From Lachnospiraceae bacterium (GTDB lineage Bacteria; Bacillota; Clostridia; Lachnospirales; Lachnospiraceae), in assembly GCA_017503735.1 (NCBI GenBank), contig JAFVSN010000043.1:1-64000 (forward strand): a DNA stretch of 64,000 bases, given 5' to 3'. A program made the translations under genes and the position numbers. Below are positions 1 to 64,000 of this stretch, in pieces. The notes under the pieces were generated by a model, which did not search any database, was not told the DNA's origin, and saw only the letters and a list, made by a program, of their open reading frames with translations. How positions within the stretch are numbered: the first letter of the stretch is position 1; the number at the start of each line of letters is the position of its first letter.

Positions 1-915
1 CTTCCCTTTTTCTATCTGCTCCTTCATATCGTCCACCATATACCGAATGGTATTGCGGTCCATTTCCCGTAAAAATTCCGAAAACATTGATATCAACTCC
101 TCCGGCTTTCGCCCAAACTCTGCCATCTCTGCATAGAGTTCCCAAAGCCATGGATAGGTTTTACAAAGTTCTTCCGCTTCATCTGCATCTTCCGTGCAGA
201 AGAAGGAGAGCCAGCCCACCAGCCGTTCCTTCGGGTCTCTACATTTAGCATACTCGCTTTTTCGGAATACGTCAAGGGCGACCAGATAGAATTCCTGTAA
301 AAAGTTTAACTTAAGTCCACTATCACAGGTCATCTTTGCATGATGGGTACAAATTTCCGAATATTCCTTAAACACTTCGATACTTTGCTCGTAAAAGATA
401 ATGGTATAGACCTTCTGCAAATCCTTGTAGCTGAAGGCTTTTCCTTTTTCGGCTTTTACACGGCTGTACTGGCGAAGCAGTAGGTCTGCCGAGTAACAGG
501 AGGCACGCTCCGCAGGGAAATAGTACGGTATCTTTTGGATTTCCACCAAGACAAGCGCATCATCGTCCAGTCTGACTAAAATATCCATAACCATAGTAGA
601 GACGCCGTCCATCAGGATGTCTTCCATCGGCAGTACCGTCTGGATGGTTACCCTTTGTTTCAACAGACAGGAAATGCAATCCTCCAGCCGCTCCGGATGG
701 GTGTCCGGATTCATCAGTGTCTTAAATACGGTGTCATAGAGCACCGGCAGGGTCTTCTTTCCGGTACAGAATGCCATAAACCGTTCTCTTAATTCTGCCG
801 TCCAGCCCTGATACACCCTGTAAGCCCCCGGTAGCTCCTTCAGTTGCCGAAGAACCTCCTCTTCACTTCTTTGTACAAAAATCTTTTCTTCCAATAAAAT
901 AATTCTCCTTTGCAT
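1..915 (-). CDS. Rpn family recombination-promoting nuclease / PD-(D/E)XK putative transposase, C-terminus off the window edge
   Basis: The minus-strand frame is open from about 915 to the left edge, so the C-terminus lies outside the window. About 300 residues are visible. Around residue 100 it reads MDILVRLDDDALVLVEIQ, which fits the D...(D/E)xQ core of the PD-(D/E)XK fold, followed by YYFPAERASCYSADLLLRQY, typical of the Rpn/PDDEXK_2 family of DNA nucleases. These genes are abundant in Lachnospiraceae and are usually solitary. ATG at 915 opens the frame, but AAAGGAG at 903-909 sits eight bases before an in-frame TTG at 894, so either could be the start. The family assignment is from motif and overall pattern; the biological role is unknown. 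Confidence 0.72.
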   Translation of the reverse strand, partial: MQRRIILLEEKIFVQRSEEEVLRQLKELPGAYRVYQGWTAELRERFMAFCTGKKTLPVLYDTVFKTLMNPDTHPERLEDCISCLLKQRVTIQTVLPMEDILMDGVSTMVMDILVRLDDDALVLVEIQKIPYYFPAERASCYSADLLLRQYSRVKAEKGKAFSYKDLQKVYTIIFYEQSIEVFKEYSEICTHHAKMTCDSGLKLNFLQEFYLVALDVFRKSEYAKCRDPKERLVGWLSFFCTEDADEAEELCKTYPWLWELYAEMAEFGRKPEELISMFSEFLREMDRNTIRYMVDDMKEQIEKGK

Positions 916-1260
916 AAACAACTATACGTTACGTTTTCTTTCCTACATTTTTCATCCCATGGAATAACCGGCAGGACTCCACCGAAGAGACAAAGCGAAG
1001 AAGATGCCACGGCATGCGCGCCATGTCGGAAAGGCACCGCTTTGTGATGTTATCTTTTATAAACCATACGCTCTGTTTTAAGCATACCATGCCCGCACAA
1101 AAAAATCAACTTGGCATATGTACCGAATTTTTTTCGGAATTTTGTGGAATCTGCACAATAAAAAATGCACGGCAAAAAGCCGGAAAGTCCGGTTAAATCA
1201 ATGTCTCGGAAGACATTTGGCGAAAAAAATAAATAAACAGTGTCTATACACTTTGATAAA
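916..1260. other. Hairpin-rich intergenic stretch without a gene
   Basis: No convincing reading frame with a ribosome binding site is present between the Rpn-type gene and thrC. The sequence can fold: CAAAGCG at 991-997 pairs with CGCTTTG at 1038-1044 around an ATGCC/GGCAT hairpin at 1004-1015, and GCCGG/CCGGTT and AATGTCT/AGACATT hairpins follow near 1180-1215. It carries GGCAGGAC and GCGCGCCATG strings that recall the core of the family A elements at 24.0 and 40.8 kb, but the long flanking palindromes of those elements are not evident. Function unknown. Confidence 0.4.
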
Positions 1261-1263
1261 GAA

Positions 1264-1296
1264 ACGCAAAAGAACCGCCGCATCCGCGACGGTTCT
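1264..1296 (-). terminator. Intrinsic terminator of thrC
   Basis: The minus strand reads AGAACCGTCGCGGATGCGGCGGTTCT in two pieces: an AGAACCG(T)CGC arm and a GC(G)GCGGTTCT arm, followed by TTTTGCGTTTC. It lies 23 bases after the thrC stop. Confidence 0.75.
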
Positions 1297-1318
1297 TATA
1301 TATCTCATATTCGTTTTC

Positions 1319-2806
1319 TTACAGTCCCAAGAACTTCTCTACTTCGGCCTGCATCTTTTCGGTTTCGCATACGGTATCGTGAAGTACCGGAGCGGTACGA
1401 ATCTCTTCGATGGCATTCGGAACCTTTACCTTTGCGATACGAGACAATTCGTCAACCAAATCGAAATCGGACCAATCCTCGTACTTTGCATCGATTGCAC
1501 CCATTACGCTTCTGGTAAACTTATACGGACTTGCGGTGGATGCGATTACGGTTACCTTATTATCACCGGTTGCCTTCTTGTACTCGTTGTATACATGTGC
1601 CGCAACCGCGGTGTGGGTATCCATCACATAACCGGTCTTCTCGTAGAGATCCTTAATTACTTCTGCGGTCTGAGCCTCGGTCGCATAACCGCCGGTAAAA
1701 TCAAGAAGGCGTGCCTTCATCTCATCGGTAATGGTATACTTTCCGGTCTTCTTTAAGGAATCCATAAGTTCCGTGGTCTTCTTTGCGTCACAGCCTGCAA
1801 TCATATAGATAAGACGCTCTAAGTTACTGGAAATCAAAATATCCATGGACGGAGACGTGGTCAAAATAAACTCACGGTTCTTGTCATAGGTACCGGTCAT
1901 AAAGAAATCATATAATACCTTGTTGTCGTTGGACGCACAAACAAGTTTCCCGATCGGGGTTCCCATTAACTTTGCATAGTAAGCCGCAAGGATGTTACCG
2001 AAGTTGCCGGTCGGAACCGTAACGTTCATTTCCTCGCCTGCCTTTAAGGTACCGTCTGCCAAAAGACGGGTGTATGCGTATACATAGTAAGCCACCTGCG
2101 GAACCAGACGACCGATGTTGATGGAATTTGCGGAGGAGAAGCAGAAGCCGGCCTTTGCCATACGTTCCTTTAACTCTTCGTTACCGAACATCATCTTTAC
2201 GCCGGTCTGGGCATCGTCGAAATTACCGGTAATACCGATAACGTGGGTGTTGGCACCCTTCTGGGTTACCATCTGCTTTTCCTGAATACGACTGACACCG
2301 TTCTTCGGGTAAAATACGATAATGCGGGTACCCGGCACATCCGCAAAGCCTGCCAAAGCAGCCTTACCGGTATCGCCGGAGGTGGCGGTGAGGATAACAA
2401 TCTCACCCTCGTTGTTGTTCTTCTTTGCCGCAGTGGTTAAAAGGTGCGGCAAAATGGAAAGTGCCATATCCTTAAACGCAATGGTTGCGCCGTGGAACAG
2501 CTCTAAGTAATAAGCACCGTCCGCTTTCTTAATCGGTGCAATTTCTTTCACGTCAAACTTCTCGTCGTAAGCACTGTTGATACAATGCTTTAACTCTGCC
2601 TCGGTATAGTCTGTCAAAAACAGCTTCAATACCTCATACGCCACTTCCTGATAAGACATGGTTGCAAGCTTCTCTAAGCTTACGTCCAGCTTCGGAATCG
2701 CAGTCGGCACAAACAGGCCGCCGTCTTTTGCAAGTCCCTGCAATACTGCCTGGGATGCGGTTACGGTTTCATTTTCGTTTCTTGTACTTTTATAAAGAAT
2801 TTCCAT
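1319..2806 (-). CDS. thrC: Threonine synthase
   Basis: PLP-dependent enzyme converting O-phosphohomoserine to threonine, last step of threonine biosynthesis, cytosolic. The 495-residue product begins MEILYKSTRNENETVTASQA, the usual start of the long (about 490 residue) bacterial form. FKDMALSILPHL near residue 110 contains the PLP lysine, ATSGDTGKAALAGF follows, and PTGNFGNILAAYYAK near 260 is the phosphate-binding loop. A longer frame runs to 2884, but AGGAGGAGCT directly before ATG at 2806 fixes the start. It is solitary, with its own terminator. No threonine attenuator was seen upstream, where a hydrolase gene ends 117 bases away. Confidence 0.95.
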   Translation of the reverse strand: MEILYKSTRNENETVTASQAVLQGLAKDGGLFVPTAIPKLDVSLEKLATMSYQEVAYEVLKLFLTDYTEAELKHCINSAYDEKFDVKEIAPIKKADGAYYLELFHGATIAFKDMALSILPHLLTTAAKKNNNEGEIVILTATSGDTGKAALAGFADVPGTRIIVFYPKNGVSRIQEKQMVTQKGANTHVIGITGNFDDAQTGVKMMFGNEELKERMAKAGFCFSSANSINIGRLVPQVAYYVYAYTRLLADGTLKAGEEMNVTVPTGNFGNILAAYYAKLMGTPIGKLVCASNDNKVLYDFFMTGTYDKNREFILTTSPSMDILISSNLERLIYMIAGCDAKKTTELMDSLKKTGKYTITDEMKARLLDFTGGYATEAQTAEVIKDLYEKTGYVMDTHTAVAAHVYNEYKKATGDNKVTVIASTASPYKFTRSVMGAIDAKYEDWSDFDLVDELSRIAKVKVPNAIEEIRTAPVLHDTVCETEKMQAEVEKFLGL

Positions 2807-2923
2807 AGCTCCTCCTGATTCCGCTCCCGGATTCTCTTCCGAAAGCACCGGTATCAAACCGCTTTTCTCCGCCCATTGTAGCATATTCGTGCCCCGGTTG
2901 CAAGAAAAAAATCGGACGATTTT

Positions 2924-3787
2924 CTATTTATACCGGAAAAACTCATGTCCGCCGTGTTTAAATAAGAAGTGAAGGGTAGAATCAAACCAACGCAGGGATT
3001 TTTTGTTTGCATATTTTCGTGCAACAAAAAACATTGCGCCCTCAGATTCATCCTCTCCCGAAAGGACACGTTCTACCGCCTCCCGCGTTTTATCGGAAAT
3101 ATCCACAGACCAATAGCGTCCGTCTCTGATTGGGGAAAACTGATAGGTTTCTCCGTTATTCTGGAACACCACTTCCGTCACACTGTTCGGAAACTTTTTA
3201 CTGACAACACGGTTTAATACCACATTGGCAACCAACATGCGCCCTTTTACATCCTCGTAAGTAGCTTCCGCTTCCACAATTCGTAAAAGAACTTCTTTAT
3301 CTTCTTCCGTAATCAAAAGCGGAGTCTCTCCTGCATACACCTTAATCAGACCACCCCAGGAAGCACCTGCAGGCGAAGCCATTAACTGTAAGGTTTCCTT
3401 CTCCAATGTTTCCATTGCCTCCTGCGCCAGTGCCCAGGTGGAGATGTCCTCAAACACTTCCTCCTCCGGCTCTGCAAAACAAAGTGCAGGGCTTGTCCCA
3501 CATCCGGTTTTCCCGATTTTATGTGCGGCTGCCTGCAAAAGATTCCCTGCCGGTGCGGACTGCATCACATGATTTACCGTCATGGAGCGATACTGCACCG
3601 TACTCTTTTTTACCTCACTCTGTCCTGTTTTTGTATCCGTTCCGGCAGCATATGCCCGCGTTGCCTCTGCTTGTCCCTTCCATACCTGTCTGCCGTATCC
3701 GATTCCGATTCCGGCAATCACCACAAGTACGGTTACAGCCAATGCTACCGTTCTTACTTTACGTAAAAAACTTGTTTGTCCGTTCAT
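2924..3787 (-). CDS. SleB/CwlJ-family cell wall hydrolase with N-terminal membrane anchor
   Basis: 287 residues. Residues 9-31 form one hydrophobic segment after a basic start, so the protein is exported and anchored, or cleaved. Residues 32-150 are low-complexity linker. The C-terminal 130 residues, from ITEEDKEVLLRIVEAEATYE onward with GRMLVANVVLNRV and YQFSPIRDGRYW, match the SleB/CwlJ hydrolase domain (PF07486). That domain cleaves cortex peptidoglycan during germination or vegetative wall in some paralogues. The catalytic Glu is plausibly in VEAEATYE. RBS AGGAGCTTTGT precedes ATG. Whether it acts on spores or growing cells cannot be decided from the sequence. Confidence 0.82.
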   Translation of the reverse strand: MNGQTSFLRKVRTVALAVTVLVVIAGIGIGYGRQVWKGQAEATRAYAAGTDTKTGQSEVKKSTVQYRSMTVNHVMQSAPAGNLLQAAAHKIGKTGCGTSPALCFAEPEEEVFEDISTWALAQEAMETLEKETLQLMASPAGASWGGLIKVYAGETPLLITEEDKEVLLRIVEAEATYEDVKGRMLVANVVLNRVVSKKFPNSVTEVVFQNNGETYQFSPIRDGRYWSVDISDKTREAVERVLSGEDESEGAMFFVARKYANKKSLRWFDSTLHFLFKHGGHEFFRYK

Positions 3788-4066
3788 ACAAAGCTCCTGT
3801 TCTTTTCTCTGTCCCGGTTTTGCTTTTTCCCGTTACATCGCTAAAATCTCATAAAAACGACTCGGGTTTGATTTTATCATCGATTTTCCTCTTGTCAATA
3901 AGTTTTCTTTTTTTTCGTGAATTCCGTACAATCCTGACATCGTTTTTTTCTCCGGCCTTTTTTTCTCTTGTGCATTTTGCATAATTTCCCACCGTTGTTT
4001 TTGTCACTTTATTCTAAAAAACCGTTCCGACTCCGATTTATTCTTATGCTGTCGTACCTTTTTCAC

Positions 4067-4095
4067 TTGTCATCATGGTCAAATTGCAGTATACT
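4067..4095 (+). promoter_or_regulatory. Sigma-A promoter for the AP2/HNH-like gene
   Basis: TTGTCA, a 17-base spacer and TATACT precede the gene at 4140 by 45 bases, with an AGGAGG ribosome binding site at 4129-4134. The remainder of the 350-base divergent gap (3788-4066) is T-rich and shows nothing else I can support. Confidence 0.65.
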
Positions 4096-4139
4096 GATAA
4101 CAATAGAATCCATTACATTGCACAAATGAGGAGGTTTTT

Positions 4140-4940
4140 ATGGCGGCCGGCGTATATGAAACGACAAAAAAAGACGGAACCCCTTCCTTTCGCGCTTCCT
4201 TTACTCACAAAGGCAAACATATCAGCCTGGGAAGCTTTCCTACAAAAGAACAGGCACACCGTGCTTATCTTACCGCGGAACTTTTACTTCGTTCCCCGGA
4301 AGGTTCCCTTTTGTCTTTGGAAGATTATGCCGCCACCGGTAAATCCATCTCCTATGAAAAGTGGGTCATTCTTTTGAACCTCCGGGACAACGGCATTTAT
4401 TTTAAAACTCCCATTTATTTATACCGTCGTCATTTTGTATACCATTATAATGAAGAAACCCATTTAAAGTTTGATGTGGATGACCTGTTTTATTTCTCCA
4501 ATCACAAGATCATGAAACGCGGGGGACATCTTTTTGTTGCGGACTACGGCATGCAGGTGACCCTCCCCTCCCGGTACGGCATCAAGAACTATGCCGTGGA
4601 AGGACGGGACTACCGGTTTGCCAACGGAGACCCGACGGATTTCCGCTACGGCAACTTGGAAATCATCAACCGCTATGCCGGTGTCACCGCCGAAACAAAA
4701 AAAGGCAACACCTGTTACCTGTCTAAAATCCATATCAACGGTGATTATATTATAGGAAGATACTCCACCGAAGCTGAAGCCGCTCTTGCCTATAACAAAG
4801 CCGCAGACTACTTAAACAAACACGGATTTGATAAAAATTACCCGCGAAATTATGTGGATGGCTTATCCGAAGAAGAAACCGATGCCATCTACCGTACCAT
4901 TGTTCTTCCGCCGAAGTTACGTCACGCGGTACGTTCTTAG
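4140..4940 (+). CDS. AP2-like / degenerate HNH DNA-binding protein
   Basis: 266 residues, soluble. Residues 4-46 (GVYETTKKDG...SLGSFPTKEQAHRAYL) resemble an AP2 DNA-binding domain: three strands then a helix. A second AP2-like copy lies near 182-230 (GVTAETKKG...GRYSTEAEAALAYNKA). Between them, NGDPTDFRYGNLEIINRYAG matches the C-terminal part of an HNH/homing-endonuclease motif (NGDPxDNRxxNLEII). The expected metal-binding histidines are not clear, so cleavage activity is doubtful. This layout is shared by phage and intron HNH-AP2 endonucleases. Here it is a lone gene with a good promoter and AGGAGG, next to RNase P RNA. A domesticated regulator derived from a homing endonuclease is my inference. 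Confidence 0.6.
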   Translation: MAAGVYETTKKDGTPSFRASFTHKGKHISLGSFPTKEQAHRAYLTAELLLRSPEGSLLSLEDYAATGKSISYEKWVILLNLRDNGIYFKTPIYLYRRHFVYHYNEETHLKFDVDDLFYFSNHKIMKRGGHLFVADYGMQVTLPSRYGIKNYAVEGRDYRFANGDPTDFRYGNLEIINRYAGVTAETKKGNTCYLSKIHINGDYIIGRYSTEAEAALAYNKAADYLNKHGFDKNYPRNYVDGLSEEETDAIYRTIVLPPKLRHAVRS

Positions 4941-4964
4941 CAATTACGACAGCATTTTCCACCC

Positions 4965-4993
4965 TTTACAGATTGCTTTTTTTATGCTAGGAT
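4965..4993 (+). promoter_or_regulatory. rnpB promoter
   Basis: TTTACA, exactly 17 bases, then TAGGAT; the predicted start of transcription falls at the 5' end of the RNase P RNA about 7 bases later. Confidence 0.6.
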
Positions 4994-4998
4994 AGAGC

Positions 4999-5350
4999 AG
5001 AGTAGCACAGATGATCGCGCCCTTTTGGGTGAGGAAAGTCCGGGCTCCATAGGGCAGGGTGCCGGATAACGTCCGGTCGGGGTGACCCGAAGGCCAGTGC
5101 AACAGAAAAGAAACCGCCGGTTTTTACCGGTAAGGGTGGAATGGCGGTGTAAGAGACCACCGCTCTTGCGGTAACGTAAGAGGCTGTGTAAACCCCACTC
5201 GGAGCAAGACAAAACAGAAAGCGATACGGCGGCCCGTCGTGCTTTCGGGTATGTCGCGTTTTGTGCCGTAAGGCATGAAGGAGCTGTGCGGTAACGTACA
5301 GTCAAGATAGATGATCATCCGATACAGAACCCGGCTTACAGTGCTACTCA
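4999..5350 (+). ncRNA. rnpB: RNase P RNA
   Basis: Catalytic RNA of ribonuclease P, which removes the 5' leader of precursor tRNAs. The universally conserved strings GAGGAAAGTCCGGGCTCC (5031-5048) and ACAGAACCCGGCTTA near the 3' end are present, together with the GGGCAGGGTGCCGG and GGCCAGTGCAACAG blocks. The termini pair as P1: GAGTAGCAC at 5000-5008 with GTGCTACTC at 5341-5349. About 350 bases is the normal size. Exact ends are inferred from P1. Confidence 0.96.
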
Positions 5351-5362
5351 TTCTCAGAACGC

Positions 5363-5500
5363 AAAAAGGCACCATTTCAAACCTTCCGCGGGACGCGCTC
5401 TCGCTCTTGCACAAACGTAGCGGTACTAAGTTCGAAAATACCTCACCAAGTACCGATGTTTGCTTAAGGTCCCTTCGGATTGTTTGAAATGGTGCCTTTT
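5363..5500. repeat. Nested hairpin element downstream of rnpB
   Basis: A perfect 19-base inverted repeat (AAAAGGCACCATTTCAAAC at 5364-5382 and its complement at 5482-5500) encloses 99 bases with further nested pairing: GGGAC/GGTCCC, CAAAC/GTTTG and CGGTACT/AGTACCG. The distal arm ends in CCTTTT, so it could end rnpB transcription, but a simple terminator would not need an ordered 99-base interior. On the minus strand the interior reads CGGTACTTGGTGAGG and CTTAGTACCGCTA, resembling the GGTGAGG and CTTAGAACCGCTA strings inside the family B element at 48.1 kb. Distant relationship is possible, not shown. Confidence 0.6.
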
Positions 5501-5570
5501 ATGCTCTCTTTACGCAATTTGCTTCATAAAGCAACCACTCGATATTCTTATTGTATCATAGTTCCATTTC

Positions 5571-7235
5571 TCACACCTTAAAACAGCTTCCGCCCACAAA
5601 CTCACGCAAAATCGAGTTATGCGGAATATCGTCGCTTCCCGCTCCCAAAAAATAATCCAGGAACTTTAACAGACGTTTTGCTTCGGTATACGCCGGAGAA
5701 TCCACCGGAACGCTGAACAACAGCGGTTCCGCATACTGCTTCAATACCGCCAACTCATACAACAACGCCGAATTAAACATCACATCACATTCCTCCTGAT
5801 ACGGGAAGATATTGTCCTGCTCTCCTCTACGTACCGACGGCCACATCATAATCGTCTTTTCCGCAGAAGCGCCTCTTGTTCTGGCATCCCGTACAATCCG
5901 GCGGATCAGTCTTCCGTCCGTAGTCGGAATCCGGTTATGTTCATCAATATTTAACTGTGTCAATGCACTGATGTAAATTTTAAATTTATTTTTCCGCGGC
6001 AGGGAGTGAGACAGCAAATCATTTAGTCCGTGAATTCCCTCAATGACCAAAATGTCATCCTTGCCCAGTCGCTTTTTGTTTCCTTTGTATTCTCTCTTTC
6101 CGGTCTTGAAATTGAAACTCGGAAGCTCCACTTCCTCTCCCCGGAGCAGTGCCGTCATATCTGCATTAAATTGTTCCACATCAATGGCACCCAGGCACTC
6201 GAAATCATAATTTCCGTCCGCATCAAGCGGTGTCTTTTCCCGATCCACAAAGTAATCATCCACCGCAATCGGATGCGGATGTAATCCTACCGCACGCAGC
6301 TGAATGGAAAGGCGATGGGAAAATGTGGTTTTTCCGGAAGAAGACGGACCGGCAATCATAACAAACTTCACATGATCCTTCTTATAAATCTCCTCTGCTA
6401 CTTCCGCAATCTTTTTTTCCTGCAGTGCTTCCTGAATCAGAACAATATCGTTAAAGTCTCCCTTTGTAATCGCCTCGTTTAAATCCCCGACGGTTTCGAT
6501 TCCCATTCGTTTCCCCCATAAATTCGATTCCCTAAACGTTGCAAACAACTTTTCCCTCTGCACAAAACCACTCATACAGTTCGGCTGTTTGATATCCGGA
6601 AGCAGCAGCAAGAATCCTTCCTTATAAGGGAAGAAGTCAAAATAACGCAGTACTTCCGTAGACTCCGGCATATATCCGTAAAAATAATCCTCGAACCCGC
6701 CCAAATTGTAAATGTTGGTTTTTGACACGCGACGGAACCGGAACAATTTTTCTTTGTCATACATCTTATGACGCCGGAACATTTCACATGCCTCTGCCGT
6801 AGCAACAGAACGTTTATGAAACACTACTTTTTCGGACACCAGTCGACGCATTTCCTTTTTTACTTCCTGTGCGGTTTCCTCTGTCAATTTTACATTTCCG
6901 TCGATTTCTCCGTAATAGCCGTTGCCGATGGCATGCTCGATTCTTACTTTATTGACCTTCTCTTTCCCGAGCACCTTATAAATAGCACAAATCATCATAA
7001 AAAACATGCCGCGGATGTAGGTACGGTTTCCGTCCTTATCAGCCGTAGTCAGAAATTCCAGCTCACAGTCTTTGTCCAAGGTTTTACTAAGCTCACACAA
7101 ATTCCCGTCCCTGCGGGCCAAAATAATGTCATGGACATATTCATTTTCAAACCGCTTTGCAAACTCCGACAACTTTGTTCCTCTTGTAACCTTGTATTCC
7201 CCGTTTTTCATCGTTACCGTTACTGTATTTTCCAT
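5571..7235 (-). CDS. Nucleoside (uridine) kinase-like protein with TGS and ThrRS-like N-terminal domains
   Basis: 554 residues. The N-terminus (about 1-60) is a TGS-type ubiquitin-like fold, and 65-190 resembles the second additional domain of threonyl-tRNA synthetase. The C-terminal half is a phosphoribulokinase/uridine kinase P-loop domain with Walker A AGPSSSGKTTFSHRL near 292 and VDDYFVDREKTPLDADGNYD, then LVIEGIHGLND. This fusion is common in Clostridia and annotated as nucleoside kinase; the physiological substrate is not settled. RBS AAGGTGG seven bases before ATG at 7235 is better than the longer frame start at 7256. It is last in the dgt-dnaG-rpoD-trmK direction, 39 bases after trmK. 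Confidence 0.85.
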   Translation of the reverse strand: MENTVTVTMKNGEYKVTRGTKLSEFAKRFENEYVHDIILARRDGNLCELSKTLDKDCELEFLTTADKDGNRTYIRGMFFMMICAIYKVLGKEKVNKVRIEHAIGNGYYGEIDGNVKLTEETAQEVKKEMRRLVSEKVVFHKRSVATAEACEMFRRHKMYDKEKLFRFRRVSKTNIYNLGGFEDYFYGYMPESTEVLRYFDFFPYKEGFLLLLPDIKQPNCMSGFVQREKLFATFRESNLWGKRMGIETVGDLNEAITKGDFNDIVLIQEALQEKKIAEVAEEIYKKDHVKFVMIAGPSSSGKTTFSHRLSIQLRAVGLHPHPIAVDDYFVDREKTPLDADGNYDFECLGAIDVEQFNADMTALLRGEEVELPSFNFKTGKREYKGNKKRLGKDDILVIEGIHGLNDLLSHSLPRKNKFKIYISALTQLNIDEHNRIPTTDGRLIRRIVRDARTRGASAEKTIMMWPSVRRGEQDNIFPYQEECDVMFNSALLYELAVLKQYAEPLLFSVPVDSPAYTEAKRLLKFLDYFLGAGSDDIPHNSILREFVGGSCFKV

Positions 7236-7274
7236 AAGAAACCACCTTTCCCTCATCCTTTGTTTCCGTAAATA

Positions 7275-8009
7275 CTACCTCTCTGCCAGCTTTGTTCGCA
7301 TTGCCTCATTGTACTTCATCCGAAGTAATACCTCGGCTCTTCGTCCGACCGCTTTCTCTGTCCCTGAATGCAACAGTGCTTCCGACATCTCACAAAGCTT
7401 CCGGTATTCTTCTTCCAAAAACTCCCGCAATACCGGATATGCCTCCTGCCGTAACCGTTTCCCGTACAAATACTCTTCCTCGGACCAGGCCTCCTCCTGC
7501 CCCGGTTCCGCCCGGAAAATCACATAATATTTTCCGTCCTCCCGCAACATATCTTCTTGTGTAATCCGAAAACCGATGCTATGCAAAAAGCGGCGGAATT
7601 CCGTAAGCTCCGATTGCGGTTGCAACACCAATTCCTTCACGGATGCCAACACTTCCGGAGCTGCCGAAAGGATTCGTTCCATTAAGGGGCCACCCATTCC
7701 GGCAATTAAAACTGTATCCGCCTCTCCCGGCAAAAGGGCCTCCAGTCCGTCCGAAAGACGCAACTGAATCTGTTCCTCCCTGCCAAACCGTTCCACATTT
7801 TCCTTTGCTCTCGCCAAAGGACCGGCATTCACATCCATTGCCACTACCTGCGGTGCAATCTGCTGCTCCACAAGATAAACAGAGGTATAAGCATGGTCAC
7901 AGCCCACGTCTGCCGTGCGATTGCCGCGACTCACCATGGCAGCTGTGCGAAGCATGCGCTCCGATAAAAATCCCGTCACACTGCCACGCTTTCCCGCTTT
8001 TCTATCCAT
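7275..8009 (-). CDS. trmK: tRNA (adenine(22)-N1)-methyltransferase
   Basis: SAM-dependent enzyme that makes m1A22 in bacterial tRNA. 244 residues. The Rossmann SAM-binding motif I is ADVGCDHAY at 33-41, followed by AMDVNAGPLARAKENV. The catalytic loop LIAGMGGPLMERIL is near 108-121, and QPQSELTEFRRFLHSIGF is a family signature. RBS AAGGAGC precedes ATG at 8009, leaving 10 bases after rpoD; the longer frame overlapping rpoD is rejected. trmK directly after rpoD is a common order in Firmicutes. Confidence 0.92.
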   Translation of the reverse strand: MDRKAGKRGSVTGFLSERMLRTAAMVSRGNRTADVGCDHAYTSVYLVEQQIAPQVVAMDVNAGPLARAKENVERFGREEQIQLRLSDGLEALLPGEADTVLIAGMGGPLMERILSAAPEVLASVKELVLQPQSELTEFRRFLHSIGFRITQEDMLREDGKYYVIFRAEPGQEEAWSEEEYLYGKRLRQEAYPVLREFLEEEYRKLCEMSEALLHSGTEKAVGRRAEVLLRMKYNEAMRTKLAER

Positions 8010-8019
8010 TGTATGCTCC

Positions 8020-9144
8020 TTACTCCAAATAATCCCGTAATTTTTTCGAACGGCTCGGGTGACGCAACTTCCGAAGTGCCTTCGCCTCAATCTGACGAAT
8101 TCGTTCTCTTGTTACGTTAAATTCCTTGCCCACTTCCTCTAAGGTTCTGCCTCTGCCGTCATCCAACCCGAAGCGCAGGCGAAGCACGTTGCGCTCTCGC
8201 TCGGTTAACGTATCCAGCACTTCGCTGATTTGCTCGCGAAGCAATGTAAAGGCTGCCTGTTCTGCCGGAACCGGAATGTGATCATCCTGAATAAAATCTC
8301 CCAAATGGCTGTCTTCCTCTTCACCGATCGGTGTTTCCAAAGATACCGGCTCCTGGGCAATTTTCTGAATCTCTCTTACACGATCCAGAGACATGTGCAT
8401 TTCCTTTGCAATCTCTTCCGGATGCGGCTCTCTGCCGTACTCCTGCAGAAGCTGACGCTGTACGCGGATTAATTTATTAATGGTTTCTACCATATGCACC
8501 GGAATACGAATGGTTCTCGCCTGGTCGGCAATCGCTCTGGTAATTGCCTGGCGAATCCACCAGGTTGCGTAGGTAGAGAACTTGTATCCTTTCCGGTAAT
8601 CAAACTTTTCTACCGCTTTAATTAAACCAAGGTTTCCTTCCTGTATCAAATCCAGAAACTGCATACCTCTTCCCACATAACGTTTTGCAATGCTGACAAC
8701 AAGACGCAGATTTGCCTCCGACAAACGTTTCTTTGCCGCCTCATCCCCGGCCTCCATCTGAATTGCCAGTTCCATCTCTTCTTCCGCCGACAAAAGCGGC
8801 ACTTTTCCGATCTCTTTTAAATACATGCGCACCGGGTCCTCTAAGCTGACACCTTCCGGCACCGTCAGATCCAGATTCTCCAATTCTTCGCTTTCCGCAT
8901 CATCCTCCAGCAAAAGCGCATCATCCGGCTCCTCATCACCATCTAAGTTAATGTCGCTGATTCGAAGCACGTCCACATTATGAGCCTCCAAAAACTCATA
9001 TACCCGTTCCGTTCCCGCTTCATCCAACTCCATATCCGCCATAAAGTCTGCGATTTCCTGGTACTCCAATACATTCTTCTTTTTTGCCGCATACGCCAGC
9101 AATTCCTTCAGTTTTGTTTGAAACCGTTCCATGTTCTCTTCCAT
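8020..9144 (-). CDS. rpoD: RNA polymerase primary sigma factor (sigma-A)
   Basis: Housekeeping sigma factor, 374 residues, the usual length for Firmicutes. Residues 5-75 are region 1.1-like and acidic. Region 1.2 is [20 protein letters not shown], region 2 contains [16 protein letters not shown] and the -10 recognition helix [14 protein letters not shown], and region 4 ends with [18 protein letters not shown], the -35 recognition helix-turn-helix. RBS GGAGGA lies before ATG at 9144. It follows dnaG by 55 bases, the classic macromolecular-synthesis gene order. Confidence 0.97.
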
Positions 9145-9199
9145 ATGCTTCCTCCATATTGCACATTCTTTCCGACATCGCGGGAAAATATACCTTCGC

Positions 9200-10975
9200 C
9201 TATAGCCCCGCCTTCATTAACGTAGCATTCAGTGTTGCCTGTTCCACAATTGCCTTCTGCATCGCTTCCGGATCCCCTTCTTCCGCTGCCCGGCCCATCC
9301 GCATCTCTATGCTGCTCTGTTTTACCTTCCGTACCGTTTCCGCAAAAGCCTTCATCTTTTGCCCTTCATCCAAATCCCCCAACAAGGTAGTTTGAAACAG
9401 TTCTGCAGCTTTTGCTTGTTCTTCCTTCGTTTCGTAACGGTTTAAGATACGCGCCGGTGTTACCGTCCCCTCCTTTTCGTATTGTTCAAACACTTCCTTT
9501 GCCGCCCCATAGTAGAACTCGTCCGTAAAATCCTCCGCCGTCACAATTCCTTTTACCTTACCGAGTAATGTCGGGTCCGTGGTAAACCATGTAAGCAACA
9601 GCTTCTGGGACGTATAAAGTCCTCCCTCCTGTTTTTGCTTTTTTCGTTCCTTATAAACCGGTTCTTTTTTCTCTTCTCCCGGCATTTCCGCACTTCCGTA
9701 CTGGTTCACCAGACGATTTAACATATCAAAGCTGATTTGATATTCCTTGGCAATGGCTTCCGTATAAGTTCTCCGTTCCAATTCCTCCGTAAACTGTAAC
9801 AGCTTCTTCGCCGTTTCCCGGAAAAACTTTGTCTTCTGTTCCGGATCCGAAAAATCAAACTCACTCTTTAATACATCGATTTCAAAATAAAAACTGTTCC
9901 GGGCATTCTGAATACGCTTTTCATACTCCTCCGCTCCCAGCGCCTTAATAAACTCATCCGGGTCTTTATACGGTTTCATATTGATTACCTTTGCGGAAAT
10001 CCCCGCTGCCCGTAAAATCGGAATTGCACGTAACGCCGCCTTTTGTCCTGCCCCGTCACTGTCATAGGTAATATAAACTTCCTTTACATACCGGGAAATG
10101 AGATTTGCCTGTAACCCCGTAAATGCTGTTCCCAAAGACGCTACCGCATTGGTAAAGCCCGCCTGATGCAGGGAGATTACATCCATGTAACCCTCACACA
10201 ACAAAAAGAAACTCTTTCTGGACTGTCTCGCATAGTTAAGGGCATACAAATTTCTACTCTTATCAAAAATCGTCGTTTCCGGAGAGTTTAAATACTTCGG
10301 TTCTCCTTCTCCCATGACACGACCGCCGAACCCGATGACCTTGCTGTTGCCGTCCATAATCGGAAACATGGCACGATTCCAGAACTTGTCGTACACACCC
10401 CGTTTTTCATCAAAGGTGAACAATCCGCTCTCTTTTAAAATATCATCTTCAAAACCCTGACTCTTTAAATATCGGTACAGCTCTCTGCCGCCCTTGTCGG
10501 AATATCCCAGACCGAATTTTGTAATAGTCTCATCGGATAAGCCACGCTTTTTAAAATAACCGTAGGCGGTCTGTCCCGCATCCTTTTTCATCTGTACATA
10601 ATAAAACTTTGCCGCTTCTTTATTAATATCAAACAAACGCATGCGTCTGTCGGCTTTTCTCTTCGCTTCCGGCGTAAACTCCTCTTCCGGCAGCTTCATT
10701 CCGGCCCGTTCCGCCAAATGTCTTATAGCTTCCGGGAAGGAAAAATTCTCATACTCCATCAAAAAGGTAAAAACATTTCCTCCCACTCCGCAGCCGAAAC
10801 AATGATACATCTGCCGCGAACCGCTGACGGAAAAACTCGGGGTCTTCTCACCGTGAAACGGACAAAGCCCCATATGATTTGAACCTTTTTTCTGTAGTTT
10901 TATATAAGAACCGATGACATCCACAATATCACTGGCGGCTCTTACCTCTTCTACCACTTCATCCGAGTAATACAT
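9200..10975 (-). CDS. dnaG: DNA primase
   Basis: Synthesises RNA primers at the replication fork. 591 residues. CHC2 zinc finger with C38, H41, C59 and C62 (CPFHGEK and [11 protein letters not shown]). The TOPRIM core includes [17 protein letters not shown] near 260 and the acidic [14 protein letters not shown] near 305. The C-terminal helicase-binding region is poorly conserved, as usual. RBS AAAGGAG precedes ATG at 10975. It is separated from dgt by a 186-base folded spacer described separately. Confidence 0.96.
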
Positions 10976-10989
10976 AACGCACTCCTTTA

Positions 10990-11161
10990 TAAATCAAGAC
11001 TCGCTCGCCAAGTCTTGGCGCGGGATTCGGGTTTGCCCGGCAGACACCGTTCCACTCCGAATTCCTGCGCATTCTACACTCCGTTTCGGTCCGTCCAGTA
11101 CCAACGTCCCCCGGACGTTGTGGACCCTGCGGGGCGTGTACCAGTTGCATCATTCCTACAC
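10990..11161 (-). other. Folded spacer between dgt and dnaG (candidate structured leader RNA)
   Basis: The gap is GC-richer than its surroundings and contains four consecutive hairpins. AAGACT/AGTCTT is at 10996-11016. The arm 11018-11030 (GCGCGGGATTCGG) pairs with 11057-11070. CAACGTCC 11102-11109 pairs with 11113-11120 inside GGTCC/GGACC 11088-11126. GTGTA 11136-11140 pairs with TACAC 11157-11161. In the direction of transcription it sits directly before the dnaG ribosome binding site. No T-run follows the stems, so they are not simple terminators. It may be an RNA leader or an inserted repeat element; the sequence alone does not decide. Confidence 0.5.
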
Positions 11162-12169
11162 CTAGTACACACTCCAGCCGTCCGGAATCATAATTTCCGT
11201 ATAAGTTACCGTTGCAAAGCGGTCGGACATTCCTGCAATATAGTCGCACACAACTCTCGAAATCTTCTCGCCGCCTTCTATCATCCGGAGAAATTTCCCC
11301 GGTAAAAGATCTGTATGGTCCATATAGTACTCATACAGTTGCTCTATCATCTTCTCTGCCTTTTTCTCCTCACCCTTTGCCTTCGGGTTGGTATAGACAC
11401 TTTCAAACATATATAACCGGAGATTTATCATGGCTTCTTCCACCGCCGGCGACATACAAATATCCCCCGCCGCTTCGCTGCTGATAATAATATCATGAAT
11501 CAGCGTATTCAACCGTTCCCGCGGGGAATGTCCCAAAATATTGGTATACAGGGTCGGAATATCCTCTTCCCTGATAATCTGTCCCCGGATTGCATCGTCG
11601 ATGTCATGGTTAATATACGCTATTTTATCCGAAAGCCGGACAATCTTTCCTTCCATGGTGGCAGGCTTTCCTTCGGTCTGGTGATTCAGAATTCCGTCCC
11701 GTACTTCCTTCGTAAGATTTAAGCCCTGTCCCTGCTTTTCCAAGCGTTCCACCACACGGATGCTTTGGATATGATGTTCAAAACCGCCTTCACACACCCG
11801 GTCTAAGGCGCGCTCCCCGGCATGTCCGAAGGGAGTATGTCCCAAATCATGGCCCAAAGCAATGGCTTCCGTCAAATCCTCATTGAGACGCAACGCCTTT
11901 GCTATGGTTCTGGCATTTTGGGAAACTTCTAATGTATGGGTGAGACGATTCCGGTAATGGTCGCCTTCCGGTGCCAAAAACACCTGCGTTTTCCCTTTTA
12001 ACCGGCGAAATGCCTTACAATGCAGGATACGATCCCGGTCTCTTTGATACTCCGGACGCAGGTCACACATCTCCTCCGGCACATCCCTCCCCTGTGTCTC
12101 GTCACTGAAGGCTGCCTTCGGGCTGAGATATTCGTGTTCTCTTTGCTCCATTCTTTCGCGAATCGTCAT
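11162..12169 (-). CDS. dgt: Deoxyguanosinetriphosphate triphosphohydrolase-like HD protein
   Basis: HD-domain phosphohydrolase family that splits dNTPs to deoxynucleoside and triphosphate. 335 residues. The metal site is built from RNRLTHTLEVSQNAR (H) near 77, LGHDLGHTPFGHAGERAL (HD) near 107 and RLSDKIAYINHDIDDA (D) near 190. RRLKGKTQVF near 58 is a family hallmark. Two adjacent ATG codons occur; the second, at 12169, is five bases from AGGAGG and preferred. The dgt-dnaG-rpoD order is common in Clostridia. Confidence 0.93.
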   Translation of the reverse strand: MTIRERMEQREHEYLSPKAAFSDETQGRDVPEEMCDLRPEYQRDRDRILHCKAFRRLKGKTQVFLAPEGDHYRNRLTHTLEVSQNARTIAKALRLNEDLTEAIALGHDLGHTPFGHAGERALDRVCEGGFEHHIQSIRVVERLEKQGQGLNLTKEVRDGILNHQTEGKPATMEGKIVRLSDKIAYINHDIDDAIRGQIIREEDIPTLYTNILGHSPRERLNTLIHDIIISSEAAGDICMSPAVEEAMINLRLYMFESVYTNPKAKGEEKKAEKMIEQLYEYYMDHTDLLPGKFLRMIEGGEKISRVVCDYIAGMSDRFATVTYTEIMIPDGWSVY

Positions 12170-12237
12170 CATATCCTCCTTTTCTCTTGCAAAGGTCGCT
12201 TAAAAAATCCCCGTATAAATATAATACGACAAAAAAA

Positions 12238-12277
12238 AGGAAATTCCTTTTCTCTTCCGAAAAGAAATTCCCTTTTT
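12238..12277. terminator. Terminator after glgP
   Basis: GGAAATTCCTTTTC pairs with GAAAAGAAATTCCC around TCTTCC. On the minus strand a T-run follows (TTTTTTTTGTCG), placing it 7 bases after the glgP stop; the opposite side also ends CCCTTTTTTAT, so it could act in both directions. Confidence 0.8.
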
Positions 12278-12283
12278 TATAAT

Positions 12284-14719
12284 TTACATCTCTACCGTCA
12301 CTTTTTCCAAGTGCCAGATATCCTTTACATACTCCTCTATGGTACGGTCGGAAGAGAACTTTCCGCAACAAGCCACATTTAAAATCGCGGATCTTGCCCA
12401 ACCCTCGCGGTCGCGATACTTTGCTTCCACCTGCTTTTGTGCTTCTTCGTAAGCGCGGAAGTCCTTTAAAATGAAGTACTGGTCCACATCTACCAGAGAA
12501 TCATACAGTTCACGGAAGGTCTGCGGATTGCCGGAAGAATACATGCCGTCTACCAAATGGTCTACTACGCGATGAATATCCGCGTCTCTGCCGTAAATCG
12601 CTCTCGGATGATAGCCGCCGTTATTCTCATAGGAAATGACTTCGTCCGCACTGAGACCGAAAATAACCGCATTCTCTCTTCCTACTTCTTCCACAATCTC
12701 TACATTCGCACCGTCCATGGTTCCCAAAGTAAGGGCACCGTTTAACATAAACTTCATGTTACCGGTTCCGGAAGCCTCTTTACTTGCGGTGGAAATCTGC
12801 TCGGAAACATCCGCTGCCGCAAAAATCCACTCCGCATTGGACACGCGGTAGTTTTCGATAAACACAACCTTAATTCTGCCTGCAACAAGCGGGTCGTTGT
12901 TTACAATTTCTCCTACATTGTTAATCAACTTAATAATCGCCTTTGCCCTGCGGTATCCGGCAGAAGCCTTTGCGCCGAAAATAAAGGTACGCGGATAGAA
13001 CTCCATGGTCGGATTTTCTTTCAACTTCTGGTGCAAATACATGACATGCAAAATATTAAGAAGCTGACGTTTGTACTCGTGGAGACGCTTTACCTGCACA
13101 TCAAAGATGGAATTCGGGTCAACATCGATTCCGTTGTGTTCCTTAATATATTTGGTCAGACGAAGCTTATTCTGATACTTAATCTGCATGAACTCTTCTC
13201 TTGCCTTTGCATCGTCCGCATACGGTACCAGTCCCTTTAATACCGGCAAATCCGTAATCCAGCCGTCGCCCACCTTATCCGTTACCCAATCCGCAAGAAG
13301 CGGATTTCCGTGAAGCAGGAAACGACGCTGGGTAATACCGTTGGTCTTATTATTAAACTTCTCCGGCCACAATTCGTAGAAATCACGAAGCTGCTGCTTC
13401 TTTAAAATCTCGGTATGAAGGGCCGCAACACCGTTTACGGAAAAACCGCCTACAATGGCAAGGTTTGCCATACGAACCTGTCCGTCGTACAAAATCGCCA
13501 TCTGCTTAATCTTTTCTCCGTTGCCCGGATATTTTTCTTTTAACATATTCTCAAACTGACGGTTGATTTCTTCAATAATCTGATAAACACGCGGAAGTAA
13601 TGCCTTAAACAAGGAAATCGGCCACTTCTCAAGTGCCTCCGCCATGATAGTATGGTTGGTGTAAGCACAGCACTTTCTTACCACTTCCCATGCTTCATCC
13701 CACTCAAGGAAGTAATCATCCAAAAGGACACGCATAAGCTCCGCCACCGTTACCGTCGGATGGGTGTCATTTAATTGGAAGCAAACCTTCTCGTGAAGAT
13801 TTCTGATGTCGTCATGATTCTTCATATACTTTGCCACCGCACTCTGAATACTTGCGGATACAAAGAAATACTGCTGCTTTAAGCGAAGCTCTTTCCCTGC
13901 CATATGATTATCATTCGGATACAGTACCTCGCAGATGGTTCTTGCAAGATTTTCCTGCTCCACTGCCTTCTGATAATCGCCCTTGTCAAAGGAATCCAGA
14001 TTGAAATTATTAATCGCCTCCGCATCCCAGATACGAAGGGTATTTACCACGTTATTGCCATAACCTACCACCGGAAGGTCATACGGAATTGCCAATACGG
14101 ACTGACAATCCTCCTGAATAAAACGGTCGCGACCGGTTGCCGTATCACGCACCAGCTTTACGTAACCGCCGAACTTTACTTCCACTGCATACTCCGCACG
14201 CTTAATTTCAAACGGGTTGCCGTTCTTTAACCAGTTATCCGGCACTTCCACCTGATAGCCGTTTTCAATCTTCTGCTCGAACATACCGTACTTATAACGA
14301 ATACCGCAGCCGTAGGCCGGATAGCCGAGGCTGGACAAAGAGTCCAGGAAACATGCAGCCAAACGTCCGAGACCACCGTTGCCGAGTGCTGCATCCGGCT
14401 CCGTATCTTCAATGGCATCCGGATCCATTCCCAGCTCAACCAAAGCTTCTCTGATTTCCTTATATGCCTTTAAATTAATCATACTGTTGCCCAAGGCACG
14501 TCCCATCAAAAACTCCATGGAAAGATAATACACGGTCTTGGCATCCTGCTTTTCGTACTGCTTGTGGGTCTCCATCCACATATCCACGATGTAGTCCTTC
14601 ACCGCATAGGCAACCGCCTGAAACAGCTGTACCTGGGATGCATCGTCAATGCTTCTGCGGAATAACACCTTCAAATTGTTTGTGACTTCTTTTTTAAACT
14701 CTTCTTTACAAAACTCCAC
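12284..14719 (-). CDS. glgP: Glycogen/starch phosphorylase
   Basis: PLP enzyme that phosphorolyses alpha-1,4-glucan to glucose 1-phosphate. About 811 residues, normal length. DTEPDAALGNGGLGRLAACFLDS marks the N-terminal active-site region in two parts (DAALGNGGLGRLAACF is the recognisable string), VKRLHEYKRQLLNILHVMYL precedes the PLP site, and EASGTGNMKFMLNGALTLGT contains the PLP lysine. The frame extends upstream to a TTG at 14788, but CGGAGGA seven bases before GTG at 14719 indicates the start. It is monocistronic, with its own promoter and terminator. No other glycogen genes are nearby. Confidence 0.95.
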   Translation of the reverse strand: MEFCKEEFKKEVTNNLKVLFRRSIDDASQVQLFQAVAYAVKDYIVDMWMETHKQYEKQDAKTVYYLSMEFLMGRALGNSMINLKAYKEIREALVELGMDPDAIEDTEPDAALGNGGLGRLAACFLDSLSSLGYPAYGCGIRYKYGMFEQKIENGYQVEVPDNWLKNGNPFEIKRAEYAVEVKFGGYVKLVRDTATGRDRFIQEDCQSVLAIPYDLPVVGYGNNVVNTLRIWDAEAINNFNLDSFDKGDYQKAVEQENLARTICEVLYPNDNHMAGKELRLKQQYFFVSASIQSAVAKYMKNHDDIRNLHEKVCFQLNDTHPTVTVAELMRVLLDDYFLEWDEAWEVVRKCCAYTNHTIMAEALEKWPISLFKALLPRVYQIIEEINRQFENMLKEKYPGNGEKIKQMAILYDGQVRMANLAIVGGFSVNGVAALHTEILKKQQLRDFYELWPEKFNNKTNGITQRRFLLHGNPLLADWVTDKVGDGWITDLPVLKGLVPYADDAKAREEFMQIKYQNKLRLTKYIKEHNGIDVDPNSIFDVQVKRLHEYKRQLLNILHVMYLHQKLKENPTMEFYPRTFIFGAKASAGYRRAKAIIKLINNVGEIVNNDPLVAGRIKVVFIENYRVSNAEWIFAAADVSEQISTASKEASGTGNMKFMLNGALTLGTMDGANVEIVEEVGRENAVIFGLSADEVISYENNGGYHPRAIYGRDADIHRVVDHLVDGMYSSGNPQTFRELYDSLVDVDQYFILKDFRAYEEAQKQVEAKYRDREGWARSAILNVACCGKFSSDRTIEEYVKDIWHLEKVTVEM

Positions 14720-14800
14720 GAATCTGTCCTCCGTTTGATTCCTAATCCAATCTATTACTCTCCCTGTTATCCGGTCCAAACAACCCAATACATTTCATAT

Positions 14801-14828
14801 AGTATACCACAAATTCAAAAAAATACAA
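14801..14828 (-). promoter_or_regulatory. glgP promoter
   Basis: Minus strand TTGTAT, 16 bases, TATACT, about 80 bases before the GTG start. Confidence 0.6.
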
Positions 14829-14845
14829 CCTTTGAACGTGAAAAG

Positions 14846-14877
14846 AATCAGAGACAAGCAAAAACTGCCTCTGATTC
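14846..14877. terminator. Terminator between glgP and the ABC exporter gene
   Basis: GAATCAGAG and CTCTGATTC pair around a 14-base loop. The minus strand continues TTCTTTT after the ABC transporter gene, which stops at 14913; the plus side is also T-rich (CTCTTTTTTGTTTTT). Confidence 0.75.
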
Positions 14878-14912
14878 CGTTCTCTTTTTTGTTTTTACAC
14901 CGATATAATTCC

Positions 14913-16979
14913 TTAGCTACGCAAAATACGGTCCGGTTGTACCCGAAGCGTCAATGCAATGCAAGCCAATGTAGGAAGTAACACAAACAGAATCGACGCT
15001 ACCGCAACATAAACAAACGTCTTTCCCGTAAAAAATGTAACCATCGAAAGCAGAAGAAAACTTCCCACCGTGGATAACACAAAGGATAAAAGCAAAGAGA
15101 CGAATAATATAACCGCTCCTTGCCACAGGGACTCTAATGTCATCATTTTTATCAGCATACCTTCCGATATGCCGTTTGCCTTTAACAGGGCAAACTCCCG
15201 TCTTCTTGCCATAGTCTGACTGATAAACACAGCCGCCATAAGCACAAAGATAATAAACATAATGATGCCTAATACGACATTAGAGGTACTCTGTATTCCG
15301 GCAACGATTTGATCCATGCCGGTTGTATCCTGATAATCGGAACGTGTAATAAACCGATTGTTAATACTGTTGATTTTATCCCGTATAACGCCTATGCCAT
15401 TGTAGTTTTCCGCATAGACCAGATACGCACTGGGACTCCATTCCGTCACATCGCTTCCAAAATTCCCGGTGGCCGCCACCGTCACGTTCTTACGAATCTC
15501 CTCCATCTTCTCAATCGGCATATAAATCACATAATTTCCGTTGATGGAGTACCGGTTTATTACATCATGACTTAAAACGCCGGCCACCTGCAATTCCAGT
15601 TCTGTATATTCACCCATATCATATTCCGCAGGGTACTTTACTCCGTTGGTAACAATTTCACTGCACACTTTCCTTACCGGTACAGAAACCTTAACCCGAA
15701 TCGTAACCGGTCCGTCCGCTTCCGTCACTCCCAGCATTTCTGCCATCTCATGGGAAAGATAGATCTTCTCCTTTGTTTCCGCCACATCAAAGGACTTCTC
15801 AACCTGTTGACCGATTTTTTGATTTTTATGATACGGCTGTACCACAAAATAGGTTTGCTTCTCTGCCTGCAGCGAGAATCGCTGTATATGAGTTCCCTGC
15901 TCCGTCTCTATCTTCACCTCCGATGACAGCATACGGTTCTCATTTACAAGATTAAAGCTTCGAAACTCGTAAAAAGGAGAAATCTCTTCCACACCGTTCA
16001 TGGCCGAAAGTGCAGCAATATCCAAATCCGACATGGCCGGATTCCCGTCCGCATCTCGTACAAGGTCATCGGGTCCCGCCTGATTCACAACAAAAATTTC
16101 CCGCTCCGAGATTTGGTTTAGCATTCCCTTCTGATAATCTTTCAAATAATCCATTACACTGTTAACCAACGAAAAACCGGCAATAGCAACCGCGCAAAAG
16201 AATATGATGATCCCTTTTAATACCTTTCCTTTCTTATAAGAATTCCGAATATAGCGAACCCTTTCTTTCAAACCGTATCGTACCGTTCGGGAACCGCGGG
16301 CCGGTTTTTCTTTCCCATCTTCGATTCTTCCCTTCTCCAACGAGATGGTCCGATTCTTAATCTGATAGACGCAATCTGCCGCATCACACAACTTATCACT
16401 GTGGGTTGCGATTACAACCGTAATCCCCCTCTTTGTCAGACGTTCAAAAATATCAATTATCTTCTGTGTGTTTGTCCGATCCAACGCACTGGTCGGCTCA
16501 TCCGCAAAAATGCAACAAGGTTCCTTTGCTAAAATCGCAGCCAGTGCGGCACGTTGTTGTTCTCCCCCGGAGAGCTGTCCCGGATAGGTTTTGTCCGGGT
16601 CTATGTCAAGATCTACTTCTTCCAACAGCTCCTTTATATGTTCCTTGCCCAGACTTTTCCCTGCCAAAGCCGCAAACTGTATCATGTTTTCCGATATGGT
16701 TAAGGTATCAATCAGGGAACGTTCCTGAAACAAAAACCCGAATTCTTCTCTTGCGAGGCGTCTGCATTCCTCCCGGTTCATTAAATCCAATTTTCTTCCG
16801 TGATATAGATATTCGTAATCCCGATTCGAAGAGAGCAATCCCAGAAAATATAACATGGTCGTTTTTCCGCATCCGCTTTCTCCGGTGATTGCGGTGATTT
16901 TTCCGTCAGGAATCTTAATCTCCGCATTGCAAAAAATCTTTTTGCTGAACTGAACCGAAACATTCCTTAACTGTATCAT
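14913..16979 (-). CDS. ABC transporter with fused ATPase and FtsX-like permease (candidate bacteriocin/peptide exporter)
   Basis: 688 residues. Residues 1-215 are an ABC ATPase of the MacB/LolD type: Walker A ITGESGCGKTTMLYFL near 32, signature YPGQLSGGEQQRAALAAI near 133 and Walker B CCIFADEPTSALD near 156. After a linker comes a transmembrane segment (about 252-275), a long extracytoplasmic region, and three C-terminal helices of an FtsX permease (from about 560). This ATPase-permease fusion resembles exporters filed with lactococcin-972-type bacteriocin systems. The gene begins 26 bases after a small secreted peptide gene and shares its direction, with a two-component system upstream. Peptide export or self-protection is inferred from this context. 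Confidence 0.78.
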   Translation of the reverse strand: MIQLRNVSVQFSKKIFCNAEIKIPDGKITAITGESGCGKTTMLYFLGLLSSNRDYEYLYHGRKLDLMNREECRRLAREEFGFLFQERSLIDTLTISENMIQFAALAGKSLGKEHIKELLEEVDLDIDPDKTYPGQLSGGEQQRAALAAILAKEPCCIFADEPTSALDRTNTQKIIDIFERLTKRGITVVIATHSDKLCDAADCVYQIKNRTISLEKGRIEDGKEKPARGSRTVRYGLKERVRYIRNSYKKGKVLKGIIIFFCAVAIAGFSLVNSVMDYLKDYQKGMLNQISEREIFVVNQAGPDDLVRDADGNPAMSDLDIAALSAMNGVEEISPFYEFRSFNLVNENRMLSSEVKIETEQGTHIQRFSLQAEKQTYFVVQPYHKNQKIGQQVEKSFDVAETKEKIYLSHEMAEMLGVTEADGPVTIRVKVSVPVRKVCSEIVTNGVKYPAEYDMGEYTELELQVAGVLSHDVINRYSINGNYVIYMPIEKMEEIRKNVTVAATGNFGSDVTEWSPSAYLVYAENYNGIGVIRDKINSINNRFITRSDYQDTTGMDQIVAGIQSTSNVVLGIIMFIIFVLMAAVFISQTMARRREFALLKANGISEGMLIKMMTLESLWQGAVILFVSLLLSFVLSTVGSFLLLSMVTFFTGKTFVYVAVASILFVLLPTLACIALTLRVQPDRILRS

Positions 16980-17005
16980 TTTTTACTCCTTCTAACCCCG
17001 ATTAA

Positions 17006-17377
17006 TTAATTGTACAGATAAATTGTACATGTTTCACTGTCAAACGCTATCGATACCCACTGGGTAATCAAGCTGGTGTATGCCGTATATGTTCCTCTTG
17101 CATATCCGTACCCACTGGCCGTGCTGCCACAAGAAAATGCATTCGGCCAATGAGAATATGAGCTGTCCCACCAAACATCCGTACACGTCTTACCGCTGAA
17201 CTTGGCGGAAAGATAAATATACATATCAGTCGCATTGTTACTATGTGCACGACACCAATATTTATAACCGCTCGTCTTGGTAACAGCCGCGGACGCCACC
17301 GCAGGTGTCGCAACCGCAACACAAATTGCCGCCACCGCAGCAATAATCATCGTCTTTATAGATTTTCTCTTTTTCAT
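17006..17377 (-). CDS. Small secreted cysteine-containing protein (candidate bacteriocin or signal)
   Basis: 123 residues. A textbook signal peptide: basic MKKRKSIK, hydrophobic MIIAAVAAICVAVATPAV, and an ASA cleavage site near residue 30. The mature part is about 93 residues, rich in Tyr, Trp, Ser and Thr, with four cysteines (in WCRAHS, KTCTDV, FSCGST and ETCTI) that could form two disulfides. I do not recognise the family; it is not clearly lactococcin 972 itself. AGGAGGGATTACG precedes ATG. It lies immediately upstream of the exporter and downstream of a GHKL/LytTR pair, the usual layout of a regulated secreted peptide. Function is inferred from neighbours only. Confidence 0.72.
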   Translation of the reverse strand: MKKRKSIKTMIIAAVAAICVAVATPAVASAAVTKTSGYKYWCRAHSNNATDMYIYLSAKFSGKTCTDVWWDSSYSHWPNAFSCGSTASGYGYARGTYTAYTSLITQWVSIAFDSETCTIYLYN

Positions 17378-17396
17378 CGTAATCCCTCCTAAACTA

Positions 17397-17500
17397 AAAT
17401 TATACGTTCATAATCTCCTTACGAACACTTTTGGAAAATACAAAAATAAAGAATATTTCGTTCCAATTCAGCAAAAAAAATTCTTTTGTTCCTTCATTTC
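17397..17500 (-). promoter_or_regulatory. Promoter region of the peptide-exporter operon
   Basis: A TATAAT box (complement at 17399-17404) has no good -35 partner, as expected for an activator-dependent promoter. Upstream, GGAACAAAAGAATT and GGAACGAAATATT form an imperfect direct repeat with starts 28 bases apart (complement of 17451-17493), a possible LytTR site. The rest of the gap to 17735 is AT-rich and shows no gene. Confidence 0.4.
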
Positions 17501-17735
17501 ATCTACTATGTTCTGTACCCTTTTTGAAAAGCATCAACCTTTTCCTTTTTTAATCAGCTCTAATAACCATTCCCAATCAATCACCGCTAACATCCTTATA
17601 TCCCCCTTTCTATAGTTTTGCATAATCCCCTTGCATTCCAAGCGTATCATGCCTTATACAGCAATACAAGCCATTTCCCACAAACGACACTTTTTTCCCA
17701 CAAACAACAGAAATGATATAAAAATACGGCAGAAA

Positions 17736-19037
17736 TCACATACAGATTTCTGCCGTAAAACATTTCCCATCACAATGATAGTTCACTATACCGCCATATT
17801 TTTCCACCGCACGTGCCACGTTTTCACTTCCGATTCCATGATTTTTCTTGTCATCTTTCGTGGTATACAAACGGTTATTTTCTATTTTCACTTCATTTGC
17901 CACAGAATTCTTTACCGCCAGATATAAAGTTTCCTCATAACTACCCACAAGTAGCTGTATATAACGTTCCGTCGATTCTCCGATTTGTCCTCCTGCCTCT
18001 ATGGCATTCCTCAGCAAATTGGAAAGAATAATACAAAGATCGTACGCCTCAACCCTTATGTAACCGGGCAATACCCCTTCTACTGTAAACCGGATCCCTT
18101 TCTCCTTTGCCTCCTGTTCTATCCGACTAATAATCGCATCCGCACCGCGATTCCCGGTATAAACTTTTCGTTCATACCGTACCGCTTCTTTTATCATGTT
18201 GTCCACGTAGCTTTTCAAATCAACATTCTCTGCGCCTTCGCAATATGCTTGTAACATCTGCGTATGCGCTGCCATATCATGCCGAAAACGGCGTAGCTCC
18301 TCATCTTTTGCCATAACATCGGCATAATACTCTTTCTGTAGCTGCATATACTTTTCCAATGCCTGATTACGTTCCTGCAACCTGATCTCACGATGCACTA
18401 CAATTCCCTGCCAAATTGCCAACAATGTAAATACAATACATGCTACCGAAACCGATAAACCGGCAGTAGTGGCATCTTCTCCCCATTCCGGATGACGGGA
18501 CATACTTTGTAGCGGTGCCAACATAAAAAACTCACATACCGCAACCGTATACAGCAAAATATATTGCTTTTTATCCAAATATACCCGCGGAACTTCAATC
18601 CCTTTGACTCTCCGCCGGATGCACCATATTCCCATAGGCAACATCGGTGCGCATTGACAAAGCACGCCTAAATAAGGACTGTCGATAATAACGCTTTCCG
18701 TCACTCCCAATATATTCGCCAGTAGGAATGATACACTGACAGAAACAACCGATGCTATAATCACAATAAACGGATACAAACAAAGAAGTGTTCTTTTTTT
18801 CCCGCTCAGCATAAAAAGCGGAATCGCCAACATAGTAAAGAAGCTCATTCCTACAGCGTCTCGCAATCCGAGCCTTTCCAATAACAACAAATGAATGCAT
18901 ACCACAACTACTATGGTGAATATAATCTTACACTTCCTTTTTACAAGAGCAGCGCCAAAAATTGTAATATATACCATTGCTATGTTGATAAACTCTGTTG
19001 CCAGATTCAACAATAAAAGAATTCTGTTTTCCATCAT
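17736..19037 (-). CDS. AgrC-like GHKL sensor histidine kinase
   Basis: 433 residues. About six transmembrane helices occupy residues 1-200. A coiled segment (LQERNQALEKYMQLQKEYY) leads to the phospho-acceptor motif RRFRHDMAAHTQML near 253, the arrangement of AgrC/ComD-type kinases. The ATPase part has an N box CIILSNLLRNAIEAG near 336 and a G box KKNHGIGSENVARAVEKYGG at the end. The start overlaps the stop of the response-regulator gene by four bases (ATGA), so the two are co-translated. It probably senses a peptide; no agrB or agrD homologue is in the window, making the secreted protein at 17006 the nearest candidate ligand. Confidence 0.88.
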   Translation of the reverse strand: MMENRILLLLNLATEFINIAMVYITIFGAALVKRKCKIIFTIVVVVCIHLLLLERLGLRDAVGMSFFTMLAIPLFMLSGKKRTLLCLYPFIVIIASVVSVSVSFLLANILGVTESVIIDSPYLGVLCQCAPMLPMGIWCIRRRVKGIEVPRVYLDKKQYILLYTVAVCEFFMLAPLQSMSRHPEWGEDATTAGLSVSVACIVFTLLAIWQGIVVHREIRLQERNQALEKYMQLQKEYYADVMAKDEELRRFRHDMAAHTQMLQAYCEGAENVDLKSYVDNMIKEAVRYERKVYTGNRGADAIISRIEQEAKEKGIRFTVEGVLPGYIRVEAYDLCIILSNLLRNAIEAGGQIGESTERYIQLLVGSYEETLYLAVKNSVANEVKIENNRLYTTKDDKKNHGIGSENVARAVEKYGGIVNYHCDGKCFTAEICM

Positions 19038-19780
19038 ATCCGTTTTCTCACCTTATCACTGATATAAGCCGCATACGCCGTTCTGGCCCGCTCCTTATAT
19101 TTTCGTCCTACGGGTACCTTTTCATCAACATTTCTTAGCAGAATCACATCTCCCAAACTCACGACATTTGCCAAATTAACCAGAAATGATTTATGTACAC
19201 GCAACACAGAGTAGGCGCTCATACTCCGCTCCACTTCTCCGATTTTCTTACTGATGACAAAGCATTCCGTCCCTGTTCCATCCAGCACATAGCTATAAAT
19301 TTCCGTATAACTCCCTGCCGCTTTAAAATACGCAATTTCCTCCAGCCGGATGCTGTGCTGCTTTCCGCTGTAGCCTTCAAATACCAGTTCCACATTCTCC
19401 CGTTTCTCTTCACTTACAATTGTAAGCATTTTCTCTATTTGTTCGTAAGCAGGCGGCTTCGGAATGAACCCGATGGTTTTTTGTCCGAACGCATCAAATA
19501 CTTTGTCCCTGTAGCCTGTGACAAATACAATCCGTTCTATCATCCTTTGTTTTAAAAGCTGTTCCTTTAGATGGATCCCATCCATCCCATTCATCTCTAC
19601 ATCCAAAAATAAAACATCCACCGGCTCATTCTCCCGTTGCATGCTGTAGGATAATACCTCTTCCCCCGATTCAAATTCGATATAGCTATGTTCTGATTCC
19701 TTTTGATTAAAATACAATTCACATAACTTCTTCACTTCCGTACGTGCCTGTTTTTCATCATCGCATATTCCGACTCGCAT
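19034..19780 (-). CDS. LytTR-family response regulator (AgrA-like)
   Basis: 248 residues. The receiver domain starts MRVGICDDEKQAR (acidic pocket D9-D10), has the phosphoacceptor in VLFLDVEMNGMDG near 62 and the conserved lysine in FIPKP near 107. The C-terminal 100 residues are a LytTR DNA-binding domain: EEIAYFKAAGSYTEIY, FVISKKIGEVE and RVHKSFLVNLANV. Start chosen at ATG 19780, which has GGGGA five bases upstream; the frame also opens 12 bases earlier. First gene of the cassette; with the kinase it should control the peptide/exporter genes downstream. Confidence 0.9.
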   Translation of the reverse strand: MRVGICDDEKQARTEVKKLCELYFNQKESEHSYIEFESGEEVLSYSMQRENEPVDVLFLDVEMNGMDGIHLKEQLLKQRMIERIVFVTGYRDKVFDAFGQKTIGFIPKPPAYEQIEKMLTIVSEEKRENVELVFEGYSGKQHSIRLEEIAYFKAAGSYTEIYSYVLDGTGTECFVISKKIGEVERSMSAYSVLRVHKSFLVNLANVVSLGDVILLRNVDEKVPVGRKYKERARTAYAAYISDKVRKRI

Positions 19781-19915
19781 GTTTTTCCCCATCCTGTATC
19801 AATAATTTCGCTTCCCAAATACAAGCTTTTCTTAAAAAAACATTACATACAATATACCATAAAACCTCACTTTATACAAGCTAAACAATTGCAAAATCGT
19901 ATATCACAACCCATC

Positions 19916-20632
19916 TTACCAAAACAACGAGCACAATAAAATCGGCAAAAATATCGCCGGAACAAAGTTCATCACTTTGAACTTCGAAATTCCCAACATA
20001 TTCATTGCCAGACCGATAATAATCACGTTCCCCACGCAATTCATTTCCGCAATGACCGGGTCTGTTAAAAACGGTTCGATAAACTGTGCCAAAAGTGTTA
20101 TACTTCCCTGATACACAAATAACAGGCTTGCAGAAAGCATAACGCCCGCACCTAACGTCGATGCAAAAATGATTGCCGCCACAAAGTCAAGCATCGACTT
20201 TGCAAACAAGGTTTCATGATTCCCGGTCAAACCGCTTTGAAGAGAACCTACAATCGCCATGGCTCCCACACAAAACAAAAGACTGGAGGTGACAAAACCT
20301 TCTGCAAGTGAGACTTTCTGTACCGGAATCACTACTCCCGTCTCCTCACTCTCCGTCTTCCGGGAAAACTTCCGTTCCAAAAACTGTCCCAACCGGTTAA
20401 TCTTATCATCCAAATCAACTGCTTCGCCGATTATGGTTCCAATCACCATGGAAACAATCAACACCAGTGTATTTTCTCCCGCAAGGCATCCGCTGATACC
20501 GATATAAAGGGTACAAAGCCCAAGACCGATCATCAGCGTATCCGCCATCTTCTTCGGAAGGCCTTTTTTGAGCAATAAACCGACTGCGCCACCAAGAACA
20601 ATCGCACCTGCATTTACTAATGTACCTAACAT
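19916..20632 (-). CDS. DUF554 family membrane protein
   Basis: 238 residues with about seven hydrophobic helices. The start MLGTLVNAGAIVLGGAVGLL, the motif GLGLCTLYIGISGCL and GTIIGEAVDLDDKINRLGQFLE match DUF554 (YdfK-like) proteins, conserved inner-membrane proteins of unknown transport or signalling role. AGGAGGAATT precedes ATG. It stands alone, 123 bases after the response-regulator start and 95 bases from ileS, separated from ileS by a strong terminator. Confidence 0.88.
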   Translation of the reverse strand: MLGTLVNAGAIVLGGAVGLLLKKGLPKKMADTLMIGLGLCTLYIGISGCLAGENTLVLIVSMVIGTIIGEAVDLDDKINRLGQFLERKFSRKTESEETGVVIPVQKVSLAEGFVTSSLLFCVGAMAIVGSLQSGLTGNHETLFAKSMLDFVAAIIFASTLGAGVMLSASLLFVYQGSITLLAQFIEPFLTDPVIAEMNCVGNVIIIGLAMNMLGISKFKVMNFVPAIFLPILLCSLFW

Positions 20633-20681
20633 AATTCCTCCTACTTTAGGGGTTGCCGTTCAGAGTCTTCACGAGACCGAC

Positions 20682-20722
20682 AAAAGAGCCGCCGTGTGTA
20701 TTCTACCACACGGCAGCCCTCT
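20682..20722 (-). terminator. ileS terminator
   Basis: Minus strand AGAGGGCTGCCGTGTGG pairs with CACACGGCGGCTCT and is followed by TTTTGTC. It lies just after the ileS stop. Confidence 0.85.
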
Positions 20723-20727
20723 AAATA

Positions 20728-23700
20728 TTAGTTCTTCTTTACTGCAAGAGTTACTGCTTCGCCGTTCAAATCCCATTCCTTCACAAAGCCGTCGGTGCTA
20801 CCGAATACCAGGCTGTCAGCCAGTACTACGGTCTTTACTTCCGCTTCGTTCTTTGCAAAGAGATCCGCCAGCTTATCGTTGCCGGTTACATACAAGGTGA
20901 TGTGATCCATAACCTCAAAGCCTGCTTCCTTACGCATGGTCTGTACCTTCGAAATAAGCTCTCTCACATAACCCTCTTCGATGAGCTCCGGAGTCAGGTT
21001 CGTATCCAGCACTACGGTTACACCGCCGTCTGCCTCGGATACATAGCCTTCCTTCTGGGCAGACTCGATTAAAAGGTCTTCTGCAGTCAAATCCTCTGCC
21101 GCACCTTCCACGGTCACAGTCAGCTTTCCGGTGTTGTTTAACTCATCCATTGCCGCGTTTCCGTCAAGTTCAGTGAGCACGGTACGAAGTGCATTTAAGC
21201 GGCTGCCGAAACGCTTACCGAGAGTCTTTAACTGCGGCTTAAAGGTATAGGAGGTGAAGTCACGCACGTCGGTGGTAAATGCCACGTTCTTTACGTTTAA
21301 CTCGTCGGCAATAATCTCATTAAAGAACGCCGGGAGCTCGCCCTCTTCGGACTTCACATACATGGTACCGATCGGCTGACGCTGTTTGATGTTTGCGGTA
21401 TTTCTTGCCGCACGTCCCAGAACAACGATGTTCAGCACACGCTCCATATGATCCTCTAAGTTCTTATCAATCCAGGAAAGCTTCACCTCCGGGAAATCGC
21501 AAAGGTGTACGCTCTCCGGTGCGGTCTTATCCAGACTGCAAACCAGGTTACGGTAGATTTCTTCCGCCATAAACGGAATCATCGGTGCTGCGGTCTTAGC
21601 GATGGTAACAAGTGCTGTGTACAAGGTCATATATGCATTAATCTTATCCTGCTCCATGCCCTTTGCCCAGAAACGCTCTCTGCCGCGACGCACATACCAG
21701 TTACTCATTTCATCCACGAACTCCTGCAATGCTCTTGCAGCTTCCGGGATACGATAGTGGTCTAAGTTATCATCCACCGCACCAACCACACTGTTTAACT
21801 TGGAAAGCAACCACTTATCCATAACGGAAAGCTTGTCGTAATCCAAAGTGTACTTGGTAGCGTCGAATTCGTCAATGTTTGCATACAGTACAAAGAATGC
21901 GTAGGTATTCCAAAGAGTACCCATGAACTTTCTCTGACCTTCCACAACCGCCTTATCGTGGAAACGGTTCGGCAACCACGGAGCGGAGTTGATGTAGAAG
22001 TACCAGCGGATTGCATCCGCACCGAACTTCTCCAGTGCATCAAACGGGTCCACCGCATTTCCCTTACTCTTACTCATCTTCTGACCGTTCTCATCCTGAA
22101 CATGACCTAAAACGATAACGTTCTCGTACGGAGCCTTATTAAAGAGAAGCGTAGACTCTGCAAGGAGAGAATGGAACCAACCTCTGGTCTGGTCAACCGC
22201 CTCGGAAATGAACTGTGCCGGGAACTGCTTTTCGAACAATTCCTTATTTTCAAACGGATAATGATGCTGTGCAAACGGCATGGCACCGGAGTCAAACCAA
22301 CAGTCAAGTACTTCCGGCACACGGGTCATCTTCTTTCCGCACTCCGGACAATTTAAGGTAATGGCATCGATGTACGGACGATGGAACTCTACGGTCTTTG
22401 CCTCTTCCATACCACTCATACGGTACAACTCGTCACGACCCTCGATACAATGTCTGTGACCGCACTCACACTCCCAGATGTTAAGCGGAGTACCCCAGTA
22501 ACGGTTACGGGAAATTGCCCAGTCCTGAATATTTTCCAGCCAGTTACCGAAGCGGCCCTTACCGATGGATTCCGGAATCCAGTTGATGGTGTTGTTATTG
22601 CGGATTAAGTCGTCCTTCACCGCGGTTTCCTTGATGTACCAGGACTCACGCGCATAGTAGATGAGCGGAGTATCACATCTCCAACAATGCGGATAACTGT
22701 GCTCGAACTTCGGCGCATCAAAAAGGAGTCCCTTCTTGTCTAAGTCGGTCAGAACCATCGGGTCTGCCTTCTTTACAAATACACCTGCATACGGCGTCTC
22801 GGCGGTCATTTCACCCTTACCGTCAACCAACTGAACAAACGGCAAATCATACTTTCTGCCCACATTCGCATCGTCTTCACCGAAGGCCGGAGCGATATGT
22901 ACCACGCCGGTACCGTCAGTCAAGGTAACGTAATTATCACATACCACATAATGAGCCTTCTTGCCCTGCTTTGCGCAGATTTCAACCGCACAGTCAAATA
23001 ACGGCTCGTATTCCTTATATTCCAACTCCTTACCTACATAGGTTTCAAGCACGGTGTAAGCCGGTTTCTCCTCGGTAGCAAGCTTTCCCAGCACCGTGTC
23101 AAGCAAAGCCTCTGCCATATAGTAGGTGTAACCGTCTGCTGCCTCTACCTTTGCGTAACGCTCATCCGGATTTACGCAGAGAGCCACGTTACTCGGCAAG
23201 GTCCACGGGGTGGTGGTCCAAGCTAAGATGTATGCGTCCTCGCCCACTACCTTAAAGCGTGCCACTGCGGAACGTTCCTTTACGTCCTTATAGCCCTGTG
23301 CCACTTCCGCGGAAGAAAGCGGGGTTCCGCAACGCGGACAATACGGCACAATCTTAAAGCCCTTATACAGCAAACCCTTATCCCAAATCTGGCGAAGTGC
23401 CCACCACTCGGACTCGATATAGTTGTCATGATAGGTTACGTACGGGTCGTCCATGTCTGCCCAGAAACCAACGGTACCGGAGAAATCCTCCCACATACCC
23501 TTGTACTTCCAAACGCTTTCCTTACACTTGTCGATGAACGGCTCCAAACCGTACTGCTCAATCTGATCCTTTCCGTCCAGGCCGAGAAGCTTCTCCACCT
23601 CAATCTCCACCGGAAGACCGTGGGTATCCCAACCTGCCTTACGCGGTACCATATAACCCTTCATGGTACGGTAACGCGGAATCATATCCTTAATTACACG

Positions 23701-23886
23701 GGTCAAAACGTGACCGATGTGCGGCTTTCCGTTTGCGGTCGGCGGACCGTCGTAGAAGGTGTAGGTCTCGCCCTGCTTTCTTGCCTCGATGCTCTTCTCG
23801 AAAATCTTCTCCTCTTTCCAGAACTTTTCGACTTCTTTTTCTCTGTCCACGAAATTCATGTTCGTGTCAACCTTGTTGTACAGCAT
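20728..23886 (-). CDS. ileS: Isoleucyl-tRNA synthetase
   Basis: Charges tRNA-Ile. 1052 residues, the long form with the extra C-terminal domain (DUF5915-type), not the roughly 930-residue E. coli form. The class I signatures are PPTANGKPHIGHVLTRVIKD (HIGH) near 49 and KMSKSKGNAVDPFD (KMSKS) near 602. The CP1 editing domain with GTGVVHIAPAFGEDD is near 317. Zinc-type cysteines occur in YCPRCGTPLSSAEVAQGY. The long type is often tolerant of mupirocin, a family-level statement. AGGAGGATAACT precedes ATG. A T-box lies upstream but is separated from the start by an inserted repeat element. Confidence 0.96.
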   Translation of the reverse strand: MLYNKVDTNMNFVDREKEVEKFWKEEKIFEKSIEARKQGETYTFYDGPPTANGKPHIGHVLTRVIKDMIPRYRTMKGYMVPRKAGWDTHGLPVEIEVEKLLGLDGKDQIEQYGLEPFIDKCKESVWKYKGMWEDFSGTVGFWADMDDPYVTYHDNYIESEWWALRQIWDKGLLYKGFKIVPYCPRCGTPLSSAEVAQGYKDVKERSAVARFKVVGEDAYILAWTTTPWTLPSNVALCVNPDERYAKVEAADGYTYYMAEALLDTVLGKLATEEKPAYTVLETYVGKELEYKEYEPLFDCAVEICAKQGKKAHYVVCDNYVTLTDGTGVVHIAPAFGEDDANVGRKYDLPFVQLVDGKGEMTAETPYAGVFVKKADPMVLTDLDKKGLLFDAPKFEHSYPHCWRCDTPLIYYARESWYIKETAVKDDLIRNNNTINWIPESIGKGRFGNWLENIQDWAISRNRYWGTPLNIWECECGHRHCIEGRDELYRMSGMEEAKTVEFHRPYIDAITLNCPECGKKMTRVPEVLDCWFDSGAMPFAQHHYPFENKELFEKQFPAQFISEAVDQTRGWFHSLLAESTLLFNKAPYENVIVLGHVQDENGQKMSKSKGNAVDPFDALEKFGADAIRWYFYINSAPWLPNRFHDKAVVEGQRKFMGTLWNTYAFFVLYANIDEFDATKYTLDYDKLSVMDKWLLSKLNSVVGAVDDNLDHYRIPEAARALQEFVDEMSNWYVRRGRERFWAKGMEQDKINAYMTLYTALVTIAKTAAPMIPFMAEEIYRNLVCSLDKTAPESVHLCDFPEVKLSWIDKNLEDHMERVLNIVVLGRAARNTANIKQRQPIGTMYVKSEEGELPAFFNEIIADELNVKNVAFTTDVRDFTSYTFKPQLKTLGKRFGSRLNALRTVLTELDGNAAMDELNNTGKLTVTVEGAAEDLTAEDLLIESAQKEGYVSEADGGVTVVLDTNLTPELIEEGYVRELISKVQTMRKEAGFEVMDHITLYVTGNDKLADLFAKNEAEVKTVVLADSLVFGSTDGFVKEWDLNGEAVTLAVKKN

Positions 23887-23946
23887 AGTTATCCTCCTTT
23901 TTTCTAGTTACGAAACTTTTTATAGGTGCAAGTGTCTTGTCACTTA

Positions 23947-24163
23947 TTTTGAATGTATCGTTTTTTTTAATTTCGTGTAGGATGTTAGCTTTTCTTATTG
24001 CTCCGTTTTCCTACTGCAATGCACGGGCAGGACGTCCGGGCAAGACTCGCACGCGGCACGGATGGCGCGTAAGAGTCGGTTGCATGTCGTTTCCTTACAC
24101 ATTCCCGGAGCAATTAGAAAATCTTACATCCGAAACCTATGACAAAAAACGATACATTCAAAA
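23947..24163. repeat. Family A nested palindromic element, copy A1
   Basis: The outer arms TTTTGAATGTATCGTTTTTT (from 23947) and AAAAAACGATACATTCAAAA (to 24163) are complementary, as are inner arms GGATGTTAGCTTTTCTTATTG and CAATTAGAAAATCTTACATCC (each 21 bases, one mismatch region; given here as GGATGTTAG..TTATTG and CAATTAG..ACATCC). The core at 24006-24095 has GGGCAGGACGTCCGGGCAAG and ACGCGGCACGGATGGCGCGT, then GTCGGTTGCATG. Copy A2 at 40.7 kb shares the inner arms and core, but not the outer arms. It is inside the ileS leader, between the T-box terminator and the start codon. No protein is encoded. Confidence 0.7.
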
Positions 24164-24205
24164 GAAAGTCCTATAACAAACCCAACGGACTTTCAGGCAA
24201 TAATA

Positions 24206-24475
24206 GCAAAAAGGTCCCCGTCCTAAACAGGACGAGGACCTAAAGTCTCGTTATACCACCTATTCAGTACTCCAACCGTCGGTTGTTTATACCTTCTTCC
24301 TGTAACGGGAAAGTCCCGGCGCGGTCTACTGACTCAGCTTTCGACCTGCAACTCAAAAGTGATTTTCCAAGCATCCGCTACTCGCATCCGGCTTCCACTA
24401 TCCCGGATTCGCTGTGCCTTTCGGCAGATGTGTACTCTCTTTCTCAACGTCTTTTTGTGTTGTGAATTCAATTAT
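24206..24475 (-). promoter_or_regulatory. T-box leader of ileS
   Basis: Binds uncharged tRNA-Ile and permits read-through. In the minus direction it holds stem I purine-rich strings (GAGAAAGAGAGTAC), a GAAAATCACT segment that can supply the isoleucine specifier codon ATC, and the conserved T-box sequence AGGTGGTATAACGAGAC (complement near 24246-24262). The terminator AGGTCCTCGTCC/GGACGGGGACCT with TTTTTGC follows at 24208-24241. Specifier placement is by eye. Confidence 0.9.
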
Positions 24476-24480
24476 CTTAT

Positions 24481-24509
24481 AGTATACGAGGGGTTTCGGG
24501 AATTGTCAA
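24481..24509 (-). promoter_or_regulatory. Promoter of the T-box/ileS transcript
   Basis: Minus strand TTGACA, 17 bases, TATACT: close to the sigma-A consensus. Transcription should begin about seven bases on, at the 5' end of the T-box. Confidence 0.75.
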
Positions 24510-24592
24510 GGATTTTTTAAAAACCTTAATTCCCCCTTTGTCAACGCTATGCTACTTCGCCGAAAAACTGAAATCTTCCGCTTCCTTTAAAA

Positions 24593-25789
24593 TTAAACAT
24601 TTAACAACCAATCAACAATATCACACACTTCAATTCCTTCATAGGTGTATTTCGGATGTTTCGTTCTTGCAATTATCATTTTCGGATACGCATCTCTTAT
24701 TTGCAACAACGGAGCATATTCTCTTTCAAAAGTTTCCTGATTCGATATATTATCGCTGACCTGAATGTAGATTTTTTCACTCCCTCGCTGCACAACAAAA
24801 TCTATTTCCTTCTGATAAAGTTTTCCCACATAAACTTCATAGCCCCTACGCAAAAGCTCTATACATACCATATTCTCGTATACGCGCCCATAATCCAGAT
24901 TCCGGCTTCCCAACACAGCATAGCGCATTCCGGTGTCGCACATATAAAACTTATCCGAAGTTTCCAGGTATTTTCTTCCTCTTATATCGTATCTCTTAAT
25001 ATCATAGAATACAAAAGCGTTGCATAAATACTTGATATATTTTCCTATTGTTACATGATTTGTCGGAACTTCATTTGCAGTCAAAATATCACTCACTCTA
25101 TTCGGAGACGTTAAATTGCTGATATTATCCATCAAAAACTCACTCAACTGACGTAATACCCCCGTATCAGGCAAGTTGTATTTCTGAACCAAATCCCGAT
25201 TCACAATCGTCTCATATACTTCTTTGATATAAGTTATCCGATCCAAATCCGTGTTGTATGCGTAGGAACCTGCTAACCCGCCCTTAATAAAGTATTCTTC
25301 AAACAATTTGTCTTTATCATTTTCTTCGCTATAATACTCGCAATACTCCTTAAAGCTAAACGGGAACACATGGATTTCTATATATCTTCCTGTAAACAAT
25401 GTTGCCAAATCTGCACTGAGCAAAAAAGCATTCGAGCCGGTTATATAAATATCATACTTATCCTTTGAGTACAGGCTGTTAATTGCCAACTCAAAATCCG
25501 GACACAATTGTACCTCATCAACAAATAAATAATTCTTCTTGCCCTTATCGTACCTATCCTCTACATACTTATGCAGTGCATGATACTCCTTCATATCCTC
25601 AAATTCCAAGTCCATATAATCGATAAAGATTATATTTGCATCATCAAATTCATTTTTCAAATACTCCATATATGCCTGCATTAGATTTGATTTACCGGAA
25701 CGCCTGATACCGGTAATAATTTTAATATCCGGAGTATCCTTTAACGCCTTAATTCTATCCAAATACTTTTCTCTTACTATCTTCTTCAC
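24593..25789 (-). CDS. AAA ATPase with DUF4143 (ATP-binding protein of the AAA_14 family)
   Basis: 398 residues. P-loop IITGIRRSGKSNLMQ near 24, Walker B-like NYLFVDEVQLC near 87, then YITGSNAFLLS and the C-terminal DUF4143 nuclease-like fold with YEVYVGKLYQKEIDFVVQRG, matching the D...ExD pattern of a degenerate PD-(D/E)XK domain. Such proteins are numerous, solitary and of unknown function in gut Firmicutes. The gene is AT-rich and uses more ATA/AAA codons than its neighbours, suggesting transfer. It appears to begin with GTG at 25789 with a weak ribosome binding site. Two 34-base direct repeats flank its likely promoter. Confidence 0.85.
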   Translation of the reverse strand: MKKIVREKYLDRIKALKDTPDIKIITGIRRSGKSNLMQAYMEYLKNEFDDANIIFIDYMDLEFEDMKEYHALHKYVEDRYDKGKKNYLFVDEVQLCPDFELAINSLYSKDKYDIYITGSNAFLLSADLATLFTGRYIEIHVFPFSFKEYCEYYSEENDKDKLFEEYFIKGGLAGSYAYNTDLDRITYIKEVYETIVNRDLVQKYNLPDTGVLRQLSEFLMDNISNLTSPNRVSDILTANEVPTNHVTIGKYIKYLCNAFVFYDIKRYDIRGRKYLETSDKFYMCDTGMRYAVLGSRNLDYGRVYENMVCIELLRRGYEVYVGKLYQKEIDFVVQRGSEKIYIQVSDNISNQETFEREYAPLLQIRDAYPKMIIARTKHPKYTYEGIEVCDIVDWLLNV

Positions 25790-25800
25790 ATCATCACCGC

Positions 25801-25912
25801 TTTCGAAACTTTAATTTTTTTCTTTCTTTGAAACTATTCATATTATATCACTTCATATACGAATTATTCAAGCCTCACTTTCGAAACTTTAAATTTATTT
25901 TCTTTTTGAAAC
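25801..25912 (-). promoter_or_regulatory. Promoter flanked by 34-base direct repeats
   Basis: TTTCGAAACTTTAA..CTTTGAAAC is at 25801-25834 and again, nearly identical, at 25879-25912 (starts 78 bases apart). Between them the minus strand carries TTGAAT, 18 bases, TATAAT (25842-25871). Each repeat holds two GTTTC boxes on the minus strand about 25 bases apart. An operator pair controlling the ATPase gene is a plausible reading. Confidence 0.5.
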
Positions 25913-26028
25913 CAAGACTTCCCCCTTATATGTACCTTTCCTCAATGAATTTCTACTGGACTTATTTCCCATTATATATTATGATATTATACACGTATTA
26001 TCGCGCTTTGCGCGAAAGGAGGACTTCT

Positions 26029-27492
26029 ATGACCGAACGTAATCTCACCCTGCTGACGGATTTCTACGAAATTACCATGATGCAAGGCTATTATAAAGAG
26101 AACCGGAATGATATTGTAGTGTTCGATGCTTTTTACCGGCGCAATCCCTCCGACGGCGGTTATGCCGTTTGTGCGGGTCTTGCCCAAGTCATCGATTACA
26201 TTAAGAATTTGCATTTTGATAAAGAAGACATTGCATATCTTCGCAGCACAAACATGTTTGACGAGGATTTTCTTTCTTATTTGGCCGGCTTCCGTTTTAC
26301 CGGAAGTATCTACGCCATTCCGGAGGGAAGCGTAGTATTCCCGATGGAGCCTCTTCTTAAGGTCATTGCACCGATTATGGAGGCGCAGTTTGTGGAAACG
26401 GCGATTCTTACCATGGTCAATCACCAAAGTCTCATTGCCACCAAAGCGGCCCGTGTTTGTTTTGCGGCAAAGGACGGCGGTGTCATGGAATTCGGTCTGC
26501 GCCGTGCCCAAGGCCCGGATGCGGGTATTTACGGAGCCCGTGCCGCTGTCATCGGCGGTTGTATCGGCACCAGTAACGTTCTGGCGGCGCAAATGTTTCA
26601 GGTTCCGGCGCTGGGTACCCATGCCCATAGCTGGATTATGAGCTTTCCGGACGAATTAACCGCCTTCCGCACCTATGCAAACCTTTATCCGCAAAATGCA
26701 ACCTTGCTTGTGGATACTTACGATACACTTCGTTCCGGCGTACCGAATGCCATTAAGGTATTTACGGAACTTCGGGATGCAGGGAAGATGCCGACCCGTT
26801 ACGGTATCCGTCTTGACAGCGGCGATCTTTCTTACCTTTCCAAAAAGGCAAGAAAGATGCTTGATGACGCCGGTTTTACGGATGCGACCATCTGTGCTTC
26901 CAGTGATTTGGACGAATACCTGATTGAATCTTTGAATCTGCAGGGCGCACGTATCGATACCTGGGGAGTTGGCACCAATCTCATTACCTCCAAGGACTGT
27001 CCTGCCTTCGGCGGCGTATACAAACTGGCAGCCATAGCACAGAACGACAAATTTGTCCCGAAAATCAAGCTGTCCGAAAACCCGGCAAAGATTACAAACC
27101 CGGGCAACAAAACCGTATTCCGTATTTATGATAAGGAAACCGGAAAAATCAAGGCAGACGTCATTGCCTTTGCGGACGAAACCATAGATGAAACAAAACC
27201 TCTTCTGCTGTTCGACCCGGTGGACACTTGGAAGAAGACCATTCTTTCTCCGGGCTCCTTTACGGTAAGAGAGCTGTTGCTCCCAATCTTTAAAAACGGT
27301 ACCTGTGTCTACGAATCCCCTTCCGTTATGGAAATCCGGGACTACTGCACACGGGAAAAAGACACCCTGTGGGAAGAAACCAAACGGTTTGCCAATCCGC
27401 AAAAGGTCTTTATCGATCTTTCCGAACGGCTATACAAAACAAAGCAGGAACTTTTGGATAAAATTCATTCCGAAAACAAACGCAGTTCCTGA
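26029..27492 (+). CDS. pncB: Nicotinate phosphoribosyltransferase
   Basis: Joins nicotinate and PRPP to make nicotinate mononucleotide in NAD salvage. 487 residues from ATG 26029, which has AAAGGAGGA at the right distance; a longer frame reaching 25828 has no ribosome binding site. Recognisable parts are the N-terminal LLTDFYEITMMQGYYKENR, FGLRRAQGPDAGIYGARAA near 150, GTHAHSWIMSF near 200, RLDSGDLSYLSKKAR near 262 and WGVGTNLITSKDCPAFGGVY near 310. The next gene starts 29 bases on, but that spacing alone does not prove an operon. Confidence 0.95.
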   Translation: MTERNLTLLTDFYEITMMQGYYKENRNDIVVFDAFYRRNPSDGGYAVCAGLAQVIDYIKNLHFDKEDIAYLRSTNMFDEDFLSYLAGFRFTGSIYAIPEGSVVFPMEPLLKVIAPIMEAQFVETAILTMVNHQSLIATKAARVCFAAKDGGVMEFGLRRAQGPDAGIYGARAAVIGGCIGTSNVLAAQMFQVPALGTHAHSWIMSFPDELTAFRTYANLYPQNATLLVDTYDTLRSGVPNAIKVFTELRDAGKMPTRYGIRLDSGDLSYLSKKARKMLDDAGFTDATICASSDLDEYLIESLNLQGARIDTWGVGTNLITSKDCPAFGGVYKLAAIAQNDKFVPKIKLSENPAKITNPGNKTVFRIYDKETGKIKADVIAFADETIDETKPLLLFDPVDTWKKTILSPGSFTVRELLLPIFKNGTCVYESPSVMEIRDYCTREKDTLWEETKRFANPQKVFIDLSERLYKTKQELLDKIHSENKRSS

Positions 27493-27521
27493 TTCCCGTT
27501 TCTATATAGAAATAAATTGAA

Positions 27522-28547
27522 ATGAGAACACACATGAAAAAATATAGTAAACTACTTATTCTCCCTGCACTTTTATGGGTAGTCGGCATAGGATTGACAT
27601 TTTTTGCAGGGGGCTGTGACCGCAGTCCGGCAGACAACCGTTCCGCCGATATCGGCACAGATGAATCCGCCCACATGGAAATAAATACCCCGGGAACCTC
27701 CGGTGGGGCATCGGAAACCGGCTCGCCGTCTTTGTCCGAACAACCTCCCAAAGCTCCGGCACAAACCGGCGACACTTTACAGCCGGACAAAGAGCCCACT
27801 CCGGCTCCCACCGAACCTCCGGAAGTCACAAAAACACCGGAACCCACCGAGGCTCCTACCCCTACACCGATTGCGGTAAACACCGACACCTCCACGATTA
27901 CCTTTTTAGTAAATCGGGAATACCCTCTTCCGGAGGGATTTGTTCCGGAAGAACTTACCACCCCGGATGTACGGTTTCCGTTTTCCGATACAAGTATCGA
28001 CAAAGCAAAAATGACACCGGAAGCGGGGGAAGCGTTGGCACTTATGTTTGATGCCGCCTATAACGAAGCAAAACTTACGTTGTACGGCGTTTCCGCATAC
28101 CGTTCCTATTCCCGGCAATATACCATCTATGCCACAAACCTTGCCACCCGTGGCATTGCCCATACCAACCGCTATTCCGCGGCACCGGGCAGAAGCGAGC
28201 ATCAGACAGGTCTTGCCATCGATATTTCCTGTGCCTCGGAAGGATATGGTCTGGAAACCACCTTTGCAGACACGCCGGAGGGAATCTGGGTAGCGGAAAA
28301 TGCCCACCGGTTCGGCTTTATTCTTCGTTACCCGAAGGACAAAGAACACATCACCGGTTACAATTACGAGCCGTGGCACATCCGCTATGTCGGATGCGAT
28401 TTGGCCGGGTATCTGTACGAAACCGGTCTTACTTTGGATGAATACTACGGTGTTCCTTCCGCATTAACTGCAGAATATTTGGAGACAACACCGCTTATTG
28501 ATACAACCGCCGAAAGTTACCTTGCCATTTACCGGCAATATCACTGA
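27522..28547 (+). CDS. VanY/DacB-like D,D-carboxypeptidase lipoprotein
   Basis: 341 residues. A basic start, hydrophobic helix and lipobox-like FFAGGC (Cys about 34) suggest export and lipid attachment. A Ser/Pro/Thr-rich linker with PTPAPTEPPEVTKTPEPTEA spans about 45-125. The C-terminal VanY domain has SAYRSYSRQYTIYATN, GRSEHQTGLAIDIS (zinc ligands H and D) and YEPWHIRYVG (catalytic E and zinc H). It probably trims D-Ala from peptidoglycan stem peptides. ATG at 27522 or 27534 could be the start; neither has a strong ribosome binding site. Confidence 0.9.
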   Translation: MRTHMKKYSKLLILPALLWVVGIGLTFFAGGCDRSPADNRSADIGTDESAHMEINTPGTSGGASETGSPSLSEQPPKAPAQTGDTLQPDKEPTPAPTEPPEVTKTPEPTEAPTPTPIAVNTDTSTITFLVNREYPLPEGFVPEELTTPDVRFPFSDTSIDKAKMTPEAGEALALMFDAAYNEAKLTLYGVSAYRSYSRQYTIYATNLATRGIAHTNRYSAAPGRSEHQTGLAIDISCASEGYGLETTFADTPEGIWVAENAHRFGFILRYPKDKEHITGYNYEPWHIRYVGCDLAGYLYETGLTLDEYYGVPSALTAEYLETTPLIDTTAESYLAIYRQYH

Positions 28548-28576
28548 CCACCGGCAACTGATGAAGGAGGATTCCC

Positions 28577-29308
28577 ATGAGAACTGTTTTAGCCATTTTT
28601 GTTATCGCACTGTTTTTCATTTTATTTTTCCCGGTTTGTCTGCTTCTTTTATTGCTCCGCAAATTTAACCGCAGACTTGCCAGCCGTATTTCCCAATTTC
28701 TCGTCCGCGGAGCATTTAAAGCTTGTATGTGGCCGGGCGGCATGAAATATACGGTCTTAGGAACCGAAAACGTCCCGAAGGATATCCCTGTTTTATACGC
28801 AGCCAATCATCGCAGTATTTTGGATGCGGCTCTCGGATACATCGCGGTTCCGAACCTTACCGGGTTTGTAGCAAAAAAAGAAATCCGCAAGGTTCCGTTT
28901 TTGAACCTCTGGATGTACAATGTAAACTGTTTGTTCCTTGACCGTTCCGATATTAAGGCAGGACTTAAGGTCATTCTTACCTGCATCGATTACATAAAAG
29001 AAGGTTACTCCATCTTTATTGCACCGGAGGGAACCCGCAGTCACGAAAAGGCTCCGTTGCCGTTTAAGGACGGAAGCTTAAAGCCGGCGCAGAAAACCGG
29101 TTGTCCGATTATCCCGGTGGCCATTACCGGTACCGATGATTTATTTGAAAATCATAAGCCGTGGCTTCGCAAGACGAAAGTTATCCTGGAATTCGGCAAA
29201 CCGGTTTATTTAAACGAACTGGACCCGGAAATCCAAAAGCACCCGGGCGCTTATGTCAGAGAAAAGGTCGTGGAATTGCTGGAAGGACACGAAAAATTAC
29301 TACCGTAA
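28577..29308 (+). CDS. plsC: 1-acyl-sn-glycerol-3-phosphate acyltransferase
   Basis: 243 residues. Acylates lysophosphatidic acid in phospholipid synthesis at the membrane. Residues 5-28 form a membrane helix. The catalytic NHRSILDAALGYI box is near 75, and the substrate-binding FIAPEGTRSHEKAPLPFKDG is near 145, with PIIPVAITG following. AAGGAGGA precedes ATG, 29 bases after the carboxypeptidase gene. Confidence 0.9.
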   Translation: MRTVLAIFVIALFFILFFPVCLLLLLLRKFNRRLASRISQFLVRGAFKACMWPGGMKYTVLGTENVPKDIPVLYAANHRSILDAALGYIAVPNLTGFVAKKEIRKVPFLNLWMYNVNCLFLDRSDIKAGLKVILTCIDYIKEGYSIFIAPEGTRSHEKAPLPFKDGSLKPAQKTGCPIIPVAITGTDDLFENHKPWLRKTKVILEFGKPVYLNELDPEIQKHPGAYVREKVVELLEGHEKLLP

Positions 29309-29418
29309 TCTTTCGGTTTTTCTATGTCTTTCTTTGCCAAAAGGCAAAAGTTTTTCTTGCATTAAATCACGGCTCGTGGTAAGATAAGCCATGGGTAAAA
29401 ATAAAGAGGAGGTTTCTC

Positions 29419-29937
29419 ATGAGTCCATTAACTATTATTGCGATTGTACTTGGCGTAATTCTCGTCATTTTAATTGTACTTTCCCTGATCGGTAAAAAGC
29501 TTCAGAAAAAATCCGATGCGGCACAGGAAAACATTACCGCCGGTGCACAATACTATTCCATTATGGTCATTGATAAAAAACGAATGAAGCTTTCCGAAGC
29601 AGGCTTCCCGCAAATCGTTGTAGACCAGACCCCGAAGTGGCTCAGAAACCGTAAGGTTCCTGTAGTCAAAGCAAAAATCGGTCCGAAGATTGCAAGCCTG
29701 ATGTGTGATGAAAAGGTATTCGATAAGGTTCCGGTGAAAAAGGAAGTCAAAGCCTTTATGAACGGTATTTACATCGTGGATGTAAAGGGTCTCCGTTCCG
29801 GTCTCGACACAAAGCCGGAGAAGAAGAAGTTTTTTGCAAGACTCCGTGACAAGGCACAACAGGCTGCCGAAGAGTCCAAAAAGCCGGCAAAGGCTACTCC
29901 GGGCGGCGTAACCCCGACGAAGGGCAAGAAAAAATAA
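29419..29937 (+). CDS. Uncharacterised single-pass membrane protein
   Basis: 172 residues. One N-terminal helix (about 4-24: IIAIVLGVILVILIVLSLIG) is followed by a charged soluble region and a Lys/Pro/Ala-rich tail ending TPTKGKKK. The central part, YYSIMVIDKKRMKLSEAGFP and KWLRNRKVPVVKAKIGPK, looks conserved, but I do not recognise a named family. Strong AGGAGG before ATG and a strong terminator right after make it a single-gene unit. Likely a cytoplasm-facing membrane protein of unknown role. Confidence 0.7.
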   Translation: MSPLTIIAIVLGVILVILIVLSLIGKKLQKKSDAAQENITAGAQYYSIMVIDKKRMKLSEAGFPQIVVDQTPKWLRNRKVPVVKAKIGPKIASLMCDEKVFDKVPVKKEVKAFMNGIYIVDVKGLRSGLDTKPEKKKFFARLRDKAQQAAEESKKPAKATPGGVTPTKGKKK

Positions 29938-29948
29938 GTGCAACAAAC

Positions 29949-29994
29949 AAGGCTGTCGTCATTACGAAACATCGTAATCGCGACAGCCTTTTTA
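29949..29994 (+). terminator. Terminator after the membrane protein gene
   Basis: AAGGCTGTCG and CGACAGCCTT pair around an inner ATTACG/CGTAAT stem and are followed by TTTTAT. Confidence 0.85.
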
Positions 29995-30014
29995 TCGGAA
30001 TTCATTCCGTTTTC

Positions 30015-30446
30015 TTATGCGCTCTGCTCACAGGACTGCACCTTTAACACCAACGTGCACTCCCCGGTTTTTTCCCCGTTGATTTCCAAACCGTACTTTA
30101 ACGTGGTCTTTAAAAACTCCTCTTCTTCATAAAACTCCATGGAATGGGTGTTCACTCCGATTAACAAACTTCCGTAGGGCGTTTCATAGTTTGTCAGATA
30201 CTCTTCCCCCGGCAAAAACAAAAGTCTCGTATTCAATCGGTCTCTCTTAAGCAACTCCAACTCCTTTTCCGAAACTATAATCCGGCACTTGGTCGCTTTC
30301 CCGTTTTCATCGGTCTCTTCGTAAAGCAAATAATGCTTGTTTCCTTTTTTATAATACTGTCCGAAGTTAATCACCTCAATCGGTGCTTCTTCCTCTTCCA
30401 TCGCATATTGTAATCCTGTCAGGGAAATAATCACGTTTTTTGTCAT
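30015..30446 (-). CDS. DUF1934 (YwiB-like) calycin-fold protein
   Basis: 143 residues. Start MTKNVIISLTGLQYAMEEEE, then alternating beta strands such as KHYLLYEETDENG, CRIIVSEKELELLKRD and NETPYG-like YETPYGSLLIGVNTHSM, matching the small beta-barrel DUF1934 family often found near argS in Firmicutes. ATG at 30446 lies five bases after GAGGTGG; a GTG three codons earlier also opens the frame. Ligand unknown. Confidence 0.8.
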   Translation of the reverse strand: MTKNVIISLTGLQYAMEEEEAPIEVINFGQYYKKGNKHYLLYEETDENGKATKCRIIVSEKELELLKRDRLNTRLLFLPGEEYLTNYETPYGSLLIGVNTHSMEFYEEEEFLKTTLKYGLEINGEKTGECTLVLKVQSCEQSA

Positions 30447-30557
30447 AACCGCCACCTCGTTTCATTGCATCCTATTTTACTATGATACCCGTAAAAATTC
30501 AAGTTGTTTCCGAAAACCTTCCGAAGCACTTTTATTGAGCCTGTAAATTTTCTATAA

Positions 30558-30590
30558 CGAAAAACCTGCCGGTTAGCAGTCCGGCAGGCA
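30558..30590 (-). terminator. Terminator of the XRE regulator gene
   Basis: Minus strand CCTGCCGG, an 8-base loop, CCGGCAGG, then TTTTTCGTT, a few bases after the stop at 30596. Confidence 0.85.
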
Positions 30591-30595
30591 ACTCC

Positions 30596-30955
30596 TTAAA
30601 CATTCTCCTGTATTTCCAATAAAAGATCGATTCTTTCTTCAATCCGTATCCGGTCCTCCCGGGACAACCTGCGAAATTTACAGATTACATCTGACTCCAA
30701 TTGCATACTTTTCTCATGAAATTCATCCGTCACACGGGGTGCAGAATCATTTGTCAAGCCCACAATATAATCCGCCGAAGTATGCAACACCTTTGCCATT
30801 CGCGCTATAATTTCCGCGCGAGGCTCACATTTACAATGTAAATATTTATATAAACTCTGTTTTGATATCCCGATTCTTTCAGCAAGTTCCGTTTGTTTCA
30901 TATCCATATTTTCCATAAGAAAGATAAGACGCTCGGAAACCGTTGTCATAGGCAT
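30596..30955 (-). CDS. XRE-family helix-turn-helix regulator
   Basis: About 119 residues from ATG 30955 (AGGAAGTGT upstream). The N-terminal helix-turn-helix reads QTELAERIGISKQSLYKYLH near 24-43, followed by PRAEIIARMAKVLHTSADYIVG, the usual XRE fourth and fifth helices. The C-terminal half is acidic and helical (LSREDRIRIEERIDLLLEI) and probably dimerises. Its promoter region contains four GTAAAC/GTTTAC boxes, three of them exactly 30 bases apart, so it probably regulates itself and perhaps the esterase gene downstream on the other strand. Confidence 0.85.
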   Translation of the reverse strand: MPMTTVSERLIFLMENMDMKQTELAERIGISKQSLYKYLHCKCEPRAEIIARMAKVLHTSADYIVGLTNDSAPRVTDEFHEKSMQLESDVICKFRRLSREDRIRIEERIDLLLEIQENV

Positions 30956-30984
30956 ACACTTCCTTTCAATATAATTATATACTG

Positions 30985-31072
30985 TTTTGTTTACCAATTT
31001 GCGTTTGTAAACAAATCCACCCGAAACTCCTTGACAGTAAACAAAAGTTGATATAATATATATTCCGTAAAC
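30985..31072. promoter_or_regulatory. Phased GTAAAC operator array
   Basis: GTTTAC is at 30989-30994 and GTAAAC at 31007, 31037 and 31067 (first bases), the last three spaced exactly 30. The first two form TTTGTTTAC-N12-GTAAACAAA, a 9-base inverted repeat. A TATAAT (complement at 30970-30976 region) for the XRE gene and a TTGACA at 31031-31036 on the plus strand lie within or beside it. Likely target of the adjacent XRE protein. Confidence 0.55.
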
Positions 31073-31135
31073 TATGATTGTCTTTTTTGTGTTTTCTCAC
31101 GACTTTCCTTTCTTCGGTTTCATCATCAAAATCAT

Positions 31136-31164
31136 TTGCATATCTGCTTTTAATGGGGTATAAT
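31136..31164 (+). promoter_or_regulatory. Promoter of the esterase gene
   Basis: TTGCAT, 17 bases, TATAAT, about 30 bases before the AGGAG of the gene at 31199. Confidence 0.65.
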
Positions 31165-31198
31165 TAGAATACGAATTTACTCAAAAAGGAGATCAGCT

Positions 31199-32860
31199 AT
31201 GATGGAACAAATGCCGGCAGTCCTTGCCTTACAGGACGGAAGTAAGTATTGGGAACATACATTTGAAGCCTTTTCTGCGAAGGTATATATTCCTTCCAGC
31301 GACCCGATTACCGAAATCGTTAATTTCGGTTTCCGGACGCCTTATTTACTTGTTTTTGAAGAAACAAAACAGTCCATGGAAGACGCAAAACAGTTTGCGG
31401 ACCAAAGCGGGCTTACCGAGATTGCCGCTTCCTTCGGCGGAAGCGTCGTATTTATTTATCCGACCTGCGAGGGCGGATGGGATAACGCACCGGCAAATTT
31501 GTTTGCCGCCCTTATTTCCGAATCCCGAATCAGCCAGTATTACAAAGACGGTACTGCCATTATGCGGGACCGTTTCACCGGAAATTGGAACGGATACTAT
31601 ATCCGCGGTGCGGTACTTCGTACCTGCCTCTACGGCTTCGGAAAATCCGCGGACTACATCGCAACCCATTGCTTACAGCGCATCGAGGGTGACGGTCTTT
31701 ACGGAAAGGGTGATATCACTCCGGTTACCTGTATCTTAGAACGTTTAAGCGTTGTGCCGAATCCGGCAAAGGATGCAAGGGATATTCCGGTAATCTCCAT
31801 CGGCAATACGGAGGCGGCCAACAAAGCATTACAGGCAGGACTTGACCATGTTCTGGTGAAGGCTTCCGCAGATTATAAGGAAGATTTCTACGGATTCTGC
31901 GACCGGTTCCACCGCATGATGGGCAACCTACTTCCGGAAGCAAATTTGAAAGAAATGGGAATGGTTCGTGAACCGGCCTATTGCATGGTTCCGACCTCAA
32001 AAGACAACCGGGGCGACGATAAAGATACCGCAGAACACGCCATCGGCTATGTTGCTTATTACAATAAGAAAATCATGGAGGAAGGCAAGAACGTTCCTCT
32101 TCTGTTCTGTTTCCACGGTGGCGGCGATTCCGCCATGTGCATGACCAGTGTCTCCGGATGGTTCCGGGTGGCTGCCAAGTACAACTTTATTTTAATCAGC
32201 GTGGAACACCATATGAACAGTACCGCCACGGAAATCCAAACCGTACTTTCAAAGTTGATTGAGAAATATCCGGTGGACACGGAGCAGATTTACTCTTCCG
32301 GATTCTCCATGGGCGGCTGTAAATCCTGGGATATGTTCCAGGAGTACCCGAAGGTATTTGCCGGCGTAGCTCCGATGTCCGCCACCTTCGAAGTCGGCCT
32401 TAACGTATTCGGGCAGGAAACCGGCCCGATTAACCGTGATACCGTTGTTCCTACCTTCTATGTAGGCGGCGAAATCACCCCACTCCCGGAGCTTCCGTTC
32501 CAGGCACAAAAATGCATCGACCGTGTAGCCTATGTATTTGATGTAAACGGAGTTGTTACGGATTACCCGGTAACACTGGAAGAAAAGGATTCCTGGGAGA
32601 ACCCGATTTACGGTATTTTCGGCGATACCGTATGCAAAATCGCCGACCCGGTGCGCAAGAGCACCTTAACTCTGAATCTGTTTAAGAGCAAAAACGGATG
32701 TTGCTACACCGTGTTCGGCAGTGTGGACAATCAGGGTCATGAAGTCCGTCACCACAGTTGCGAAAACGCCTGGAAGTTCTTAAGTCAGTTCCGCCGGTTA
32801 CCGGACGGTTCGATTACGGGCGGTAACTTCGACGACATCCGAAACCTGTACGAAGCATAA
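31199..32860 (+). CDS. Alpha/beta-hydrolase (esterase / PHB depolymerase-like)
   Basis: 553 residues, no signal peptide. The nucleophile elbow is SSGFSMGGCKSWDMFQ near 362 (GxSxGG), and the oxyanion strand is LLFCFHGGGDSAMCM near 301; SVDNQGHEVRHHSC near 525 may hold the catalytic His. The N-terminal 260 residues resemble an accessory region (VFIYPTCEGGWD, CLYGFGKSADYIA) seen in large cytosolic esterases of gut Firmicutes. Substrate is not deducible. AGGAGATCAGCT precedes ATG; the gene has its own promoter and lies beside an XRE regulator. Confidence 0.75.
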   Translation: MMEQMPAVLALQDGSKYWEHTFEAFSAKVYIPSSDPITEIVNFGFRTPYLLVFEETKQSMEDAKQFADQSGLTEIAASFGGSVVFIYPTCEGGWDNAPANLFAALISESRISQYYKDGTAIMRDRFTGNWNGYYIRGAVLRTCLYGFGKSADYIATHCLQRIEGDGLYGKGDITPVTCILERLSVVPNPAKDARDIPVISIGNTEAANKALQAGLDHVLVKASADYKEDFYGFCDRFHRMMGNLLPEANLKEMGMVREPAYCMVPTSKDNRGDDKDTAEHAIGYVAYYNKKIMEEGKNVPLLFCFHGGGDSAMCMTSVSGWFRVAAKYNFILISVEHHMNSTATEIQTVLSKLIEKYPVDTEQIYSSGFSMGGCKSWDMFQEYPKVFAGVAPMSATFEVGLNVFGQETGPINRDTVVPTFYVGGEITPLPELPFQAQKCIDRVAYVFDVNGVVTDYPVTLEEKDSWENPIYGIFGDTVCKIADPVRKSTLTLNLFKSKNGCCYTVFGSVDNQGHEVRHHSCENAWKFLSQFRRLPDGSITGGNFDDIRNLYEA

Positions 32861-32968
32861 GCTTTTTTCGCAGAAAACTTGTTCCTTTCACCTGTTCAGA
32901 GAAATATCCCGATAAAATGCCCGTTTACGGCTTTTTATAACTATATTTTATCAAAGAGAGGTGTACTT

Positions 32969-35900
32969 ATGAGGAACAAGTTTTCTCGCGTAGTGGCCGT
33001 TTTACTGGCACTGTTTCTGGTTTTCGGAAACTTTGGTGCAGCCACGGCTTACGCAGCAGACAACGCGACCGGAGAAAAGGTTCTGACCGTCACTCCGGAC
33101 ATGACCGGTGAAAACGGTATTCTTACCGTTTCCGGTACCTGGGACCGTATCATCGTCCCGAAAGAAATCGACGCTTCCACCATTCGTTTTAAGGAAGTGA
33201 AGGCCGGTTCCGTAGAAATCGAAAGCGGACTTTCCGGCAAAATCGAATTGGTTTCCGGTTCCATCGGAGCTTTAACGGTACTTCCGGCAAAGCTTACCAC
33301 CATGACTGTAACCGATGTTATCAACATGATCAAAGAAACCAACGACACCCAAGCCGCAATGGATTTGTACTTTGAGACACGGAACAAAAATGATGCATAC
33401 TTATCCAAACGTCCCACCATCGTTGCTAAGAACGACATGGAAATCAGCGATGTTACCCTTTCCGGTAATGTAAAGTTAAACCTTGGCAACGGCAAAGTGG
33501 ATAATGTTAAGGTTGACGCAGACGGTTCCCAGAATGTACTGGATGTTACCATCTCAAACTTTAACGGAAATGTTACCGTAAAGCAGACGGGAAACGAAGA
33601 CGGAAACTATTCCCTTTCCCGTATTAAGTTTAAGAATTCTGCCATCGACACCTTAGTAATGGACGGCGACGGCAAAGGTAACGTAGTTTTGGAAGGTCAG
33701 AAAACCAACGTAGGAGAAGTACAGGTAGAAAACTCCTCTTCCGTTTCCTTAAACCTTCCGACCGAAACCGTTACGGTTTCCGAAACCGCAACCAATGTAG
33801 ACTTAACCGTCTTGAACAAGGTTGATGAGATGAAGGTTTCTGCTGCCGAAACCAAGGTAGAAGTCGGCAATTGCGGTACCGTTACCAACGCAACCGTAGA
33901 CGGTGAGAACGTCACCGTTTCCGGCAACGGTGTCCTTACAGATGTGGAAATCACCGGTGAAAACGTTGCGGTATCCACTCCGAACACCAAGGTAGAGGGC
34001 GAAAACGCTTATGTTCCTCCGGTAGTTGTTCCGAATAAGCCTTCGGGTGGTGCCGCTCCGGGCGAGAGAGACTTGGGCGGACTGGAGCTTGTTATGGTGG
34101 GCTGGAATGAGTCCTATGACGGTTCACCGGAATCTGAAGCCCTGCAGGCATACCGGGAAGAAATGATGCAAAAGCACAACTTTACGGTAAAATACGTTCA
34201 AACAAGCGATCTAATAGTAGATTGCTACGATATAGGACCTGCTTTAGAAACTGCCTACGCATTAGGTTCTCCGATAGGACATGTCTTTTTAATGGATTGT
34301 TGGTCCGGTTCAAATTCACCGCTAAGAGACCGCGCACACTTATTCTATAACCTCGCCACCTTGTCCGAGTTGGACTTTACCGAGGATAAGTGGAATTCTA
34401 CCGTAACCGATTTAATGACCTTTAAAAACGGCATCTACGGCATGGCGATAAACAATGATATGGATGCTCCGATACCGACAGCAGAATTATACGGGGTAGT
34501 TTACAACAAACGCTTATTTGAAGCCGCAGGTCTTGACCCGGAGTTACCGTATACCTTACAGGCAAACGGAGAATGGACCTGGTCCAAGTTTAAAGAACTC
34601 TGCGAACAATTGACCATGGATATCAACGAGGACGGAGTTACCGATATTTATGCCATGTGTAACGACCCGGACTATCTAATATCCCAGTTAGTGGTATCTG
34701 CCGGTGGTCAGTTTATTGATGTGAAAAACGGACGCTTTGTCAATACCCTTGCTTCCGATGAAGTTCTGTCTGCTCTGACCTATGTGAACGAGTTGTACGA
34801 TGCAGGCTATGATAACTACGGTTATGACGAGAACTACAATTGGATTGACCCGAATGTTGTATTCCAGGCAGGAGCCGCTGCCATGCAATTTGCTTCGTCG
34901 TCTATAACCTATCAGCTCCCGGGAATGGAAGATTCCATCGGTTTTGTATGCTGTCCGAAACCGGATGGAGCCTCCTCCTACCAGATTAAAGCAGAACCAT
35001 CCTGCGTTGCTGTTATCCCAGCATTTTATGATGCAAAAACCGCTTCGGACATTGCCTTTGCCTACAATCTCTGGACAAATCCGGCTCCGGAAAGTGAAGA
35101 GAACGAAGATGCATGGAAATCACTCTATTGGGACTGGAATATTGATAACAAAGCAATCGAGGAAACCTTTTCCCTTTACTACGAAAAGGATTTAGGAATC
35201 GCACCATATTCCCTGTTGTCTGATGCTTGGGCAGGGGGTACCTGTAGTGATTTCTGGTATGCATTGGATGAGGGAAGGACACCTTCGGAAATCCTTCAAA
35301 TGTCCCATTTACTGGAAGAATACGATGGCTATGTTACCGCACTGAATACTGCAAGTGCACCGCGTGTTACGGTAAATCCGACCCCGTATACCCTTCCGTA
35401 TACCTTACGGTTAAATTCCGACGGTACCCTTACCGTTACCGGTTGCACTAATCGGGACATCACCGAGGTAGTCATTCCAAGCAAAATTAACGGAAAAACC
35501 GTAACTGCGATTGGGGAGTCAGCATTTTCCGATTTTTATTCTCTGACAAGCGTTACCCTTCCGAATACCTTACGAAGCATCGGCGACGATGCCTTCAGTT
35601 GGTGTACAATGCTTGACAATGTGGTAGTTCCGGAAGGTGTAACCTCCATCGGACTTGGTGCCTTTAATAATTGTTCCTCCTTAGAAACTATTACCTTGCC
35701 GAACACCTTAAAAGACATCGGTAACTTTGCTTTCGGATACTGTCAAATGCTTGACAAAGTGGTTATTCCGGAAGGCGTATCTTCCATAAAGTGGCAGACC
35801 TTTATGGGTTGCTACTCTTTGAAAAACATTACCATACCAAAGAGTGCAACAAGCATTGAAGGTATGTCTTTTTACGGATGTTCAATGCTTGAGAGCTTGG

Positions 35901-37372
35901 TAATTCCGGAAGGCGTACTCACCATTGAAGATATTCCTTTTGAAGGTTGCTACGCTTTGAAAGACATCACCATCCCAAGTAGCGCAACTTCTATTTCAGA
36001 TGAGGCGTTTAGGGATTGTTCAAGCGACCTCATCTTAACGGTAGCGGAAAATTCCTATGCGGAGCAATATGCACGAGAACACAACTATAATGTTAAGTAT
36101 TCCACCCCGGTAAGAGACCTTGGTGGTATGAATATTGTCATCGGTGACTGGCAATCCACCAACTGGACAGATGAGATGCCATACAGTGAAGAAATGGAAG
36201 CATTACAAACTTATCGTAACGCTATAATGAAAAAGTATAACTTTACCATCACCCAAAAGGAAGTTTCCATTTACGGTGACATTAGTGAGGATTTCAGAAC
36301 CGCTGTGGAATCCGGAACCCCTGAGGCTCAGGTGTACCTTCTTCACAGTGGAGCACTTGCCGGAAATATGGATTTATTCTATGACCTTTCTACCTTGTCC
36401 GAGTTGAACTTTGACGAGGAGAAATGGTACGATACCATCACCGAGTTTATGTCCTATGGCGGCGGTATCTACGGCATGTTACCAACAACAGGCATTAATG
36501 CTTGGCAAAATTATGGTAATTATACCTCTGTATATGGTGTCGTATTTAACAAGCAACTACTGATAGATGCAGGAATAGACCCGGATTTGCCTTACGATTT
36601 ACAGGCAAGCGGTCAGTGGACCTGGTCTGCCTTTGAGGAACTCTGTGCAAAGCTGACCCGGGATACCGACGGGGACGGGACCACCGATGTTTATGCTTCG
36701 GCATACAGCACGGCCGACTATTTACAACAACTTATTTTCTCCACCGGAGAACAATTGATCGAGGTGGATGCAAACGGAAATTTTGTCAACAATACAGATT
36801 CCGAAAAAATCAAAGATGCTTTGGAATATGCGGTAGCACTATACAATGCCGGCTATATAAGACCACAGGGTGAAGACGAAAACTGGGATTACTTTAATTC
36901 AGCCTTCCTTAACAAACAGGTAGCAATGCTGTTTACCGGAGCCTACGCTCCAGCCCAAGGTGCTTTCGCCGATATGGAAGATGAGCTCGGTTTCGTGTGC
37001 TGTCCGAAGCCGGATTATGCCGACTCCTATCAGTTTATGGTATCTCCTACCGTTGCAGTCATTCCTGCTTGTTACGATGCCGAAACAGCAGCGGATATTG
37101 CCTTTGCTTACAGCCTCTGGGCAAACCCTGCGCCGGGCTATGAGGAGGAAACGTATGAAAACAGCAACCTCGATGACCGGGCAATCAATGAAACCTTTGC
37201 CCTCTACGAGAATAGTGTCGGCACTGTTGCTTATACTTATTTACTGGATGAGCTTGGTTATGTAGGTATGGATCTTTACTATCTCTTCCCGTTTGACATC
37301 CTTACATTGGACGAATGTCTTGATACCTTAAATTCCAAATATGATGAACTGGTAGCAGACGCAAACAACTAA
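32969..37372 (+). CDS. Giant secreted protein: two solute-binding domains around BspA-type leucine-rich repeats
   Basis: 1467 residues. Start ATG 32969 follows GAGAGGTG. Residues 1-30 are a signal peptide ending ATAYAAD. About 31-360 is beta-rich with Val/Thr repeats, then a proline linker (PPVVVPNKPSG). Residues about 367-790 form a family 1 extracellular solute-binding domain (LYGVVYNKRLFEAAGLDPE, TWSKFKELCEQL, DINEDGVTDIY). About 840-1040 holds BspA/LRR_5 repeats (FSDFYSLTSVTLPNTLRSIG and similar). Residues 1048-1467 repeat the solute-binding domain (VYGVVFNKQLLIDAGIDPD, TRDTDGDGTTDVY). Both copies open with RDLGG. No anchor motif and no ABC permease genes are adjacent. Surface ligand capture is inferred. 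Confidence 0.85.
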   Translation: MRNKFSRVVAVLLALFLVFGNFGAATAYAADNATGEKVLTVTPDMTGENGILTVSGTWDRIIVPKEIDASTIRFKEVKAGSVEIESGLSGKIELVSGSIGALTVLPAKLTTMTVTDVINMIKETNDTQAAMDLYFETRNKNDAYLSKRPTIVAKNDMEISDVTLSGNVKLNLGNGKVDNVKVDADGSQNVLDVTISNFNGNVTVKQTGNEDGNYSLSRIKFKNSAIDTLVMDGDGKGNVVLEGQKTNVGEVQVENSSSVSLNLPTETVTVSETATNVDLTVLNKVDEMKVSAAETKVEVGNCGTVTNATVDGENVTVSGNGVLTDVEITGENVAVSTPNTKVEGENAYVPPVVVPNKPSGGAAPGERDLGGLELVMVGWNESYDGSPESEALQAYREEMMQKHNFTVKYVQTSDLIVDCYDIGPALETAYALGSPIGHVFLMDCWSGSNSPLRDRAHLFYNLATLSELDFTEDKWNSTVTDLMTFKNGIYGMAINNDMDAPIPTAELYGVVYNKRLFEAAGLDPELPYTLQANGEWTWSKFKELCEQLTMDINEDGVTDIYAMCNDPDYLISQLVVSAGGQFIDVKNGRFVNTLASDEVLSALTYVNELYDAGYDNYGYDENYNWIDPNVVFQAGAAAMQFASSSITYQLPGMEDSIGFVCCPKPDGASSYQIKAEPSCVAVIPAFYDAKTASDIAFAYNLWTNPAPESEENEDAWKSLYWDWNIDNKAIEETFSLYYEKDLGIAPYSLLSDAWAGGTCSDFWYALDEGRTPSEILQMSHLLEEYDGYVTALNTASAPRVTVNPTPYTLPYTLRLNSDGTLTVTGCTNRDITEVVIPSKINGKTVTAIGESAFSDFYSLTSVTLPNTLRSIGDDAFSWCTMLDNVVVPEGVTSIGLGAFNNCSSLETITLPNTLKDIGNFAFGYCQMLDKVVIPEGVSSIKWQTFMGCYSLKNITIPKSATSIEGMSFYGCSMLESLVIPEGVLTIEDIPFEGCYALKDITIPSSATSISDEAFRDCSSDLILTVAENSYAEQYAREHNYNVKYSTPVRDLGGMNIVIGDWQSTNWTDEMPYSEEMEALQTYRNAIMKKYNFTITQKEVSIYGDISEDFRTAVESGTPEAQVYLLHSGALAGNMDLFYDLSTLSELNFDEEKWYDTITEFMSYGGGIYGMLPTTGINAWQNYGNYTSVYGVVFNKQLLIDAGIDPDLPYDLQASGQWTWSAFEELCAKLTRDTDGDGTTDVYASAYSTADYLQQLIFSTGEQLIEVDANGNFVNNTDSEKIKDALEYAVALYNAGYIRPQGEDENWDYFNSAFLNKQVAMLFTGAYAPAQGAFADMEDELGFVCCPKPDYADSYQFMVSPTVAVIPACYDAETAADIAFAYSLWANPAPGYEEETYENSNLDDRAINETFALYENSVGTVAYTYLLDELGYVGMDLYYLFPFDILTLDECLDTLNSKYDELVADANN

Positions 37373-37400
37373 TTTCTTTCGGTCTTAACAAAACAAAATC

Positions 37401-37443
37401 ACAGCCCCCTTTGTGAACAAACTCACGAAGGGGGCTGTTTTGT
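37401..37443 (+). terminator. Terminator of the giant secreted protein gene
   Basis: ACAGCCCCCTT and AAGGGGGCTGT (with TGTGA/TCACG inside) followed by TTTTGTT. Confidence 0.88.
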
Positions 37444-37549
37444 TACGGTGCTTCCTGCCCGCGTTTCCCTTTCTTTCCAACAAATCCGGTATAACACCTT
37501 TTACCCACGGTAATACTCCTTACAGAATCTAACAAAAAGGAGTATGATT

Positions 37550-38230
37550 ATGCATCATATCAAATATTATCCGAAGCAGGTGTTTCTTCTCTATTGTCTA
37601 CGAAAAATCGGGCTTGCCCTTTTGCTTTTCGTTTCCCTGTTATTGCTTTTGCCGGATGTGTTCTTTGCAAAGCCTTCTTCTGCGCCGTCTCTCTCCTTAA
37701 GTGACCGCATTCTGCGCTTACATATTCTTGCCGCAGACGACGACACCGCCTCTCAGGAAATCAAGTTACACGTCCGGGATGCGGTGCTCTCCCACATCCA
37801 GACCGCCGTGGCAGATGCAACCACCACCAAGGAAGCGGAAACCGCCCTTGCGCCCCTTTTGCCGGAGATTGTTGCCGTAGCCAACGAAACCCTTGCGCAG
37901 TACGGGGTTTCCTATGATGCCACAGCGGAGATTACTACCGAGTTTTTCCCTATCAAACAATACGGTTCCCTGCTTCTTCCTCCGGGAGAATACCGGGCCT
38001 TGCGGATTGTACTGGATGAAGGGGAAGGACAGAACTGGTGGTGTATGCTTTACCCGTCCCTATGCTTTACGGAAGGGATTACCGCCACACTTCCCGAGGA
38101 TGAAAAAGAAGAACTGAAAGGACTTCTGACGGAAGAAGAATTCGACACCTTGTTTTCCAAAAAAGGAAAGAAACCGGTGTTTCGTTTTAAAATCGTAGAA
38201 CTTTGGAAAAAGTTTTGGGGACGCCGTTAA
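37550..38230 (+). CDS. spoIIR: Stage II sporulation protein R
   Basis: Secreted forespore signal that triggers SpoIIGA to process pro-sigma-E in the mother cell. 226 residues from ATG 37550, seven bases after AAAGGAG; an ATG two codons earlier is too close to it. A membrane/signal helix (LALLLFVSLLLLLPDVFF) lies near 20-38. The hallmark motif follows: DRILRLHILAADDDTASQEI with KLHVRDAVL, equivalent to RFHVIANSD..KxxVRD in Bacillus. GEYRALRIVLDEGEGQNWWC and YPSLCF are the C-terminal signatures. Its stop codon overlaps that of the convergent anti-sigma gene. Confidence 0.93.
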   Translation: MHHIKYYPKQVFLLYCLRKIGLALLLFVSLLLLLPDVFFAKPSSAPSLSLSDRILRLHILAADDDTASQEIKLHVRDAVLSHIQTAVADATTTKEAETALAPLLPEIVAVANETLAQYGVSYDATAEITTEFFPIKQYGSLLLPPGEYRALRIVLDEGEGQNWWCMLYPSLCFTEGITATLPEDEKEELKGLLTEEEFDTLFSKKGKKPVFRFKIVELWKKFWGRR

Positions 38231-38243
38231 TGCGTCCCCTCTT
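38215..38243. terminator. Bidirectional terminator spanning two overlapping stop codons
   Basis: GGGGACGC at 38217-38224 pairs with GCGTCCCC at 38232-38239; the 7-base loop CGTTAAT contains the stop codons of both convergent genes. TCTTTT follows on the plus strand and AAAACTTTTT on the minus. Confidence 0.8.
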
Positions 38244-39075
38244 TTAACGTGGCATCAAAGCCCGGAAGCAAATATTCCTCCTTCATGTAATCATGAATGT
38301 CTAAATCCAAAAAGTGATTGCAGAACCAAATGCCTACATAGGTAATCTTTGTTTCACCGGACTCCGGCACCATAGCATATACAAATCCGTAGTAAGAATC
38401 CGAATCCATTGCGACCAAATCGTACCCTTCCGGCTCTCCCGTAACGGAATACTTTCCTTTATACTCTTCCGTTCCCAGTTCCCGTAATCTTATCAGTTCT
38501 TCTTCGTAAGCCACCCCATCCTTGTATTCCACCGTCAGATAGGTCACATACTGAGGGTCCCACGGGTTATAGTACACATATTGAAAATCTTGTACCTGCA
38601 TCTTTAAGGTAATTTCCTCCGGAAAGATTTCAAAGCTTCCGGTCCGTTTTATCCCGTACTCCTCATGGCACTTCTCCCCGATATAGGTGGTATACTTTGC
38701 CACATCATCATATACCTGCACCCTTGTAGTGGTGGAATCAACCACCAATAACCCAATCACGCCCAGAGCCAGCAACGCTTTTCTAAACACATACACCAAA
38801 ATCCCGCCAAGGATAATTCCGCCCAAAAGAAACAGCTTTTTGGATTTTGACCATTTTTTCTTTACCTTTTTTACGGAAGCCGTTTGCTTCTTCCGAAATT
38901 CCTCCGACGCAAGCAAAGCCTTTGTCTTTTCTTCTCCCGCCATGGCATCAAAAACGGTTCTGCAGGCTTCACATTCCGCCATATGATCTTCCACCAACTT
39001 CCCGCTGTCGTCACTGCAAACCCGATCCACATAAAGCGGCAACAAATCCTGTATTACTTCACATGACAATTTCAT
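38227..39075 (-). CDS. Zinc-finger (zf-HC2) anti-sigma factor
   Basis: 282 residues. N-terminal anti-sigma zinc finger: DHMAECEACRTVFDAM (HxxxCxxC) near 31-40, with an earlier C5. A transmembrane segment (KLFLLGGIILGGILVYVF) lies near 80-100, followed by a roughly 180-residue extracytoplasmic domain, presumably the sensor. It overlaps the ECF sigma gene by four bases (ATGA), the usual coupling for a sigma factor and its inhibitor. Signal unknown. Confidence 0.88.
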   Translation of the reverse strand: MKLSCEVIQDLLPLYVDRVCSDDSGKLVEDHMAECEACRTVFDAMAGEEKTKALLASEEFRKKQTASVKKVKKKWSKSKKLFLLGGIILGGILVYVFRKALLALGVIGLLVVDSTTTRVQVYDDVAKYTTYIGEKCHEEYGIKRTGSFEIFPEEITLKMQVQDFQYVYYNPWDPQYVTYLTVEYKDGVAYEEELIRLRELGTEEYKGKYSVTGEPEGYDLVAMDSDSYYGFVYAMVPESGETKITYVGIWFCNHFLDLDIHDYMKEEYLLPGFDATLKEGTH

Positions 39076-39545
39076 CCCAGCTCCTCCTTAATCCTTTGCT
39101 TTGCGCGATAAAACGTTACCCGCGCCCAGCCTTCTGTTTTCCCGTGAATTGCCCCAATCTCTTTAAAGGACAGTTCTCCGAAGGTTCGCATCCAGAACAC
39201 TTCTTTATAAGGTTCCTCCAGTTTATGTAAGATCAAATGAATCTCCCTTGCGGTGTCCTTATCCACCGCCCTACGCTCCGGATTATCCTTTGCGGGAATC
39301 TCACCACACTCTTCCGTACTGACATACTTCTTCTTTTTGCAATCGTTATAAAAATTGTTCTTTGCAATCTGAATCATCCATGTCCCGATACTGCTTTTTC
39401 CTTCAAAGGTATCGATTTTTTTCAGAACCTTAAAGAAGGTTTCCTGGGTAAGCTCCTCCGCCAAATCCCCGTCGCCGCACAGATCCAGCAAGTATAAATA
39501 CACCTGCGGATAGTACGCCTTATAAAGCTCTTCAAACTCCTGCAC
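39072..39545 (-). CDS. ECF-type RNA polymerase sigma factor
   Basis: 157 residues. Region 2 reads YLYLLDLCGDGDLAEELTQETFFKVLKKI, quoted in part (DLAEELTQETFFKVLKKI), and IGTWMIQIAKNNFYNDCKKK. Region 4 is YKEVFWMRTFGELSFKEIGA then TEGWARVTFYRAKQRIKEEL. GTG at 39545 has GGGGAGG five bases before it; a GTG two codons upstream is also possible. A TGTAAC-N16-TGTCTA promoter typical of ECF sigma factors lies just upstream, so it probably activates itself. Released by the membrane anti-sigma factor encoded next. Confidence 0.92.
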   Translation of the reverse strand: MQEFEELYKAYYPQVYLYLLDLCGDGDLAEELTQETFFKVLKKIDTFEGKSSIGTWMIQIAKNNFYNDCKKKKYVSTEECGEIPAKDNPERRAVDKDTAREIHLILHKLEEPYKEVFWMRTFGELSFKEIGAIHGKTEGWARVTFYRAKQRIKEELG

Positions 39546-39576
39546 GGTCACCTCCCCTTTCTTTCGTTCTGTCTAT

Positions 39577-39604
39577 TAGACAATCCAACCATAAAAACGT
39601 TACA
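39577..39604 (-). promoter_or_regulatory. Likely ECF-dependent autoregulatory promoter
   Basis: Minus strand TGTAACGTTTT (-35) and TGTCTA (-10), 16 bases between the TGTAAC and TGTCTA hexamers. The AAC and GTC cores are characteristic of ECF sigma targets. Confidence 0.65.
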
Positions 39605-39776
39605 TACTTTTTTAAAAAATTTTTCAATATGAAATTTCCTGTCGCAAAAACCTGTCCTCTTGCAAAAAACAGCCTTCCTGATATATAATCACCATAGTGG
39701 CAAGTACCTGTTGTTTTCCCTTGCCTCATTATCAAATTTCATTTCTGTTTACGAATACAGAATCACAAGGAGTCCT

Positions 39777-40661
39777 ATGAAACCGATATTACAATCTTAT
39801 ACAAGTTACGCTTATGCAAAAATCAATCTTTCTCTGGATATTCTCGGCACCCGTCCGGACGGGTATCACGAGGTCCGGATGCTTATGCAATCTTTACAAC
39901 TGCACGATACCGTTACACTTAAAATCAGCGATACTCCGGGCATTACCATGACCTGTAGCGATGCCACCCTTCCGGTGGATGAGCACAACCTTGCATACCG
40001 GGCTGCTGCTCTTTTCTGTAGCACTTACGGGATTACGGACGGAATCGCATTACACTTAGAAAAGAAAATCCCCGTTGCCGCCGGCCTTGCGGGAGGAAGC
40101 TCCGATGCTGCCGCCGTATTGCAGGGATTAAATAAAATGTACGGAACTTTGGCAACCGCCGAAGACCTGGCTGCACTGGGAGTAACATTGGGTGCGGACA
40201 TCCCGTACTGCCTCATGCTCGGCACTGCCCTTTCGGAAGGCATCGGAGAACGTCTAACGCCTCTCCCTGCCGCGCCACACTGTTATTGTCTTTTGGTAAA
40301 ACCCGCTGCCGGAGCTTCCACCAAACAAATCTACACCGAGTACGATGCATTGGTAAAAACCACGGACATCAAACACCCGAACACCGACCTGATGCTACTT
40401 GCTTTGTCGGAAGGCAACTATCATGCCCTTGTGTCCGGACTTTGCAATGTGCTGGAACCGGTCACCACAAGACTTGTTCCGGAAATCGCCTCCATCAAGG
40501 AAGCCTTACAATTCCTCGGTGCCGACGGCGTCTTAATGAGCGGAAGCGGCCCTACGGTCTTTGCCCTGTTCTCTGACCCGGAAAACGCAAAACGCGCCGA
40601 AGCATACTTCCTACAGACAAAATATGCACCGGGCACATTTTTAACTGAATTGAAGAACTAA
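39777..40661 (+). CDS. ispE: 4-diphosphocytidyl-2-C-methyl-D-erythritol kinase
   Basis: GHMP kinase of the MEP isoprenoid pathway. 294 residues. YAYAKINLSLDILGTRPDGY at 10-29 is the family opening, KKIPVAAGLAGGSSDAAAVL near 92 is the ATP-binding glycine loop, and LMSGSGPTVFALF near 250 is the third GHMP motif. Start at ATG 39777 after AAGGAGT; the frame extends to 39660 without a ribosome binding site. Followed by a family A repeat element. Confidence 0.95.
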   Translation: MKPILQSYTSYAYAKINLSLDILGTRPDGYHEVRMLMQSLQLHDTVTLKISDTPGITMTCSDATLPVDEHNLAYRAAALFCSTYGITDGIALHLEKKIPVAAGLAGGSSDAAAVLQGLNKMYGTLATAEDLAALGVTLGADIPYCLMLGTALSEGIGERLTPLPAAPHCYCLLVKPAAGASTKQIYTEYDALVKTTDIKHPNTDLMLLALSEGNYHALVSGLCNVLEPVTTRLVPEIASIKEALQFLGADGVLMSGSGPTVFALFSDPENAKRAEAYFLQTKYAPGTFLTELKN

Positions 40662-40680
40662 CGATAAAGGTTGAGAATTA

Positions 40681-40970
40681 ACGCTTGCGCACATTTCGCA
40701 ACCAAAACTTATTAAGAGACTTGTTCCCGCGAGTATTTTCTTTGATTTGTGTAAAATGTTAGTTTTTCTTATTGGCTCATACCCTCACAACAATGTTCAG
40801 ACAGGAGGTCTGAACAAGGTGACGCGCGCCATGGACGGCGCGTTGGAACCGGTTGTGTCCCCTTCTATCAAACTAAAATGAGACAATTAGAAAAACTTAC
40901 ATTTGTAACGATGAAAAGAAAATACTCGCGGGAATAAGTCCCTTTTATGTTTCAAAATGTGCGCAAGCGT
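40681..40970. repeat. Family A nested palindromic element, copy A2
   Basis: Three concentric arm pairs: ACGCTTGCGCACATTT (40681-40696) with 40955-40970, a perfect 16; GACTTGTTCCCGCGAGTATT (from 40719) with AATACTCGCGGGAATAAGTC (to 40940), nearly perfect; and TGTTAGTTTTTCTTATTG with CAATTAGAAAAACTTACA. The core holds TTCAGACAGGAGGTCTGAA (40796-40814), CGCGCCATGGACGGCGCG (40825-40842) and AACCGGTTGTG. The innermost arms and core match copy A1; outer arms differ. It lies between two convergent genes and encodes no protein. Confidence 0.72.
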
Positions 40971-40978
40971 ACCCTTGG

Positions 40979-41224
40979 TTATACCGGCGCATAAGCGGTC
41001 TTTACACTGACCCCCGGTAAGCGTCCGATTTTTCCCGCCAGGGCACTGATGGTGTCCTGAGGTGCGTCTACCGCCACACTCAGAATACTGATGTCCTTCT
41101 GGCGGTAGGGAATTCCCATCCGTCCGATAATGTACTGTCCATATTCGTGCAAAATGCCGTTTAAGCGTTCCGCCGATTGTAAATCCTGTACGATGATTCC
41201 CATGACCGCTACCCGTGTCTCCAT
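40979..41224 (-). CDS. Iron-only hydrogenase system regulator-like protein (TM1266 family)
   Basis: 81 residues, ACT-like fold. METRVAVMGIIVQDLQSAER and NGILHEYGQYIIGRMGIPYR are diagnostic of the TM1266/ACT-like family found beside [FeFe] hydrogenase maturation genes (hydE, hydF, hydG). VDAPQDTISALAGKIGRLPG follows. Here it is separated from the hydrogenase structural genes by about 9.5 kb and no hydEFG genes are in the window. AGGAGGAATTT precedes ATG. Its proposed regulatory role is family annotation, not proven. Confidence 0.85.
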   Translation of the reverse strand: METRVAVMGIIVQDLQSAERLNGILHEYGQYIIGRMGIPYRQKDISILSVAVDAPQDTISALAGKIGRLPGVSVKTAYAPV

Positions 41225-41347
41225 AAATTCCTCCTTCGATGTGTTCCTTCTCTTATACTTGAATTAAATAGCCCTCTATATCCTCCGGCTTAATTCAAAC
41301 CGTTGTAACTGTTTTATCCCATTATATCAGATTATCGACATTATTGA

Positions 41348-41839
41348 AACAGTGCATATGAATTATGTTTTAATGGTGAACTATACAACAAATGTTTAAA
41401 AGCCTTTCCCTTCATTCTCAAATCTTCCGGTGCCGTAACTGATGCAGAGATTGGCGTAAACAAGAAAAATTTCAACTTGCTTATGGATAAAAAGATTGCT
41501 ACCCGATTTGAGTTTCGAGAAATTACAGGACTTCACACCGTAACCGCAATCTGGTATAATGCAAAGGGAGAACTGCATGAAGTAACAGAAAACAAGCTTT
41601 ATGCAGACGAAGACCCGGAACGTCCGGTATATCTCTGGTTTTGGATTGACCTTGGCGAGCCGGAAGTAGACTATCCGGAGGGACTGTGGGCAATGAAACT
41701 GTTTATTGACGATTCCTATATACTGGAAGACCAGTATTCATTGACCCGTTCCTTTACTTATTCAAAAAATACTGTGCTGCATATCGCTACACCGCTGTTA
41801 AAACCCTTGACAAAACCAAAGACCTTACCAAACAGGTAA
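41348..41839 (+). pseudogene. Remnant of a polymorphic toxin protein (pre-toxin region, 5' truncated and frame-shifted)
   Basis: The frame is open from 41348 but has no ATG before 41483; a TTG at 41477 lacks a ribosome binding site, so the 5' end is missing. Readable parts are SSGAVTDAEIGVNKKNFNLL, FREITGLHTVTAIWYNAKGE and LWAMKLFIDDSYILEDQYSL. The frame ends at 41839, but an A6 run at 41764-41769 is where it would join, by one base, to the neighbouring frame (AAYRYTAVKTLDKTKDLTKQ) that leads into the toxin domain at 41887. The sequence there is A AAA AAT, compatible with -1 slippage. Simple decay is the more cautious explanation. Confidence 0.6.
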
Positions 41840-41886
41840 GCAAGGCAAGTGATTTTGTCACCGGTGTAACCAAACAGGCCGATAAT

Positions 41887-42333
41887 TTGTCGGATGTCGG
41901 GAAAACGGTAACGAAAGGGAATGTTGGAGATGTTGCGAAGAATAGCAACAAAGCATCAAGACCTACTTGGCGACAATCGGAGCTAGATGCTGCAACAGAT
42001 TTTCCAGAGTATAAATCACAAAAATCCTTTATAAACGGAAAAGAAGTTCCTTATGGAACAAAAGGAAGCGTGCGTCCTGATTATTATAAAGCCGGGTCCA
42101 GCATAGATATAAAAAACTATAATATAGAAAGTGCAAATGGCAGAAATAATCTTGCGCGGAACATAGAAAAACAGTATTATCAAAGAGCAGAAAACCTGCC
42201 GAAAGGGACACAACAATCAGTGATGATTGATGTTAGAGGACAAAGTGTTACAGATGCAGATACAAGTGCCTTGTACGATAATATTATGAAACGAACAGAG
42301 AACGGCATAAATGTATTGTTCAAAATGGATTAG
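41887..42333 (+). CDS. C-terminal nuclease toxin domain of a polymorphic toxin
   Basis: 148 residues from a TTG at 41887, though the frame is open upstream past 41764 and was probably once continuous with the fragment before it. The C-terminal half has FINGKEVPYGTKGSVRPDYY and SSIDIKNYNIESANGRNNL, a D/E...(D/E)xK arrangement (RPDYY, then SIDIKNY) typical of restriction-endonuclease-fold toxins. SVMIDVRGQSVTDADTSAL closes the fold. No trafficking domain remains. The region is markedly AT-rich relative to neighbours, and the immunity gene follows after 9 bases. Probably a displaced toxin cassette; activity is uncertain. Confidence 0.6.
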   Translation: MSDVGKTVTKGNVGDVAKNSNKASRPTWRQSELDAATDFPEYKSQKSFINGKEVPYGTKGSVRPDYYKAGSSIDIKNYNIESANGRNNLARNIEKQYYQRAENLPKGTQQSVMIDVRGQSVTDADTSALYDNIMKRTENGINVLFKMD

Positions 42334-42342
42334 GAGGTTTTT

Positions 42343-42759
42343 ATGGCTGTTGGTTTTAAAGTAAAATACTATTGGTATCAAATCGGGAATGGAGATTTTT
42401 TGCACTCGTTCTTCTCTACTGTAGCATATCATCTAGAGAACAAAAGCTGGGGAAGCCGCTTTCCCTTGCTTATGAACGAATTATATCAAGGGAAATTGGA
42501 CAAAACTAATATTAACAAGGCGATTGAAGAATTAGACACAATCCAAACAGAATTACAGCGATTTGAACCAAATCAGGTGATATGGGATATAGATGACTTA
42601 TCAAAACAACCACCTTGGGGAAATAATATCAGCAAGGAAATTACTAACTTATCAAACTATTTTGTAACAAGTGAAGGCGCGGATTTTATATCGGTGTTTT
42701 TTCGTGCATTAAGAAAAGCAAATGAAGTAAATGCCGAGATAGAAATTAAATCTATATAG
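42343..42759 (+). CDS. Immunity protein of the Imm70 family
   Basis: 138 residues, soluble, acidic. DFLHSFFSTVAYHLENKSWG, FPLLMNELYQGKLDKTNINK, QVIWDIDDLSKQPPWGNNIS and SNYFVTSEGADFISVFFRAL match my memory of Imm70. These proteins sit directly after polymorphic-toxin genes and neutralise them. AGGAGGTTTTT precedes ATG, nine bases after the toxin stop, so translation is coupled. Good preservation here with a broken toxin gene fits an orphan immunity gene that can still protect against siblings. Confidence 0.72.
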   Translation: MAVGFKVKYYWYQIGNGDFLHSFFSTVAYHLENKSWGSRFPLLMNELYQGKLDKTNINKAIEELDTIQTELQRFEPNQVIWDIDDLSKQPPWGNNISKEITNLSNYFVTSEGADFISVFFRALRKANEVNAEIEIKSI

Positions 42760-42806
42760 CACGCAACATATTTGCACTATATACAAGAAATCTGTGAATA
42801 CATCAG

Positions 42807-42858
42807 AAAACCTTCCTTCTCTGTAGCGGATACCCATTACGGAAAAGGAAGGCTTTTT
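42807..42858 (+). terminator. Terminator after the immunity gene
   Basis: ACCTTCCTT and AAGGAAGG pair across a 26-base loop containing GTAGCGG and CCATTAC, followed by CTTTTT. Confidence 0.7.
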
Positions 42859-43022
42859 CCATTTTTTATTTTCAGGGGTTAAGTTCTAAAAAACATCTGC
42901 CGATATAGAGTATAAGAATAGGTGGAATCTCTTCCGCCATAGTTTACGGAAACCGCACAGAAAGCGAAGGAGTCGCATATGGCGTTTTCCCTTCGCAACA
43001 CTTTAACCAAGGAGGGTTTATT

Positions 43023-43730
43023 ATGAATACAAATCAGATTCTTTCTGCAACCAATTCTTATCAGACTGCGGAAGCCTACAAAAAGACTTCCGATTCCAAA
43101 GTAGCAGAAACTCCGGAAAAGACTACGGAGACCGCCGACACCGATGCTTTCGTATATGAAAAAAAGAGTGCGGACAAAGCTGCTACCAACAATCCAAAGA
43201 ACAAAAATTATGTTACGTTATCCAAAGAGAATAAGGCTATTGTTGCGCAGTTAAAGGCCGATGCCGAGCAGCGTACCGCACAGCTTCGTTCTTTGGTGGA
43301 GAGCATGATTTTAAAACAAAATAAAACATTTCAGGTAGGTACTCTTACCGACGAGAAGATGTTTGAAATGCTCCGCAAGGGTGAACTGGAGGTTTCTCCG
43401 GAAGTCCGTGCCCAGGCGCAAAAGGATATTGCCGAAGACGGTTACTGGGGCGTAGAACAGACCTCCGAGCGTTTATTCTCCTTTGCAAAGGCTATTTCCG
43501 GCGGAGATGTTTCAAAGGCCGAAGACTTAATCAAGGCGATGGAAAAGGGCTTTAAGATGGCAACCAAATCCTGGGGAGACGACCTTCCGGAAATTTGCCA
43601 GAATACGTTAAAGAGCGCAACAGAGAAGATTCGGAACTGGGCAAAGCAGGACGATGCTTCCGACGAAATGGCAGAGGCAGCACAGGATGCTTTTAAAACC
43701 CAGGCCGGTACTTCCGCTCTGACCGAATAA
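43023..43730 (+). CDS. Uncharacterised cytosolic helical protein
   Basis: 235 residues, no signal peptide. The first 65 residues are Ser/Thr/Lys/Glu-rich and probably disordered (KTTETADTDAFVYEKKSADK). The remainder is helical: NKAIVAQLKADAEQRTAQLR, SLVESMILKQNKTFQVG and ISGGDVSKAEDLIKAMEKGF. I do not recognise a named family. AAGGAGGG precedes ATG. The 5' leader contains hairpins (GGTGGAA/TTCCGCC; GCGAAGG at 42972-42978 with CCTTCGC), which may affect expression. Strong terminators stand on both sides, so it is monocistronic. Confidence 0.65.
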   Translation: MNTNQILSATNSYQTAEAYKKTSDSKVAETPEKTTETADTDAFVYEKKSADKAATNNPKNKNYVTLSKENKAIVAQLKADAEQRTAQLRSLVESMILKQNKTFQVGTLTDEKMFEMLRKGELEVSPEVRAQAQKDIAEDGYWGVEQTSERLFSFAKAISGGDVSKAEDLIKAMEKGFKMATKSWGDDLPEICQNTLKSATEKIRNWAKQDDASDEMAEAAQDAFKTQAGTSALTE

Positions 43731-43789
43731 CCCATACTTTTGCATTTGCTTTTTCCGTAACAGAATCCCTCTATATCTTCTGTTACATA

Positions 43790-43846
43790 AAAAAGGATAC
43801 CGTTCCACTAAAAACAACCTATCGGGACACGGTATCCTTTTGTTTT
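43790..43846. terminator. Bidirectional terminator between the helical protein and DtxR genes
   Basis: AAAAGGATACCG and CGGTATCCTTTT pair; TTTTGTTTT follows on the plus strand and TTTTTTATG on the minus. A second hairpin, GTAACAGAA/TTCTGTTAC, is just before it at 43757-43786. Confidence 0.85.
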
Positions 43847-43884
43847 GTCTTTTTCCCGGGACAAGCCCGATTTGCCGCTCCTGC

Positions 43885-44256
43885 TTACTGAAGTCCGGCA
43901 TATTTTTTTAAAGCTTCGAAGGTTTCATCACTGATGGTATGCTCAATCCGGCAGGCATCCTCTGCTGCGGTTTCCTTCGACACACCGATTTTTTCAAAAA
44001 AAGCAGACAGCACACGATGGCGTTCATAAGTCCGTTCTGCCACGCGCTTTCCTTCTTCCGTGAGCACCAATGCTCCGTCTTCCGTATTTTCTTCTAAGTA
44101 TCCGCCTTTTTTCAAAATCCCAACCGCACGGCTGACGCTGGGTTTGGAATATCCCATATGCTCGCTGACATCAATGGCGCGAACATGTTTATTTTCCTTT
44201 GATAGAACAAAAATCGTTTCCAAATACATTTCCCCGGATTCCTGCAAGTTTACCAT
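43885..44256 (-). CDS. DtxR/MntR-family metal-dependent transcriptional regulator
   Basis: 123 residues from ATG 44256, four bases after AGGAGGA. N-terminal winged helix: EMYLETIFVLSKENKHVRAI, then DVSEHMGYSKPSVSRAVGIL as the recognition helix. The dimerisation and metal-binding part has HRVLSAFFEKIGVSKETAAE, DACRIEHTISDETFEALKKY, with E, C, E and H ligands as in the family. It ends after the dimerisation domain (no SH3 tail), like MntR and IdeR-short forms. It likely controls iron or manganese uptake genes, none of which is adjacent. Confidence 0.9.
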   Translation of the reverse strand: MVNLQESGEMYLETIFVLSKENKHVRAIDVSEHMGYSKPSVSRAVGILKKGGYLEENTEDGALVLTEEGKRVAERTYERHRVLSAFFEKIGVSKETAAEDACRIEHTISDETFEALKKYAGLQ

Positions 44257-44370
44257 AAGCTCCTCCTGTTGTTCCCTGTTCAAACTTTCGTAGGTATTCC
44301 CACAGTTCTATCTTACCATATCCGACCGCCCCGTGACAAGTAGAAAAACAACAAGATGGCATCTGAAACC

Positions 44371-45921
44371 TTATCCTTTTACGATGAGTAATACATCCCC
44401 TTCTCTTACTTCTCCGTTATGCTCCGTCAGCCGAACAATCTCCTCCGGTGCCGTATGGTAGCGTTTTGCCACATCCCACAGTTTCTCTTCTGCTTTTACG
44501 GTGTAACCGATCATGCTCGGCAATTCCTCCAGATACGTTGCGTCAAATTCCTCCCGCTCCGTATCTACAATCATCTCTTCCTTGCGTTTTTCCATGGCGA
44601 TAACAGAAAATGCCAACTCTGCTTTTACCTCTGCCTCCCCGCTCCGTACCATACCAAAGGAAGATTCTGCCACATGACAACGTACGTCATAGGTGCTTTC
44701 CGGTGTCAGTCCCCGGATTTCAATCCGGTGTGAAAACGGGAGCTCCGCGCGATAGGACTGAAGCGGTTTTTCGTCTTCTTCCGAGATGTAAAGTAAGTTC
44801 GCTTCCAACACCCCTGATAAATTCAATGTTTCTCCGTCTCTGACACATACGTCCGGCTTCATTTCCACCATTCCCCGACAAATTTGAAGGATGCCCGGCA
44901 TTCCTTCCGCAATCGGCAGACGTTCCGATACTCTCATCCGACTGTCGTTTTTTAGCAACAGATTTTCATACTCTTCTTCCTGCAATACCGGCATCAGCTT
45001 ACAATCCGTGGCAAACAAATCGGACAAGAGTTCCATTTCGCTCTCTTCATACAATTTCATTTCCGCCTCTAACACAGCCTCCGCCTCCAGAAGACGATCT
45101 TCTCCGTCTTCATCGGCCTTTACGGACACGTTTTCATTGGTAAGGCGAAATACCACATCCTCAATCAGTCCTTCTCTTGCACCGCTGACTTCAAACTCGG
45201 TTTTAAACGGAATCATTGTCTCATAACATTCTATGCCGTTCTCCTCCCTATCGGTGCTCCACAAAGCGAACAAAGACAATTCTCCTTTTGCTTCCACACC
45301 ATCCTGTTTTGCCTTCGCTTCCGCGTTTCTAAGTTCCAGCTCCCAATATAAAAGCTCTCCGATGCTTTCTTTTCCGGAAGGCAAAAACAGTTCTTCCCGC
45401 AAGCGGGCAATATCTTTTTGATCCGCAACAATAGACGTAACCGGAATCTCCTTCGTTCTTGTATGTACCGTCGGTGCCTCCTGCAAGGAGACCGCTGCTC
45501 TTACATCGTGCAATTCCTCTGCCTGCACCATAATCCCGAGCAATGCCCGTACCGCCAGCTTTCTGGAGTGAATTAACCCGATTTCCAGCTCTTCTATCTC
45601 TGCCCGTACACAGATGTTATCTCCGCCGCAGGCTTCCGGTAACTCTACGGATTCATCAAAACCGAGTTCTCCCCGGATACTTTGTACCGGCCGTTCCCCG
45701 TCTTCACTCAAATAGAGTACATGATATCCCAACGTTCCCTTTAAATATAATCTTCCGCCGGAAAGCTTCTTCTCATTCAAACGTACATTTCCTGTTTTCC
45801 AAATCACCGCACGTACATCCGGCTTATGGTCCGTTACATTCACATCATCATCCACCGTTAAACGAAGTGCATTTCGACATTTTACACGATTCATATGGAT
45901 GCTTTGCATCTTTATTTCCAT
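44371..45921 (-). CDS. SipL-like spore morphogenesis protein (DUF3794 repeats and LysM)
   Basis: 516 residues. Two or three DUF3794 modules (KGTLGYHVLYLSEDGERPVQ near 62, KAKQDGVEAKGELSLFALWS near 210, and SGVLEANLLYISEEDEKPLQ near 372) and a C-terminal LysM (YTVKAEEKLWDVAKRYHTAP near 465-484). Clostridial SipL has the same build: it joins the SpoIVA basement layer to the coat, LysM being essential. No signal peptide, as expected for a mother-cell cytosolic coat protein. GGGAGGTA precedes ATG. The gene could carry a sigma-E promoter; I did not identify one. Confidence 0.85.
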   Translation of the reverse strand: MEIKMQSIHMNRVKCRNALRLTVDDDVNVTDHKPDVRAVIWKTGNVRLNEKKLSGGRLYLKGTLGYHVLYLSEDGERPVQSIRGELGFDESVELPEACGGDNICVRAEIEELEIGLIHSRKLAVRALLGIMVQAEELHDVRAAVSLQEAPTVHTRTKEIPVTSIVADQKDIARLREELFLPSGKESIGELLYWELELRNAEAKAKQDGVEAKGELSLFALWSTDREENGIECYETMIPFKTEFEVSGAREGLIEDVVFRLTNENVSVKADEDGEDRLLEAEAVLEAEMKLYEESEMELLSDLFATDCKLMPVLQEEEYENLLLKNDSRMRVSERLPIAEGMPGILQICRGMVEMKPDVCVRDGETLNLSGVLEANLLYISEEDEKPLQSYRAELPFSHRIEIRGLTPESTYDVRCHVAESSFGMVRSGEAEVKAELAFSVIAMEKRKEEMIVDTEREEFDATYLEELPSMIGYTVKAEEKLWDVAKRYHTAPEEIVRLTEHNGEVREGDVLLIVKG

Positions 45922-45983
45922 AAAAAAATACCTCCCGAAGCTAGGTTCTTTTACAACCTATGCCACAGAAGATATATTTATGC

Positions 45984-46027
45984 AAAAAACCGTCAGCCGG
46001 AACGCTCCGGCTAACGGCCTGTTTTTC
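45984..46027 (-). terminator. Terminator of veg
   Basis: Minus strand CCGTTAGCCGGA and TCCGGCTGACGG around a short loop, followed by TTTTTTG. The other side also carries CCTGTTTTT. Confidence 0.85.
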
Positions 46028-46035
46028 ATCCCATC

Positions 46036-46281
46036 TTATACATAGACAAGTTCGACATCCCTTGTCAACACATCGGTATAACTATAGGAAAAGGTCTGCT
46101 CGGTCTCCGGCATATTCTCCGGAACCACTTTCACGGTAAATACACACGGATAAATTGCGGAAATTACACCTTCCATGACATCCACTTTGTTGCGTCCTTT
46201 GTTCTCACAAATCTTTACACGTCTTCCCACACTGTGCTTTACGTTGTACACAATTTTACTCATTTCCGTTGGCTGACCCAT
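46036..46281 (-). CDS. veg: Veg-family protein
   Basis: 81 residues. HSVGRRVKICENKGRNKVDV and GVISAIYPCVFTVKV, with FSYSYTDVLTRDVELVY at the end, are the Veg (DUF1021) signature, a small beta-barrel protein of Firmicutes linked in Bacillus to biofilm formation and spore outgrowth. ATG at 46281 has TAGGAGCGA ideally placed, giving an N-terminal six-residue extension over the usual MSKIV start at 46263. Confidence 0.88.
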   Translation of the reverse strand: MGQPTEMSKIVYNVKHSVGRRVKICENKGRNKVDVMEGVISAIYPCVFTVKVVPENMPETEQTFSYSYTDVLTRDVELVYV

Positions 46282-46386
46282 CTTCGCTCCTATCCGCGTA
46301 AAATCCGCTATGTATATTCGACAAATGCTTCATCTAGTATTTATCTATGTATAAGTATACCATATGTTGTTGTTTTTGTCAATAAA

Positions 46387-46423
46387 AAGCCACCCTTCTT
46401 TCCTAGGTCTTTTGGCTTATTTA
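46387..46423 (-). terminator. Terminator of the PrcB-like lipoprotein gene
   Basis: Minus strand AAGCCA, inner CCTAGG palindrome region, TGGCTT, then TTTATTG; it begins at the stop codon of the gene at 46421. Confidence 0.6.
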
Positions 46424-46843
46424 CTCTAGAAAATGTACGTCTGTTTCCATCGGCATGAGCTTTACCACAATGTACGGATAGGTTACCGCCGTGGTCACTT
46501 TTTCGTCTGCTGCCGGGCCGATTAATGTGGTTTTAAAACAAAGCCCTTCTTTTGCCGTAAAGAGTTCCTCCACCGCGATGCTGTACCCGCCGGAAGGCTG
46601 CTCCCCGTATCCCTTGGCCAGATAAAGCGCATCCTCTGCTTTGTAGGTCAATTTAAACGGCTCACTCTTCTTCTCCTTAATTACATCCAAAAGTTCCTTC
46701 GGCAGATCCGCTTCCTCCACCACCGTAAATTCCGCCTCGCCGGTTTTTGTGTATTCTTCCTTTTCTTTGCCGCATCCCACTATCATACAGAGGGGTAACA
46801 GGGCAAAAAAAAGGAGAAGCCGTCCGATTTTTGTATTCTTCAT
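46421..46843 (-). CDS. PrcB-domain lipoprotein
   Basis: 140 residues. Signal with lipobox LCMIVGCGKEKEE (Cys near 24). The C-terminal domain has LYLAKGYGEQPSGGYSIAVE and LCFKTTLIGPAADEKVTTAV, then YPYIVVKL, matching the PrcB C-terminal domain first named in a spirochaete protease complex. The role in Firmicutes is unknown. It follows the PHP gene by 27 bases on the same strand, so it may be the last gene of the hydrogenase-accessory transcript. Confidence 0.75.
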   Translation of the reverse strand: MKNTKIGRLLLFFALLPLCMIVGCGKEKEEYTKTGEAEFTVVEEADLPKELLDVIKEKKSEPFKLTYKAEDALYLAKGYGEQPSGGYSIAVEELFTAKEGLCFKTTLIGPAADEKVTTAVTYPYIVVKLMPMETDVHFLE

Positions 46844-46870
46844 CCTCTGCTTCTCCTAGTTCTTATTCAG

Positions 46871-47602
46871 TTATACTATATGCGGCATTCCCTGCTTTAA
46901 TGCCCGAATCACCGCTTTGCGGGTCATCTCTTCAATATACAGTGTATGCTCCGGCTCATGGATGTCCTGTAAATAGTGGGCATCGGAATTGGAAATAATA
47001 CGACACTTTTCCAAATACGGATGCTCCTTGGAAAGCCGGTGAAGATTTCCGAAGTTTTTCAGCTCCGCCGTGGCAAACTTCGCATCCGGTGGGATAAAAC
47101 CGAGATTGGAAATCAGGGAAGTCGTTGATTTATCCAAATGGGCCGGTATCATGACACCGCCCCGTTCCTCCACCAGTCCGTACACGTCGTCAAAGCTGAT
47201 GCTTGTGGCATTAATCAGAAGTTTATCCACAATTCCCGTTACATTCTCGTCCTCGTCCATCATCTGTTGTTTGCCGAAAATCTTCTCCACGTTTTGAATG
47301 TCCGGTAACTTGTTGTAGACATATTCATCAAAATCCATGGCTGCATGCAAATCCTCAAACAGACACACGACATGAACTTCTTCTGCGGTAGTCAGTTCCA
47401 TCCCCGGCATAGCAAGTACACCATACTCCTCCGCCAACCGAAGTACCGTACCGCAGTTTTTGCAGGTACTGTGGTCCGTTACCGCAATCAGCTCCAGTTC
47501 CTTTACCGCCGCCATTCCTACAATATTTGCCGGTGTCATCTCATCGTCCCCGCAAGGGGAAAGGCAGGAATGGATATGTAAATCATAGGCCGGATTCGGC
47601 AT
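46871..47602 (-). CDS. PHP-domain phosphoesterase
   Basis: 243 residues. PHP metal motifs: YDLHIHSCLSPCGDDEM at 6-22, ELIAVTDHST near 38, AMPGMELTTAEEVHVVCLF near 63-82, VMIPAHLDKST near 147, and NSDAHYLQDIHEP near 205. Overlaps the DRTGG gene by 20 bases. Together with DRTGG proteins, an anti-sigma-type ATPase and a HydA-like protein it forms an accessory set conserved beside [FeFe] hydrogenases in Clostridia (from general knowledge). The substrate is unknown; nucleotide or phosphoprotein signalling is possible. Confidence 0.87.
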   Translation of the reverse strand: MPNPAYDLHIHSCLSPCGDDEMTPANIVGMAAVKELELIAVTDHSTCKNCGTVLRLAEEYGVLAMPGMELTTAEEVHVVCLFEDLHAAMDFDEYVYNKLPDIQNVEKIFGKQQMMDEDENVTGIVDKLLINATSISFDDVYGLVEERGGVMIPAHLDKSTTSLISNLGFIPPDAKFATAELKNFGNLHRLSKEHPYLEKCRIISNSDAHYLQDIHEPEHTLYIEEMTRKAVIRALKQGMPHIV

Positions 47603-47933
47603 GTAATCCTTCGTGAACCATCAGCGCCGCATCAAATACCGGCAACTCCGTGTGGAGTACGGTAATTCCCTGGGCCTTTGCTTTTTCCGCAAATTCCGCA
47701 TCTGCGGCCGCATTTTCCGCCACAATCACACAGGCCGCCTCCGTTAAGGATGCCACCGCCAATGTATTGATATTACTCATTACCGTGACCCACGCGGCAC
47801 CCTCCGGCACCTTGGTCATTGCTATACTGAGCAGGTCGCAGCAGTACGCCCGGCGGATGAGAACTTCCCCGGCATTGTCCGCCAAATTGATGATGCGAAA
47901 ACCGCTTTGCTCTGCAAACTCTTTTACCGTCAT
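47583..47933 (-). CDS. DRTGG-domain protein (second copy)
   Basis: 116 residues, the size of one DRTGG domain. TVKEFAEQSGFRIINLADNA, AYCCDLLSIAMTKVPEGAAW and VIVAENAAADAEFAEKAKAQ, then ITVLHTELPVFDAA, fit the fold found in phosphotransacetylase and CBS proteins, thought to bind nucleotides. It shares this pattern with the 120-residue DRTGG protein at 50043. The family B1 element separates it from the rest of the minus-strand hydrogenase-accessory genes. Confidence 0.82.
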   Translation of the reverse strand: MTVKEFAEQSGFRIINLADNAGEVLIRRAYCCDLLSIAMTKVPEGAAWVTVMSNINTLAVASLTEAACVIVAENAAADAEFAEKAKAQGITVLHTELPVFDAALMVHEGLHAESGL

Positions 47934-47945
47934 AACTATCCTTTC

Positions 47946-48230
47946 CGCGCGGCTTCCCCTTTCCTATAAGCGGGGGGAGGTTTCTAAAACCGCTATCCCA
48001 CCCATCATCTGATTTTTGCACGTCGCAACGCTCCGTCAAACTTCCTCTAACCGGTTCTAAACGTCTCTCGGGTGAGGCCTCGAGACTTAGAACCGCTAAG
48101 AGGTGATTTCGACTCCGCTAAAAACGCGGCCCTTCGGGCAAATGACAAAAAAACCAGATGATGGGTGGGCTTAGCGGTACTCCGAAACATTCCCTTCAGC
48201 TTAGAAGAATTCCGCCACGCCCGAGCCGCC
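47946..48230. repeat. Family B nested palindromic element, copy B1
   Basis: About 285 bases. Arms ACCGCTATCCCACCCATCAT (from 47989) and ATGATGGGTGGGCTTAGCGGT (to 48178; one bulge) frame a core. The core contains CGCAACGCTCCGTCAAACTT, CCTCTAA..TTAGAGG-type pairing, a CGGTTCTAA/TTAGAACCG hairpin, and AGGTGATTTCGACTCCGCTA. Upstream GCGGCTTCCCCTT..GGGGGGAGGTT forms another stem. Copy B2 at 55.88 kb shares the core and the upstream stem in the same order and orientation. No frame with a ribosome binding site lies inside. Confidence 0.72.
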
Positions 48231-48313
48231 GCGCTGCGCAAACAGCCAACGGACGGTCTTTCGTTTTTATTAAAAATCCTACAATAAATAAATTCTATCC
48301 CTTCCGGTTAAGG

Positions 48314-49600
48314 CTACTCTCCGTCAAGCTTAGAAAACTCGTCGGACAGATGGTGTATGTACTTCTTAAGTACATGGATACAGTCGTGCTCACGAGCTTT
48401 GCCGCGGACAATGTCTTCCGCCAGTGCTTTACAGGTCGGTGCACCGCAGGAACCGCAGTCCAGTCCCGGGAAGTGTTCGCACAGTTCTTCCACCCGGGCC
48501 ATACGGGCAATGCTGTCCTTCATGTCGGTACCGAGCTTAAATACCGGTTCGTAAGTTACTTCCTCGGTCCAGTAAGCATCTTCTTCCGCTACCACACCTT
48601 CCACATGGCTCTTTGCCACCGTCATGTATTTGCGGAGACGCTTTAATTTTACCATGGCAAGGTACGGATTTTCTACCGTAAGCACTCCGCCCACACAACC
48701 GCCGTTACAGGAGTTCAGCTCAATAAATTCCAAATCGTCCAGTTTCTCGTCTTCTAAGTCTTCCAGTACACGAATGACGTTTTCGATGCCGTCCGCCGCA
48801 AGATAGTTCTCCACCAAAAGTCCGCTGGCTTCTCCTCCGCTGGTGCCCCAGCTGATACCGATTTTCCCAGAAATCCGCAAATCTTCCGGATCGTCTGCCA
48901 CCGCCTTCATCTCCGGAAGGAGTCTCGTATAAATATCTTTAATGGCGCAAACCGCATCAATATTGCTCTTTTCGGTGCCTAACGGTGACTTCATGGCCGT
49001 CACCTTGGACGGACACGGCGATAAAAAGATAATACCGATTTTCTCCGGAGGAAGACCGGTTTTCTTTACCGCACGTTCCCTTGCCAGCTCCGCTGCCAGT
49101 TCCACCGGCGGTTTTATCGGAAGTAAATGCTCGATCAAATTCGGAAAACGAACGCGAATCAGGCGGGTCACGGAAGGACAAGCCGTGCTGATAATCGGAT
49201 GTTTTTCCGGATGGTTATGTACATATTCTCTGGAAAGCTCGGACACCAGTTCCGCCGCTCCGCTGACCTCGTACACGTCATCAAAACCTACTCGTTTTAA
49301 GGCTGTCAGAACAATGTTGACATCATCTAAGTTATTAAATTGTCCGTATAATGCCGGTGCCGGCAACGCTACGGTGTATTCGTAATCTTTCAGTACTTCT
49401 AATTTGTCGTAAGACGGAAGTTTCGCATGGTGCGGACAGATACGGATACATTCTCCGCAGTCGATACAAAATTCGTTTGTAATCTCTGCTTTGCCGTTTC
49501 GCACACGGATTGCCTGGGTCGGACATCGTTTGATGCAGTTGATGCAGCCTTTACATAAATCCGCATCCAACTTTACCGACGTAAAAAATTTCTCGTTCAT
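48314..49600 (-). CDS. HydA-like iron-sulfur protein (non-canonical [FeFe] hydrogenase large-subunit homologue)
   Basis: 428 residues. Two N-terminal 4Fe-4S motifs: CKGCINCIKRCP (16-27) and CIDCGECIRICP (45-56). The hydrogenase-like core has altered H-cluster loops: STACPSVTRL instead of TSCSPGW, LSPCPSKVTAMK instead of MPCTAKK, and LNSCNGGCVGG instead of GCPGGC; all four core cysteines are present. The C-terminal DCGSCGAPTCKALAEDIV adds an Fe-S motif. This resembles the HydA-like proteins accompanying Hyd/Hnd operons (for example beside Thermotoga hydABC). A redox sensor rather than a catalytic enzyme is my inference. It continues a same-strand operon with the ATPase and DRTGG genes. Confidence 0.85.
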   Translation of the reverse strand: MNEKFFTSVKLDADLCKGCINCIKRCPTQAIRVRNGKAEITNEFCIDCGECIRICPHHAKLPSYDKLEVLKDYEYTVALPAPALYGQFNNLDDVNIVLTALKRVGFDDVYEVSGAAELVSELSREYVHNHPEKHPIISTACPSVTRLIRVRFPNLIEHLLPIKPPVELAAELARERAVKKTGLPPEKIGIIFLSPCPSKVTAMKSPLGTEKSNIDAVCAIKDIYTRLLPEMKAVADDPEDLRISGKIGISWGTSGGEASGLLVENYLAADGIENVIRVLEDLEDEKLDDLEFIELNSCNGGCVGGVLTVENPYLAMVKLKRLRKYMTVAKSHVEGVVAEEDAYWTEEVTYEPVFKLGTDMKDSIARMARVEELCEHFPGLDCGSCGAPTCKALAEDIVRGKAREHDCIHVLKKYIHHLSDEFSKLDGE

Positions 49601-49633
49601 GCAAACCCTCTTTTCTGTGCTGCCACAGACCTA

Positions 49634-50059
49634 TCAGGTCTGAAATACCTTCATGGTTACTTTGGTTCCCACACCCAGAGTCGTCTCAAGATCCATTTCA
49701 TCGGAATATTGTTTCATATTCGGAAGTCCCATTCCGGCACCGAATCCCAGTGCCCTTACCCTGTCCGGTGCGGTAGAATACCCCGCCTGCATGGCTTTTT
49801 CGATATCCGCAATGCCCGGGCCGGTATCCTGCAGACACATAATAATTTCTTCCGGTGTAATCTCTACGTCAATGGTTCCTCCGTTGGCATGAATTACCAT
49901 ATTGATTTCACCTTCGTACATGGCAATTGCTACTTTACGAACCACCTCCGGAGAACTTCCCATCTTTTTTAGTTTTCTCTTCACGTCACTGGAGGCTTCC
50001 CCTGCTCTTGTAAAGTCCTCCGTGGTTACGGTGTAATGGAGTTTAATCGTATCGCTCAT
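49634..50059 (-). CDS. Anti-sigma-type HATPase (RsbW/RsbT-like kinase fold)
   Basis: 141 residues from ATG 50059 (AGGAAAAG upstream). GHKL ATPase: KVAIAMYEGEINMVIHANGG near 55 (N box EGEINMVIHA), LQDTGPGIADIEKAM near 86 (G1), and ALGFGAGMGLPNMKQYSDEM near 112 (G2). Most like the serine-kinase anti-sigma regulators. Overlaps the DRTGG gene by 17 bases. Its place next to a HydA-like protein suggests that it passes a redox signal to a phosphorylated partner; the partner is unknown. Confidence 0.88.
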   Translation of the reverse strand: MSDTIKLHYTVTTEDFTRAGEASSDVKRKLKKMGSSPEVVRKVAIAMYEGEINMVIHANGGTIDVEITPEEIIMCLQDTGPGIADIEKAMQAGYSTAPDRVRALGFGAGMGLPNMKQYSDEMDLETTLGVGTKVTMKVFQT

Positions 50060-50405
50060 AATCTTTTCCTCCCCGTAATCCTTTTTCATAAAGCATTCCG
50101 CAGGCGGAAAACATGCGATGTCCCGTAGCAAGAAGCGGAATCTCGCGCTCATTTGCAAGACGGATCATTTCCTCGTCCGGCTTTTTGTCACGCACAAATA
50201 CGATACATACAATATCCATCATCTCTGCGGTACGGATTACCTGCGGATTGCAAAGACCGGTAAGCAACACTGCCTGGTCCTTTACAAACGCCAGTACATC
50301 ACTCATCATATCAGAGCCGCATGCCGTATGTACCTCCTTAGTAAGCCATTCCTCCCCGCTCAGTACTCTCGCTCCCAGAATCTCTTTGATTTCCAAGATG
50401 GTCAT
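50043..50405 (-). CDS. DRTGG-domain protein (first copy)
   Basis: 120 residues from ATG 50405 (AAGGAAGGTGAAGGT upstream). EIKEILGARVLSGEEWLTKE, ACGSDMMSDVLAFVKDQAVL and LLTGLCNPQVIRTAEMMDIV, ending GMLYEKGLRGG, are a DRTGG domain. First gene of the minus-strand accessory operon, divergent from hndA across a 308-base gap. Possibly a nucleotide-binding sensor for the adjacent ATPase. Confidence 0.85.
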   Translation of the reverse strand: MTILEIKEILGARVLSGEEWLTKEVHTACGSDMMSDVLAFVKDQAVLLTGLCNPQVIRTAEMMDIVCIVFVRDKKPDEEMIRLANEREIPLLATGHRMFSACGMLYEKGLRGGKDYERYD

Positions 50406-50537
50406 ACCTTCACCTTCCTTTCCTATATGATAAACTTTTATTTTTTCAAAACGGATGACACAAATAAAGTATAACACAATTTGCAGAAAAAGTCCTCAAT
50501 TTTTTTACACTTTTGTTGTAGCTTTTTTTAACAGAGT

Positions 50538-50555
50538 GTGTTATAATGTTAACAA
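50538..50555 (+). promoter_or_regulatory. Extended -10 and Rex-like operator of the hnd operon
   Basis: TGTTATAAT (50539-50547) is an extended -10 box. It overlaps GTGTTAT-AATG-TTAACAA (50538-50555), close to the Rex consensus TTGTTAA-N4-TTAACAA. Rex senses NADH/NAD ratio and commonly represses fermentation and hydrogenase genes. The 160-base leader that follows has a GC-rich stem (GCAAAGA/TCTTTGC) and GCGCGTTTTTT, a possible attenuator. Confidence 0.55.
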
Positions 50556-50713
50556 CTGTACGACGCACGCAAAGACGCGTTTCTTTTTTTCGGTTCTTTG
50601 CGCGTTTTTTGTCGTGCGCGCATGACATCGTTATATTTTTAACAAAACGCTCTCTGTCATGTATTCGGTTTCCCTTACAGGAAATCGCAAAGATATTAAA
50701 GGAGGTTAAAGAA

Positions 50714-51205
50714 ATGGCTGCAAAATCAACAGTTCCGTTCCAGGGAACAAAGGAACAGGAAGCACAGCTTCGCTCTGTCATCGCCGAGTTAAAGGATGAG
50801 AGAGGCTCCCTGATGCCGATTTTACAGAAGGCTCAGGACATTTACGGCTACCTTCCGATTGAGGTACAGACTATGATCGCTGATGAGTGCGGCATCCCGT
50901 TAGAGAAAGTTTACGGTGTTGCTACCTTCTACTCCCAGTTCTCTCTGTATCCGAAGGGAAAGTACAAGATTTCCGTCTGTCTCGGTACCGCTTGTTATGT
51001 AAAGGGTTCCGGTGACATCTACGAAAAACTTCAGCAGTTACTTGGTATCGAGGGTGGTCAGTGTACCCCGGACGGCAAGTTCTCTCTGGACGCATGTCGT
51101 TGTATCGGTGCCTGCGGTCTTGCTCCGGTATTGACCATTAACGATGACGTTTACGGTCGTCTTACCGCAGCGGATATGGCTGACGTTCTCGCGAAGTACG
51201 AATAA
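50714..51205 (+). CDS. hndA: Bifurcating [FeFe] hydrogenase subunit A (NuoE-like)
   Basis: 163 residues from ATG 50714, after AGGAGGTTAAAG. Thioredoxin-like [2Fe-2S] protein with the four ligands in VCLGTACYVKGS (C and C) and DACRCIGACGLAP (C and C). VYGVATFYSQFSLYPKGKYK is the NuoE signature. It passes electrons between NuoF-like HndC and the rest of the complex. First gene of hndA-ATPase-hndB-hndC-hndD. Equivalent to HydC of Thermotoga. Confidence 0.93.
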   Translation: MAAKSTVPFQGTKEQEAQLRSVIAELKDERGSLMPILQKAQDIYGYLPIEVQTMIADECGIPLEKVYGVATFYSQFSLYPKGKYKISVCLGTACYVKGSGDIYEKLQQLLGIEGGQCTPDGKFSLDACRCIGACGLAPVLTINDDVYGRLTAADMADVLAKYE

Positions 51206-51243
51206 TTTGTCGTTTTCGTTTTTCGAAAGGAGTACCTAAGGTT

Positions 51244-51804
51244 ATGATGCCCGAGATTTCCTTAAATATACTTGATGTTGCGGAGAATTCCACCCGTGCA
51301 AAAGCCTCACTGGTCACCATTATTGTAGATGTCCAGACGTTGGCGGATACCCTTACCGTAATCATTGACGATGACGGTTGCGGTATGACCGCGGAGCAGG
51401 TTGCTGCCGTAACGGATCCCTTTTACACTACCCGTTCCACAAGAAAGGTAGGTCTGGGCGTTCCGTTTTTTAAGCAGGCTGCGGAGAGCACCGGCGGCTC
51501 CTTTTCCATCGAGTCCACGGTAGGCGTCGGTACCCGCGTGACCGCAGTGTTTACACTGTCCCACATCGACCGTATGCCTTTAGGAGACATGAACAGCACC
51601 ATTCACACCTTAGTTACCATGCATGAGGAATGTAATTTCTTATATACATTCCGTTTCAATGAAAAGGAATTTTCGTTAGACACCAGAGAATTTCGCGAAG
51701 TTCTCGGTGAAATCTCCTTTCAGGAGCCTGAGGTGTCACTTTATATAAAGGACTACCTAAGAGAAAATTTTAACGAAACCAATGACGACACCTTTGAACT
51801 TTAG
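51244..51804 (+). CDS. Histidine-kinase-type ATPase in the hydrogenase operon
   Basis: 186 residues. GHKL fold: ISLNILDVAENSTRAKASLV at 5-24 (N box), IDDDGCGMTAEQVAAVTDPF near 40 (G1), and TRSTRKVGLGVPFFKQAAES (G2). The C-terminal 90 residues are unlike a kinase partner domain and lack a phosphoacceptor His region. Similar ATPases sit in Thermotoga and Clostridia hyd operons between the NuoE-like gene and the ferredoxin-like gene; their role is not established. AAGGAGTACC precedes ATG. A second, different HATPase is on the opposite strand at 49634. Confidence 0.85.
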   Translation: MMPEISLNILDVAENSTRAKASLVTIIVDVQTLADTLTVIIDDDGCGMTAEQVAAVTDPFYTTRSTRKVGLGVPFFKQAAESTGGSFSIESTVGVGTRVTAVFTLSHIDRMPLGDMNSTIHTLVTMHEECNFLYTFRFNEKEFSLDTREFREVLGEISFQEPEVSLYIKDYLRENFNETNDDTFEL

Positions 51805-51871
51805 ATTCGCCAACGCGAATCCCTTGTAACACCAAATTGATATGCCGAGAAACGGCAGATTGGAGGAAAGT

Positions 51872-52243
51872 ATGAAGTCTCTTGCAGAGTTAAAGGCAAT
51901 TCGGGAAAAGATGCAGGGCCAGGTTGGTCTCCGCTCTGAGTCCGAAACACAGACAAGAGTTGTTGTCGGTATGGCTACCTGCGGTATCGCAAGCGGCGCA
52001 AGACCGGTATTAACTGCTCTTGCAGATGCGGTAATGAACAAGAAGCTTGAGGACGTGGCTGTTGTACAGACCGGTTGCATCGGTCTTTGCCAGTTCGAGC
52101 CGATCGTAGAAGTTATCGCTCCGGGTAAGGAAAAGGTTACCTATGTTCATATGACCCCGGAAAAGGCAGAAGAAATCGTTGAACAGCACCTGATTCGTGG
52201 ACAGGTAGTTACCCAGTACACCCTCGGTGCAGCAAATAAATAA
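51872..52243 (+). CDS. hndB: Hydrogenase subunit B ((2Fe-2S) thioredoxin-like ferredoxin)
   Basis: 123 residues from ATG 51872 (GGAGGAAAG). VVGMATCGIASGARPVLTAL and VQTGCIGLCQFEPIVEVIAP are typical of HndB; three cysteines are visible in these motifs, one fewer than in classical [2Fe-2S] thioredoxin-like proteins, a pattern I believe is normal for HndB. Small electron-transfer or structural subunit of the NAD(P)-linked complex. 15 bases before hndC. Confidence 0.9.
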   Translation: MKSLAELKAIREKMQGQVGLRSESETQTRVVVGMATCGIASGARPVLTALADAVMNKKLEDVAVVQTGCIGLCQFEPIVEVIAPGKEKVTYVHMTPEKAEEIVEQHLIRGQVVTQYTLGAANK

Positions 52244-52258
52244 GGAGGAAGAAATATT

Positions 52259-54049
52259 ATGTATCGTTCACATGTATTAGTATGCGGCGGAACCGGTTGT
52301 ACTTCCTCCGGCAGCCTTCAGATTTTCGATCTTTTAAAAGAGGAAATCGCAAAGAACGGCCTTGCTGATGAAGTTTCCGTTGTACAGACCGGTTGTCACG
52401 GTCTCTGTGCTCTCGGCCCGATCGTTATCGTTTATCCGGAAGCTACCTTCTATTCCATGGTGAAGCCGGAATACATCCCGGAAATCGTTTCCGAGCACCT
52501 GTTAAAGGGTCGTGTAGTTAAGAAGTATGTTTACGAAGACACCGTTCAGGAAGAGGGCTTAAAGCCGCTTCACGAGACCGACTTCTACAAGAAGCAGCAT
52601 CGTATCGCGCTTCGTAACTGTGGTGTTATCAATCCGGAGAATATCGAGGAGTACATCGGTACCCGCGGTTATGAGGCACTTGGTAAGGTTCTTACCGAGA
52701 TGACCCCGGATGACGTTATTAAGTGCATCTTAGATTCCGGCCTTCGCGGACGAGGCGGCGGCGGATTCCCGACCGGTAGAAAGTGGCAGCTGGCAAAGGA
52801 CCTTGTAAAGGGCGGCCAGAAGTATGTTGCTTGTAACGCCGACGAGGGTGACCCGGGTGCATTCATGGATCGTTCCGTACTTGAGGGCGACCCGCACGCA
52901 TTAATCGAGGCTATGGCTATCGCAGGTTACGCAATCGGTGCTAACCAGGGTTACATTTACGTTCGTGCAGAGTACCCGATCGCTGTAGATCGTTTGAATA
53001 TTGCAATCGGTCAGGCCAGAGAATATGGCTTACTCGGTAAGGACATCTTCGGAACCGGTTTTGATTTCGACTTAGAGCTTCGTCTCGGTGCAGGTGCATT
53101 CGTATGTGGTGAGGAAACCGCTCTTATGACCTCCATCGAAGGTAACCGTGGTGAACCGAAGCCGAGACCGCCGTTCCCGGCTGAAAAGGGCCTTTTCGAT
53201 AAGCCTACTGTATTAAACAACGTAGAAACCTACGCAAATATTCCGCAGATTATCTTAAACGGTGCTGAATGGTTCGCTTCCATGGGTACCGAAAAGAGTA
53301 AGGGTACCAAGGTATTCGCTCTCGGCGGTAAGATTAAGAACACCGGTCTTGTAGAAATCCCGATGGGTACTACCCTTCGTACGGTTGTTGAAGACATCGG
53401 TGGCGGCATCCCGAACGGCAAGAAGTTTAAGGCAGCTCAGACCGGTGGTCCGTCTGGCGGATGTATCCCGGCTGAACACTTCGACGTTCCGATTGACTAC
53501 GATAACCTCATCGCTCTCGGTTCCATGATGGGTTCCGGCGGACTTATCGTTATGGACGAAGACAACTGTATGGTTGATATCGCGAAGTTCTTCCTTGAGT
53601 TCACCGTTGATGAGTCCTGTGGTAAGTGTACTCCGTGCCGTATCGGTACCAAGCGTCTCTATGAGATGTTAGACAAGATTACCAAGGGCCAGGCTACTTT
53701 AGAGGACCTCGATAAGTTAGAAGAGCTCTGCTACTACATTAAGGATAACTCCTTATGTGGTCTCGGCCAGACCGCTCCGAACCCGGTACTTTCCACCTTA
53801 CGTTACTTCAAGGACGAGTACATCGCTCACGTTGTTGAGAAGAGATGTCCGGCCGGCGTATGTAAGGATCTCTTATCCTTCGTTATCGATCCGGATAAGT
53901 GTAAGGGTTGTACCCTTTGTGCTAAGAAGTGTCCGGCAGGTGCAATTTCCGGCACTGTTAAGGAGCCGCATGTTATCGATACCAGCAAGTGCGTAAAGTG
54001 TGGCGTATGTATCGAGAACTGTAAGTTTGGCGCTATATCTAAGAAGTAA
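52259..54049 (+). CDS. hndC: Bifurcating hydrogenase subunit C (NuoF-like, FMN and Fe-S)
   Basis: 596 residues. N-terminal [2Fe-2S] thioredoxin-like domain (CGGTGCTSSGSLQIF and VQTGCHGLCALGP), then the NuoF core: LDSGLRGRGGGGFPTGRKW near 160 and CNADEGDPGAFMDRSVLEGD near 197, which bind FMN and NAD(H), followed by ESCGKCTPCRIGTKRLYEML near 455 for a 4Fe-4S cluster. The C-terminus adds two ferredoxin motifs, CKGCTLCAKKCP and CVKCGVCIENC. This subunit couples NADH and ferredoxin oxidation or reduction. Equivalent to Thermotoga HydB. Confidence 0.95.
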   Translation: MYRSHVLVCGGTGCTSSGSLQIFDLLKEEIAKNGLADEVSVVQTGCHGLCALGPIVIVYPEATFYSMVKPEYIPEIVSEHLLKGRVVKKYVYEDTVQEEGLKPLHETDFYKKQHRIALRNCGVINPENIEEYIGTRGYEALGKVLTEMTPDDVIKCILDSGLRGRGGGGFPTGRKWQLAKDLVKGGQKYVACNADEGDPGAFMDRSVLEGDPHALIEAMAIAGYAIGANQGYIYVRAEYPIAVDRLNIAIGQAREYGLLGKDIFGTGFDFDLELRLGAGAFVCGEETALMTSIEGNRGEPKPRPPFPAEKGLFDKPTVLNNVETYANIPQIILNGAEWFASMGTEKSKGTKVFALGGKIKNTGLVEIPMGTTLRTVVEDIGGGIPNGKKFKAAQTGGPSGGCIPAEHFDVPIDYDNLIALGSMMGSGGLIVMDEDNCMVDIAKFFLEFTVDESCGKCTPCRIGTKRLYEMLDKITKGQATLEDLDKLEELCYYIKDNSLCGLGQTAPNPVLSTLRYFKDEYIAHVVEKRCPAGVCKDLLSFVIDPDKCKGCTLCAKKCPAGAISGTVKEPHVIDTSKCVKCGVCIENCKFGAISKK

Positions 54050-54081
54050 GTTACTGACTTAATTTGAATTGGAGGTAAAAC

Positions 54082-55833
54082 ATGGAAACCGTTACTTTAA
54101 AGATTAATGGTATGACCGTTACCGCACCAAAGGGCGCTACTATCTTAGAGGCAGCAAGAATCGCTCACATCGAGATTCCGACGCTTTGCTACTTAAAGGA
54201 TATTAACGCAATCGGCGCTTGCCGTATTTGTGTGGTAGAGGTAAAAGGCGCAAGAAGCCTTGTAGCTTCCTGTGTATACCCGGTAAACGAGGGTATGGAA
54301 GTATTCACAAATACTCCTAAGGTATTAGATTCCAGAAGAAAAACTTTGGAACTTATTCTTTCCAACCATGACAGAAAGTGTCTCTCCTGCGTACGCAGCG
54401 GCAACTGTGAATTACAGAAGCTCTGTAAGGACTTAAAGGTAGAGTGTGAAAACGTTTATGACGGTGAAGCAAACACCTACGAGTTAGATGAGAGCGCTGT
54501 TCATATGGTTCGTGATAATAACAAGTGTATCCTTTGTCGCAGATGTTCCGCTGTCTGTGAAAAGGTACAGGGTGTTGGCGTAATCGGCGCTAACGAGCGT
54601 GGTTTCAAGACCAACATTGCATCCGCATTCGACATGGGCCTCGGCGATACCGCTTGTGTATCCTGTGGTCAGTGTATCGCTGTCTGTCCGACCGGTGCTC
54701 TTTACGAGAAGGATTCCACCGATGAAGTTCTCGCTGCAATCGCAGACCCGAACAAGAAGGTATTCGTTCAGGTTGCTCCGGCTGTACGTGCTGCTCTCGG
54801 TGAAGAGTTCGGTTACCCGATGGGAACCGGTGTACAGGGCAAGATGGCTGCTGCACTTCGTCGCATCGGCTTTGATAAGGTATTCGATACCAACTTCTCT
54901 GCTGACCTTACCATCATGGAAGAGTCTCACGAGTTCCTTGACCGTGTACAGAACGGTGGCGTATTACCGCTCATCACTTCCTGTTCTCCGGGCTGGATTA
55001 AGTACTGTGAGCACTACTTCCCGGATATGACCGAGAACCTTTCTTCCTGTAAGTCTCCGCAGCAGATGTTCGGTGCTGTGCTTAAGACCTACTACGCTGA
55101 GAAGGAAGGCATTGACAAGAACGATATCGTATCTGTCAGCGTAATGCCGTGTACCGCTAAGAAGTTCGAGCTTACTCGTGACGATCAGGCTGGCGCAGGT
55201 GTTGCAGATGTAGATATTTCCATCACCACCAGAGAACTTGCAAGACTCATCAAGCGTCTCGGTATCACCTTCAACACCCTTCCGGATGAAGAGTTCGATT
55301 CTCCGTTAGGTTCCGGTACCGGTGCTGCAGTAATCTTCGGTGCTACCGGCGGTGTTATGGAGGCAGCTCTTCGTACCGCAGTTTGGAAGCTTACCGGTGA
55401 GAAGGACGGCACCCCGATCGAGTTCACCGAGGTTCGTGGTACCGAAGGTATCAAGGAAGCTACCTACGAAGTTGCAGGCATGAAGGTGAACGTTGCAGTT
55501 GCTTCCGGCCTGAAGAACGCAAAGGAACTTCTTACCAAGGTTCAGAACGGCGAAGCTAACTACCACTTCATCGAAATCATGGGTTGCCCGGGTGGTTGTG
55601 TAAACGGTGGCGGTCAGCCGCAGGTTGACGCATCCGTACGTAACTTCACGGATATCCGTGCCGTACGTGCTAAGGCTCTCTACGATTACGATGCAGCTAA
55701 CACGCTCCGCTTCTCTCACGAGAATCCGGATGTGAAGGAGCTTTATAAGAGCTATCTCGGCGAGCCGGGTAGCCACAAGGCTCATGAGCTTCTCCATACG
55801 ACCTACGTAAAGAGAAAGATTCATAATCTGTAA
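54082..55833 (+). CDS. hndD: [FeFe] hydrogenase catalytic subunit
   Basis: Makes or consumes H2. 583 residues. N-terminal [2Fe-2S] ligands C36, C47, C50, C64; a His-ligated 4Fe-4S motif LSNHDRKCLSCVRSGNCELQ; two 4Fe-4S motifs CILCRRCSAVCE and CVSCGQCIAVCPTGALY. The H-cluster motifs are intact: LITSCSPGWIKYCEHYFP near 303, SVMPCTAKKFELTRD near 355 and EIMGCPGGCVNGGGQP near 500. A short C-terminal maturation-type domain (YKSYLGEPGSHKAHELLHTT) follows. Last gene of the operon; AGGTAAAAC region precedes ATG. With HndABC it forms an NADH/ferredoxin bifurcating enzyme. Equivalent to Thermotoga HydA. Confidence 0.96.
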   Translation: METVTLKINGMTVTAPKGATILEAARIAHIEIPTLCYLKDINAIGACRICVVEVKGARSLVASCVYPVNEGMEVFTNTPKVLDSRRKTLELILSNHDRKCLSCVRSGNCELQKLCKDLKVECENVYDGEANTYELDESAVHMVRDNNKCILCRRCSAVCEKVQGVGVIGANERGFKTNIASAFDMGLGDTACVSCGQCIAVCPTGALYEKDSTDEVLAAIADPNKKVFVQVAPAVRAALGEEFGYPMGTGVQGKMAAALRRIGFDKVFDTNFSADLTIMEESHEFLDRVQNGGVLPLITSCSPGWIKYCEHYFPDMTENLSSCKSPQQMFGAVLKTYYAEKEGIDKNDIVSVSVMPCTAKKFELTRDDQAGAGVADVDISITTRELARLIKRLGITFNTLPDEEFDSPLGSGTGAAVIFGATGGVMEAALRTAVWKLTGEKDGTPIEFTEVRGTEGIKEATYEVAGMKVNVAVASGLKNAKELLTKVQNGEANYHFIEIMGCPGGCVNGGGQPQVDASVRNFTDIRAVRAKALYDYDAANTLRFSHENPDVKELYKSYLGEPGSHKAHELLHTTYVKRKIHNL

Positions 55834-55845
55834 AATTTAGGCTTT

Positions 55846-55873
55846 TGGGGCCGCGCTGATGCGCGGCCCTTTA
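55846..55873 (+). terminator. Terminator of the hnd operon
   Basis: GGGCCGCGC, loop TGAT, GCGCGGCCC, then TTTATG, 14 bases after the hndD stop. Confidence 0.85.
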
Positions 55874-55878
55874 TGTTT

Positions 55879-56062
55879 GCGCGGCTTCCCGTTCTTACAA
55901 GTGGGGAAGGTTGTGTAAGACCGAAATGAGGGCATAGAGTATCTTTCTTGCTGAGCGCAACGCTCCGTCAAACTTCCTTTAAAAGCGGCTAAGCCTTTCA
56001 GGAGCGTCTTCAAGCCTAAGCCGCTCTAAAAGGTGATTTCGACTACGCTAAAAATGTGATAT
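55879..56062. repeat. Family B nested element, copy B2
   Basis: GCGCGGCTTCCCGTT..GTGGGGAAGGTT, then CGCAACGCTCCGTCAAACTT, CCTTTAAAAGCGGCTAAG hairpin with CTTAGCCGCTCTAAAAGG (as CCTAAGCCGCTCTAAAAGG at 56014-56032), and AGGTGATTTCGACTACGCTA. The order and the conserved strings match copy B1. The long outer arms around B1 (ACCGCTATCCC..) are not obvious here; instead the element runs into the TACCATT array after nine bases. Confidence 0.7.
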
Positions 56063-56070
56063 CTATCTTT

Positions 56071-56409
56071 TACCATTGCAACTCGTAATATCTCCATTCT
56101 CATGGTACTGATTTTGACCCTTCACGAGATTTTACCATTGCATTTGGAAAAATATCCTTTATCATGGTACAAATTTTCTTGTCATTTTTATTTTTACCAT
56201 TACAAACATCAAAAGCTCGGTTCTCATGGTAAAAAAAACAGGATTTTTCATGCTTACGCACGAGAAATCCTACTCAAAATACCTTTTTCACAGCAAATCA
56301 CTAGTTTTTGTACCATTGGAATTGTATAAATCGTGATTCTCATGGTAAAATCTCAAATCCACTCTAAATTTGTACCATTCAAAACATCAAAATCCGATTT
56401 CTCATGGTA
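56071..56409. repeat. Phased array of alternating inverted half-sites (TACCATT / CATGGTA)
   Basis: Five units, each exactly 37 bases, begin TACCATT and end CATGGTA (four of them TTCTCATGGTA or TCTCATGGTA): 56071-56107, 56133-56169, 56195-56231, 56311-56347 and 56373-56409. Spacers are exactly 25 bases except the 79-base gap between units 3 and 4. Half-site centres alternate 30 and 32 bases apart. The inner 19-20 bases and the spacers are not conserved. It lies between convergent genes, and a minus-strand terminator occupies the 79-base gap. Not a CRISPR array: the constant parts are only 7-11 bases. Confidence 0.75.
56231..56271 (-). terminator. Terminator of the flavodoxin operon, inside the array
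   Basis: Minus strand AGGATTT and AAATCCT pair with an inner GTGC/GCAT stem and run into TTTTTTTT. It would end minus-strand transcription after units 5 and 4. Confidence 0.75.
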
Positions 56410-56437
56410 AAAGTTTTAAACAACCACAATCCCGCAC

Positions 56438-56503
56438 CTATTTCTTACGTTTCATCTTCGCAACCATCACCGGAGCAAACAATGCTGCCAAGTACTTCTT
56501 CAT
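56438..56503 (-). CDS. Possible 21-residue amphipathic/membrane peptide
   Basis: ATG 56503 to TAG gives MKKYLAALFAPVMVAKMKRK plus one more lysine: basic start, hydrophobic middle and a strongly basic tail, like small membrane peptides or type I toxins. AGGGGCT lies five to seven bases upstream, inside the stop region of the flavodoxin gene (8 bases separate stop and start), so translation would be coupled. Too short to judge by codon bias; could be chance. Confidence 0.4.
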   Translation of the reverse strand: MKKYLAALFAPVMVAKMKRKK

Positions 56504-56511
56504 GATAGCCC

Positions 56512-57063
56512 CTATTCATTCTCCTTTAAATACCGCAACAACGGTTCCAAACTCCTCTTATCCGTCCAATCGCATTTTTGTCCCTTTGCTCCCAGAAGCG
56601 CCCTTTGCCACGGTTCAAACTCCTCCGGATTTTGCTTTGCCACTGCCTTTTGTAACATCCTGCAGAGGGTTCTGTGTGTAAAACTCATCTTATCTTCATC
56701 CCATGCGCCGCGACAGTAAAACAACGGAATCCGTTCCATCGCGTCTTTAAAATGCACCTCTCTCGCCTGCATAATAGCTTTCTCATCATAAGGAGATGCA
56801 CCTACCGCAAATACCGCTATTTTCTTATCCGACAAAAGGTTGATATTCTTCTTTAAAAAATGCAAGCCCAAAATTCCCGATGCATACACACCGCCTCCGA
56901 GAACAATAACATCATAACCTTGCACCAAAGACACCGTAGCCTTCTTTGTTTCCATACAGTCGTAGCCGGTTTCCTCCTGCAACCAGTCTGCATATTTCTT
57001 TGTTGCTCCGTATTTGGATTGATATAAAACAATACCTTTTCCCATATTTTCAAACCTCTCCAT
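56512..57063 (-). CDS. Flavodoxin-domain protein
   Basis: 183 residues from ATG 57063 (AGAGGAAG); ATG 57045 (MGKGIVLYQ) is another possible start. KGIVLYQSKYGATKKYADWL is the flavodoxin FMN phosphate loop, GYDVIVLGGGVYASGILGLH is the second binding stretch, and IAVFAVGASPYDEKAI follows. Resembles the Flavodoxin_5/HemG-like class. The C-terminal 60 residues are basic and end PLLRYLKENE. Third gene of a MarR-controlled cassette with a second flavodoxin at 57924. Confidence 0.85.
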   Translation of the reverse strand: MERFENMGKGIVLYQSKYGATKKYADWLQEETGYDCMETKKATVSLVQGYDVIVLGGGVYASGILGLHFLKKNINLLSDKKIAVFAVGASPYDEKAIMQAREVHFKDAMERIPLFYCRGAWDEDKMSFTHRTLCRMLQKAVAKQNPEEFEPWQRALLGAKGQKCDWTDKRSLEPLLRYLKENE

Positions 57064-57076
57064 GTTTATCTTCCTC

Positions 57077-57922
57077 TTACTCACCATACGATATTGCATG
57101 AATCACACCGTCAAAATAGACAAAATCTCCATCCTGATAATTCCATATCGCTTTGAACTTCGTAGGATACTTGATTCCTGTCTCAGAAACACGGTATCCG
57201 TCACATACCGCTGACCAAGGAACGTATTCCATAGTACCATCCTTATTTGATACACCTCTGTCATTCGTTGTAAAACAAACATATTCATACGCCTCGTTAA
57301 AGGCAAATATACCGCTTGCGGTTTGACCTCCGTACGTAATTGTAGCTTTCACTTCATATGCACTTATTTCTTCGAGAACAATAAAATCCTGGAGCAAGAT
57401 TGCAGGCGCAAATAAGCTTTCCGCAAGATATGTCACCAGACACGCCTTGTCCATTTCCGGTCCTGTCTGATGAAATAAGTTGATTGCCTTTGCAATCTGT
57501 CCTCTCATTCCTCCGATACCATTTTGATAATAATCATATCCCTCAAAAGGAGTACCAAACATATGACTGTCAATCCGAGCCATACGGCAAGGTTCTACCA
57601 CAAAGTTATATTGCGTATAATCAATTTTTTGTGCCGGTCCTGATTTTCCCATCATAAAATCCACATCCCGATACTCCATCTTCAAATAACTCATTTGAGA
57701 TGTTCCGATATATCCGCAGCAATCCATATAACACTGAATTGCTTTCGGCAAATGTAAAAAATCTTCTTTTTTAAATAAACGCCCTTGCACTTTAAGCTCG
57801 GCATTATTCTTTAGCGACTCTATATCCTTCAAAAATCTTGTTTTCAACGGCGAGTACGGAATATAAAACCACACAAAAATCAATCCGATAATCACCAAAA
57901 AAATTCCAATTCCTATAAGCAT
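57077..57922 (-). CDS. DUF6544/DUF6920-like membrane-anchored protein
   Basis: 281 residues. One N-terminal membrane helix (LIGIGIFLVIIGLIFVWFYI) and a 250-residue beta-rich domain: LPKAIQCYMDCCGYIG, QYNFVVEPCRMARIDSHMFG, VTYLAESLFAPAILLQDFIV and YPTKFKAIWNYQDGDFVYFD. I associate these motifs with the DUF6544 family, of unknown function. It sits between two flavodoxin genes, two bases from one and 14 bases from the other, so the three are expressed together. Confidence 0.72.
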   Translation of the reverse strand: MLIGIGIFLVIIGLIFVWFYIPYSPLKTRFLKDIESLKNNAELKVQGRLFKKEDFLHLPKAIQCYMDCCGYIGTSQMSYLKMEYRDVDFMMGKSGPAQKIDYTQYNFVVEPCRMARIDSHMFGTPFEGYDYYQNGIGGMRGQIAKAINLFHQTGPEMDKACLVTYLAESLFAPAILLQDFIVLEEISAYEVKATITYGGQTASGIFAFNEAYEYVCFTTNDRGVSNKDGTMEYVPWSAVCDGYRVSETGIKYPTKFKAIWNYQDGDFVYFDGVIHAISYGE

Positions 57923-57923
57923 T

Positions 57924-58469
57924 TTATTTTTCCTTTCTTCTTTGTCCTTCCAACAAATACCGTATCAGCGGCTGTGCATATTCCTCGGAAGAAATGTCAT
58001 AGGAACTCGTTATAGCCTGTGAAAAACCTTCTTCCGCACTGTCCTTATTTTTCTTTTTACTCAAAGCCTTTGACATCATTTTCATAAAAGTTCTGTTTAC
58101 AAATGACATCTTTTCGTAGCAAATACCACCTTGCATGTAAAAATGCGGTATAGATTCTGATTCTTCTACCGATAAATTATGTGCCCATATATCGTCTGTT
58201 TCATTTACCGCTGCATTAGGCGCACCGCCTGTAGCAAATACAATCATCTTTTTAGCAGAGCTCTCTTCGAACATCTCTTTCGCTTTCTTTAATCCGTTTA
58301 CCATTCCGGCATATATCCCGCCACCATAAACAACCACATCAAACTCGGACATCCGTTCAATCGTAACTTCATTAAAATCCATAAGATACCCATCTACTTC
58401 TTTGGCAATAATTTCTGCATATCGCTTCGTAAATTCCGTTTTGCTTTTATATGTCACTAATATTTTCAT
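57924..58469 (-). CDS. Flavodoxin-domain protein
   Basis: 181 residues. KILVTYKSKTEFTKRYAEII at 2-21 (phosphate loop), FDVVVYGGGIYAGMVNGLKK near 45 and KKMIVFATGGAPNAA near 72 are flavodoxin signatures. The C-terminal part has CYEKMSFVNRTFMKMMSKAL, parallel to EDKMSFTHRTLCRML in the flavodoxin at 56512, so the two are paralogues. First gene after the MarR regulator, 13 bases away. Electron partner unknown. Confidence 0.86.
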   Translation of the reverse strand: MKILVTYKSKTEFTKRYAEIIAKEVDGYLMDFNEVTIERMSEFDVVVYGGGIYAGMVNGLKKAKEMFEESSAKKMIVFATGGAPNAAVNETDDIWAHNLSVEESESIPHFYMQGGICYEKMSFVNRTFMKMMSKALSKKKNKDSAEEGFSQAITSSYDISSEEYAQPLIRYLLEGQRRKEK

Positions 58470-58482
58470 CTGCTCTTACTCC

Positions 58483-58953
58483 TTAAATCATTTTCAAATT
58501 GTCTTCAATCTGAATAATTGTCTGTATCGTCACCTGTAACTGCTCCCCGGAAACACCGGCAAACAACTTTCTCATGGTGTTCATACTCATCTCATCGTTC
58601 TTTTCACAGAACTCCCTGCAATAGTCCGTAAGTTCAATCCGCTGCTTTCTCTTATCCTTCTCATCCACCGTAATACGAACAAATCCTTTTTTCTCTAACT
58701 TCAGCAAAATCTGCTTTACGTTCTGATGGGAGCTTCCCATAATGTCCGCCAGTTCTTTCACTGTAGGGCTGCTTTTACACATACTGACACAGATGATTGC
58801 AAAAAACTGCTTCCAACTGATTTCCTTCATGGCATTGTCTGCCACTGCCTGAAAGCGATTTTCAAAGGCACTTAACAATCCAATCAAAAAATAGGATAGC
58901 TCAATACCGGTGAAATCCACTTTTTCATTCCCCATCACTTCTTTAATATGCAT
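58483..58953 (-). CDS. MarR-family transcriptional regulator
   Basis: 156 residues from ATG 58953, five bases after GGAGG. Winged helix: SSPTVKELADIMGSSHQNVK with QILLKLEKKGFVRITVDEKD and KRKQRIELTDYCREF (wing and following helix). The N-terminal helix carries LSYFLIGLLSAFENRFQAVA. It heads the flavodoxin cassette. A 17-base inverted repeat in its promoter is the likely binding site, giving autorepression relieved by a ligand or oxidation. Confidence 0.9.
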   Translation of the reverse strand: MHIKEVMGNEKVDFTGIELSYFLIGLLSAFENRFQAVADNAMKEISWKQFFAIICVSMCKSSPTVKELADIMGSSHQNVKQILLKLEKKGFVRITVDEKDKRKQRIELTDYCREFCEKNDEMSMNTMRKLFAGVSGEQLQVTIQTIIQIEDNLKMI

Positions 58954-58963
58954 CTCATCCTCC

Positions 58964-59016
58964 AATAGGTAATATATTACTTTATATATGGTAACATATT
59001 ACCTATTGTTTGTCAA
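58964..59016 (-). promoter_or_regulatory. MarR operator and promoter
   Basis: AATAGGTAATATATTAC (58964-58980), 10-base spacer, GTAACATATTACCTATT (58991-59007): a 17-base inverted repeat with one mismatch. On the minus strand TTGACA (59011-59016) lies just upstream and the -10 region falls inside, so a bound repressor would block RNA polymerase. Confidence 0.75.
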
Positions 59017-59077
59017 CAACAATTTTCGTCTCTACCCGGAGCGTTTTGCTTTAAATGGAAAACACAATTTCCTATAA

Positions 59078-59126
59078 AACAGAAAAGTTTTGCCCCGGTG
59101 ACTGTTCCTGCACCGAAGCAAAACTT
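59078..59126 (-). terminator. Terminator of the AraC regulator gene
   Basis: Minus strand AGTTTTGC..GGTG and CACC..GCAAAACT around an 8-base loop, then TTTTCTGTTTTA. Confidence 0.78.
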
Positions 59127-59158
59127 CTTATCAACAAATCTAAAACGGATTAAAATCC

Positions 59159-60067
59159 TTACTTCCTCTTCACCGGACGCAACACCTCATACCCGATTCC
59201 CTCCGGGTAATGTCTCTGGTAATCCTGACAGGCTTCCTCATTCCATTCGTAGCATGTATTTCCATGCTTTGCCGGATCATAATTCCAGGCAAGATTTTCT
59301 ACCCTGCCCATGACCTCACCGTTGTCCTTCAAAAAGTCGAACGGCGGATGATAGAATACAAGATAATCGCTGGCCGGGAAGCTTCGCAGTTCAAAGCCCT
59401 CCGGAATTTCACCGTCGTAATCCTCCGGCACGCCGAAACCGTAGAAATAACCTTTCTTACCGTTTTCATAAAACCAGCCTGCGGTATGACCGGTGACAAT
59501 CGGATGGGATACATGACTCATGCTGTCAATGATGCCGCATACCGTATCACAGTCGTGGCGACTCCAAAACTTTCCGTAATCCGATGCCTCCATATCCCAG
59601 ATACCGATGTATTTGTGGGCCGGGATATGCTCTACCCTCACCCGCGCTTCTGTTAATGCTGTTGTATTCATGGTTGGTTCTCCTTTATTCGTATAATGTT
59701 CGGGAAAGAACACCACTTGTAAATTTGCAAGACGTACCGGTCCCGGTTTCTTCCGATAGGCCGCGGGTGTACACCCGTAAGCACTCACGAAAGCCCTCGT
59801 CAAGGCTTCCTGGGAAGAAAAGCCGTATTTCATTGCGATATCCAAAATCCGTTCCTTCGTATCCCGGATAGCAAGGGTCGCCATAGTAAGACGCCGCCCC
59901 GCAATGTAGTTTTTTACCGTCATCCCCACAATCTCATGGAACTTCGTGGACACATAATAAGGCGAATATCCTATTTCCTCCGACATCTGCAGAAGCGTCG
60001 GATTGTCCGTCAAATGTGCCTCGATCCAGTCAATCATGCGCTGTATCGTCTCGTTCCATTCGTACAA
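59159..60067 (-). CDS. AraC-family regulator with C-terminal effector-binding domain
   Basis: 302 residues. The AraC DNA-binding domain is N-terminal: IDWIEAHLTDNPTLLQMSEE, IGYSPYYVSTKFHEIVGMTV, and ILDIAMKYGFSSQEALTRAF with YGCTPAAYRK. Residues about 130-300 (ARVRVEHIPAHKYIGIWDME, GHTAGWFYENGKKGYFYGFG, PEGFELRSFPASDYLVFYHP) are a GyrI-like/BacR effector-binding domain, the layout of Rob and similar multidrug or stress regulators. Monocistronic, with AGGAGGGACCC upstream. Target genes unknown. Confidence 0.9.
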   Translation of the reverse strand: MYEWNETIQRMIDWIEAHLTDNPTLLQMSEEIGYSPYYVSTKFHEIVGMTVKNYIAGRRLTMATLAIRDTKERILDIAMKYGFSSQEALTRAFVSAYGCTPAAYRKKPGPVRLANLQVVFFPEHYTNKGEPTMNTTALTEARVRVEHIPAHKYIGIWDMEASDYGKFWSRHDCDTVCGIIDSMSHVSHPIVTGHTAGWFYENGKKGYFYGFGVPEDYDGEIPEGFELRSFPASDYLVFYHPPFDFLKDNGEVMGRVENLAWNYDPAKHGNTCYEWNEEACQDYQRHYPEGIGYEVLRPVKRK

Positions 60068-60153
60068 GCCGGGTCCCTCCTTTCACCCTAAGGATAACAC
60101 AACCGAATTTAATTTTCTTGATATTAGTTGCGATATTGCATGGAAACAATCTC

Positions 60154-60891
60154 TTAGATTTTCTCCGTCCGTCCCACCTTTGCTTCCGGGGAAACCTCCA
60201 CCTGTTCACTGTACTGCACCAGTTCAATCTCGCAGTCCGCTCCGATGGCTACCACACGACCGGACACACGCGGGGTTACTACACCCTCCAACGCAATTTC
60301 ATCGCCCTCAATGGAATTCTTTACACACACCGTACCAATCGTCCTTCTCTTTATCAAAGAAGAAAACAACGGCAGACGGGCTCTCTTCTTCTTCTCTTCT
60401 CCGTGACGCTTGTAAATTACAATCTTACTGCCGCCGATGCTGCCGACTTCCATTCCTTTTTCAAACTCAATCTCGATTTCTTCCGCATTCATAAGACCGT
60501 CACAATCTGCCGCTCCGCGAATCTTAATAAACTCCGCTTCCACATCACCGCCGATTTTGCTGCCTCCGGATAACTGCAACTGCTTGCACTTTACTGTTCC
60601 CCGGAAGGAAGAACCGCCGGAGATTGCAATTTTCTCCCGTGCCTCAACATTTCCTCCAAAAGAGGAACCTCCGGACACTACCAAATTCCCCGTACTGATA
60701 TCTCCGGAAAAATTGCAGCTTCCCGACGTGTTAATATTGTTCTCACACACCACACTGTTTCCGCCGACGGAACCGGAGGTATACAGATTCTGGCAGCGCA
60801 CCATCCCCTCCAGTCTTCCGCTTCCGCTCACCCTTATGGTATCATACTCTCCCGGCATAATCTGGCCGCTTCCCGAAATATTTAAATCCAT
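60154..60891 (-). CDS. Polymer-forming cytoskeletal (bactofilin-like) protein
   Basis: 245 residues. The first 130 are a right-handed beta-helix of Gly/Ser-rich turns: ISGSGQIMPGEYDTIRVSGS, SGSCNFSGDISTGNLVVSGG and SGGSSFRGTVKCKQLQLSGG. Residues 135-245 are less repetitive and include a basic KRHGEEKKKRARLPLF stretch. Matches the polymer-forming cytoskeletal family. GGAGAATGAG precedes ATG. It lies 52 bases downstream of a DUF4004 regulator on the same strand, a pairing seen in Bacillus-like genomes (yhbD with yhbE and yhbF). Confidence 0.85.
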   Translation of the reverse strand: MDLNISGSGQIMPGEYDTIRVSGSGRLEGMVRCQNLYTSGSVGGNSVVCENNINTSGSCNFSGDISTGNLVVSGGSSFGGNVEAREKIAISGGSSFRGTVKCKQLQLSGGSKIGGDVEAEFIKIRGAADCDGLMNAEEIEIEFEKGMEVGSIGGSKIVIYKRHGEEKKKRARLPLFSSLIKRRTIGTVCVKNSIEGDEIALEGVVTPRVSGRVVAIGADCEIELVQYSEQVEVSPEAKVGRTEKI

Positions 60892-60943
60892 CTCTCATTC
60901 TCCTCTCTTTCTTCACATCCGGCAATTCCAATCCCACAGACCT

Positions 60944-61321
60944 TCATTTTGCCAGAATTTCCTTTGTTACATCTCTTACCTCACCTTTGCCATCATCAAG
61001 AAGGACTTGTTGTATCTCACTCACATAAAAGGTCTTATCTCCGTACAGAGTCTTCACCGTCAGTACCGCCTTTGCTTCCGACTCTTTGTGGAATTGTTTC
61101 GAGAGTTCATCTAAAGAAAAATCATCCTTTTGACTTTGAATCAACTCCACCCGTTCACAGATCAGTTCCTTCGGAAAGAAGGTCTCCTGTCCGGTTACCG
61201 TGGCTTTTTTTATAAACCAATCCTCCGGAATCAGGCCCTTTCGCTTCCAGCGGTACAACGCCCCGTAAGAGATTCCGTACCGTTCCAACAACTCCTTTTT
61301 GGAAATCAACTCTTCTCCCAT
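60944..61321 (-). CDS. DUF4004 (YhbD-like) MerR-type DNA-binding protein
   Basis: 125 residues from ATG 61321 (GGGAGGCGC). N-terminal MerR-like helix-turn-helix: [20 protein letters not shown] then [20 protein letters not shown]. The C-terminal half, [16 protein letters not shown] and [19 protein letters not shown], is the DUF4004 tail. In Bacillus, yhbD is grouped with polymer-forming protein genes, as here. Two TAACATTGTTA boxes in its promoter suggest autoregulation. Confidence 0.85.
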
Positions 61322-61335
61322 AAGCGCCTCCCTTC

Positions 61336-61388
61336 GTAACATTGTTACTCTCTATGACGATAATAGCATAACATTGTTACGCTGTCAA
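61336..61388 (-). promoter_or_regulatory. Promoter with operator in the -35/-10 spacer
   Basis: Minus strand TTGACA (61383-61388), exactly 17 bases, TATTAT (61360-61365). TAACATTGTTA occurs inside the spacer (ATAACATTGTTAC, 61368-61380) and again 32 bases away at 61336-61348, downstream of the -10. Both are near-palindromic, on the same helical face. Confidence 0.7.
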
Positions 61389-61485
61389 GCTTTTTCTGAA
61401 AAACTTCTATTTCTAATCACTGTTACATAACTCTGACTTTCTTTCTCTCATAAGTTATAATTCTAACTTATCCCTTGCTTTTTTC

Positions 61486-61624
61486 TTGACATCCGCCAAA
61501 AACCTCGTATAATAGAAAAAAGGGGCTTCCCCTTTTTCTTTTTGTTCATATCGTATTTACGGAGTGCCCGTGCGGATACCCGCGCACTTTTTAAAAGCAG
61601 AGCATCATCCGTTTAGAAAAGGAG
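61486..61624 (+). promoter_or_regulatory. Promoter and structured leader of the MATE gene (candidate attenuator)
   Basis: TTGACA, 16 bases, TATAAT (61486-61513) is followed at once by the hairpin AAAAAGGGG/CCCCTTTTT (61516-61536) with CTTTTTG after it. A second hairpin (AGTGC..GCACT, 61563-61587) ends in TTTTT, and ACGGA (61559-61563) can pair with TCCGT (61608-61612) just before the AAAGGAG. Two terminator-like stems between promoter and gene suggest conditional read-through; ligand unknown. Confidence 0.5.
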
Positions 61625-61636
61625 TTACATAAAGTC

Positions 61637-63016
61637 ATGTCAAACACAAAATTAATTACCGATTATACCACCGGCAGCGTACCGAAGAGTTTATTACGCT
61701 TTTCCTTGCCGTTCATGCTGTCCAATGCCTTACAGGTAGTCTACTCTCTGGTAGATATGCTTGTGGTAGGACAGGTTCTGGGTACCAATGCCGTATCCGG
61801 CGTCACCAACGGCAGTACCGTGGTGATGTTTATGACTATGGTGGGCTTAGGTTTTTCCAACGGCGGCCAGATTTATATCGCACAGCTTATCGGTGCAAAG
61901 CGTAAAAAAGAACTGAATAATGCCATCGGAACCTTGTTTTCTCTCGTATTGGGACTTGCAGTTGTCCTAACCGCAATCGGTGTCGCCATCGGCATTCCGG
62001 TCCTGAATTTATTAAAAACCCCGACGGAAGCCTACGACCACGCTTGGAATTATCTCCTTATTTGTACCTTGGGTAATGTCTTTACCTTCGGCTACAACAT
62101 GGTATCCGCAGTACTCCGTGGCATGGGTGACTCCAGACGTCCGTTTATTTTTGTATTCATTGCTTCTGTCCTGAACCTGATATTGGACATCTTGTTTGTA
62201 AAGTATTTCCACATGGGTACTGCCGGTGCTGCATTGGCAACCATTCTCGGTCAGGCTGTTGCTTTTATTTATGCATTGATTTATCTCTACAAAAGAAAAG
62301 AAGCCTTCGGCTTCGACTTTAAAGTAAAAAGCTTTGCCATCGACAAAACCGCGGCAAAGCACCTATCCCGCTTAGGGGTACCGCTTGCCATCCAGAGTGC
62401 CGCCATCAACCTTTCTATGATGTATGTAAACTCTCTGGTAAATCAGGTACACGTTACTGCGTCCTCTACCTTCGGCACCGGCGTTAAGATTGACGACGTG
62501 GTAAACCGTATTACCTACGGCCTGACCATGGCCGGAAGCTCCATGGTAGGTCAGAACGTGGCGGCCGACAAGCAGAAACGTGCCGCTTCCGTCATCAACT
62601 GGATTTTGATTTTCAGCGGAATTTTCTATGCGTTGTTTACCGTAATCCTTCTTCTCTTCTCCGAAGAGCTGTTCGGCTTCTTTAAGAGGGAAGAAGATGT
62701 TATTAATCCGGAATACATTAAGCAGTTTGTTATCGCTGCCATCATCAGTTTCCCGGGTATGCTCCTGATGCGAGGCACCAACGCTTTAATGAACGGCATC
62801 GGAAACTCCAAATTGAACCTGATTTTCGGACTGTTGGACGGTGTAGTTCTCCGGATCAGCTTAAGCTACATCCTCGGTATTGTGTTAGACTTAGGCCTCT
62901 TCGGTTTCTTCCTGGGCTACGGTCTGGCAGCTTACGGAACTTCCATTCCGGGCATTCTTTATTACCTGTCCGGCAAATGGAAAAGCTTCCGGATGTTAAA
63001 AAAAGAAGAAGCATAA
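61637..63016 (+). CDS. MATE-family efflux transporter
   Basis: 459 residues and about 12 membrane helices in two halves. DYTTGSVPKSLLRFSLPFML at the start, YSLVDMLVVGQVLGTNAVSG near 35 and FTFGYNMVSAVLRGMGDSRR near 150 are typical of the DinF/NorM-like MATE group in gut Firmicutes; TYGLTMAGSSMVGQNVAADK marks the second half. Exchanges Na+ or H+ for cationic drugs or metabolites. AAAGGAG lies 12 bases before ATG, a long spacing. Divergent from the DUF4004 gene, with a folded leader upstream. Confidence 0.92.
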   Translation: MSNTKLITDYTTGSVPKSLLRFSLPFMLSNALQVVYSLVDMLVVGQVLGTNAVSGVTNGSTVVMFMTMVGLGFSNGGQIYIAQLIGAKRKKELNNAIGTLFSLVLGLAVVLTAIGVAIGIPVLNLLKTPTEAYDHAWNYLLICTLGNVFTFGYNMVSAVLRGMGDSRRPFIFVFIASVLNLILDILFVKYFHMGTAGAALATILGQAVAFIYALIYLYKRKEAFGFDFKVKSFAIDKTAAKHLSRLGVPLAIQSAAINLSMMYVNSLVNQVHVTASSTFGTGVKIDDVVNRITYGLTMAGSSMVGQNVAADKQKRAASVINWILIFSGIFYALFTVILLLFSEELFGFFKREEDVINPEYIKQFVIAAIISFPGMLLMRGTNALMNGIGNSKLNLIFGLLDGVVLRISLSYILGIVLDLGLFGFFLGYGLAAYGTSIPGILYYLSGKWKSFRMLKKEEA

Positions 63017-63070
63017 TTTCCGGGCACAAACCATTCACCTAACCATATAACTTAACCGAAAAAACATAAC

Positions 63071-63126
63071 AAAAACACCCTCGTAAAATCTTGATGAAAA
63101 TCAGATTTCTTCCGAGGGTGTTTCTT
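63071..63126. terminator. Bidirectional terminator between MATE and the membrane protein gene
   Basis: AAACACCCTCG and CGAGGGTGTTT pair around an inner AAATCT/AGATTT stem, with A-rich and T-rich flanks on both sides. Confidence 0.82.
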
Positions 63127-63153
63127 ACATCATTGAATTATTCGACTTGCCGT

Positions 63154-64000
63154 TTATTCGGAAACCGCGGAATCTTCCGACGTTTCCGATTGCATCCGTT
63201 CTTTCAGCCGTCTGACAACCGTCATATAAAACTCCGCTTCTCCGATTACCGGAAACTTTTTATATGCCTTTTCCATTTCTTCATAGATTCCGTCAGCCGT
63301 TACCGGTTTCTGTTTCGGCAACCGTTTCGGCAATTTTCCCTTTTTGGAACGACTCAGCCATTCAATCCTCTCACGGTCTTCTTCGCTTAAAAGCCGGTAA
63401 TAGAAATATTTGATTCGTAACACGGAAAGGTCCTTTGCCTGCTGTATCAGAACCGGTTGCAATACCGCATAGTAAGCGGCAATTTCTTCCGGAGAACCAT
63501 TGTTCTGAAGCAGAAAATAAAGCCGTTCCGCGTCCACCGCATTTGCAAAACCTGCCGGCAATGTATCCAGGCTCTGCTCCATCTTGTTCAAACACGCTTC
63601 TGCCTCTTCAGGCTTTCCTTCCAAAATACGTTTATAACATTTTATCAGATGAACGTAAAGGGTCAATGCGTTGATGGAATCCTCCTCATCAACCTTCAGC
63701 AATTCTTCCGGAATTTCATCCGGCATAACGCCCTCACTCATCATGGCATTGATTTTTAATTGCAAATAAAGTGCCTTTTGATTTTTCTTCTCCTTCGCAC
63801 ACAACAGGCAATTTTTCCCGTCATTTGGAATTCCCATGGTCATCGGAAGCACATTGCAAACCCCGAAAATCACACCGGCAAAAATGAACACGCCTGCAAT
63901 CCATGCCCAAAGGGGACTATGTAGGAAAAACAACGGTACCGAAAGTGCGGAAAAGATAAGATTAAACATTCCTCCGCCTAAATTAAACCAAACGTAAGGA
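63154..64000 (-). CDS. Uncharacterised membrane protein, N-terminus probably off the window edge
   Basis: An ATG at 63969 gives 271 residues, but the frame stays open to the edge and reads PYVWFNLGGG just before it, continuing smoothly into MFNLIFSALSVPLFFL. The true start is therefore probably outside the window, also because AGGCGGAGG abuts this ATG with almost no spacing. Two helices occupy the first 45 visible residues, then CLLCAKEKKNQKALYLQLKI and a tetratricopeptide-like helical region (ALTLYVHLIKCYKRILEGKP, EEAEACLNKMEQSLDTL). The C-terminal tail is basic then acidic. Similar proteins in Firmicutes are annotated as hypothetical, sometimes as M50-family metalloprotease-like; no HExxH is visible here. 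Confidence 0.65.
   Translation of the reverse strand, partial: PYVWFNLGGGMFNLIFSALSVPLFFLHSPLWAWIAGVFIFAGVIFGVCNVLPMTMGIPNDGKNCLLCAKEKKNQKALYLQLKINAMMSEGVMPDEIPEELLKVDEEDSINALTLYVHLIKCYKRILEGKPEEAEACLNKMEQSLDTLPAGFANAVDAERLYFLLQNNGSPEEIAAYYAVLQPVLIQQAKDLSVLRIKYFYYRLLSEEDRERIEWLSRSKKGKLPKRLPKQKPVTADGIYEEMEKAYKKFPVIGEAEFYMTVVRRLKERMQSETSEDSAVSE

Follow-up and report, generated by a model that had tools for sequence, protein, structure and literature searches.

Dispersed arrays of alternating, helically phased half-sites in one Lachnospiraceae genus: candidate scaffolds for a DNA-binding protein

The array and its surroundings

The features of the array are presented in Table 1 as they lie in the window, that is, the whole stretch of 64,000 nucleotides that was analysed. 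Upstream of the array is a gene (54082-55833, plus strand) which, by sequence reading, we take to be an [FeFe]-hydrogenase-like gene. The downstream neighbour (56512-57099, minus strand) is presumably a flavodoxin-like gene, by reading of the same kind. A small open reading frame of 21 amino acids (MKKYLAALFAPVMVAKMKRKK; 56438-56503, minus strand) with a GGAGAA-like ribosome site separates the flavodoxin-like gene from the array; of the loci compared, only copies of the window locus have it. An Rfam search found two TwoAYGGAY RNA elements elsewhere in the window (23973-24138 and 40747-40911) and no family at gathering score within the array.

Table 1. Positions of the array, its units and the nearby hairpin in the window
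Feature	Position	Strand	Description	Basis
Unit 1	56071..56107	+	half-site > TACCATT at 56071, half-site < TCATGGTA ending at 56107	exact pattern
Unit 2	56133..56169	+		exact pattern
Unit 3	56195..56231	+		exact pattern
Irregular gap, 79 nt	56232..56310	.	85 bp between half-sites, about 8 helical turns	
Unit 4	56311..56347	+		exact pattern
Unit 5	56373..56409	+		exact pattern
Entire array	56071..56409	.	10 half-sites; plan of 3 units + gap + 2 units; mixed type	
Terminator-like hairpin (intrinsic type)	55847..55870	+	3' of the hydrogenase-like gene, 200 bp upstream of the array	terminator scan

The preliminary description of this DNA, made from the letters of the sequence, reported five units in strict alternation, and an exact pattern search of the window recovers all five as TACCATT-N23-CATGGTA, each of 37 nt, against 0.01 expected by chance. 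The gaps between them measure 25, 25, 79 and 25 nt, which agrees with the reported spacer of exactly 25 bases in three of four cases. The starts of the core, read as TACCAT or inverted as ATGGTA, are exactly 31 bp apart, one 85-bp step excepted. The copies in the window are 63-79% identical, with the conservation at their ends and with variable unit interiors. The array was described, correctly, as no ordinary tandem repeat (VNTR), although some arrays of the family, L374 for one, contain recent near-identical copies.

A minus-strand terminator had also been placed in the 79-nt gap. Folding and sequence reading do find there an imperfect hairpin of 10+3 bp, with a T-run after it on the minus strand. 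The strict terminator scan, however, does not list it, and in L372, the similar array of genome G306, it reports nothing in the gap; the hairpin stands, and its identity as a terminator is doubtful.

Distribution, half-site types and spacing

The window array is one of 10 in its own genome, G000 (3.08 Mb, 58 contigs), all of which alternate at 31-32 bp. Ten genomes of one Lachnospiraceae genus were searched with a pattern of the core with three half-sites, giving a total of 35 arrays and 387 half-sites in six genomes. There are 10 arrays in G000 (102 half-sites), 14 in G306 (171 half-sites), 5 in G308, and 2 each in G302, G304 and G115, those of G115 both near contig ends; the array-bearing genomes other than G000 and G306 hold 13-57 half-sites each. 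The largest arrays have up to 18 half-sites. The 35 arrays were picked from the pattern matches, leaving out a single pair (L030, contig C51) and 11 further isolated pairs in G000 (C2, C8, C23, C28, C37:23116, C43, C46:9300, two in C56, C53 and C57). These isolated ATGGTA..TACCAT pairs outside arrays number 12 against about 3-4 expected from window shuffles, about threefold. Their spacings are scattered over 28-47 nt, and codon usage is a possible cause.

The remaining four genomes, G301, G303, G305 and G307 (completeness 72-90%), gave no match. Absence from close relatives, or a half-site spacing not conserved where the pattern occurs, had been named in advance as telling against the proposed pattern. 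Among the ten genomes, the arrays are absent from four, but the spacing is conserved wherever they occur. The absence indicates that the array system is dispensable, or was recently gained or lost.

A scan of 397 genomes of the family, G000 and G115 among them, found no array in the 395 genomes outside the genus, of which G248 alone has one isolated match. The single matches in G054, G188, G224 and G248 are isolated and not among the best 14 of 231 loci that were chain-scanned. Among the 115 stretches listed from the named genome collection, three stretches contain arrays, all from two Lachnospiraceae MAGs, RGIG7215 (once) and RGIG4203 (twice). By match places and counts these are G302 and G306 of the genus set, and the matches listed include no array outside the genus. 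A phage origin was rejected: 45 + 67 viral-contig stretches contained no array, and the longest chains among the best 14 of 231 loci had 5 half-sites, mismatches included. In a literature search, the motif is described nowhere among the matches listed, and the listed 8-mer matches are unrelated by title.

Three half-site types are found, in which the core TACCAT is extended, differently per type, to about 8-11 bp. The TACCATGA type comprises 20 arrays; 116 of 116 unit interiors start with GA and end with TC, although one end site in L026 lacks the GA, and with secondary preferences the type extends to about TACCATGANAA. In the TACCATT-like type (13 arrays), position 7 is T in 81% of unit starts, with only 10 of 18 in the G308 array at locus D (see below). 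The third type is a polar mixture, represented by the window array and L372 of G306, in both of which the '>' half-site is TACCATT in 5/5 and the '<' half-site is TCATGGTA in 5/5. The consensus of the preliminary description, with TACCATT on the left and CATGGTA on the right, is therefore exact in the window but belongs to a minority type (2 of 35 arrays). All three types coexist in G000 and in G306, while inside one array the type is nearly uniform or, in the mixed type, strictly polar. The A+T fraction is 0.88 in unit centres and about 0.51 in spacer centres, so that units and spacers can be distinguished.

The 6-bp core flips orientation every 31-32 bp, that is, every three helical turns. 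Over the 35 arrays there are 337 within-array steps of 29-33 bp, with a mean of 31.41 across the unit and 31.31 across the spacer, as obtained by a chain search that limited steps inside runs to 29-34 bp and took core sites with at most one mismatch. In a recount using exact core sites and no spacing rule, 268 of the 313 consecutive pairs are 30-32 bp apart. Of 43 longer pairs, many of which are 62-64 bp steps across one decayed half-site, 41 lie no more than 1.6 bp from a multiple of 10.5 bp (30% expected). The two phase exceptions (119 and 196 bp) and one 146-bp step lead to a core site outside the array. Several of the arrays are orthologues, so that these counts do not represent independent observations.

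A single out-of-register gap occurs in fifteen arrays. It measures 43, 63, 73-75 or 84-85 bp, which at 10.5 bp per turn comes near 4, 6, 7 or 8 turns. The gap follows the third full unit in 14 of these arrays, L376 being the exception. Two of the gaps contain an extra exact core site that is off alternation but in phase: a flipped half-site at 32 bp in L219 (63-bp gap), and a site at 62 bp, then 22 bp, in L376 (84-bp gap). In several gapped arrays the spacing is almost symmetric around the gap, and two arrays from separate loci, L220 and L221, share the palindromic series 31,31,32,31,32,74,32,31,32,31,31. At locus C the gap of G306 (63 bp) exceeds that of G000 (43 bp) by 20 bp, about two turns. 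Since even the irregular steps are whole turns, the half-sites face the same side of the DNA. A chance origin of the array was rejected on the expectation in the window, the family-wide scan and the spacing recount.

Shared loci, gene neighbours and possible mobility

Four loci, A to D, are common to several species, and L025/L219 represents a fifth shared locus. The proteins adjoining the array are 98-99.6% identical at locus A, where the neighbours are presumably rplA and rplJ by sequence reading, 97.6 and 86% at locus B (pheT-ECF sigma), 90 and 78% at locus C (PadR-sigma), and 98.6 and about 83-89% at locus D (aminotransferase-268-aa gene). Gene names at loci B, C and D are from family (Pfam) scans. 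The rplA-rplJ intergenic region was measured in seven genomes. It has 980-997 bp where the array is present (G302, G000), and without array 310-372 bp (G115, G301, G308) or 650-715 bp (G305, G303).

In nine aligned array pairs, L025/L219 and the pair of the window array with L372 included, identity is 92.7-98.8% in the half-sites versus 57.4-64.8% between them; the half-sites were defined from one partner, and their identity is biased upward, the arrays having been detected by their half-sites. An earlier measure on 5 pairs, which scored the stretches between half-sites by whichever of two anchorings fitted better, also points to conserved half-sites in drifting spacers. Whether spacers are conserved, a check proposed at the outset, can thus be answered: they drift yet stay alignable, while half-sites are nearly invariant. 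The unconserved unit interiors and the drifting but alignable orthologous spacers also bear out the earlier statement that this is not CRISPR.

At locus D, species differ in half-site type over the entire array. GA stands at positions 7-8 in every half-site in G000 (14/14), G306 (18/18) and G302 (14/14), and in none in G304 (0/13), G115 (0/7) and G308 (0/18). The 268-aa gene, which has a PD-(D/E)XK-like match and is not claimed as the binder, adjoins the array in G000, G306, G302, G304 and G308. Neither gene nor array was found at this locus in G303, G301 and G307, and in G305 and G115 the contigs end before the position of the gene. In G302 (L228:3721-4526) this gene is split into two open reading frames; it is unsplit in copies from other species.

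The arrays are intergenic by simple ORF calls. Their flanking genes are unrelated and include those for PFOR, the phenylalanyl-tRNA synthetase beta subunit, GARS, a PmbA/TldD-like protein, an ABC transporter, GNAT, NUDIX, a HemN-like radical SAM protein, OAD beta, glycosidases, sigma factors and others. A conserved flanking gene as binder was dismissed, since the neighbours are unrelated. The orientation count took in 25 of the 35 arrays, with flank genes assigned by hand and orthologues included. Both neighbours were assigned for 20 arrays: 7 are flanked by convergent genes, 12 by tandem genes and 1 by divergent genes; by 17 distinct loci the numbers are 6, 10 and 1. Most arrays therefore follow a gene 3' end, and in 11 of 30 flanks a terminator-like hairpin separates the array from the gene end. 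At tandem loci the purine-rich strand of the spacers often follows the direction of the neighbouring gene, loci C and E being exceptions; the purine fraction is 0.67 in L023 and L031, and 0.28 on the plus strand in L219 and L228, beside minus-strand genes.

The neighbours bear on the possibility that these are operator arrays of a conventional regulon, in which a transcription factor controls the adjacent genes. The array can be near the next start codon at tandem loci, for example 42 bp in L031, and that of rplA-rplJ is upstream of a TTGACA..TATAGT promoter-like sequence. Several neighbours are themselves regulators, of the ECF sigma, PadR, penicillinase-repressor and AraC types. However, the neighbours have no common function, arrays between convergent genes outnumber that between divergent genes, and usual operators are expected to hold fewer sites than the 18 per array reached here. 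This explanation seems rather improbable.

Partition sites offer another model. In this model the arrays would be centromere-like sites of the kind of sopC of plasmid F, spread across the chromosome, and a ParB-like protein would bind them; the available text of the source describes F parS likewise as tandem inverted sites (PMC6238139). Yet two array-rich genomes have 10 and 14 arrays, the arrays are missing from four of ten genus members, and Pfam scanning (40 entries) of 37 distinct nearby genes gave no ParA or ParB match. We regard partition as very unlikely.

A chain of small stem-loops had been suggested as an alternative to a protein scaffold; it could be a transcribed RNA acting in mRNA stability, in termination or as a structured RNA. 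The half-sites are inverted repeats, and spacers at many tandem loci (exceptions include C and E) have a purine bias along the gene direction. The RNA fold of the window array is better than those of shuffled copies (z -6.1; -4.1 with the half-sites kept), and two of the array's five units fold well singly (z -3.3 and -2.2). This strong fold is the counter-case, and is taken as a local feature to which the gap hairpin contributes in part. In the folding controls, which covered 8 of the 35 arrays, L024 has z -2.7 with half-sites kept, but the other six range from -1.4 to +0.9 and are little or no better than such controls. Within-unit flanks in the 20 TACCATGA-type arrays are less complementary than unrelated pairs (0.27/0.25 vs 0.32/0.32), and the 387 half-sites have no excess stem stability (-0.02 +/- 0.08 kcal/mol inside, +0.21 +/- 0.06 outside). 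For mirror-placed half-sites, the outer flanks are slightly more alike (0.335 vs 0.319) and the inner ones are not (0.249). In addition, the arms of the mixed arrays pair no further than 6 bp by consensus, hairpins need no helical spacing across spacers, and a terminator-like hairpin precedes the array in 11 of the 30 flanks counted above. The stem-loop alternative is thus unsupported and extremely improbable.

No other array-only match between loci with unrelated flanks is as strong as that of the window array with L372 (L372:4546-4886), which has 69% identity over 350 bp (E 4e-46). The two arrays have the identical plan of three units, gap and two units, the gap of L372 being 84 bp, and the alignment stops 3-4 bases beyond the array on either side. 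Between half-sites their identity is 0.578, versus 0.422 on average (sd 0.041) in 474 non-orthologous pairs. Part of this likeness is shared by type, because values of 0.54-0.55 also occur in a few further pairs of mixed or TACCATT-like arrays. As the likeness covers the array only, arrays may move, or the surroundings may have been rearranged. In G308, the arrays L383 and L384 are a partly duplicated array at two places with some flank in common, and L374 contains recent tandem units that are near-identical.

Some repeated sequence was observed beside the arrays. A repeat of about 110 bp (GGGGCTGTCGCATAAATGAAATGCACAGCCC...) stands beside both L383 and L384, possibly a dispersed repeat or a segmental duplication. 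L377:1-150 (G304 C8) and L372:4900-5221 (G306 C37) share sequence beside arrays, at contig ends (133 bp, 94%), which by sequence reading we take to resemble an IS3-type insertion sequence. By eye, the 45-nt array flanks have no common mobile-element flank. In G306 (C13, C37, C48), G115 (C33, C73) and G000 (C25) an array lies no more than about 1 kb from a contig end, which suggests that arrays or adjoining repeats break assemblies.

These observations touch on an explanation by BIME/REPIN-like non-autonomous repeats, spread by a transposase that recognises their ends and lacking a host function. The array-only likeness of the window array and L372, the recent units of L374 and the partly duplicated array of G308 would suit such repeats. 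Alternation, extragenic place, regular spacing, species-specific types and hybrid arrays are all known of BIMEs, as far as the available part of the source goes (PMC2817692). Dispensability across the genus, together with possible mobility, keeps this reading alive. Against it, no stem-loop is found in or around the half-sites overall, arrays are kept at orthologous places with conserved half-sites in drifting spacers, and single-strand transposition offers no obvious role for the helical phasing of the irregular gaps. Isolated inverted pairs, moreover, are few in G000 and scattered in spacing. On balance we consider transposase-spread repeats unlikely.

A proposed scaffold and its relation to known systems

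We propose that the arrays are probably dispersed, genus-specific double-stranded sites for a putative sequence-specific protein aligned on one face of the DNA. The scaffold for a same-face binding protein that the preliminary description put forward thus gains indirect support as a candidate, from the phasing in six genomes, irregular gaps included, from the conserved half-sites in drifting spacers and from the whole-array type differences at locus D. Same-face spacing despite lost register, taken with those half-sites and type differences, leads us to infer a cooperative sequence-specific binder. Pfam scans of the nearby genes and comparison of the flanks found no binding protein for the arrays. 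The window array and L372, alike up to the array ends but set in unrelated flanks, would suit a mobile or selfish element as well.

In the proposed arrangement, a protein with at least two specificities would sit on each half-site, and neighbouring protomers would touch along one face to form a regular nucleoprotein fibre or wrap. The likely role, put forward with less assurance, is an architectural one: at gene ends the arrays could insulate the chromosome, constrain it or bridge it. Because the arrays lie between unrelated genes, mostly beside a gene 3' end, such a role is probably to be preferred over the control of one gene.

More tentatively, the arrays could represent a new class of chromosome-architecture element. 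It would combine one-face alternating arrays, a fibre-forming protein family with at least two coexisting specificities, polar mixed arrays, whole-array switches between species and the relocation of arrays as discrete units. This broader proposal is possible rather than probable.

If there is such a protein, its geometry can be read from the sites beforehand: protomers would alternate in orientation every three turns along one face, and half-turn errors would be excluded. The arrays would then be a sequence-addressed bacterial chromatin fibre with known positions, whose presence differs between close relatives, and the effects on gene expression, supercoiling and chromosome folding would be directly comparable between those relatives. 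The coexisting half-site types would provide a natural series for the study of protein-DNA co-evolution.

Among known systems, the repeat-spacer look and the period of about 62 bp resemble CRISPR. However, these arrays have no constant full-length repeat, the half-sites are inverted, and the spacers are inherited and drift. Most similar are BIME/REP arrays and the centromere arrays of plasmids. In the text available, BIMEs are extragenic, regularly spaced alternating elements with species-specific types and hybrid arrays, and each REP is an imperfect palindrome, usually in more than 100 copies per genome (PMC2817692). The present arrays are like them in all these features of place, alternation, spacing, typing by species and hybrids. 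They differ in having about 8-11 conserved bases, no stem detectable overall and steps of whole helical turns; the internal REP palindrome, which can form a stem-loop, is missing.

The par genes adjoin the centromere of plasmid F, whereas none was found among the scanned array neighbours. This centromere, sopC/parS, has twelve 43-bp repeats with 16-bp inverted repeats at constant pitch, according to the accessible text of the source (PMC6238139). The predicted sites described here similarly form tandem arrays of inverted sites at constant pitch. The plasmid has a single such locus, in contrast to up to 14 arrays per genome with half-sites 31 bp apart and a free interior. In parS of pSM19035, omega (ParB) occupies heptads, short direct and inverted sites, along the DNA (PMC9499535, available part). 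Those heptads are contiguous, whereas the array half-sites are three turns apart and strictly alternating. A distant parallel is the NRE of proV, where, in the part of the source available, two identical phased high-affinity sites for H-NS about ten turns apart nucleate a bridging nucleoprotein (PMC5418058); in place of those two sites, the present arrays offer up to 18, one every three turns.
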